From Candidatus Yanofskybacteria bacterium RIFCSPLOWO2_01_FULL_39_28 (lineage in GTDB: Bacteria > Patescibacteriota > Minisyncoccia > 2-02-FULL-40-12 > GWA2-44-9), in assembly GCA_001794635.1 (NCBI GenBank), contig MGKE01000014.1:1-38121 (forward strand): a stretch of DNA of 38,121 nucleotides, given 5' to 3'. The translations under genes were made by a program, and so were the position numbers. Positions 1 through 38,121 of this stretch are shown piece by piece (positions within the stretch are counted from its first letter, which is position 1; each line of letters starts with the position of its first letter). The notes beneath the pieces are model-generated. The model had not been told where the DNA came from. It saw only the letters and a list, made by a program, of their open reading frames with translations, and searched no databases.

Positions 1-135
1 ATGTATTTCCGACCACCATTGAAACCAAGAGATAACTGTCTCAAACACAATATCACCGGCGTTAGCTATGTTAGCCGTAGACGAAAATAAAAGAAAAACC
101 ACCAAAAAGATAATAAGTAAACATCTAGAAAACAT
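1..135 (-). CDS. N-terminus of a secreted/membrane protein (truncated by window start)
   Basis: Reverse complement from ATG at 135 reads MFSRCLLIIFLVVFLLFSSTANIANAGDIVFETVISWFQWWSEIH, a typical signal peptide; open to the window edge. Confidence 0.6.
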   Translation of the reverse strand, partial: MFSRCLLIIFLVVFLLFSSTANIANAGDIVFETVISWFQWWSEIH

Positions 136-269
136 AATTCAGTAGATTATATTAAAGCACAATCAATCGTCAATATTGACTAAAATCAAAGTTTATCTCA
201 ATCTTTCGACAACTAACTGTAAGTTGTTTTTAACATTTAGTTAACTTTAAGTGGTGACACTCTTTGTGT

Positions 270-304
270 TATAATATTGCCGACCGAAGTAATTATAACA
301 ACTG
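270..304 (+). repeat. Left copy of inverted flanking motif: GTTATAATATTGCCGACCGAAGTAATTATAACAAC
   Basis: Matches the reverse complement of 867-905 (GTTGTAATAATCATACCGACCGAAACATTTATAACAA), sharing CCGACCGAA and TTATAACAA. Confidence 0.75.
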
Positions 305-310
305 ATATTT

Positions 311-844
311 TTACAAATCAAATACTTTTAAAAATTCTTTTTCCTTAAATCCGGCTGAATCGGCAATAATTAGATCAACATAGTCACCCACTTTTAACTT
401 ATTGGCGACGTCAGAAATTTCTTCCTCACAAGGATATGGAAAAATAAACACACTCTTTTGAACCATCACAAATCCAAGCGACTTAATTTTTTGCCTAAAT
501 TTAACTCTTTCTTTGTGCATCTTCTCCGGAATATCAAAAAGAACTAAGCGCCATTTTTTGTCCCACTTACCGCCAACCCTATTTTTAAAGTATTTAATAA
601 AAGACTTTTTCAGCCATTCTTGACCTTTATTAGTAAAAACAAATTGATCATCATTAACATATTTTATAACACCTCTTTTCTGCAAATTTTTATAACCATA
701 ATACTTTTTCTTGACCGAATATCCACATGAGTTAAACTCACTAAATCTAACGCCTTTATAAGGAATCCTGCTCCAGCCAACACCTATATCTACAACAACA
801 TTCTTAATTTCGGTCAAAAATTTTACTATAAAATCTCCGCGCAT
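311..844 (-). CDS. PaaX-like / Cas2-fold domain protein (putative regulator or nuclease-like)
   Basis: N-terminal winged-helix-like region plus WRLVLFDIPEKMHKERVKFRQKIKSLGFVMVQKSVFIFPYP, resembling the PaaX central (Cas2-like) domain. Confidence 0.7.
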   Translation of the reverse strand: MRGDFIVKFLTEIKNVVVDIGVGWSRIPYKGVRFSEFNSCGYSVKKKYYGYKNLQKRGVIKYVNDDQFVFTNKGQEWLKKSFIKYFKNRVGGKWDKKWRLVLFDIPEKMHKERVKFRQKIKSLGFVMVQKSVFIFPYPCEEEISDVANKLKVGDYVDLIIADSAGFKEKEFLKVFDL

Positions 845-866
845 GTTAATATTTTAATATTGAAGT

Positions 867-905
867 ATTGTTATAAATGTTTCGGTCGGTATGATTATTA
901 CAACA
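867..905 (-). repeat. Right copy of inverted flanking motif (operator or terminal inverted repeat)
   Basis: See 270-304; inverted orientation, just upstream of the PaaX-like start codon. Confidence 0.75.
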
Positions 906-936
906 AAAATTTTGTTATAATTTATAACTTTGTTTA

Positions 937-1380
937 TTATAAATTTAACTTGTTTGTTTCTCTGTCCAATGCTTCATTCAGAAGTTCATCGGGATGAGTA
1001 TTTTTACTTCTTAAAACATGAGTAAAAATTACTTTGCCAAAATCAAGCTTTAGATTATGAACTTCCAAAAACAGCTTCTGAATCCCCTCTTCCTTAACCT
1101 TATATTCGTGATTCATTTGTTTGGCTAACAACTCGCTATCAACTATAAACTTTACTTCGCTTGCCTTGGCCTTTTCTTGACCAATCAGTTGTTTAAGTTT
1201 TTTAAGAGCAAAAATAACCGCCTTATATTCGGCTTCATTGTTAGTAGCAATTCCTATAGACTCTCCGTATTCTTTTTTACCAATCGTCTCCCCCTCTATA
1301 ACCACACCGATTGCCGCCGAACCAGGATTACCGCGTGAACCACCGTCAGTATGAATTGTAAAAATACTTTTCATGGCCAT
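937..1380 (-). CDS. Ribonuclease HI family protein
   Basis: FTIHTDGGSRGNPGSAAIGVVIE, NNEAEYKAVIFALK, VDSELLAKQMNHEYKVK: RNase H fold motifs. Confidence 0.9.
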   Translation of the reverse strand: MAMKSIFTIHTDGGSRGNPGSAAIGVVIEGETIGKKEYGESIGIATNNEAEYKAVIFALKKLKQLIGQEKAKASEVKFIVDSELLAKQMNHEYKVKEEGIQKLFLEVHNLKLDFGKVIFTHVLRSKNTHPDELLNEALDRETNKLNL

Positions 1381-1383
1381 AAG

Positions 1384-2220
1384 TTAATTTATCTTTTTCC
1401 AAGGCAACTTAGAACAATTTTCAACATAAAAAGCAGCTGATGCTTTGTGTCCGCCGCCGCGAAACTTGGCGGCAATTTTAGAAACATCTATTTTTCCATC
1501 GGATCTTAAAGAAATATGAACTCTGCCACCCTTATCTTGCGCCCAAACTATTCCCAAAGGCGGTAATTTTTTTGAAAAAATGTTTCCTATCTGAGAATGA
1601 AATACTGGCGAATTAACAGCATATACCTTATAGCCAAAAAAGTTAACAAGTTCTGCCTTATTATCAACAATTTTATTTATAATTATATCCTCGTATTTAA
1701 GTAGAAGGTGTCCGTCTTTAATATATTCGCGGTATTTTTTCTTATCTTCAACGTCCTTGTAAATTTTATCCCAATTTTTAAAACCAAACTCCACAACATT
1801 TAAATAAGCAATAATCTCTTTAGTTTTTGGTAATTTGAATTTCCATAGATCCATATCCTCAACGTGTTTAAGAAACTTGGGAATTTCTGTTTTTGGATGA
1901 AAATATTTCCAAGACAGAACGGCGCCTGAATGATTTAGATCAAATAGTCCGTTTGAAATCAGATTAAATGCTTTTTGATTTGAAAAATGATGGTCAATAG
2001 CCACAACTTTTTTGTTTTCTTTGACTAATTTTTTTAAGTATTGAGCCGGATACACTACATCCACCATATAAATTTCTTTGTCTTTGAGTCTAGAAATAGG
2101 TTTATCTCCAGGTTCTATACCAATATAGTCAGCCTTGTTTCCAAACTTTTTCCAAGCTGACCAAGCCGAACTAAAACCATCAGTACAGTCGCCGTGATAA
2201 ATTACAACGATGTTTTTCAT
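1384..2220 (-). CDS. DHH/DHHA1 family phosphoesterase
   Basis: YHGDCTDGFSSAW, VAIDHHFSNQ, C-terminal FRGGGHKASAAF. Confidence 0.85.
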   Translation of the reverse strand: MKNIVVIYHGDCTDGFSSAWSAWKKFGNKADYIGIEPGDKPISRLKDKEIYMVDVVYPAQYLKKLVKENKKVVAIDHHFSNQKAFNLISNGLFDLNHSGAVLSWKYFHPKTEIPKFLKHVEDMDLWKFKLPKTKEIIAYLNVVEFGFKNWDKIYKDVEDKKKYREYIKDGHLLLKYEDIIINKIVDNKAELVNFFGYKVYAVNSPVFHSQIGNIFSKKLPPLGIVWAQDKGGRVHISLRSDGKIDVSKIAAKFRGGGHKASAAFYVENCSKLPWKKIN

Positions 2221-2222
2221 AA

Positions 2223-3302
2223 TTACTTATAATATCCCAATGCCTCTAATCCTGGCAACTTGTCTCCAGCTAGAAAAGCCAGCATAGCTCCCCCACCAGT
2301 TGAAACAAAATCGAATCTATCTAGAAGCCCAAACTTTTCAACAGCGCTAATCGTATCGCCGCCTCCAAGAACTTTAAAAGACCTCGAACCAGCTACCGCT
2401 TCAGCAATACCTTTGGTGCCGGCAGTGAATCTTTCATCTTCAAAAATACCCACTGGCCCATTCCAAACTATCATACTAGCCTGGTTGATAATTTCACTGA
2501 ATTTTTTGACGGAAAGCGGTCCAATGTCAGGCATCCTGTTTTCAAAAAGGTTAAAATCATCGGGCATTATTATCCTCGGATCATTCAAATCAAGACCGGA
2601 AAATAGTTCTTCTAAATTATTGTCTACTATCGCATTGCCAACATCTTCTCCTTTTGACTTCAAAATATCGTTAGCAATTACACCACCAACAATAACTGCT
2701 TCTGCTTTATTAATCAAATTTTTGATAACCGGGATTTTGGTCGAAGCTTTGGCTCCACCTATGATTATAATTTTACCTTCTGGCGGAGCATCGATTACTT
2801 TTTGAAGCTGTTGTGTTTCTTTTTCAATCAGCAACCCTGCATAACTCGGCAGAAATTTAGTTACAGCAGAAACAGAAACATAATTTCTATGACACTCAGC
2901 AAACGCATTATTAATATAATAATCAAATCCTGCCGAAAGTAATTGTCCAAGATTTGTATCGTTTTTCTTCTCACCTTCGTGGACTCTTATATTTTCAAGC
3001 AAGGCCAGGCCTTCATTAATCTGTCGCTTAGAAACTGTCTGAATATCATGAATAAATTTAATAGTATATCCTAGAAGATCCTGAAGCTGTTCAACAATTA
3101 GTTCAAAAGAGATTATATAGTTACTATGGGCCACCATAAATACTTTTGCCCCCCTACTTACCAGTAAATCAATTGTTTCTTTCTGCTGTTTTACACGAAA
3201 TGAATCAATAATAATCCCTTGTTTATCAACTGGAACATCAAAATCAACCCTCAATAAGATTTTTTTATCTTTTAAGTCTGGGATATCTAAAATCGTTTTC
3301 AT
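2223..3302 (-). CDS. pgk: Phosphoglycerate kinase
   Basis: LLRVDFDVPVD, GGAKASTKIPVI, VWNGPVGIFE, VLGGGDTISAVEKFG, STGGGAMLAFLAG. Confidence 0.96.
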   Translation of the reverse strand: MKTILDIPDLKDKKILLRVDFDVPVDKQGIIIDSFRVKQQKETIDLLVSRGAKVFMVAHSNYIISFELIVEQLQDLLGYTIKFIHDIQTVSKRQINEGLALLENIRVHEGEKKNDTNLGQLLSAGFDYYINNAFAECHRNYVSVSAVTKFLPSYAGLLIEKETQQLQKVIDAPPEGKIIIIGGAKASTKIPVIKNLINKAEAVIVGGVIANDILKSKGEDVGNAIVDNNLEELFSGLDLNDPRIIMPDDFNLFENRMPDIGPLSVKKFSEIINQASMIVWNGPVGIFEDERFTAGTKGIAEAVAGSRSFKVLGGGDTISAVEKFGLLDRFDFVSTGGGAMLAFLAGDKLPGLEALGYYK

Positions 3303-4075
3303 AATTTGGAAACAAGAGATAATATCTTAACAAATTCTTCCTTGTTGACTGAAGCTCCGCCAACCAGCACTCCATTAATTTCTTCTTCCTTAAGAAAATT
3401 GGCCACATTCTTAGAATTCACCGAGCCACCGTATAAATAGGTTTTAGGTGATAGGTGATAGATTTTAGAAAAAACTTCTTTGATTACAGAAATTGATTCT
3501 AGAGCGCTTTGCGGAGTATCGGAGTGAGCGCCAGGATTGGTGCTTATAGCCCAGACCGGTTCGTAAGCAATAATACAACGGCTTATCTCGTCAGAAGTTA
3601 ATCCTTCAAAGGTGTTGGTAATTTGTTTTTCCAGAAATTTACTAAAGTTCTCATCTCTTTCTCGTTCCCCCATACAAACAATCGGAACCATGTCGTTTCT
3701 TATAGCTGACTTTAATTTTTGATTGACTACTTGATCAGATTCTCCTAACTTCCACCTTCTTTCAGAGTGGCCAATAATAACATACCGAACGCCAAGTTTC
3801 TGAAGCATGGCCCCAGAAACTTCACCGGTGAGAGCAGTCTCATCTTCTACGGCAATATCTTGAGCTCCAAGTTCGGCTTCATGTTCTAGATGTGATGTTT
3901 TCAAAATTTTGCCAACTTCTTCAATAAAAACAAACGACGGACAAAAAACTAAACTAAATTCTTTTTTTTCATTCAACAATTCTAAGTAATCATTAATTAA
4001 ATCCAAAACCCCTTCAGCTTCAGCAAGAGTTGTTGGCAGCATTTTCCAATTTGCAACTATAAGTTTTTTGCTCAT
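3299..4075 (-). CDS. tpiA: Triosephosphate isomerase
   Basis: IVANWKM, GHSERR, AYEPVWAI, YGGSVNSKN. Confidence 0.96.
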   Translation of the reverse strand: MSKKLIVANWKMLPTTLAEAEGVLDLINDYLELLNEKKEFSLVFCPSFVFIEEVGKILKTSHLEHEAELGAQDIAVEDETALTGEVSGAMLQKLGVRYVIIGHSERRWKLGESDQVVNQKLKSAIRNDMVPIVCMGERERDENFSKFLEKQITNTFEGLTSDEISRCIIAYEPVWAISTNPGAHSDTPQSALESISVIKEVFSKIYHLSPKTYLYGGSVNSKNVANFLKEEEINGVLVGGASVNKEEFVKILSLVSKL

Positions 4076-5070
4076 ATCTTGACATTCCTTAACAGTTCCG
4101 CTGACTCATCAGGATCAACTACGTTTATTGCGACACCAGTTCCTATTTCAAATCCTGCGTCAATTTTAAGGTGTGGAACAATCTCCATGTGCCAATGGTA
4201 GAATTCATGAATATTAACGCCGAATTCATTAGTTAAAGGCGCGGTATGAATAAAGAGATTAAATGGCGGGGCATCTAAAACTTTGTTAATTTTTTGCAGA
4301 GCCGTCCACATTGCATCGGCAAAAAACTCATCAAAATTATCTGGCATTTGATTAAAGTGGGCGTGGCTTGATTTTGAAAAAATTCTGACTTCGTAAGGAT
4401 ACTTTGAAACATAAGGACAAAAAACTATAAATTCTTTATTTTCGTAAATTACCCTAGTTCTTTCTTTTTGCTCCCATTCTAAAAGGTCGTAATAAACCTG
4501 TTTTTTGTGTTTATGATAATATTCAAAAGAACCGTTAATACTTCGGAAAACATCCGGCGGAAGAATTGGCATGGTAATTATTTGTGAATGAGGATGATAT
4601 ATGCTAGCCCCCGCTGCTTTACCATGATTGTGGAATATTAAAATATATTTCGCACATTCGTTGTTGTTTGTCAGTTCGGTAAAACGCTTTTTATAAATTT
4701 TAATTGTATCAATGAAGTCAGCCGCTGAAAATTCATAAATAGTACGGTCGTGGTCTCTAAAAACAATAACCTCATGGTCGCCGATAGGATCAAATATTTT
4801 GAAAGGTCCATATTCTTGTTCGTTAACGCAAAGTCCTTGCTGGACAGCGGGGTATTTATTTTTGATAATAGTTGCATGAGAATTTTCTTGGCTTGGATAA
4901 TTACCAACAACTTCTTGTCCGGAAAAGTCTTCAAAAGGACACTCTTTCTTGGTCTGATAAAAACCTCTATCCTCGCCATTATGTAAACTTTTAGATCTCC
5001 CCGTAGCAAAAAGGACCCATTCACCGGAGACTAGATCTTGCCTGAATTCATTTAGTGGTTTTTTGTTCAT
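4072..5070 (-). CDS. Galactose-1-phosphate uridylyltransferase-like (HIT superfamily)
   Basis: IYHPHSQIITMPILP, CPFEDFSG, HWHMEIVPHL. Confidence 0.85.
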   Translation of the reverse strand: MNKKPLNEFRQDLVSGEWVLFATGRSKSLHNGEDRGFYQTKKECPFEDFSGQEVVGNYPSQENSHATIIKNKYPAVQQGLCVNEQEYGPFKIFDPIGDHEVIVFRDHDRTIYEFSAADFIDTIKIYKKRFTELTNNNECAKYILIFHNHGKAAGASIYHPHSQIITMPILPPDVFRSINGSFEYYHKHKKQVYYDLLEWEQKERTRVIYENKEFIVFCPYVSKYPYEVRIFSKSSHAHFNQMPDNFDEFFADAMWTALQKINKVLDAPPFNLFIHTAPLTNEFGVNIHEFYHWHMEIVPHLKIDAGFEIGTGVAINVVDPDESAELLRNVKI

Positions 5071-5790
5071 TTAATCATATTTGCCGGTCATTAAATTCCA
5101 TCTAATCAATATCGTTTCAGTAAGAACTTGGAAATAAGATTTTAAGCTAACCTTGGAATTAGGGTCGTTTTTCCAGTCCACTGGCAGTTCTTTGATTTTG
5201 TAACCAAGTTTTCTAGCCAAAGCCAAAACTTCTATATCAAAACCAAAACGGTCAATTGTTGATTTGGGAAAAATATCCGTAGCCGCCTTAGCGGTAAAGA
5301 GCTTGAATCCCCTTTGAGTATCGTAAATCCCTGGAACTGCCATTATTTGTATGAATAGATTACCAAGTTTTCCTAATATTCTTCGCCACAACGGTTCGCT
5401 CCCAGAAGCAACCTTGTGACCTTGAATAGCGATTGAACCAATAACTACGCCGTAGCCTTCATTTATATATGGAGCAAAATTATCTAAATGGCTTATGTGG
5501 GTTGCGTTGTCGGCATCAGTAAAAATCCTCAGCTCGCCTTTTGCTTCAAGCATTCCCTTTTTGACCGAAAAACCTTTACCGTGATTTTCCTGAATATCTA
5601 TCAATCTCAGCCCCCTTATTTCCGGTTCAAGACTCTTAACCAAACTGACGGTATCATCCTTTGAGCCGTCACTAACAACCAATATTTCATAGTCATAATT
5701 TTGCCGACGCAAATATTCGTCAATTGACTTAAGGGTTTCTTTTATTCTTTTTTCTTCGTTATAAGCTGGAATAATAACAGAAAGATACAT
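5071..5790 (-). CDS. Family 2 glycosyltransferase (dolichyl-phosphate glucosyltransferase-like)
   Basis: LSVIIPAYNEEKRIKETL, VSDGSKDDT, IFTDADNATHI, DTQRGFKLF. Confidence 0.9.
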   Translation of the reverse strand: MYLSVIIPAYNEEKRIKETLKSIDEYLRRQNYDYEILVVSDGSKDDTVSLVKSLEPEIRGLRLIDIQENHGKGFSVKKGMLEAKGELRIFTDADNATHISHLDNFAPYINEGYGVVIGSIAIQGHKVASGSEPLWRRILGKLGNLFIQIMAVPGIYDTQRGFKLFTAKAATDIFPKSTIDRFGFDIEVLALARKLGYKIKELPVDWKNDPNSKVSLKSYFQVLTETILIRWNLMTGKYD

Positions 5791-5836
5791 ATGTACTATT
5801 ATATATCATCAAATCTAAATAACCCATAGTACCAAC

Positions 5837-5957
5837 TAAAATCATTGGCAGAGCTTGATTTCTGGGGCACGGCGTAAATTTCTGCTGAAATTTCGCTTTT
5901 ACTCGGCCCAGCCGGCCTCCGTAAATCCCCATAAACCAAACTCTTTCAATGATTTTA
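5837..5957 (-). repeat. Structured element copy A: conserved core plus 27-nt inverted arms
   Basis: Core (minus) GGGATTTACGGAGGCCGGCTGGGCCGAGTAAAAGCGAAATTTCAGCAGAAATTTACGCCGTGCCC. Arms TAAAATCATTGGCAGAGCTTGATTTCT and the reverse complement of 5931-5957 match at 22/27 positions. Confidence 0.85.
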
Positions 5958-5970
5958 AACACACACAAAA

Positions 5971-6888
5971 TTGACTATCATTAAAACATTAAGTATGCTG
6001 CGTGAGATGAATTTTCCAATAATAGAAATAAAGATAAAAACAAAGGAGTACCCTAAATTATTAGCTCAAATTCATAATCCCCCAAAGCAACTATATTGCC
6101 GAGGAAATATTGAACTACTTAAATCTTTTTGTATTGGAGTAGTTGGCACAAGAAAACTTACTGCTTACGGCAAAGAAGCAACTGAAAGAATTGTTTCAGA
6201 GTTAACTGGAAACGACATCACCATAGTAAGCGGGTTGGCCATGGGGGTTGACGCAATCGCCCATCAAACTGCGCTAGATAATGAGTTGCCTACTATTGCC
6301 GTACTGGGTTCAGGAGTTGACAATAACTGTATTTACCCAAGAGTTAATTTTAACCTTGCAAGAGAGATACTAAGCAACAACGGCCTTATTGTGTCAGAAT
6401 ATAAACCAGGATTTCAGGCTAATGAAAAAACTTTTCCCCAAAGAAACAGAATAATAAGCGGGCTATCAAAGGGGGTATTAGTTGTTGAAGCTCCCTTAAT
6501 AAGCGGGGCTCTTATTACAACAAGGTTTGCCACCGAACAAAACAGGGACGTCTTTGCTGTGCCGGGTAATATTTTTTCACCAAACTCAAAGGGTCCTAAC
6601 ATGCTTATTGGAAAAGGGGCTAAACCAGTTTTTTCTGCTCAAGATATAATTGATTCTTATTATCAAAATATGGGGCTTGATTTGGAACCAAAAAATAAAC
6701 TATCAACAAAAAATCCGATAGAAAAACAAATACTTGGTATACTTGATGAAAATGGAGAGCTGTCTGGAGACGACATAATCTCATTGACTAACCTGGAGAC
6801 TTCTCAGGTGATTGCCGCCCTTTCAATGCTTGAACTAAAAAATAAAGTTAAATTAAAAGCGAGTAAATACACCGTTGCTAAGAGATAA
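5971..6888 (+). CDS. dprA: DNA processing protein DprA/Smf
   Basis: YPKLLAQIHNPPKQLYCRGN, GVVGTRKLTAYGKEAT, VSGLAMGVDAIAH, FPQRNRIISGLSKGVLVVEA. Start uncertain (TTG 5971 or ATG downstream). Confidence 0.94.
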   Translation: MTIIKTLSMLREMNFPIIEIKIKTKEYPKLLAQIHNPPKQLYCRGNIELLKSFCIGVVGTRKLTAYGKEATERIVSELTGNDITIVSGLAMGVDAIAHQTALDNELPTIAVLGSGVDNNCIYPRVNFNLAREILSNNGLIVSEYKPGFQANEKTFPQRNRIISGLSKGVLVVEAPLISGALITTRFATEQNRDVFAVPGNIFSPNSKGPNMLIGKGAKPVFSAQDIIDSYYQNMGLDLEPKNKLSTKNPIEKQILGILDENGELSGDDIISLTNLETSQVIAALSMLELKNKVKLKASKYTVAKR

Positions 6889-6985
6889 GTCTTTGAGGGA
6901 TTTACGGAGGCCGACTGGGCCGAGTAAAAGACAAAATTCTAGCAAGAATTTATGTCGTGCCCGAAAAAGATTTATCTCTTAGCAA
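6875..6985 (+). repeat. Structured element copy B: conserved core plus 20-nt inverted arms; 5' arm contains the dprA stop codon
   Basis: TTGCTAAGAGATAAGTCTTT...AAAGATTTATCTCTTAGCAA around core GGGATTTACGGAGGCCGACTGGGCCGAGTAAAAGACAAAATTCTAGCAAGAATTTATGTCGTGCCC. Confidence 0.88.
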
Positions 6986-7002
6986 ATAGGTTAAACAATT
7001 AA

Positions 7003-9177
7003 ATGCAGCTTGTTATAGTTGAATCTCCGACCAAATCAAAAACAATCTCCAAATATCTTGGCAAAGATTTTTTGGTACGCGCTTCGGTTGGCCATGTCCG
7101 GGACCTGCCCAAAAGCAACAAAAAAGCTATTGATATCAAAGGAGGATTCATACCTAAATATGAAATCAGTGAGGGTAAGAAACCCATTCTTGAAGATCTC
7201 AAGAATATTGCCGAAAAAGCCGATGAGATTTACCTAGCCACTGACCCTGACAGAGAAGGAGAAGCTATCGCTTGGCATGTGTCGGAAGTTCTCGGTTTGA
7301 AAAAACCAAAACGAATTGTTTTCCATGAAATCACCAAAGAAGCCGTAAGAGAAGCATTGGAACATCCTCGTGGAATAGATCCTGAACTTGTAAAAGCCCA
7401 GGAAGCCCGTAGAGTTTTGGATCGGCTCGTAGGATATGACCTCTCCGGACTTATCTGGAAAAAAGTTCGTTACGGATTATCCGCCGGTCGCGTTCAATCG
7501 CCAGCTCTTCGAATTATAGTGGAACGTGAACGTGAAATTGAAAAATTTAAAAGTGAAACTTACTACGTAATTACCGCCCAGATTTCAGGAAATAAAACAG
7601 ATGTTTTCACGGTCACTTGCATTGAAGAACCAAAAAAACTAGAAATCACGGAAAATATTCTCAAATTAGGAAGAAATGGATCATGGTTTGTAAAAGAGGT
7701 CAGCGAAAGCGAAGTTAAACGCTATCCCCGTCCGCCATTTACCACCTCAACTCTCCAACAAGCAGCAAGTTCCCGTCTTGGTTTTTCTCCATCCCAAACA
7801 ATGATTATTGCCCAAAAACTTTATGAACAAGGACTCATTACATATATGAGAACTGATAGTTTTAACATCGCTTCTTCAGCTCAAGCCCAAATTATCAATT
7901 TAATTGAAAAAAAATACGGCAAAAATTACATAGAAGCCAGGGCCTACAAAACCAAAAGCAAAAGCGCCCAAGAAGCTCATGAAGCAATTCGTCCAACCGA
8001 TACTTCAAATGAAAATGCCGGCTATAACGAAGAACAAAAAAAGCTCTACCGCCTTATCCGAGAAAGAACTATCGCTTCCCAAATGGCTGACGCAAAGCTT
8101 CTTCGGACAAAAATAGTTACAAATATTAAAGACGACGATATACCAGACTTTTCCGTTACCGGTTCAAGGGTTCTGTTTGACGGCTGGTTAGCTTGCGATA
8201 CTCGGGCTAGAGGCGAAGACATAGAGCTTCCTAAAGTTGATATAAATGAATCTCTGTCTCTCAAAAACATGGCCAGCGAAGAAAAACACACTGAACCGCC
8301 ATCTCGTTATACTGAAGCCGGTTTGGTTAAAGAACTGGAAAAACGAGGAATTGGCCGACCTTCAACTTATGCCTCAATCATCAAAACACTTCACGACCGA
8401 AAATATGTAGATAGAGAGGGTAGATCACTCAAACCAACAGACACCGGCATGGTTGTCAGTTCCTTTCTGGAAGAAAATTTTATGAATTATATCAATGATG
8501 ACTTCACGGCCGAAATGGAAAATGAACTTGATGACATTGCCACCGGAAAAAGAGAATACCTTAAAACTTTGCAAGACTTCTACAAGCCTTTTCACAACGA
8601 CGTAAAGTCAAAAGAAAAAACAGCAAAAATAACTAATCTTGGTTTAGCCCCCGCAGAATGGAAATGTCCGACATGCGGAAGCCCAATGATAATCAAACTT
8701 GGTAAAAACGGCAAATTTATGAGCTGTGAACGTTACCCGGAATGTAAAGGTGCACGTAGAATTGACGGGTCAGTAGTTGAAGCCAATAAGCCCGTAGGAA
8801 TAGATGAAAAAACTGGTTTACAGGTTTTTATTCTTGATGGCCGTTTCGGACCCTATGTCCAGTTAGGAGAAAAAACCAAGGAGAATCCAAAACCGCGTCG
8901 AGCAGGTATTCCAAAAGATAAAGATATGACAACTATTACCATGAAAGATGCCCTCAAGTATTTGAGCTTGCCTCGCGTGTTAGGAACTCACCCTGAGACA
9001 GGAAAAGAAATTACTGCTAATATCGGAAGATTCGGCCCTTACGTAGCGCATGATGGCGACTTCCGCTCTCTTAAGACAGATAATGTTTATGAGATTGAGC
9101 TTCCCCGAGCTCTTGAAATATTTAAAGAAGAAAAGAAAAAGAGAGGTTTTAGAAAATTTTCAAAAAAAATAAATTAA
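7003..9177 (+). CDS. topA: DNA topoisomerase I
   Basis: LVIVESPTKSKTISKYLG, ATDPDREGEAIAWH, YGLSAGRVQSPALRIIVERE, LITYMRTDS, EAHEAIRPT, one C4 zinc motif. Confidence 0.97.
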   Translation: MQLVIVESPTKSKTISKYLGKDFLVRASVGHVRDLPKSNKKAIDIKGGFIPKYEISEGKKPILEDLKNIAEKADEIYLATDPDREGEAIAWHVSEVLGLKKPKRIVFHEITKEAVREALEHPRGIDPELVKAQEARRVLDRLVGYDLSGLIWKKVRYGLSAGRVQSPALRIIVEREREIEKFKSETYYVITAQISGNKTDVFTVTCIEEPKKLEITENILKLGRNGSWFVKEVSESEVKRYPRPPFTTSTLQQAASSRLGFSPSQTMIIAQKLYEQGLITYMRTDSFNIASSAQAQIINLIEKKYGKNYIEARAYKTKSKSAQEAHEAIRPTDTSNENAGYNEEQKKLYRLIRERTIASQMADAKLLRTKIVTNIKDDDIPDFSVTGSRVLFDGWLACDTRARGEDIELPKVDINESLSLKNMASEEKHTEPPSRYTEAGLVKELEKRGIGRPSTYASIIKTLHDRKYVDREGRSLKPTDTGMVVSSFLEENFMNYINDDFTAEMENELDDIATGKREYLKTLQDFYKPFHNDVKSKEKTAKITNLGLAPAEWKCPTCGSPMIIKLGKNGKFMSCERYPECKGARRIDGSVVEANKPVGIDEKTGLQVFILDGRFGPYVQLGEKTKENPKPRRAGIPKDKDMTTITMKDALKYLSLPRVLGTHPETGKEITANIGRFGPYVAHDGDFRSLKTDNVYEIELPRALEIFKEEKKKRGFRKFSKKIN

Positions 9178-9183
9178 AAAAAT

Positions 9184-9462
9184 ATGAGTATGAAATGTGA
9201 TAAATGTGGTGGAGATATGGTCGTAAAAAGCGGAAGATACGGTAACTTTACCGCTTGTTCAAATTTTCCGGATTGTAAAAATATCCTGAAAGAAAACAAA
9301 CCGGCCAGTCCTCCGCCGGAAAGAACCGGTGAAAAATGCGATAAATGTGGTGAAGGAGAAATGGTCATCCGTAGTGGCCAGTACGGTAAATTCAAAGCCT
9401 GCTCCAATTTCCCAAAGTGTAGGAATACTAAGAAGATAACCGAAAATATTAAGCAAGAATAA
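9184..9462 (+). CDS. Stand-alone protein with two topoisomerase-type C4 zinc ribbons
   Basis: CDKCGGDMVVKSGRYGNFTACSNFPDC and CDKCGEGEMVIRSGQYGKFKACSNFPKC. Confidence 0.85.
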   Translation: MSMKCDKCGGDMVVKSGRYGNFTACSNFPDCKNILKENKPASPPPERTGEKCDKCGEGEMVIRSGQYGKFKACSNFPKCRNTKKITENIKQE

Positions 9463-9478
9463 AAATTGAAATCAGTTT

Positions 9479-9511
9479 CATAAAAGGATACCTTATAGGT
9501 ATCCTTTTATG
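9479..9511 (+). promoter_or_regulatory. Perfect 14-bp hairpin containing the rel start codon
   Basis: CATAAAAGGATACC-TTATA-GGTATCCTTTTATG; the final ATG is the start of the 9509 ORF. Confidence 0.7.
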
Positions 9512-11251
9512 CTTAATTTACTAGAAAAAATTTTAGATAACCCCAACTTTAACGAAACTGACAAAGCTTTAATTCAGAGGACTTACAATGCCGCCGAATT
9601 GGCTCATCGTGACCAGAAACGTCTTTCCGGTGAAGACTATATTACCCACCCGCTTAATACGGCCTATTTTCTTTCAGAACTTGGCCTGGATGCAACCACC
9701 ATTGCTGCCTGTCTTCTTCATGACACCCTTGAAGATACCAGTATTAAGCCGGATTATATTAAACAAGAATTCGGCCAAGAAATACTTTTTCTAGTAGAGG
9801 GGGTAACTAAACTTGGTAAAATAGAATATTCCCCAAACCAACCAAACAAAAAAACGGCCCTTGAAAATATAAACTCCTTAAAGAAAATGTTTTTTGCTAT
9901 GGCTGAAGACATCCGAGTGATCCTTATCAAATTGGCCGACCGTTATCATAATATGGAGACACTCAAGAGCCAACCCAAAGAAGCCCAAAAAAGAATTGCC
10001 TTGGAAACATTGGAAATATATGCCCCAATCGCAGCAAGACTTGGAATGGGTCGGATTAAGGGTCAGCTTGAAGATATGGCTTTTCCTTATGTTTATCCTG
10101 AGGAATATACTTGGTTAATTAAAAACGTCCTAGATAAATATACTGATCGTAAGGAATATATTGAAAAAACTGGCCCCTTGATTAAGCGACGCCTTAACGA
10201 TGCTGGAATTAAAGTTATTGATTTACACTCCAGAGCAAAATACCATTACAGTCTCTACCAGAAAATTAAACGCCACGACATGGACCCTGAAAAAGTTTTT
10301 GATCTTGTGGCTATCAGAATAATAGTTCCGGATATTAAATCCTGCTATGAAGCTCTCGGCATAATTCACAAACACTACAAGCCCTTCCCTGGCCTTATTA
10401 AAGACTATATAGCCCTACCAAAACCAAACGGCTACCAGTCTCTCCACACAACCATATTCTGTGAAAGAAGCAGAATTGTAGAAGTTCAAATCAGAACTCC
10501 TGATATGCATGACCACGCTGAAAACGGCATTGCCGCCCACTGGGCCTACTCTGAAGGCGGTAAAAAGAAAGTGTTTAAAGCTGAAATGAAAGAAACAAAA
10601 TGGATTGCCCAACTCAACCAGTTTCTACAAGAAATGAAACCTCAAGAAGGAATTGAGAAAGTAAAAATAGATTTTTTTAAAAATCGTATTTTTGCTTTTA
10701 CCCCTAAAGGTGATGTCAAAGACTTGCCCGAAGGATCAAATCCAATTGATTTCGCTTACGCTATTCATACCGACCTTGGCCACACCCTTAAAGGCGCCAA
10801 GGTTAACGGTAAAATAGTTCAGTTAAACTACAATCTTCACAACGGAGATGTGGTGGAAATTATTAAAGGCAAAATTCCTAAACCCTCGTCTGATTGGCTA
10901 AGAATGGTCAAAACAACTGAAGCCAAAAAGAAAATTAAGGCTTGGTTTACGGCTGAGGAAAATAAATTAAAAGAATCTCAAGGAATTGAAGAAAAAGTTA
11001 GAGAAAAGAAAATTCAAAAGAAAACAAGGGTTATTGTTGAGGTTGTAAAAAAAGGCACTCCTGTTATCCAGGGCCAGACTGGCTTAATGTATAAAATTGC
11101 TAAATGCTGCAACCCTAAATTAGGAGACAAAATAAAGGGCTACATGACCGTCAACCAAGGCGTCTCCATCCACCTCACCTCTTGTTCAAATCTTAAAAAG
11201 GCGACTGGCAAACGTTTGCTTTCGGCAAGTTGGTCATTGCGTTCAAAATAG
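9509..11251 (+). CDS. RelA/SpoT family (p)ppGpp synthetase/hydrolase; appears to lack the C-terminal ACT domain
   Basis: HD region LLHDTLEDT, synthetase region IKDYIALPKPNGYQSLHTTIF, TGS region IFAFTPKGDVKDLPEGSNPIDFAYAIHTDLGH, then YKIAKCCNPKLGDKIKGY and an early end. Confidence 0.94.
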   Translation: MLNLLEKILDNPNFNETDKALIQRTYNAAELAHRDQKRLSGEDYITHPLNTAYFLSELGLDATTIAACLLHDTLEDTSIKPDYIKQEFGQEILFLVEGVTKLGKIEYSPNQPNKKTALENINSLKKMFFAMAEDIRVILIKLADRYHNMETLKSQPKEAQKRIALETLEIYAPIAARLGMGRIKGQLEDMAFPYVYPEEYTWLIKNVLDKYTDRKEYIEKTGPLIKRRLNDAGIKVIDLHSRAKYHYSLYQKIKRHDMDPEKVFDLVAIRIIVPDIKSCYEALGIIHKHYKPFPGLIKDYIALPKPNGYQSLHTTIFCERSRIVEVQIRTPDMHDHAENGIAAHWAYSEGGKKKVFKAEMKETKWIAQLNQFLQEMKPQEGIEKVKIDFFKNRIFAFTPKGDVKDLPEGSNPIDFAYAIHTDLGHTLKGAKVNGKIVQLNYNLHNGDVVEIIKGKIPKPSSDWLRMVKTTEAKKKIKAWFTAEENKLKESQGIEEKVREKKIQKKTRVIVEVVKKGTPVIQGQTGLMYKIAKCCNPKLGDKIKGYMTVNQGVSIHLTSCSNLKKATGKRLLSASWSLRSK

Positions 11252-11292
11252 TTGCAAACCCTTTCCTCACCATTTTTTCAACCGGTGCTCCA

Positions 11293-11449
11293 GGATAGAC
11301 AAACAATAGCTTTAAAACCTCCGGAAGCCTTCGGGAATTCCTTCATCACTATCCATTAAGATGGTGCGACAAGCTCACCATAATGGATAGGATTCAGTCA
11401 GTTCCCGCTTTCCTGTCGGTTTAAGGTAAAGCTTTGTTTGTAGCTATCC
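11293..11449. repeat. Large nested inverted repeat
   Basis: GGATAG..ACAAACAA.AGCTTTA..AAACC (11293-11319) pairs with GGTTT..TAAAGCTTTGTTTGT..CTATCC (11418-11449); inner hairpin CTATCCATTAAGATGGTG/CACCATAATGGATAG (11349-11390). Confidence 0.7.
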
Positions 11450-11575
11450 CTCCCGCAATGGTTTCAAAAATGATACGGAAAGAGTTTGCTCGTTACCTGT
11501 TTAATTCAATAAAAAAGCGGATTGATATTACTGCGTCCTTCGAAGCCGAAGGCGAAGTAAGATCGCACCGCAATC

Positions 11576-11773
11576 TTAAAAATCGCTGCCGCCAAATGGA
11601 TATGAATTTGAGGTGTCCAGATCCATAAATAGAGCATGGCATGACGGACATTCCTTATCTTCATCTTTTACCTTAGTACCGCAGATACCACATGACACAA
11701 ATCCGTAATGACCACTATCGTCAGTTGTAACCACTTTTTTGGTCACCACTTTAACTTTCTTTTCTTCTCCCAT
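11576..11773 (-). CDS. Small zinc-ribbon protein
   Basis: CGICGTKVKDEDKECPSCHALF: two CxxC pairs. Confidence 0.65.
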   Translation of the reverse strand: MGEEKKVKVVTKKVVTTDDSGHYGFVSCGICGTKVKDEDKECPSCHALFMDLDTSNSYPFGGSDF

Positions 11774-11925
11774 ATGAACCCCCTGTCAATGAATCTGCTA
11801 AGATAATACTATGGAAAAGTATTTAAATCAATGCTCCCGTTTTGAATTATTGGCTGGAGGAAAAATCTTTACGTACCGATTTTGAATCCTTTGAGCAACT
11901 TAGTTTCTAATAGTTTATAAACTCA

Positions 11926-12050
11926 GCAAAAATACGTAGGCTTCAGTCTATGAAGGGATTTACGGACCGCGACTGGCGGAAGTAAAAAGCAAAATTCCAG
12001 CAGGAATTTATGCTGTGCCCTGAATGGGCTGAAGCCGAGAGTATTTTTGC
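11926..12050 (+). repeat. Structured element copy C: conserved core plus ~29-nt inverted arms
   Basis: GCAAAAATAC...GGCTTCAGTCTAT pairs with ATGGGCTGAAGCC...GTATTTTTGC around core GGGATTTACGGACCGCGACTGGCGGAAGTAAAAAGCAAAATTCCAGCAGGAATTTATGCTGTGCCC. Confidence 0.88.
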
Positions 12051-12102
12051 GAGAGCAAGAAATTAATCAATTATCCTCTTCGCCCTTCGACAAGCTCAGG
12101 AC

Positions 12103-12137
12103 AAAAAGAATCATCAACTAGTCGATGATTCTTTTTG
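12103..12137 (-). terminator. Hairpin terminator of parB overlapping its stop codon
   Basis: AAAAAGAATCATCaactagtcGATGATTCTTTTT; minus-strand T-run. Confidence 0.65.
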
Positions 12138-13017
12138 CGACTTTGTTGAGTTCTTGGAGATCGGCGAATTTGATGACAATGTGGCCGCCAGTATCAGTAC
12201 TTTTTATCAAGACCGGAACCTTGAGCATTTCGCCGAGGTTTTTTTCTAAAGTTTGAAAACGATTTACTTCTTGAGAAGATAGTTTTGTCTTTTTTGATTT
12301 TGAAGGCTTTGACGACGAAGCCATCTGTTCTACTTCTCTTGACGATAATCTACCGCCGAGAATGTGGCCATAAACCTCTCTTTGTTTAGTTTCATCGTTA
12401 AACGCAAGCAGCGCCCGAGCATGAGCTCGCGACAATATTCCTCCACGCAATGATTCTTTGATATCTTTGGGTAACCCGAGCAGTCTCATTGAATTGGCCA
12501 CCACCTCACGAGACTTCCCTACTTTATTGGCAATCTCCTGTTGAGTTAAATTAAATTCTTTAGCCAACCTCTCATAAGCTTCAGCTTCTTCAACTGGATT
12601 CAAGTCTTTTCTCTGAACATTCTCAACTAAAGCAACTTCGAGCCTAGCTCCTTTAGTAACAAAATCATCCCTTATAACAACAGGCACATTGGGTAAACCA
12701 GCCAGTTTTGACGCTTTCAAACGTCTCTCTCCGGCAATTAATTGGTAGTAAACATTCTTGCCCCTAGCGCTTTCTTCTTCCATTTTAGAAACCAGAAGTG
12801 GCTGAAGAACACCATATTTGCGGATAGATTGAGAAAGCTCTTTGAGTCCATCCTGATCAAAGTCCTGTCTTGGTTGGTCTGGATTAGGTCTGATTTTGTT
12901 TACTTCAACATAAAAAACATTCTCTTTTGAAGCTTCCGGGTGCATTTGCTTTGACTTTGGAATCAAAGATTCCAACCCTTTTCCTAAACCGAACATTTTT
13001 CTAGCGTTGTTTGTCAT
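12118..13017 (-). CDS. parB: ParB/Spo0J chromosome partitioning protein
   Basis: LGKGLESLIPK, IRPNPDQPRQDFDQDGLKELSQSIRKYGVLQPLLV, LIAGERRLKASKLAGL, ALVENVQRKDLNPVEEAEAY. Confidence 0.95.
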   Translation of the reverse strand: MTNNARKMFGLGKGLESLIPKSKQMHPEASKENVFYVEVNKIRPNPDQPRQDFDQDGLKELSQSIRKYGVLQPLLVSKMEEESARGKNVYYQLIAGERRLKASKLAGLPNVPVVIRDDFVTKGARLEVALVENVQRKDLNPVEEAEAYERLAKEFNLTQQEIANKVGKSREVVANSMRLLGLPKDIKESLRGGILSRAHARALLAFNDETKQREVYGHILGGRLSSREVEQMASSSKPSKSKKTKLSSQEVNRFQTLEKNLGEMLKVPVLIKSTDTGGHIVIKFADLQELNKVAKRIID

Positions 13018-13778
13018 TGTGTTAATTTGATGACTTCCTCTGCCAGCCGTCTGTATTCGCTGGCCGCTTTAGAATTTGGACTAAATTGTATAATCGGTTT
13101 GCCGTAACTTGGCGCTTCGGCTAAATCAATTGTCCGCGAGATAACTGCGTCAAAAACTCTGCCGGGAAAATTCTTGTGAACCTCGTTTAAAACGTGACGA
13201 TTCAATTGGTTCCTCTTATCATACATTGTAAGCAATACGCCTAGCACTTGCAAATCAGAATTAAGCCCCTCGCGAATCAAATTAACCGTGTGGAGCAGTT
13301 GGCTTAGCCCCTCCAAAGCATAATATTCGCATTGGACAGGAATTATTACATAATCTCCCGCCGTTAGAGCATTGATAGTCAACAATCCAAGAGATGGCGG
13401 ACAATCAATAAGAATATAGTCATAATTCATTCGGAGTGGGCTGAGAGAATTCTTTAAACGATATTCCCTCTCTTCCATTGACACAAGTTCTACCGTTGCT
13501 CCGGCTAACGCCTGATTGGCCGGCAAAATATCAAACCCGAAAATAGAAGTCTTTTTGATCATCGGCAAAGGATTCTGGTCATTCACAATGACGTGATAAA
13601 CATTATGATGCTCATCAGCTACAGAAATACCCATTCCCCCGGTAGCGTTAGCTTGAGAGTCCATATCAACCAGAAGAACATATTTACCCAAGGCAGCTAA
13701 ATAAGAAGCTAAATTAATAGCAGTTGTAGTTTTACCAACGCCGCCTTTTTGATTACAAATCGTTATAATTCTTGCCAT
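13014..13778 (-). CDS. parA: ParA/Soj ATPase
   Basis: ITICNQKGGVGKTTTAINLA, LLVDMDSQANATGGMG, ILIDCPPSLGLLTINAL. Confidence 0.95.
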   Translation of the reverse strand: MARIITICNQKGGVGKTTTAINLASYLAALGKYVLLVDMDSQANATGGMGISVADEHHNVYHVIVNDQNPLPMIKKTSIFGFDILPANQALAGATVELVSMEEREYRLKNSLSPLRMNYDYILIDCPPSLGLLTINALTAGDYVIIPVQCEYYALEGLSQLLHTVNLIREGLNSDLQVLGVLLTMYDKRNQLNRHVLNEVHKNFPGRVFDAVISRTIDLAEAPSYGKPIIQFSPNSKAASEYRRLAEEVIKLTQ

Positions 13779-13836
13779 GATATTACTTTAATTCTATACT
13801 TCTAATCAGAACTTTTCAAATTTTAAGGGGGCATAA

Positions 13837-14418
13837 TTGAATAAAGATTCTGAATCACTAGAATTACTCAGCGGTTTTTTACGTTTTTATTCAGAAACTG
13901 GGACTGAAGGCGGTTATTGGGCATTTCAAGATAGACGGTTTATAAAAGAAAACACGACCAAATTTTATTGCAAGAAATGCTACAAATACTGGGACAAAGA
14001 TAAATACCCTGACGCTCCTCCCCCTATCGGCTCAAGGCCTGTTCAGGTTGAACTTGCGGTTCCGTTAAACGAAGTCCCTTTGGAATCTATTAAAAACAAG
14101 ACTTTTAAAGCTCCGCCCATGTGCCAGCCCAACGAACACGATTTTCAGTTAATCGGAGAGACCAGTGAGTCTTTCGACGGACACCACATTTTGAAAAACA
14201 ACGACTGGTTGTCAATATATTCAAAAGATAACCCTGCAATTATGGTTTGGTCTGGAATAATCAGACTCAAAAAATACCCTCCGTTTACAGAAAATATTTT
14301 GGGACTATGGGTCCATTCTGACCAAATAGGAGTTGAAGAAGAAACGTGGGCTAAGTGGTTTCTTGAAGAATACCCGGCAACCCTTGTGCCATATAAAAAA
14401 ATAAATGCCTCAAATTGA
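13837..14418 (+). CDS. Hypothetical protein (TTG start)
   Basis: 193-aa ORF with SD-like AAGGGGGC upstream; one CKKC; terminator-like GCCTCAAATTGAGGC at its end. No family recognised. Confidence 0.65.
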   Translation: MNKDSESLELLSGFLRFYSETGTEGGYWAFQDRRFIKENTTKFYCKKCYKYWDKDKYPDAPPPIGSRPVQVELAVPLNEVPLESIKNKTFKAPPMCQPNEHDFQLIGETSESFDGHHILKNNDWLSIYSKDNPAIMVWSGIIRLKKYPPFTENILGLWVHSDQIGVEEETWAKWFLEEYPATLVPYKKINASN

Positions 14419-14463
14419 GGCTTTTAATTTGTGGTAAATTGTGATAAAATATAATTGTAATTT

Positions 14464-14550
14464 GCCGCTGTGGTGAAATTGGCAGACACGCATCACTCAA
14501 GATGATGTGGGAGCAATCCCGTGTCGGTTCAAATCCGATCAGCGGCACCA
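14464..14550 (+). tRNA. tRNA-Leu (anticodon CAA), CCA encoded
   Basis: Acceptor GCCGCTG/CAGCGGC, anticodon stem-loop CATCA-CTCAAGA-TGATG, long variable arm, T-arm GTCGGTTCAAATCCGAT, ACCA end; TATAAT at 14450-14455. Confidence 0.95.
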
Positions 14551-15318
14551 ATGACTTTTTTTGAATCAATCATTCTCGGTATTGTTGAAGGCTTCACCGA
14601 ATTTTTGCCAATTTCTTCAACGGCCCATCTTATTTTAACCTCTAAACTTCTTGGTTTAGAGACTTCTAATTTTTTGAAAAGCTTTGAAGTTGCCATTCAG
14701 CTTGGAGCTATCGCTTCGGTTGTGGTTTTGTATTTTAAGACATTTATAAAAGACTGGGCAACAAACAAGAAAATAATTGTTGCCTTTTTGCCCACCGCCA
14801 TAGTTGGGGCAGGTCTTTATGGTTTTATAAGAAACACCCTTCTTTCCAGTCCCCTAGTTTCTGTTTACGCCCTCTTGTTGGGTGGTTTTTTTATAATTAT
14901 TTTTGAGTGGCTACACAAAGAAAAACCAAGCTACGCCACAAACCTAAGTGAGATATCTTTTAAAAAATCCTTTCTAATCGGTTGCGCTCAGTCCTTAGCA
15001 ATAATACCAGGCGTGTCACGTGCCGCAGCAACCATACTTGGTGGCTTGGCTTTAGGAATCAGCAGAAAAACAATTGTAGAGTTTTCGTTTCTTTTAGCTG
15101 CACCAACAATGCTGGCCGCGACGGTTTTAGACTTGAGTAAAAATTACACTCTTTTCACCTCGGCCAACTGGCAGTCTTTAGCGATTGGATTCGTTACTTC
15201 TTTTGTGGTGGCCATAATGACAATTAAGTTTTTGCTTAATTTTATTAAAACAAATGACTTTAAACTCTTTGGCCTCTATCGCGTACTTCTGGCAATTACG
15301 TTTCTGTTTCTTCTATAA
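14551..15318 (+). CDS. uppP: Undecaprenyl-diphosphatase
   Basis: MTFFESIILGIVEGFTEFLPISSTAHLIL, GVSRAAATILGGLALGISRKTIVEFSFLLAAP. Confidence 0.95.
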   Translation: MTFFESIILGIVEGFTEFLPISSTAHLILTSKLLGLETSNFLKSFEVAIQLGAIASVVVLYFKTFIKDWATNKKIIVAFLPTAIVGAGLYGFIRNTLLSSPLVSVYALLLGGFFIIIFEWLHKEKPSYATNLSEISFKKSFLIGCAQSLAIIPGVSRAAATILGGLALGISRKTIVEFSFLLAAPTMLAATVLDLSKNYTLFTSANWQSLAIGFVTSFVVAIMTIKFLLNFIKTNDFKLFGLYRVLLAITFLFLL

Positions 15319-15937
15319 TTTTAATCAAAGCTTCTAACGGATTAGCCGAGTCGGTAATCGGCCGACCAATAATCAAATAATCAGACCCTGCAGTTATAGC
15401 TTCCTTAGGTATCGCCGTTCTTTTTTGATCATTTTTTTGCGCCCATTTTGGACGAATTCCTGGAGTAATAATTTTTAAACCAAATCTTTTGACAACACTG
15501 GCTTCACGAGCCGAACAAACAACTCCATCGACTCCTTCTTTAGCCAATATTCTAACAAGCTGTAAAATTTTACTTACAGACGCGCTGGAAGATGTTAGAA
15601 TAGTAACTCCTATTACCTTGCTTCTTCCTTTGTTGTGAACTGCTGCTCTTATAGCTTCTTGGCCAGCCAAGGCATGGATAGTAAATCCCCACACCCCTAA
15701 TCTTGATATTACTTTCACGGTCCTTCCCACCGTATTTGGAATATCATTTAATTTAATATCGTAAAAAACCTTACCCCCTAATTTATTAATATATTTAATT
15801 AATTCTGGCGCTTTTCCAGTATTTATTAGCTCAAGTCCTATTTTAAAAAATTTAACTCTAAGCCAAAGGGTTTTAATCAGTTTTTTAGCCTTTTTTAAAT
15901 TGTTCGTATCAAGGGCAACGATTATTTTATAATCCAT
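15296..15937 (-). CDS. pyrF: Orotidine 5'-phosphate decarboxylase
   Basis: IIVALDTNNLKKA, FFKIGLELI, VFYDIKLNDIPNTV, ITPGIRP, YLIIGRPIT. Likely start MDYK. Confidence 0.92.
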   Translation of the reverse strand: MDYKIIVALDTNNLKKAKKLIKTLWLRVKFFKIGLELINTGKAPELIKYINKLGGKVFYDIKLNDIPNTVGRTVKVISRLGVWGFTIHALAGQEAIRAAVHNKGRSKVIGVTILTSSSASVSKILQLVRILAKEGVDGVVCSAREASVVKRFGLKIITPGIRPKWAQKNDQKRTAIPKEAITAGSDYLIIGRPITDSANPLEALIKIIEETET

Positions 15938-15950
15938 TAAATTCACCTGG

Positions 15951-15994
15951 TTACTATGATATATCATAGTGGATACTTTGATATATCATAGTAA
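15951..15994. repeat. Perfect 16-bp inverted repeat at the folD/pyrF junction
   Basis: TTACTATGATATATCA ... TGATATATCATAGTAA. Confidence 0.85.
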
Positions 15995-16843
15995 GTTTAA
16001 GGTTACTAAGTTTTTTAATACAGCAGCTATTAGTATTGGCCCCATGCCACCAGGAACAGGTGTAATAAGAGATGCTTTTGGCACAACTGAATCAAAATCA
16101 ACATCACCGAACATTTTGCCATCTTTTTTGCCGTAACCAAAATCAACAACAACTACGTCTTCTTTGACCATATCCCCCTTTATAATACCTGGTTTTCCTA
16201 CTCCGGCAACAACAATGTCAGCCACTATTGAGAACTGTTCTGGTTTTTCTGTTTTACTATTAATTCTAGAAACTTCGGCTCCTTGCTGTTCAAGCCAATG
16301 AGACATTGGCTTGCCCACCAGAATTCCCTGACCAAAAACCACCGCTTTCTTACCCTGTAATCCCACCTTGTATTGTTCTAAAACAATTTTCAAAGCCCCA
16401 ACTGCCGGCGGCAGTACCTGCTTGGAAGTTGAACTTCCAAGCGGAAGCTCAACTTCCAAATCTTGGCCATGGCTATAAAATCGATCCTGGGCCTCATCTG
16501 ACAAAACATCAACATCTTTATCCACGGGAATCTTATTCAGTATGGCCTGCTGGTCAATATGCTTCGGCAAAGGCAATTCAATCAAAACACCATCTGATTT
16601 TTCTGATATTTTAGCTAACTCATTTTTTAATTCCTTGGTTTCAATATTTTCCGGAAATTGATACATTTCAAAACCAACTCCGACTTTGGTAGCCGCTTTG
16701 CTTTTTAATTCAACAAATTTTTTAAATTCAGAATCTTCTCCAACCAAAATCGCCGCCAGACGCAGTTTTAAATTATTATTTATTATCTTAAGCATTAGTT
16801 CTCCCAAGATCTCTTCCGCAATTTTACGCCCATCAATTGTCAT
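15986..16843 (-). CDS. folD: Methylenetetrahydrofolate dehydrogenase/cyclohydrolase
   Basis: GVLIELPLPKHIDQQAILNKIPVDKDVDVL, VVFGQGILVGKPMSHWL, TPVPGGMGPILIAAVLKN. Confidence 0.93.
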   Translation of the reverse strand: MTIDGRKIAEEILGELMLKIINNNLKLRLAAILVGEDSEFKKFVELKSKAATKVGVGFEMYQFPENIETKELKNELAKISEKSDGVLIELPLPKHIDQQAILNKIPVDKDVDVLSDEAQDRFYSHGQDLEVELPLGSSTSKQVLPPAVGALKIVLEQYKVGLQGKKAVVFGQGILVGKPMSHWLEQQGAEVSRINSKTEKPEQFSIVADIVVAGVGKPGIIKGDMVKEDVVVVDFGYGKKDGKMFGDVDFDSVVPKASLITPVPGGMGPILIAAVLKNLVTLNLL

Positions 16844-16864
16844 TAGTTTTAATTTATTAAAATA

Positions 16865-16892
16865 AAAAACGGGTATCTAGTCCCGTTTTTTA
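16865..16892 (-). terminator. Rho-independent terminator downstream of rpsP
   Basis: Minus strand AACGGGACTAGATACCCGTTTTTT. Confidence 0.8.
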
Positions 16893-16904
16893 AAAACACA
16901 ATGT

Positions 16905-17279
16905 TTATACTATTGGAGTTGCCCGCCCTGAAACTGATTGAGATTCTAACTCTTTGACTTGTTCTGTTCCTCCTGCTTGGGCCTTTGCATCAGGAGCCGA
17001 TACGGCTCCGACAGTTTTTTTCTTAGGTTTCCAGCTCTGCATTTTGGGCTTGTCCCAGATTTTATAATTTACCATCAGATTATTGACCGTTGGAGATACT
17101 TGAGCGCCTTTTGAGACCCAATATTCAATTCGGTCTTTTTTAACTTTAAATTCTTTCTGGTGAGGATTGTAGTTACCCAAAAGCTCAAGGTACTTGCCCT
17201 TGACTCGTGAGGTGTGTTCCAAAATAACCACTCTAAAATAGGCTTGCCCCCTCTTACCTACCCGTTGTAATCTAATCAT
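16905..17279 (-). CDS. rpsP: 30S ribosomal protein S16
   Basis: MIRLQRVGKRGQAYFRVVILEHTSRVKGKYLELLGNYNPH, DRIEYWVSKGAQVSPTVNNL. Confidence 0.96.
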   Translation of the reverse strand: MIRLQRVGKRGQAYFRVVILEHTSRVKGKYLELLGNYNPHQKEFKVKKDRIEYWVSKGAQVSPTVNNLMVNYKIWDKPKMQSWKPKKKTVGAVSAPDAKAQAGGTEQVKELESQSVSGRATPIV

Positions 17280-17329
17280 AAGCATTTGATATATGCTAGC
17301 AAATTTAAAAAAATAAGCAAGTTCAGTCT

Positions 17330-17707
17330 TTAGATTTTGTTTAGGATACTAGTGAGTTTTTCTGATTTTTCGGAACTGACTTTTTGAGACATGAAATCAA
17401 CATAACTTGAGAGAATTTTTTTGAAAACCTTGTGACTCCTTTGATAGAGTTCGTCTTCAGGATAAGCTGAATTTATTGTTTCTTGTATCTGGGAAACGAC
17501 AGGGTCATTTTTATCATACTCTTTTTTTGCCGTTACTTGGGCTATCCATTGACGCTGGTTTTGAGATAAATTATTTTCTACCTCTTTGAACATTTCACTG
17601 GCAAATTTTTTCTTAAAACCTTCAAGAGCCCTCTCTTTTTCGTCATCCAAAAAACCTAAAACATCAAAGACTTCCCATAAAACTTTTTTGTATTGACCTT
17701 TAATCAT
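17330..17707 (-). CDS. Hypothetical protein (125 aa)
   Basis: Intact ORF coupled to an upstream small ORF; no family recognised. Confidence 0.6.
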   Translation of the reverse strand: MIKGQYKKVLWEVFDVLGFLDDEKERALEGFKKKFASEMFKEVENNLSQNQRQWIAQVTAKKEYDKNDPVVSQIQETINSAYPEDELYQRSHKVFKKILSSYVDFMSQKVSSEKSEKLTSILNKI

Positions 17708-17844
17708 TAAAACAAACTTTCCAGTAAGTTACTTAATATTTGGACAGGCAAAATAGGAAATTCAATAACCATGGCCGGCAAAGCCTCCCACTCTTCGTGA
17801 AGTCCAAAACCTTCTGATTTTGATGACGGTTTTTCAAAAGCCAT
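17707..17844 (-). CDS. Candidate 45-aa small protein
   Basis: MAFEKPSSKSEGFGLHEEWEALPAMVIEFPILPVQILSNLLESLF; stop overlaps the next start (TAATG); purine-rich GGATGG upstream. Confidence 0.5.
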   Translation of the reverse strand: MAFEKPSSKSEGFGLHEEWEALPAMVIEFPILPVQILSNLLESLF

Positions 17845-17853
17845 AAGATAAGT

Positions 17854-18546
17854 TTACCATCCTTTTTTATTTAATGCATCCTTTGCCGCTTCTTGTTGGG
17901 CTTCTTGTTTAGAAGGCCCCTTGCCACTACCTATCATTTCTTTTTCAAGAAATACCCCCATCTTGAAGTTGCGGGCATGGTCCGGCCCCCATTCCTCCAT
18001 TACTTCATAGGTCGGAGTAATTCCGACGTACTCTTGAGCATACTCTTGAAACAAGCTCTTGTGGTCACGATAAAGACGCTTTTCTATAATCGTCGGCAAC
18101 TCCTTAAGAACAAAGCGGCTTATAAAATCTTTAGCCGGATCATATCCTTGGTCCAAATATATCGCCCCGATTAACGCTTCGATGGTATTGGCAAGAATAT
18201 ACTGTCTTGCCCGACCAGTATCCCGCGCTTCTCCACGAGAGAGAAGAACAAAATCATTTAAATCAAATTCATTTGAGATCTTTGAAAGCATTACCGCATT
18301 AACCAATGCCGCCCGCCAATTAGTCAATTCTCCTTCAGGGTTCGGGTAATTGTTATATAAATATTCCGTCACAACTAATTCCAAAACTGCATCGCCCAAA
18401 AATTCCAGACGCTCGTTGTGATCCAGGTGCCATTTGGTATTTTCATTTAGATAGGATCGATGAGTTAGAGCTTGGAGTAGTAGATCCTTGTTTTTAAATA
18501 CAATGCCTATTTTTTTCTCAAGTTGAGAGATTTTATCGTCAAACAC
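17854..18546 (-). CDS. rnc: Ribonuclease III
   Basis: HNERLEFLGDAVLELVVTEYLY, NTIEALIGAIYLDQGYD, C-terminal dsRNA-binding domain. Confidence 0.96.
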   Translation of the reverse strand: MFDDKISQLEKKIGIVFKNKDLLLQALTHRSYLNENTKWHLDHNERLEFLGDAVLELVVTEYLYNNYPNPEGELTNWRAALVNAVMLSKISNEFDLNDFVLLSRGEARDTGRARQYILANTIEALIGAIYLDQGYDPAKDFISRFVLKELPTIIEKRLYRDHKSLFQEYAQEYVGITPTYEVMEEWGPDHARNFKMGVFLEKEMIGSGKGPSKQEAQQEAAKDALNKKGW

Positions 18547-18652
18547 GTTACAAATTCAAAATGCAAAAGTCAAAATTCAAAATGACAATGTAAAATTAAA
18601 AAATTTTATCATTTTAAACTGTCACTTTCCATTTTGATATTTAAATTTTAAA
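18547..18652. repeat. AT-rich imperfect palindrome filling the rnc-nusB spacer
   Basis: CAAAATGACA...TGTCACTTTCCATTTTG around AAAATTAAAAAATTTT. Confidence 0.6.
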
Positions 18653-19189
18653 TTATTTACCATCGACTTCCTTCTGTTCTTCCTTCCCTTCCCGCTCCTC
18701 TGGAGCGAGGCTCGCTTCATCTGATGAAGTGGCTTTCTCTTTGGCTGGCGGTGCATCATCTTTGCCTGGCTCGCCTATTTCTCTATAAACCGTTCCCAAA
18801 ACACCATTAACAAACTTGCCTGAAGTTTCTCCGCCAAACGATTTGGCCAATTCTATGGCTTCATTGATAGCCACTTTCGGTGGAACTTCATCTCTTTTGC
18901 CAAAAAGCAGTTCAAATAAACCAATCCTTAAAACGTTCCGGTCAACAACCGCAACTTGATTAAGAGGCCATTGGGGCGCAGCTTTTTCTATAATCTTATC
19001 AATTTCCTTTACATGCTTTATTGTTCCATCTATCAGCTGGTGAATAAAGTCAGTCTCCTCAAGCCCGGAAGCAAACTCTTTAACATTCCTCGCAACAATT
19101 ACCGGTAAGTCTTCCATTTTTCTGCCACGAAAATCCCACTCATAGAGGGACTGCATTGCTACGGAACGTGATAAATGTCTACTAGCCAT
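18653..19189 (-). CDS. nusB: Transcription antitermination factor NusB with acidic tail
   Basis: [59 protein letters not shown]. Confidence 0.94.
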
Positions 19190-19202
19190 TTTTAAATGAG
19201 AA

Positions 19203-19424
19203 CTATTTACCGGCCTTTTGCTTTTTTTCTTTTTTCTTCAACTCTCTTGCTAAAACATTAACAACCTCTTTCCCCTTATAATACCCACAATATTTACAAA
19301 CCAAATGAGGCAAGATTTTCTTCTTACATTGAGTACATTCTGATAATTTTAATGGCTTAAGGGCAAGATGACTTCGGCGTCTCAATTGCTTCCCCTTCGC
19401 CATGTGGTGACGTGGAACAGCCAT
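19203..19424 (-). CDS. rpmF: 50S ribosomal protein L32
   Basis: [47 protein letters not shown]. Confidence 0.94.
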
Positions 19425-19466
19425 AGTATATATCTTATCACAAAAACAAAAAAGCGACAAGTGTCG

Positions 19467-19889
19467 CTAGTTTTTGCTTAATATCCAATTATACAATCTG
19501 CTGTCTCCTTGAATTCTCCAGGTAATCGTAAGCCTTGTTTCCCCTCTCCTATTTGAAAACCTAAAATTTCCGTTTAACTTTGCTTCGGGCAAATTAAGTT
19601 CAATTTTATTACCTTTTACAATAAACTCCCCGTCCAGATTTATAATTTCTTTTTTTAATATTGGATCAATGTATCTGGCCCGAAACCGACGAACCGGATC
19701 AAAACTTGCTTCACCATTCTGAACTGGCTGGGTATTGATATTACCAAAAACAGACATATCTAAGGAAACAAACTCGTATCGCCCTTCTATTCGGATAGGA
19801 TTTTCATCTGCAATCTGTCTTAAGACACAACCAGTCGCGACAAATAAGATCAAGGTTGCAAATAAAAAGTTATACAACCTCATTATCAA
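19467..19889 (-). CDS. Putative lipoprotein
   Basis: Signal peptide with lipobox-like LFVATGC. Confidence 0.6.
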   Translation of the reverse strand: MIMRLYNFLFATLILFVATGCVLRQIADENPIRIEGRYEFVSLDMSVFGNINTQPVQNGEASFDPVRRFRARYIDPILKKEIINLDGEFIVKGNKIELNLPEAKLNGNFRFSNRRGETRLTITWRIQGDSRLYNWILSKN

Positions 19890-20015
19890 CCTCCCCCATT
19901 AAAGAACTATCCTACTCCTTAAATTAACATTACTTTACATAAAAACAAAAAATTTTATGACTTATCAACAATTTTTGCTCGTTGTCCGAATTTCCACGAG
20001 TGTTAAAATTAGATT

Positions 20016-23000
20016 ATGAAATTCGTCCACCTCCACACTCATTCTCACTACTCTCTCCTGGACGGATTGTCTAAAGTAGACGAAATGGTCAAACTGGCCA
20101 AAGCTCACGGCATGACCGCGATTGGTTTAACTGATCACGGGGTCATGTATGGAGCAATTGATTTTTATACTGCCTGTGTCAAAAACGGAATCAAGCCAAT
20201 CATTGGGGTAGAAGCTTATGTCGCCAATAGAAGCCGATTCCAAAAAGAACCCCACATTGATAATAAACGTTACCACCTAACGCTACTTGCCAAAAACAAC
20301 ACCGGTTATCAAAATCTGATCAAACTCACAACCGCCGCCCACTTAGAGGGCTATTATTATAAACCCCGAGTTGATAAGGATTTACTCCGCCAACATTCTG
20401 AAGGATTAATGGCTCTTTCCGGCTGCCCTGGCAGCGAACTTGGCAGAGCAATCCAGTCTGGAGACAAGAAAAAGGCCGAATCAGTAATACTAGAATACCA
20501 GTCTATTTTTGGACCAGATAATTATTACCTGGAAATAATGCATCATCCCGACGTTGAATTCTTCCAAGATTGGAAAAATACTCTTGTTGAGTTTTCAAAA
20601 AAACTAAATATCCCCCTCGTAGCCACCCAGGACTCACATTATCTTCATCATGACGATGCCTTTGCCCACAAAACCCTAGTTGCCATTTCAACCAATACTG
20701 ATATTGGAGACACAGCTATTTTTTCCGGTAATGGTGAATATCACTTTATCTCAACTGAGGAAGCCCTGGAAAAATTCAAAGACATTCCAGAAGCAGTGGC
20801 CAATACCGAAAAGATTGCCGAAAGGTGTAATATAAATTTAACTCTTGGTAAATTCATATTCCCCGACTTCGCTATTGAACCAGGAAAGACAGCTGACCAA
20901 ATGCTTGATGAAATAACCACAGAAGGTGCTAAAAAATATGGTTTAGACAACAACCAGGAAGTTGAGGAAAGACGACAATACGAGCTTAAGGTCATAAAAG
21001 ATAAAAATTACGCCCCCTATTTCCTTGTCGTATCAGATATTTTAAAATTCGCCCGTGAATCAAATATATATACGACAGTCCGTGGATCAGTTGCTGGATC
21101 AATCGTGGCCTACCTATCAGGCATCACCAATGTGAATCCGATTGAATTCCAACTTCCTTTTGAAAGGTTTTTGAATCCTTTCAGGCCATCAGCTCCTGAT
21201 ATAGACATGGATTTTGCCGACAACAGAAGACAAGAAGTAATTGAATACGCCAAAAACAAATATGGTTCTGACAAGGTGGCCCAAATCGGTACCTTCGGAA
21301 CAATGATGGCTCGAGGGGCGGTTAGGGACGTAGCCAGAGCCCTGGGTAAATCATATGAAACTGGCGATCGTATAGCCAAACTCATCCCCGTGGGTTCCCA
21401 GGGTTTTCCCATGACCGTTGACCATGCTATGGAACTTGAGCCGGAGTTAAAGAATCTATATGATCGTGATACCGAAGCACGTCAAATACTTGATGTTTCC
21501 AAAAAACTAGAAGGTACTGTCCGCCACGTTTCAGTTCATGCCGCCGGAGTAGTTATTGCCCCAAAACCACTGACTGAATATGTACCGATCCAATACGACC
21601 CCAGGGAAAATGATAAACTTATCACCCAATATGACATGTATACAGTCGGTGAAGACGGTGTCGGTCTTACCAAACTTGATTTCTTGGGCATTCGCAACCT
21701 AGCCATTTTAGAAAACGCTGTTCGTTTAGTTAAAAACCACAGAAACATTGATATAGATATTGAAAAAATTCCTTTTGACGACAAAAAAACATTCGCCATG
21801 CTGGCCAAAGGTGAAACTGAAGGACTTTTCCAGTTAAACGGTTCCGGTATGACCAAATACTTAGTTGAGTTGAAACCAACAACCATTCACGACATCAACG
21901 CCATGGTCGCTCTTTATCGTCCTGGACCAATTAATAACATCCCCGAATACATCGCCCGCAAACAAGGACGCAGTCAAATCAGGTATTTCCACCCCAAAGC
22001 CCAAAAATTCTTAGCAAAATCTTATGGAGTTTTAGTTTATCAGGACGACCTTCTTTCAACAGCCATGGAACTTGCCGGTTATAATTGGGAAACAGTTGAT
22101 AAATTCCGTAAAGCGGTTGGTAAAAAAATACCGGCTGAAATGGCTAAACAACACGAGATATTTGTTCAAGGATGCCAAACCCATAGCGAAATGACCAAGG
22201 ATCAGGCAGAAGCTATCTGGAACTTATTTGAGCCATTTCAAGGTTACGGCTTTAACAAAGCTCACGCCGCCTGTTATGGCCGAGTTGCCTATCAAACCGC
22301 CTACATGAAGGCCAATTTCCCGGCTGAATATATGTGCGCTGTTCTTACGGCTGAATCTGGTGACACTGAAAAAATTGCCGAAATAATTTCAGAATGCCAA
22401 AGAATGAAAATTCCAGTTTTAGCGCCAGATATAAATAGTTCATTCAAAGATTTTACAGTAATCAAGGGGCTGTCAGATCAGAAAGACCAAATCCGTTTTG
22501 GCCTTTTGACAATCAAAAACCTGGGCGAACATATAGCTGAAAGGATAATCAGCCAAAGAGAAACCAGCGGTCCATATAAAGACATTGAAGATTTTGTCAC
22601 CAGAATCCAAGATAAAGACTTAAATAAAAAATCTTTTGAATCACTTATAAAATGTGGCGCCCTTGATGCTTTTGGCGAGCGTAACATGCTGTTATTTAAT
22701 ATGGAGAATTTATTAAACCATGCCCGAGATAAACAAAGAAACGCCAGCAATGGCCAAATAAGCTTATTTGGCCACACTGAAGAAACTACTATTCCCCTGC
22801 GTCTGATTGATACTACTCCAGCCCACAGCACTGAAAAACTGGCTTGGGAAAAAGAATTATTAGGCTTGTATGTCTCTGATCATCCCCTAAACACTTTCCA
22901 AGAACAGTTAAAGCTTGAAAAAATTACTCCTATTAAAAACATTTCCATCAGTACGACCGGATCTATCCGAATAGCTGGAATTATAACTAAAGTTCAAAAA

Positions 23001-23213
23001 ATAACGACTAAGACCGGCAAACCCATGCTTTTCTCTCACGTAGAAGATTTAACTTCTAAAATAGAACTGGTGGTTTTTCCTAATGTTTACGACAAAAACC
23101 CAGAAGCATGGAAAGAAAACTCCATCGTCGTCGCCAGAGGCAAGGTTAATGACCGTGATGGCTCTCTTAAACTCTTGTGCGATGAGGTAAAGATTATTAA
23201 TGCAATAGCTTAA
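20016..23213 (+). CDS. dnaE: DNA polymerase III alpha subunit
   Basis: PHP domain FVHLHTHSHYSLLDGLSKVDEMV, PDIDMDFADNRRQEVIEY, ALYRPGPINNIPEYIARKQG, FNKAHAACYGRVAYQTAYMKANFPAEY. Confidence 0.98.
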   Translation: MKFVHLHTHSHYSLLDGLSKVDEMVKLAKAHGMTAIGLTDHGVMYGAIDFYTACVKNGIKPIIGVEAYVANRSRFQKEPHIDNKRYHLTLLAKNNTGYQNLIKLTTAAHLEGYYYKPRVDKDLLRQHSEGLMALSGCPGSELGRAIQSGDKKKAESVILEYQSIFGPDNYYLEIMHHPDVEFFQDWKNTLVEFSKKLNIPLVATQDSHYLHHDDAFAHKTLVAISTNTDIGDTAIFSGNGEYHFISTEEALEKFKDIPEAVANTEKIAERCNINLTLGKFIFPDFAIEPGKTADQMLDEITTEGAKKYGLDNNQEVEERRQYELKVIKDKNYAPYFLVVSDILKFARESNIYTTVRGSVAGSIVAYLSGITNVNPIEFQLPFERFLNPFRPSAPDIDMDFADNRRQEVIEYAKNKYGSDKVAQIGTFGTMMARGAVRDVARALGKSYETGDRIAKLIPVGSQGFPMTVDHAMELEPELKNLYDRDTEARQILDVSKKLEGTVRHVSVHAAGVVIAPKPLTEYVPIQYDPRENDKLITQYDMYTVGEDGVGLTKLDFLGIRNLAILENAVRLVKNHRNIDIDIEKIPFDDKKTFAMLAKGETEGLFQLNGSGMTKYLVELKPTTIHDINAMVALYRPGPINNIPEYIARKQGRSQIRYFHPKAQKFLAKSYGVLVYQDDLLSTAMELAGYNWETVDKFRKAVGKKIPAEMAKQHEIFVQGCQTHSEMTKDQAEAIWNLFEPFQGYGFNKAHAACYGRVAYQTAYMKANFPAEYMCAVLTAESGDTEKIAEIISECQRMKIPVLAPDINSSFKDFTVIKGLSDQKDQIRFGLLTIKNLGEHIAERIISQRETSGPYKDIEDFVTRIQDKDLNKKSFESLIKCGALDAFGERNMLLFNMENLLNHARDKQRNASNGQISLFGHTEETTIPLRLIDTTPAHSTEKLAWEKELLGLYVSDHPLNTFQEQLKLEKITPIKNISISTTGSIRIAGIITKVQKITTKTGKPMLFSHVEDLTSKIELVVFPNVYDKNPEAWKENSIVVARGKVNDRDGSLKLLCDEVKIINAIA

Positions 23214-23219
23214 AAACAA

Positions 23220-23242
23220 AATCCGCCCGAAGGCGGAAAAAA
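23220..23242 (-). terminator. Terminator-like hairpin for the minus-strand 23247 ORF
   Basis: Minus strand TCCGCCTTCGGGCGGATTTTGTTTTT. Confidence 0.6.
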
Positions 23243-23246
23243 TGGC

Positions 23247-23642
23247 TTAAGCCAAAAGTTTTTCCTGAATGAAATCACCCATTGCTTTACTCATCATTTT
23301 TAGAACCAACACTTTTCTTTGGTCAGCAGACAAAGTATGACCATATTTAGTAGATGCCCCATAACAGAAATGATTGAAGATTCTCTGTGGATCAATTCCG
23401 GTAATAAAATAGTTTCTGATTCCATTATACAAGGATCTGCCTTCTTCTGTACCAAGAGCTGTTCCTAACAGAGTATCTCCGTCATCAGTAAACCTTGAAA
23501 GTAACCCGGGTTCTTCAACCATCGCTGTTTCTGGTCCACTCACAGACAATTCTTGCTTTGGAAAAGGACCACGCTCAAACAAAGCTCGTCCGCGTAAGGC
23601 TGAACCAGAAAAATAATCAAAGGGCTTTTTTGTTTGCGACAT
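23247..23642 (-). CDS. Hypothetical protein (131 aa)
   Basis: ORF with upstream AAGGAGGGATGTC ribosome-binding site and downstream terminator. Confidence 0.65.
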   Translation of the reverse strand: MSQTKKPFDYFSGSALRGRALFERGPFPKQELSVSGPETAMVEEPGLLSRFTDDGDTLLGTALGTEEGRSLYNGIRNYFITGIDPQRIFNHFCYGASTKYGHTLSADQRKVLVLKMMSKAMGDFIQEKLLA

Positions 23643-23739
23643 CCCTCCTCCTTAAAACTCGTCTTATATCCTAACAGATAGCACCATAATTGTCAAGTCT
23701 TTTGGCTTTCGTCCTATTTTGATATTCTGAATTCATCTG

Positions 23740-25476
23740 ATGAATGAAAAACTTCAACATCTTCGTCACTCTCTAGCTCACCTTCTAGGCGCTGCAGTTT
23801 TAGAATTATATCCCGGTTCAAAACTAGCCATCGGTCCAGCTATTGATGGTGGTTTTTATTACGATATTAAAGTTTCGGGTAAAATTTCAGACGCGGACCT
23901 GCCGAGAATAGAAACAGAAATGCGAAAGATTTTAGAAAGCTGGAACAAGTTTGAAGAAATAAAAGAAACGGAAGAATCAGCCAAAAAACGCTACATTGGC
24001 AATCCCTATAAATTAGAGCTTCTTGAAGATCTAGCTACCAAAAAAGAGAAAATAACATCCTATCAATCCGGCCGTTTTGTTGACCTCTGCCGTGGCGGCC
24101 ATGTTAAAAGTGCTGCGGATATTAAACCTGATACTTTCAAACTCTCTCATGTTGCCGGCGCTTATTGGCGCGGAAATGAGGAAAACAAACAACTTACCCG
24201 CATTTACGGTTTTGCTTTTGAAACAAAAGAAAAACTAGACGCCCATGTTGTCATGCTTGAAGAAGCCAAAAAAAGAGACCACAAAAAATTGGGTCTTGAA
24301 TTAGATTTGTTTACTTTTTCTGATCTAGTTGGCGGAGGTTTGCCATTATTCACACCCAAAGGAACAATAATTAGAAATCTGTTGGATGATTATGTTTGGG
24401 AACTTAGAAAAAAATACGGTTATCAGCAAGTTGATATTCCACATATTACCAAAAGGGATTTATATGAAAAAAGTGGCCACTGGGACAAATTCAAAGATGA
24501 GCTGTTTCACATTAAAACCAGGGAGGACCACGAGTTTGCGATGAAACCAATGAACTGCCCTCACCATACCCAGATTTATGCCCGCAAGCCACATAGCTAC
24601 CGCGAATTGCCTCAAAGATATGCCAACACGACAAAAGTTTATCGTGATGAACAATCAGGAGAGTTGGCCGGTTTATCCCGTGTCCGCTCTATTACCCAAG
24701 ATGACGCCCATGTTTTTTGCCGCATATCTCAAGTTGAAGAAGAAATACAAAAAATCTGGGGTATCATTCACACCTTTTACAAATCCTTTGATTTTAATCT
24801 GGAGTTGCGTTTATCGCTGCGCGATACCCAAAACCTAGAAAAATATCTAGGCAACAAAGACCACTGGGATAAAGCTGAGGAAATTTTAAAGAAAATAGCC
24901 AAGACAAACAAAACTAAATACGAAGAAGCTCCTGGTGAAGCCGCTTTTTATGCTCCTAAATTGGATTTTATGGGTACTGATTCAATAGGCCGCCAGTGGC
25001 AGGTTGCAACAATTCAACTTGATGTTTATATGCCCGAGAGTTTTGACCTATATTGTATCAACGAAAAAGGCGAGAAGGAAAGAATAGTTATGATCCATGC
25101 TGCTATCATGGGTTCAATTGAACGATTCATGTCTGTCTTAATTGAACATTACGCCGGATCTTTTCCAGTTTGGCTCTCCCCTGTTCAAGCCGTAGTTTTA
25201 CCCATCACTGATCAGCAAAACAAATGGGCCGATAAAGTAGTTGAACAGTTGAAAAAAGCTGGTATCCGAGTTGAAATTAACAAAGATAATGAAACCCTGG
25301 GCAAAAAAATCCGTGAAGCAGAGAAACAAAAAATACCCTATATTTTAATAGTTGGTGAAAAAGAAGCTAAAGCCAAATCAGTCGCCGTCCGACAAAGAAG
25401 TAAGGGAAATATTGGCTTGATGAAAATAGATAAATTCATCAAACACACAGGAACAGAAGTGGCTGACAAAAAATAA
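23740..25476 (+). CDS. thrS: Threonyl-tRNA synthetase, apparently lacking the N-terminal TGS domain
   Basis: LRHSLAHLLGAAVLELYPGSKLAIGPAIDGGFYYDI, FVDLCRGGHV, FAMKPMNCPHHTQIY, RELPQRYANTTKVYRDEQSGELAGLSRVRSITQDDAHVFC. Confidence 0.96.
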   Translation: MNEKLQHLRHSLAHLLGAAVLELYPGSKLAIGPAIDGGFYYDIKVSGKISDADLPRIETEMRKILESWNKFEEIKETEESAKKRYIGNPYKLELLEDLATKKEKITSYQSGRFVDLCRGGHVKSAADIKPDTFKLSHVAGAYWRGNEENKQLTRIYGFAFETKEKLDAHVVMLEEAKKRDHKKLGLELDLFTFSDLVGGGLPLFTPKGTIIRNLLDDYVWELRKKYGYQQVDIPHITKRDLYEKSGHWDKFKDELFHIKTREDHEFAMKPMNCPHHTQIYARKPHSYRELPQRYANTTKVYRDEQSGELAGLSRVRSITQDDAHVFCRISQVEEEIQKIWGIIHTFYKSFDFNLELRLSLRDTQNLEKYLGNKDHWDKAEEILKKIAKTNKTKYEEAPGEAAFYAPKLDFMGTDSIGRQWQVATIQLDVYMPESFDLYCINEKGEKERIVMIHAAIMGSIERFMSVLIEHYAGSFPVWLSPVQAVVLPITDQQNKWADKVVEQLKKAGIRVEINKDNETLGKKIREAEKQKIPYILIVGEKEAKAKSVAVRQRSKGNIGLMKIDKFIKHTGTEVADKK

Positions 25477-25514
25477 ATCCCCACACTCATACATGAGTTT
25501 GGGGATAAACTTCC

Positions 25515-25541
25515 GATGATTATTGGAAGTTTTTATTTATT
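25515..25541 (+). terminator. Terminator of thrS
   Basis: ACTTCC-gatgattatt-GGAAGTTTTTATTT. Confidence 0.6.
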
Positions 25542-26137
25542 TCTCTAAGCTTATTTTTTATCTTAGGCGAAATAAATTTGTAAGCTTTTACGATTGCAAA
25601 TGCAGTAATTAATGAATAAAACCACCAGCCAAGAATATTAGCCAAAAGAACAAAGCAAGCTATCTTGGTTATATTACCCAAAAAAAGTCCGACTAGACCT
25701 AGGTAAGACCTGTTCGCGTAAAAAATAAGCAGTCCCAGAAGCCAAGTACCTATTCCGACACCCAGAAAAAACATTGTTGCAAAACCTTCTCGTTTGCCGT
25801 TTTTGTTGAGATCCTCCAAGCGCTTGCTCTTGCTTTGCTCTAGCAACATTTCAACCAATATTTTAACCAGTTTTCTAAAAACCCTACCAGCACCACGAAC
25901 TAAAGCATCATCATAAAACTCTTTAAGTTTAGGGTTCTCTTTTATTAACTTGCCCAACCACCAAAAAAACCAGGCATAATAGGCAAGCTCAAGATTACCC
26001 AACACCTCACATAGATAAAGGAGATACCAACCCCTTATCCCGTTGGCAATAAATGTCGGTATAAGGATAAATTCAACATTGTTATAGGCAACAAAGGTTG
26101 TAGTTAAAAAGGGCCATAATTTAAGCCATTTCAGCAC
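25520..26137 (-). CDS. Hypothetical multi-spanning membrane protein
   Basis: Several hydrophobic segments (FFLGVGIGTWLLGLLIFYA, ILGWWFYSLITAFAIV). Confidence 0.65.
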   Translation of the reverse strand: MLKWLKLWPFLTTTFVAYNNVEFILIPTFIANGIRGWYLLYLCEVLGNLELAYYAWFFWWLGKLIKENPKLKEFYDDALVRGAGRVFRKLVKILVEMLLEQSKSKRLEDLNKNGKREGFATMFFLGVGIGTWLLGLLIFYANRSYLGLVGLFLGNITKIACFVLLANILGWWFYSLITAFAIVKAYKFISPKIKNKLREINKNFQ

Positions 26138-26190
26138 ATTTACAGCCCACCTTTAAAAGAACGTAATAATGTGATATATAATATCAAAAA

Positions 26191-27132
26191 ATGACCAAAG
26201 TGTCATCTGCTAGCCGATGGACAAAAATTATTGTAATTGTTGGTCCAACCGCTTCAGGTAAATCTGATCTGGCTATTAAATTAGCTCGTAAATACCACGG
26301 TGAAATTATTTCAGCCGATTCAAGGCAGGTTTATCTCGGAATGAATATTGGAACAGGTAAGGTTACAAAAAAAGAACAAAAAATAGTAAAGCACTATCTA
26401 TTAGATGCAGTCAGTCCAAAAAAGCAATTTACTGCTGATGCTTTTAAAAAACTAGGAGAAAAAGCCAGCCAAGAAATAACTGCCAAGCACAAAATTCCTA
26501 TTATTGTCGGTGGGACTGGATTTTACATTGATATCCTCCTTGACCGAATGGCTGTAGCCGAAGTTCCACCCAACAAAAATATCCGTACGAAACTTGAGAA
26601 ACAATCTGCGGAACAACTTTTTAAACAGCTCCAAAAACTTGACCCCAGACGAGCTAAGAATATTGATAAACACAACAAGCGTCGCCTGGTAAGATCTTTA
26701 GAAATAGTTCTGATTACTGGAAAACTGGTCCCGCCGAAACAAACTTACAACATACAACACACAACTTACAACATACTATGGATAGGGCTAAGATCAAAAA
26801 ACTTAGAAAAAAGAATAAAGATTCGCCTAGATAAAAGGCTAAGTCAAGGAATGATAAGAGAAGTTGAGAGATTGCACCAACAAGGAGTAAGCTGGAAACG
26901 GCTTGATGATTTCGGTTTAGAATATAGATGGATATCACGATACCTTCAGAAAGTAGGAAGTAGAAAGTTGAAAGTAGAAAGGTTTAAAGACTCGGAATAT
27001 TATAAGGAATTATTAAGAGATATAGTGAGATACTCAAAACGCCAGATGACCTGGTTTAAGAGAAACAAGGAGATAACCTGGATCAAAAACGAAAGAGAGG
27101 CAACAAAATTAGTAAAACACTTTGTCTTATAA
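26191..27132 (+). CDS. miaA: tRNA dimethylallyltransferase
   Basis: IVIVGPTASGKSDLAIKLA, GEIISADSRQVYLGMNIGTGK, HYLLDAVSP, IIVGGTGFYIDILLD, DDFGLEYRWISRYL. Confidence 0.95.
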   Translation: MTKVSSASRWTKIIVIVGPTASGKSDLAIKLARKYHGEIISADSRQVYLGMNIGTGKVTKKEQKIVKHYLLDAVSPKKQFTADAFKKLGEKASQEITAKHKIPIIVGGTGFYIDILLDRMAVAEVPPNKNIRTKLEKQSAEQLFKQLQKLDPRRAKNIDKHNKRRLVRSLEIVLITGKLVPPKQTYNIQHTTYNILWIGLRSKNLEKRIKIRLDKRLSQGMIREVERLHQQGVSWKRLDDFGLEYRWISRYLQKVGSRKLKVERFKDSEYYKELLRDIVRYSKRQMTWFKRNKEITWIKNEREATKLVKHFVL

Positions 27133-27159
27133 TTACGCATATGTGTAATTATAAGACAA
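27122..27159. repeat. Perfect 15-bp inverted repeat containing the miaA stop codon
   Basis: TTGTCTTATAATTAC-gcatatgt-GTAATTATAAGACAA. Confidence 0.85.
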
Positions 27160-27181
27160 TAAAAATACGCTCAAATTAATT

Positions 27182-27400
27182 TTATTTTTTCTCAGCTGAA
27201 TCAGACGGACCAAGAATATCTGTGTCGGAAGGTTCTTTCCTTTGTCCAATTTCTTTTAATCTTTCCCTCTCTCGTTCCTTTGCTTGCTGACGCCTTTCTT
27301 CTGCTAATTCACGTTCAATCTGCTCCCTTTGATGAAACGGCTTCTGTCCCCTAACTACTTCCCTAAATCCAACTAATTTTGTAAATAATTTCTTGATCAT
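27182..27400 (-). CDS. Small charged hypothetical protein (72 aa)
   Basis: Lys/Arg/Glu-rich ORF just downstream of gatB on the same strand. Confidence 0.5.
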   Translation of the reverse strand: MIKKLFTKLVGFREVVRGQKPFHQREQIERELAEERRQQAKERERERLKEIGQRKEPSDTDILGPSDSAEKK

Positions 27401-27406
27401 CTGTTT

Positions 27407-28960
27407 TTATTTTAACACTTCTTTGAGTAACCCTTCAACTACCTGTGGATTTGCCTTGCCCTTTGTTTCTTTCATTACCATGCCAATCAAAAATTTAAGA
27501 GAAACCTCTTTGCCAGCTTTAAAATCTTCCACTGCTTTCTGGTTATCAGCAATAACCTTAGCAACCGCTAAATTAAGCTCCTCAACATTGGAAACCTGTT
27601 CCAAGTTTTTTTCTTTTATAATTTCACCGGGCTTTTTACCAGTAAAAAACATCTCTTTAATTACCAGTTGAGCCCCAGATGACGACACCTCGCCATGAAA
27701 TATTCTTACAACCAAATCAGCAAACACATCAGGAGTGACTTTGGTATCGTCTGGTTCAGCTGAAACTTCATCACACATTCTCTTAAATTCAGTAATTAAA
27801 TAGTTAGCAGCGAGTTTAAACAATTTATCTTGACGCCCTACTTCCGGTTTTTTAAGATGGTCCAGTTTGTCAAAAGACAGAAGCTCACTAGCTACATGCT
27901 CGTAATAATCGCCCAGCGACTTATTGATTACGAATATTTCTATGTCATATTCGGGTAAATTGTATTGTTTCTTGAATCTTTCTCTTCTTTGTTGAGGTAA
28001 TTCTAATAATTCTGACTTTATTTCTTCAACAGAAAATAGTGTCGGTGGCCCGCCCGCTGCGGGCGAGGCTCGCCCATTCGCAATGCGAATGGGCGGCAAA
28101 TCCGGTTCTGGAAAATACCTATAATCATGGGATTCTTCTTTTGAACGCTGGCTGAAAGTTTGTTTTTTAAACTCATCCCAGCCGCGAGTTTCTTGCTTCA
28201 CTTTCTCCCCCGCTTCAAGCAATTCTGTTTGTCTTTTTATTTCATAGTCTACCGCATCAGAAGCAAATTTGATGGAATTGATGTTTTTGATCTCAACCTT
28301 TGTTCCAAATGCCGTAGGCATTTGTCCTGAGCCTGTCGAAGGACTCAACGAAATATTAACTTCCACCCTCATTTGGCCTTTTTCCATATCAGCATCTGAA
28401 ACGCCGAGATAACGCCATATTAATTGGAGTTCACTGGCAAAATCTCTGACTTCCTGTCCAGTTTCAAAATCCGGCTCGGTAACAAGTTCCATCAACGGCA
28501 CTCCGGCTCGGTTGTAATCAACCAGAGAAGCTTCGTTTTTTGGATCATGGTAAAGACGACCAGCATCTTCTTCAAGATGTATTCGCGTGATTCTTATTTT
28601 CTTTTTTCTAGATTCTAGATTCAAGATTCTAGATTCTATTTCCAACCATCCTTCATAACATAGTGGCTTCTGATACTGAGATATCTGATAGCCCTTTGGC
28701 AAGTCTGGATAAAAATAATTTTTCCTTTCAAAAAAAGTATCTTCGGCTATTTTGCAATTCAAAGCTAGTCCGGCCATTATAACTTTCTTAACCGCTTCTT
28801 GATTAATTACAGGGAGAGTTCCCGGATGACCCATGCAGATCGGACAAACATTAATATTGGGGTGTTTCTCGTCCGGATCATTCAAAGAATCACAAAACAT
28901 TTTGGTTCTGGTTTTGAGTTCAGCATGAATTTCTAAACCAATGATGGGCTTATGTGGCAT
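27407..28960 (-). CDS. gatB: Aspartyl/glutamyl-tRNA amidotransferase subunit B
   Basis: IGLEIHAELKTRTKMFC, CPICMGHPGTLPVIN, ITRIHLEEDAGRLYHD, DYNRAGVPLMELVTEPD, DYRYFPEPDLPPI. Confidence 0.97.
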   Translation of the reverse strand: MPHKPIIGLEIHAELKTRTKMFCDSLNDPDEKHPNINVCPICMGHPGTLPVINQEAVKKVIMAGLALNCKIAEDTFFERKNYFYPDLPKGYQISQYQKPLCYEGWLEIESRILNLESRKKKIRITRIHLEEDAGRLYHDPKNEASLVDYNRAGVPLMELVTEPDFETGQEVRDFASELQLIWRYLGVSDADMEKGQMRVEVNISLSPSTGSGQMPTAFGTKVEIKNINSIKFASDAVDYEIKRQTELLEAGEKVKQETRGWDEFKKQTFSQRSKEESHDYRYFPEPDLPPIRIANGRASPAAGGPPTLFSVEEIKSELLELPQQRRERFKKQYNLPEYDIEIFVINKSLGDYYEHVASELLSFDKLDHLKKPEVGRQDKLFKLAANYLITEFKRMCDEVSAEPDDTKVTPDVFADLVVRIFHGEVSSSGAQLVIKEMFFTGKKPGEIIKEKNLEQVSNVEELNLAVAKVIADNQKAVEDFKAGKEVSLKFLIGMVMKETKGKANPQVVEGLLKEVLK

Positions 28961-28992
28961 AATATAAGAATTTTATCACGATTTTAGGTAAT

Positions 28993-29020
28993 AAAAAAGC
29001 CCGTTAAGGGCTTATTTTTT
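28993..29020 (-). terminator. Terminator overlapping the 3' end of the ThyX-like gene
   Basis: Minus strand TAAGCCCTTAACGGGCTTTTTTATT. Confidence 0.8.
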
Positions 29021-30727
29021 AGGAATAGCTTTAGGACCTCTGGCAAAAACATATTCCCATGTCGTGTCAGCACGGGATATTCTTTCCCACCAAGGATATT
29101 CATAACGCAAAAATTCTTCTGTTCTCAAGACCACCTTTCTAACTTCTTCATTGACTCCCCATTTGGTTCTCTGCCAATTTACAAATTCCCACTCTCTTAA
29201 GTTTGCGCCAACAATGTAAGGCACAAAGTTGCCGACCATATAGGCATATTGGGCTAGCATGCGGAAACCGTACATAGAAGTAGTCAGGTCAGAATCACAT
29301 AAAAATCTTTCACAGAGATGCAACTCTGAATATTTTTCTATAAATTCTTGAGGCATATCTGGCGGCAAATACATGCCCAGATTAGGAGTAACCCATCCCC
29401 GTTTATGAGTACAAAATCCCATTCTCTGAAGGTCACGCCAGCTTCTGAAACTCATCAATCCGGAAAAAATACCGCTAGCATGCTCAAACCAATCAGGAAG
29501 CTTTTCATAACTCTCATGACCGGAGTTTCTTTTTCCGAGATCGTTAAATAAATTTCTGGCTTCCAAAAATGTTGCGTCAATATTTGCTCCTGACATTTTG
29601 ATAATTGATTCCAGAGCTAATGCATTGGGCACAAGATAATCTCTTTTTACAAAGACGTCCGGCCTTATCTCCTGACTAGAATTAGGATAATCCCTGATCC
29701 AGAATTGATACTGTATATGATCTGTAGCTCCAGGCATATAGTGGTTGCCTAATAAGATTCTGTTTCCAACTTTTTTGGCTTCCTCAATAATTTCAAAAGC
29801 TAAGGCCGCACATTCTGGATTCGCATCAGCAATTAAGTGCCTGACAACGCTCTGATAGGCCTCCCCCATCATTGAAACACCAAGAGATGTTAATGTGGAG
29901 CAGGGCAGTAAATTACCCAAACTATCGCAAACCTTACCGGTAATAGCCGCTTTGGAAGGATCTAGGTGGGCAAACTCTCTCTCAAAGTGAACTACGCATA
30001 CAGGGTATAAATCTTCATAAGCACCCATACATGCCATTGCGTGTTTTTCTATAGACTCCGCCTTTCTGTAATATGAAGTAAAGAACCTCCACGCCGGATA
30101 TAGCTCTTTTGCTCTCATATCAACAAACCTCGTAGAGAGCTCTATATACCCAGCACCAGGACGAGCCCACTCAACGGTTTTAGCAGCTAATATAGAAATA
30201 TTCTCCAAGGCTAAATGAACTATGCCCATTCTAGCAATTGAATTATGGCCATAGGCATCTAGAAACTTAGTTAAAAATTCCTTAATCTTTTGAATGGTAA
30301 CAACCGAACCGTAATAGCCAAGAGAGAAACCCATCCCCATGAGTTTTTCTAATTCCTCAACAGGAATATCAACTATCCGCACTCCTGGCCTATTTTCTAC
30401 TTCGCCATACTCTTTCAAAAATCCTTCGGGATCAGTAAATATTTTTCCGATTATCGGAATATTGGTAACAAAATCATCAAGAAAAAGGCCCCTAAGACCC
30501 CTTGGATTTTTAATTCGGGAATATCTAGCAAGAAGTGTGGTGACTAGTTCTTCCGGCAAACCATAAATGAAGTAGGTATTTTTGTCTGTGTTACTAAAAA
30601 CTCTACCTAAAATTCTCTTCTCTCTTTCGGTAAATATTGGCACCAGAGCTTCTCTGCGAATTTGGATAGCTAAATCTAACTGTTCCCGAAATTCATCTGG
30701 AAAATTATCCATCGTAATCATCCTCAT
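29012..30727 (-). CDS. Long ThyX-like (FAD-dependent thymidylate synthase family) protein
   Basis: YGHNSIARMGIVHLALENISILAAKTVEWARPGAGYIELSTRFVDM resembles the ThyX substrate/FAD motif region; 571 aa; next to dcd-like and tmk genes. Confidence 0.75.
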   Translation of the reverse strand: MRMITMDNFPDEFREQLDLAIQIRREALVPIFTEREKRILGRVFSNTDKNTYFIYGLPEELVTTLLARYSRIKNPRGLRGLFLDDFVTNIPIIGKIFTDPEGFLKEYGEVENRPGVRIVDIPVEELEKLMGMGFSLGYYGSVVTIQKIKEFLTKFLDAYGHNSIARMGIVHLALENISILAAKTVEWARPGAGYIELSTRFVDMRAKELYPAWRFFTSYYRKAESIEKHAMACMGAYEDLYPVCVVHFEREFAHLDPSKAAITGKVCDSLGNLLPCSTLTSLGVSMMGEAYQSVVRHLIADANPECAALAFEIIEEAKKVGNRILLGNHYMPGATDHIQYQFWIRDYPNSSQEIRPDVFVKRDYLVPNALALESIIKMSGANIDATFLEARNLFNDLGKRNSGHESYEKLPDWFEHASGIFSGLMSFRSWRDLQRMGFCTHKRGWVTPNLGMYLPPDMPQEFIEKYSELHLCERFLCDSDLTTSMYGFRMLAQYAYMVGNFVPYIVGANLREWEFVNWQRTKWGVNEEVRKVVLRTEEFLRYEYPWWERISRADTTWEYVFARGPKAIPKK

Positions 30728-30772
30728 TTTTAAAGTTCGGATTATGAGATACTACCAAAAATCAAAAAAATA

Positions 30773-30795
30773 AAAAAGCCCGTTTGGGCTTTGTG
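30773..30795 (-). terminator. Terminator downstream of the dcd-like gene
   Basis: Minus strand AAAGCCCAAACGGGCTTTTTTATT. Confidence 0.8.
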
Positions 30796-30798
30796 AAC

Positions 30799-31551
30799 TT
30801 ATCTTTTTATCTCTCTATCCTTATACATCTTGGGGAGCATGTCTCTTGGGTTCCAGTTGGCTTTAACTTCTTCCATGTTATCAGCAGTTTGATATTTACC
30901 ACCTTTAGTATAATTTTCTCCTTTATCCAAAATCTTCTCTACCTCAAAAAATAATATCTGAGCCACGCGTCTCCCGATTACAAGAGGTATCTGGTAAAAC
31001 CTTGAGTTATTAGTAACCTCCATTGTCCATCGGTTAGTAAACCCGACATCACCTTTACCGGCGCATTTACAGACTTCAATAAAATTTCTGCCGATACTAG
31101 ACCTAGCCTTCATCATTGTCGTTACCACACCGCCTCGTCCGCCGATAAACTGCTGGGTATGACAAAGAATTGTTTCTCCCGGCCTTATCCAAATCACCCT
31201 GTCATCCGGGTTAATATTCTCCAAGCTACCAACTCTTCCTTTCCACTTTCGCGCCGGTTCAGCAACATGGAAATCATGCCCCCAGACCCTTGCCACGTCT
31301 GATTCCGACCAGGGATTATATGATGTCATACCGCCTTCGGGTTCTTGCTCCCTCCAGTAGTATTCCCCCAGTGTTACATCGTAACTATCGGTAGTAAGAT
31401 TCAACCGATCAAAAGGATCAATGACAATATTGCCGGCTTTCATCTGACTAATTATGGCTGAATCTGAAAGCCAAGAACGGCCGCACAATAGTCCTAACTC
31501 TTCCCGACTTAGTTGACCCAAAAGAACCTTCAATTCATGGAGATTAAGCAT
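30799..31551 (-). CDS. dCTP deaminase-like protein
   Basis: IDPFDRLNLTTDSYDVTLG, KARSSIGRNFIEVCKCAGKGDVGFTNRWTMEVTNN, GRRVAQILFFEVE. Start MLNLHE preceded by AAAGGTGG. Confidence 0.8.
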   Translation of the reverse strand: MLNLHELKVLLGQLSREELGLLCGRSWLSDSAIISQMKAGNIVIDPFDRLNLTTDSYDVTLGEYYWREQEPEGGMTSYNPWSESDVARVWGHDFHVAEPARKWKGRVGSLENINPDDRVIWIRPGETILCHTQQFIGGRGGVVTTMMKARSSIGRNFIEVCKCAGKGDVGFTNRWTMEVTNNSRFYQIPLVIGRRVAQILFFEVEKILDKGENYTKGGKYQTADNMEEVKANWNPRDMLPKMYKDREIKR

Positions 31552-31601
31552 AACCACCTTTTTAAAAAACTGGTATTCGTATACTAACAAAGTTTTAAAA
31601 A

Positions 31602-31632
31602 TAAAAAAGCCCTTTCAATAATTAAGGGCAAT
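31602..31632 (-). terminator. Terminator downstream of tmk
   Basis: Minus strand TTGCCCTTAATTATTGAAAGGGCTTTTTTATT. Confidence 0.75.
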
Positions 31633-31646
31633 CTAATTTATGATAT

Positions 31647-32339
31647 TTATTTAGCAGGTATACCTAGTACTGGAAAAATGTTTTTTCTTGCTTCGGTAAA
31701 TATGGCCTTCTGACCCTCTTCGCCATCAGGTTCAGCGTCTATAAGAACACAGTTTGGATATAAGGCCGCTAAGGCTCGGTAATTACTTATTACCTGAATC
31801 GCTTTCTTATCTACTTCAAAAGCATCCGGCATACGACTAGACTGAGCTCTTCGTTTGACCATTGTTTCAATTGTTATATCGTAAACAACTATTAAATCCG
31901 GCCAAATAAGAGGTAGTCCGGCTTCAACAAACATTTCTTCGTGCATGTCCATAATTCGCTTGAAATCAGAAAGTGTCCTGGCGCCATAGGCCAGTGTGCT
32001 ATCAATACCGCGATTACAAATTACATTGACTCCTGACTGCAGAGTAGGAATTAAGATATCTTTGAAATGTTCAATTCTGTTTCTTATGTAGAATTTTTGA
32101 AATTCAAAATCGGTTAAATTTACGCCAAGTTTGAACTCTAGATCACAGCCAAAAAGAATATCGTATATCCTCTGGCCACTTGGTGTTTTTGTCGGCTCTT
32201 TTGGAAATGGTTTTAAGACGTCTACATTAGGATACTGAACTTTAAGAACTTTCTCTATCCGGCTTGCCTGGGTATCTTTTCCAGAGAAATCAACACCAGC
32301 CAATAAAATAAATTTTCCTGGATATGGATTTGGTATCAC
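31647..32339 (-). CDS. tmk: Thymidylate kinase family protein (GTG start)
   Basis: FILLAGVDFSGKDTQASRIEKVL P-loop; dTMP-kinase-like C-terminal half; upstream AAGGAG. Confidence 0.8.
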   Translation of the reverse strand: MIPNPYPGKFILLAGVDFSGKDTQASRIEKVLKVQYPNVDVLKPFPKEPTKTPSGQRIYDILFGCDLEFKLGVNLTDFEFQKFYIRNRIEHFKDILIPTLQSGVNVICNRGIDSTLAYGARTLSDFKRIMDMHEEMFVEAGLPLIWPDLIVVYDITIETMVKRRAQSSRMPDAFEVDKKAIQVISNYRALAALYPNCVLIDAEPDGEEGQKAIFTEARKNIFPVLGIPAK

Positions 32340-32420
32340 AACCTCTCTCCTTTTTAAAAAACTTAGGAAGTTAATAAAGTCTAACTTCTAAAAAAATAAG
32401 ATGCAAGTGGATAAAAATAA

Positions 32421-32456
32421 ACGGCTCACGTATTGAGCCGTTTAAAACCGTATTTT
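32421..32456 (-). terminator. Terminator downstream of rplK
   Basis: Minus strand AAACGGCTCAATACGTGAGCCGTTTATTTTT. Confidence 0.8.
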
Positions 32457-32464
32457 AAAAGCTT

Positions 32465-32884
32465 TTACTTCACCTCTATTCCCATAGAGCGGGCGGTGCC
32501 TTCGACTATTTTAGCTGCCGCGTTTAGGTCATTAGCATTGAGATCAGCCATTTTTTGTTCAGCTATTTTCCTGACTTGTTCCTTGGTAACCTTGCCGACT
32601 TTGGTTTTGTTGGGAACACCAGAACCTTTTTCAATTCCGGCTGCCACCCGTAACAAATAAGCTGCGGGTGGAGTTCGGAGTTTAAAGTCAAAAGTCCTGT
32701 CTTCGTAAATATTAATCTCAACCGGAACAACTTGGCCTTGCTTGTCCTTAGTCGCTTCATTAACCTGCTGCATAAATTGCTGCAAGTTAATACCCTGCGG
32801 ACCCAAAGCCTGACCTATCTTAGACGGCTCTAAAGCTCCCCCTGTCACCTGAATCTTTACTACTGTTTTAATTTTCTTAGCCAT
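32465..32884 (-). CDS. rplK: 50S ribosomal protein L11
   Basis: VKIQVTGGALEPSKIGQALGPQGINLQQFMQQVNEAT, KTKVGKVTKEQVRKIAEQKMADLNAND. Confidence 0.97.
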   Translation of the reverse strand: MAKKIKTVVKIQVTGGALEPSKIGQALGPQGINLQQFMQQVNEATKDKQGQVVPVEINIYEDRTFDFKLRTPPAAYLLRVAAGIEKGSGVPNKTKVGKVTKEQVRKIAEQKMADLNANDLNAAAKIVEGTARSMGIEVK

Positions 32885-32985
32885 AATCCCTACTAATTAC
32901 GAATTTTAGCCAATGTACCAATCTACAAATCACGACATCTTATTCGTAGATTTGTATATTAGTTGGATTTGTAATTCGTAGTTAC
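32882..32985. repeat. 104-bp imperfect palindromic repeat, copy 1
   Basis: Near-identical to 33525-33628; spans the nusG stop codon to the rplK start codon. Confidence 0.9.
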
Positions 32986-33527
32986 AGTTTTTTAATCTGA
33001 AGAAAGTCGAGTTCGACTGGTGTTTCTCTACCGAATATTGTCACTAATACTTTAATCCTTCCTCGTTCCATGTCAACTTCAGCCACTTTGCCGTCAAAAT
33101 CCTTGAAAGGTCCGTCGATGATTTTAACCCTGTCTCCGATTTGAACATCAATTTTATATTTCGGTTCTTCAACACCCATTCTTTTCATAAGCCCCTCCAC
33201 TTCACCTGCCGCCAACGGCGTAGGAATGGTGCCAGCGCCAATAAAGCCAGTAACATTGGGTGTATTTCTAACTACATACCAAGAAGCATCGTCAACAACC
33301 ATTTCAACCAGAACATAACCGGGATATATTTTCTCCTCTATTACTTCTCTTTTACCGCCTTTGATTTTAATCTTCTTCTCCTTGGGAACGATAACATTGA
33401 ATATTTTATCTTCAAAACCAAGAGACTCAACGCGCTGTTTTAGGTTTCTGGTCACAGTATCTTCATACCCGGAATATGTATGAATGGCGTACCATTGTTT
33501 TTCCCCGGTTGTTACTTGTTTCGGCAT
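32982..33527 (-). CDS. nusG: Transcription termination/antitermination protein NusG
   Basis: WYAIHTYSGYEDTVTRNLKQRVESLG, YPGYVLVEMVVDDASWYVVRNTPNVTGFIG, GDRVKIIDGPFKDFDGKVAEVD. Confidence 0.97.
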   Translation of the reverse strand: MPKQVTTGEKQWYAIHTYSGYEDTVTRNLKQRVESLGFEDKIFNVIVPKEKKIKIKGGKREVIEEKIYPGYVLVEMVVDDASWYVVRNTPNVTGFIGAGTIPTPLAAGEVEGLMKRMGVEEPKYKIDVQIGDRVKIIDGPFKDFDGKVAEVDMERGRIKVLVTIFGRETPVELDFLQIKKL

Positions 33528-33628
33528 AATCCCTACTAATTACAAATTTTAGCGAATATACTAATCTACAAATTCAGATATCTTATTCGTAGATTTGTAT
33601 ATTGGTTAGATTTGTAATTCGTAGTTAC
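33525..33628. repeat. 104-bp imperfect palindromic repeat, copy 2
   Basis: Near-identical to 32882-32985; spans the secE stop codon to the nusG start codon. Confidence 0.9.
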
Positions 33629-33810
33629 TTTATTACAAACTTGTTTAAAATCAATTGCAGAACCCAATCCCAGGCACCCAAAAATATGGCTATCGCGAAA
33701 CTTAAACTCAAAACAACCAAAGTATACTTAACCATCTGGTCCTTTGTTGGCCAGTTAACTTTTGACAACTCAATTTTTACATCTTTAATAAAATCTACGA
33801 CTTTTGTCAT
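33625..33810 (-). CDS. secE: Preprotein translocase subunit SecE
   Basis: FIKDVKIELSKVNWPTKDQMVKYTLVVLSLSFAIAIFLGAWDWVLQ; next to nusG. Confidence 0.92.
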   Translation of the reverse strand: MTKVVDFIKDVKIELSKVNWPTKDQMVKYTLVVLSLSFAIAIFLGAWDWVLQLILNKFVIK

Positions 33811-33885
33811 AATTATAGGTATTTTAAAACGCCCCTCGGCGTATTAAATACATAATACTCCTCCTTCTTAATAAAGTCAATCGTG

Positions 33886-36075
<2,190 letters not shown>

Positions 36076-36081
36076 TCAAAA

Positions 36082-36106
36082 AATGGCCTATTTTCGGCCA
36101 TTTTTG
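36082..36106 (-). terminator. Terminator for the 36170 gene
   Basis: AAAAATGGCC-tattttc-GGCCATTTTT. Confidence 0.65.
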
Positions 36107-36169
36107 AAGGTATCCACAAAGGGTCACTCACCTCTCTTTTTTATACGGAAGGGCGGGGCGGGTAGTGAT

Positions 36170-36421
36170 CTAGAACCTAATTACTCCGGAAAAGTAGAAA
36201 AGTGCAACAAATGCAATTCCCCACATAAAACCGGAGAGGGCTAATCTTTCTGCCAACACTTCACGTCTCCATAGTTTTTCTTTATAGGCAGCTCTTCCGA
36301 TCTTATCTCTTTCAGTAGTAGGCAAAGCATCATATTGAGCCAATACCGCGTTAATTCTATTTTCAGCCAACATGTAAGCGTGAGCGCCCGTCATGCGTAA
36401 CCTCCTCCCAAGTCGAGCCAC
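36170..36421 (-). CDS. Small membrane protein, hypothetical
   Basis: 83-aa ORF with a C-terminal hydrophobic segment (SGFMWGIAFVALFYFSGVIRF). Confidence 0.55.
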   Translation of the reverse strand: MARLGRRLRMTGAHAYMLAENRINAVLAQYDALPTTERDKIGRAAYKEKLWRREVLAERLALSGFMWGIAFVALFYFSGVIRF

Positions 36422-36461
36422 CGAAATTCCGTTTTGTATTGTACCAAAACATTATATTTTG

Positions 36462-37610
36462 TCAACGCAATTCCGCTCCGAATTGTTTGGCTGTCTCGTT
36501 GTAGATTTGCTTTTGGATCGGATCTATTTCTTCAGTGGTTAGGGTTCGTTCGTTTGAACGATAAATAATCCGGTAAGTATAGCTGACTTTGTCTTGGCCG
36601 AATTTCTCGGCATTTTCGTATTTATCCAACAACTCAACCTGCTCAACCAAATCCCCGCCAAAATGACGGATAAGATCAAAATAATTATTAGGCACAAAAC
36701 TCTTGTCAACGACAAAAGAAATATCTCTGGTAATCGGCGGGAACTTGGAGACTTCTTTAAACTTATTGCCTAACTTTAGTTGTTTTTTTACCCGCTCATC
36801 CTGGGACCACAATAACCGTATATCAGGCAACTCCATACTAATAATCGCCAACCTTTCCAATCCAAAGCCAAAAGCCCAGCCATTATATATTTCCGGATCT
36901 ACGCCAAGATTGTGTAAAACCGAGCTTTGCACAACTCCACTACCTAAAACTTCAACCCATCTGTCGCCTATTTTAACCTCCATTTCACAGCTTGGATCGG
37001 TATAAGGAAATTGGTCAACATTAAATCTGTATTCAATATCTTTACCAAAAATAGTTTGGGCAATTTCGGTCAAAACTTCTTTTAAATCATCCAGGCCGAT
37101 AATTTTTTCTTCTTTGCGACACAGATACCAGCCATCCATCTGGTGAAAAACGTTCATATGATTTCTATCTATTTCGTCTTTTCTATAGACCTTGCCACGA
37201 CACAATGCTCCGACCGCCTCCCCTTTTTTGATTTTACTTCTTATGTCTTTTTGATTAAGCCAGTAATACCACATTACCGTCGTATGGGTTCTTAAAATAT
37301 TACTGTCGTCAATAAAATACGTGTCCGATTTTGAACGAGCGGGATGATCGGGGGGGAAATTAAATAAATCAAAACTCATATCGGCCGGAACAATTTCCGG
37401 TATTTTAACAATGTCAAAATATTTGAATCTGCGTAAAGAGGTTATCCTTTCAGATAGTTCAGCAATCGGACTCCCTGGTGTTCTTGATAAATCCGGCATA
37501 TCCAAATACCTCTTGATTCTTTTCGCCTCAAAGTCATCTCTTTTTTCCAGAGATTTTATTAATTTTACCTCATCTTCGGATTTAATTTCTATTATTCTAC
37601 TGCTAGTCAT
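36462..37610 (-). CDS. Phenylalanyl-tRNA synthetase, single-chain type: PheS-like catalytic domain plus C-terminal FDX-ACB domain
   Basis: DHPARSKSDTYFIDDSNILRTHTT, GKVYRKDEIDRNHMNVFHQMDGW, GWAFGFGLERLAIISMELPDIRLLWSQDERV, then KFPPITRDISFVVDKS...FYDLIR-like...YTYRIIYRSNERTLTTEEI. Confidence 0.9.
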   Translation of the reverse strand: MTSSRIIEIKSEDEVKLIKSLEKRDDFEAKRIKRYLDMPDLSRTPGSPIAELSERITSLRRFKYFDIVKIPEIVPADMSFDLFNFPPDHPARSKSDTYFIDDSNILRTHTTVMWYYWLNQKDIRSKIKKGEAVGALCRGKVYRKDEIDRNHMNVFHQMDGWYLCRKEEKIIGLDDLKEVLTEIAQTIFGKDIEYRFNVDQFPYTDPSCEMEVKIGDRWVEVLGSGVVQSSVLHNLGVDPEIYNGWAFGFGLERLAIISMELPDIRLLWSQDERVKKQLKLGNKFKEVSKFPPITRDISFVVDKSFVPNNYFDLIRHFGGDLVEQVELLDKYENAEKFGQDKVSYTYRIIYRSNERTLTTEEIDPIQKQIYNETAKQFGAELR

Positions 37611-37897
37611 TGTCTAATTCGCAATAAAGTTAGGATAACTAATAAAAGCGTGGAAATCAAAAATCCTCTCTTAAAAGCCCTCTCAAATTGAAGCTCGTCT
37701 TTTTTACCAAAATAATAAAAACCTATTGATCCCCAACTCCATAGCAAAGCAAATAAAAGAGAATAAAATAAAAACTTAGCGTAAACATTCGACTGGGCAG
37801 GATCAAAACTAAAAGCAATGACAACCAAACCGGTTAGAGAAATTATACCCACAAAAACTAGAACTAATACTTTTGACATACTGGTTTTACTGAACAA
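37607..37897 (-). CDS. Hypothetical membrane protein (96 aa)
   Basis: Three hydrophobic segments; overlaps flanking same-strand genes. Confidence 0.6.
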   Translation of the reverse strand: MFSKTSMSKVLVLVFVGIISLTGLVVIAFSFDPAQSNVYAKFLFYSLLFALLWSWGSIGFYYFGKKDELQFERAFKRGFLISTLLLVILTLLRIRQ

Positions 37898-38121
37898 CTT
37901 TGACCGATTGGGGCGCTTCTAGGCGCTTGTTATGGAGGTCGTAAATTTCGGCTTTGATTTTGTTTGGTTCCGGAATATCACGAATAACAAATTCCGTCAC
38001 TTCTCCGGCAGATTGAATTTTGAGGGTACCGAAATCAAGAAATGTAGCCAAAATACCACTAACATTCACCGAAACATCTTGAATTTTATCAAGACCGATT
38101 GTGGCCACATCTCTATGAAAA
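37887..38121 (-). CDS. Bacterial PH-domain (DUF304/YdbS-like) protein, truncated at window end
   Basis: IGLDKIQDVSVNVSGILATFLDFGTLKIQSAGEVTEFVIRDIPEPNKIKAEI; frame stays open to 38121. Confidence 0.65.
   Translation of the reverse strand, partial: FHRDVATIGLDKIQDVSVNVSGILATFLDFGTLKIQSAGEVTEFVIRDIPEPNKIKAEIYDLHNKRLEAPQSVKVVQ

Follow-up and report, generated by a model that had tools for sequence, protein, structure and literature searches.

A single-chain phenylalanyl-tRNA synthetase in place of PheST in Patescibacteria, with likely kinship to the mitochondrial enzyme

Based on domain searches, a predicted structure, phylogenetic trees and surveys of related genomes, we assign with high confidence the gene at positions 36462-37610 (minus strand) of the window, which is the whole 38,121-nucleotide stretch of DNA that was analysed, as the housekeeping phenylalanyl-tRNA synthetase (PheRS) of this patescibacterium, a single chain that takes the place of PheST. 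Prokaryotic PheRS has been described as always a heterotetramer, with the single-chain form a peculiarity of mitochondria (PMC3275996), and the open-licence literature yielded no account of a monomeric PheRS from bacteria. The new element is that single-chain PheRS has a bacterial branch, which replaces PheST without an editing domain, together with the kinship of this branch to the human mitochondrial enzyme, FARS2. The initial annotation of this DNA had proposed a bacterial "monomeric" PheRS, which we read as single-chain, without a pheT partner, and this proposal is supported by the genome search, the phylum-wide exclusivity with PheT and the exchange with pheST in place, all of which are presented below.

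The open reading frame starts with ATG, contains no internal stop codons and encodes 382 amino acids. Its product carries a PheS-type class II catalytic core (residues 47-277; 36780-37472, minus strand; PF01409, E 5e-55; pLDDT mostly above 90) and a C-terminal FDX-ACB anticodon-binding domain (residues 288-382; 36465-36749, minus strand; PF03147, E 1.6e-25), and both Pfam matches lie well over their gathering cut-offs, in agreement with the two-part architecture first read from the sequence. Downstream there is a 74-aa ORF (36170-36394, minus strand), whose sequence is probably that of a small membrane protein, followed by gyrB (33886-36063, minus strand), the conserved neighbour that marks the site of the exchange; directly upstream, a 90-aa ORF (37607-37879, minus strand) overlaps the start of the pheRS gene by 4 nt. 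Neither side holds pheT, as had been noticed at the outset for the adjacent gene. Elsewhere in the window, positions 29012-30727 (minus strand) encode a 571-aa protein that appears to be a tandem ThyX-type thymidylate synthase, close to genes whose products resemble dCTP deaminase and thymidylate kinase.

The AlphaFold2 model of the protein (36 homologues) has a pLDDT of 93.8 and a pTM of 0.89 and shows the expected FDX-ACB fold at the C-terminus. Its seven best full-length matches in the PDB are all human mitochondrial PheRS, with a TM-score of 0.77 to the closed form over the full length and 0.58 to the open, tRNA-bound form. The catalytic motifs were located by alignment. The region GKVYRKDEIDRNHMNVFHQMDG (residues 139-160; 37131-37196, minus strand), which we take to be motif 2 of the class II synthetases, contains R143, H156 and Q157, and motif 3, AFGFGLER (residues 246-253; 36852-36875, minus strand), contains A246, G248, G250, E252 and R253; all of these residues are invariant among the 36 homologues. 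The phenylalanine-pocket motif is FPY (residues 201-203; 37002-37010, minus strand), in contrast to the FPF of E. coli PheS and human FARS2. The aromatic pair of this motif has a role in the phenylalanine pocket, and eukaryotic cytosolic PheRS also has a tyrosine at the second aromatic position (PMC3275996). In the FDX-ACB domain, D329, S343 and R382 are invariant and Y331 nearly so; by spacing alone, these four residues would correspond to Asp729, Tyr731, Ser742 and Arg780 of Thermus thermophilus PheT (in the order D329, Y331, S343, R382), which contact G34 (PMC9976931).

The single chain is present in one copy in the assembly, which has 815 kb in 15 contigs and an estimated completeness of 86%. 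Whole-genome searches, which the initial annotation had called for in the case of pheT, found no second pheS, canonical or otherwise, and no pheT: the bacterial PheT model matches only the FDX-ACB domain of this protein and a 147-aa ORF with a tRNA-binding domain. The B3/B4 editing domain (PF03483) was not found in the genome either, and among the genomes tested it occurs in 0/46 with the single chain vs 14/14 with PheST. Given the 15 contigs and the completeness of about 86%, a PheST hidden in the assembly gaps, with the single chain as a second enzyme, could be imagined. However, G014 and G056, both single contigs rated 100% complete, likewise have the single chain, no B3/B4 domain and no PheT match beyond FDX-ACB, and canonical PheT was not found in any relative or phylum-sample genome with an intact single chain, so that we give the hidden PheST practically no credence.

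Our survey of the phylum of the window covered 293 Patescibacteria genomes with a completeness of at least 90%. The single chain is encoded in 30 of them, in addition to the genome under study, with a few copies truncated where a contig ends or broken by a frameshift, and its distribution extends from Parcubacteria/Paceibacteria to one or more other groups of Patescibacteria. In all 31 single-chain genomes, the best match of the PheT model is no stronger than about 1e-33 and corresponds to FDX-ACB alone, whereas in 256 of the other 263 phylum-sample genomes PheT is found with an E value of 1e-38 or lower; in the remaining 7 the match is weak, fragmentary or absent. According to these counts, which were tallied by hand, the single chain and PheT exclude each other (Fisher p 1.6e-35, with the genomes treated as independent despite their kinship). 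The same holds for 60 relatives, in which the single chain and canonical PheST are mutually exclusive; two incomplete ones (78% and 74%) lack a full copy of either. A single scan of named genomes with exact peptides of the protein gathered loci from Yanofsky-, Giovannoni-, Doudna-, Kaiser-, Zambryski-, Nomura-, Vogel-, Lipton- and other Patescibacteria. The same PheRS was also seen on a contig filed as Nanoarchaeota (L068), which is probably misbinned.

The genomic position of the gene shows how the two enzyme types alternate. In 59 of 80 named loci, no more than 3 kb separates the single-chain gene from gyrB, and relatives with PheST have pheS-pheT at the same place upstream of gyrB. This is clearest in G041, with the order fam15-pheS-pheT-gyrB-fam14, and G029, with the order fam15-pheRS-gyrB-fam14, whose gyrB genes are sisters in the gyrB tree (support 96/90); pheST likewise adjoins gyrB in G004 and G036. 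Since pheST and the single chain occupy the same site in closely related genomes, one replaces the other, and this exchange in place, combined with the exclusivity, implies that the single chain performs the role of PheST. When mapped on the gyrB tree, the type of PheRS switches six times, and at least four of these switches are forced by well-supported branches. The single chains of other classes belong to one clade on this tree (100/100), but their grouping in one clade is rejected on the PheRS tree (AU p 2e-5), which indicates that the single chain itself has probably been passed between lineages. The gyrB genes of G008, G011, G013 and G029 (L205, L207, L209 and L214) form frames of about 1150-1220 aa with a long insert, perhaps an intein, that interrupts the match to the GyrB of the window.

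The scores of the protein fall between families, and no curated NCBIfam equivalog model claims it. It obtains 243.7 bits with the mitochondrial model TIGR00469 (pheS_mito; cut-off 258.35), for which two other bacterial single chains score 221 and 245 bits, and 171 bits with TIGR00468 (pheS; cut-off 237.45), whose pheT partner was not found. The nominal best hit, at 251 bits, is SrmL (NF051887), and true SrmL proteins of plasmids have the same single chain and the same order of two domains, from which it might be supposed that the gene encodes an SrmL-like paralogue of PheRS, a one-chain ligase resembling PheS that has a different substrate and no housekeeping role. We consider this very improbable and rejected the identification on score and tree placement: the protein stays under the 300 bits required for SrmL, whereas true members reach 515-524 bits; SrmL proteins form a separate long branch in the trees and have HPYT instead of the FPF/FPY-PS pocket motif; in this analysis they turned up on plasmids and one phage, and the gene of the window is the only PheRS of a genome that lacks PheT. 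The SrmL genes at L181:5845-6963 and L182:5845-6957, on Glutamicibacter and Azotobacter plasmids, are annotated as hypothetical proteins, and a 635-kb uncultured phage (LR745206.1) carries an SrmL-like single-chain relative of PheS with an altered phenylalanine pocket motif (L183:4001-5038), of which a further scan of viral contigs found no relative.

The resemblance to the mitochondrial enzyme, proposed from short segments of the protein, is now seen in sequence, fold and tree. The best PDB sequence match is human mitochondrial PheRS (E 1e-60, vs 1e-38 for bacterial PheS). This enzyme (PheRS-M, FARS2; PDB 3cmq, 3tup), listed in AARS Online with the human gene FARS2 (PMC11580382), shares with the bacterial protein a PheS-type core, a C-terminal FDX-ACB and the lack of an editing domain, with about 40% identity in both domains. 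The bacterial protein differs from it in being the sole PheRS of a bacterium, in its shorter interdomain linker, in having FPY instead of FPF and in falling under the TIGR00469 cut-off. The resemblance to the human protein could in principle come from eukaryotic contamination or from a FARS2 gene acquired very recently. Yet the gene stands in bacterial gene order with gyrB and nusG on a contig of 177 kb, and the arrangement beside gyrB is found again in numerous independent genomes. Identity with human FARS2 reaches only about 40%, and the copies from bacteria group in a deep clade of their own (100/98). We therefore rejected contamination, which is exceedingly improbable in view of the gene order and its recurrence across genomes.

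The weightier alternative is that the gene does encode a single-chain PheRS but that the bacterial and mitochondrial forms have separate origins, a PheS core having been fused to a PheT C-terminus in each case. The step is simple, as one deletion suffices in a pheS-pheT operon, and the catalytic-core identity of the bacterial single chains to human FARS2 (35-42%) is barely above that of PheS (31-40%). In the trees, the single chains (patescibacterial, FARS2 and SrmL) stand apart from 29 PheS+PheT concatenates (100/100), and the core-only tree also separates them from the PheS cores (100/99) while leaving the position of FARS2 among them unfixed; in trees with human FARS2 as the only sequence of its type, AU tests reject no placement. 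The FDX-ACB domain, however, argues against separate fusions: its identity to human FARS2 is 36-47% in the bacterial single chains vs 13-35% in PheT domains, and the tree of this domain groups FARS2 with the patescibacterial sequences (100/99), although the AU test retains the alternatives (p 0.175 and 0.252). Further evidence comes from a 388-kb viral contig, probably of a jumbo phage (L199; IMGVR_UViG_3300024262_006558), which at positions 3854-4963 encodes a 369-aa FARS2-type single-chain PheRS, adjoining genes for GluRS and a T4-type RNA ligase/tail-fibre attachment protein. The phage enzyme is, like that of the window, a single chain with the same domains; unlike it, it passes the mitochondrial model (293.7 bits) and groups with human FARS2 (98/94), outside the patescibacterial clade (100/98). 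With this sequence added, the tree unites the bacterial single chains and FARS2 against the 29 PheST pairs with support of 100/99, which makes independent fusions unlikely in our estimation. Two other candidates, L200 and L201, were rejected as single chains because they look like PheT C-termini in the tree.

These results suggest that the bacterial single chains and FARS2 likely share ancestry, as judged from their sequences, and that, among the bacterial proteins considered here, the patescibacterial one appears to be nearest to human mitochondrial PheRS. The initial suggestion that the gene bears on how the mitochondrial enzyme originated is supported as a shared ancestry of the single-chain form, in an unrooted tree whose FARS2 side comprises one eukaryote, human, and the phage sequence. 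From this one phage example, a transfer route through phage-borne FARS2-type enzymes is possible; further scans of viral contigs did not find a second gene of this kind. We tentatively put forward, as a view that could well prove wrong, that mitochondrial PheRS was acquired from a bacterial single chain, possibly carried by a phage and still used by Patescibacteria, instead of being built in the mitochondrial lineage, and that whole clades of Patescibacteria live without PheRS proofreading.

As for the substrate, the tRNA-Phe genes are identical in G012, with the single chain, and G019, with PheST, both having G1-C72 and A73, and no tRNA-Phe feature specific to single-chain genomes was seen. 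The intact tRNA-Phe genes that were found have, alignment ends excepted, G1-C72 and A73, the set that human mitochondrial PheRS reads. The pattern search missed the gene in several genomes, including that of the window. There it lies outside the window, at C14:135090-135385 (minus strand; loci L280/L284), and is split by a group I intron of 223 nt (RF00028, 65.4 bits against a gathering score of 50), which would be inserted between U33 and G34 in the anticodon loop. ARAGORN does not report this split gene, whose transcript must first be spliced to become the substrate of the PheRS.

By analogy with the known enzymes, the PheS core of the single chain would make Phe-AMP and charge tRNA-Phe, and its FDX-ACB would read the wobble base G34, a function located on PheT in other bacteria. 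Human mitochondrial PheRS is active as a monomer, has no editing activity and shifts its FDX-ACB domain upon tRNA binding (PMC3275996, PMC9976931); in the bacterial protein, FDX-ACB likely packs on the core as long as no tRNA is bound and would swing out to hold the tRNA in the same manner. With the heterotetramer PheS2PheT2 the protein shares the core motifs, presumably the reaction and, in relatives, the gyrB site, its FDX-ACB corresponding to B8 of PheT. It differs in lacking PheT with its domains B1-B7 and in falling on the other side of the tree. Among the features of PheST that it does not have are the coiled coil of the N-terminus, the second core, which is inactive, and the B3/B4 editing site. 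As the B3/B4 site is missing, Tyr-tRNA-Phe would not be cleared by the usual route, from which we infer a loss of proofreading in the single-chain Patescibacteria.

A bacterial single chain as the only PheRS in large groups of Patescibacteria would overturn the generalisation that the prokaryotic enzyme is always a heterotetramer. The mitochondrial enzyme gains a bacterial relative, by which its origin becomes testable through phylogeny, and bacteria predicted to lack PheRS editing would constitute a natural experiment in mistranslation. At a single chromosomal site, pheST and the single chain are swapped with the neighbouring genes unmoved. A large group of the Patescibacteria, bacteria with tiny genomes, appears to rely for its Phe-tRNA on a single small protein of mitochondrial type, where the usual bacterial enzyme has four subunits.
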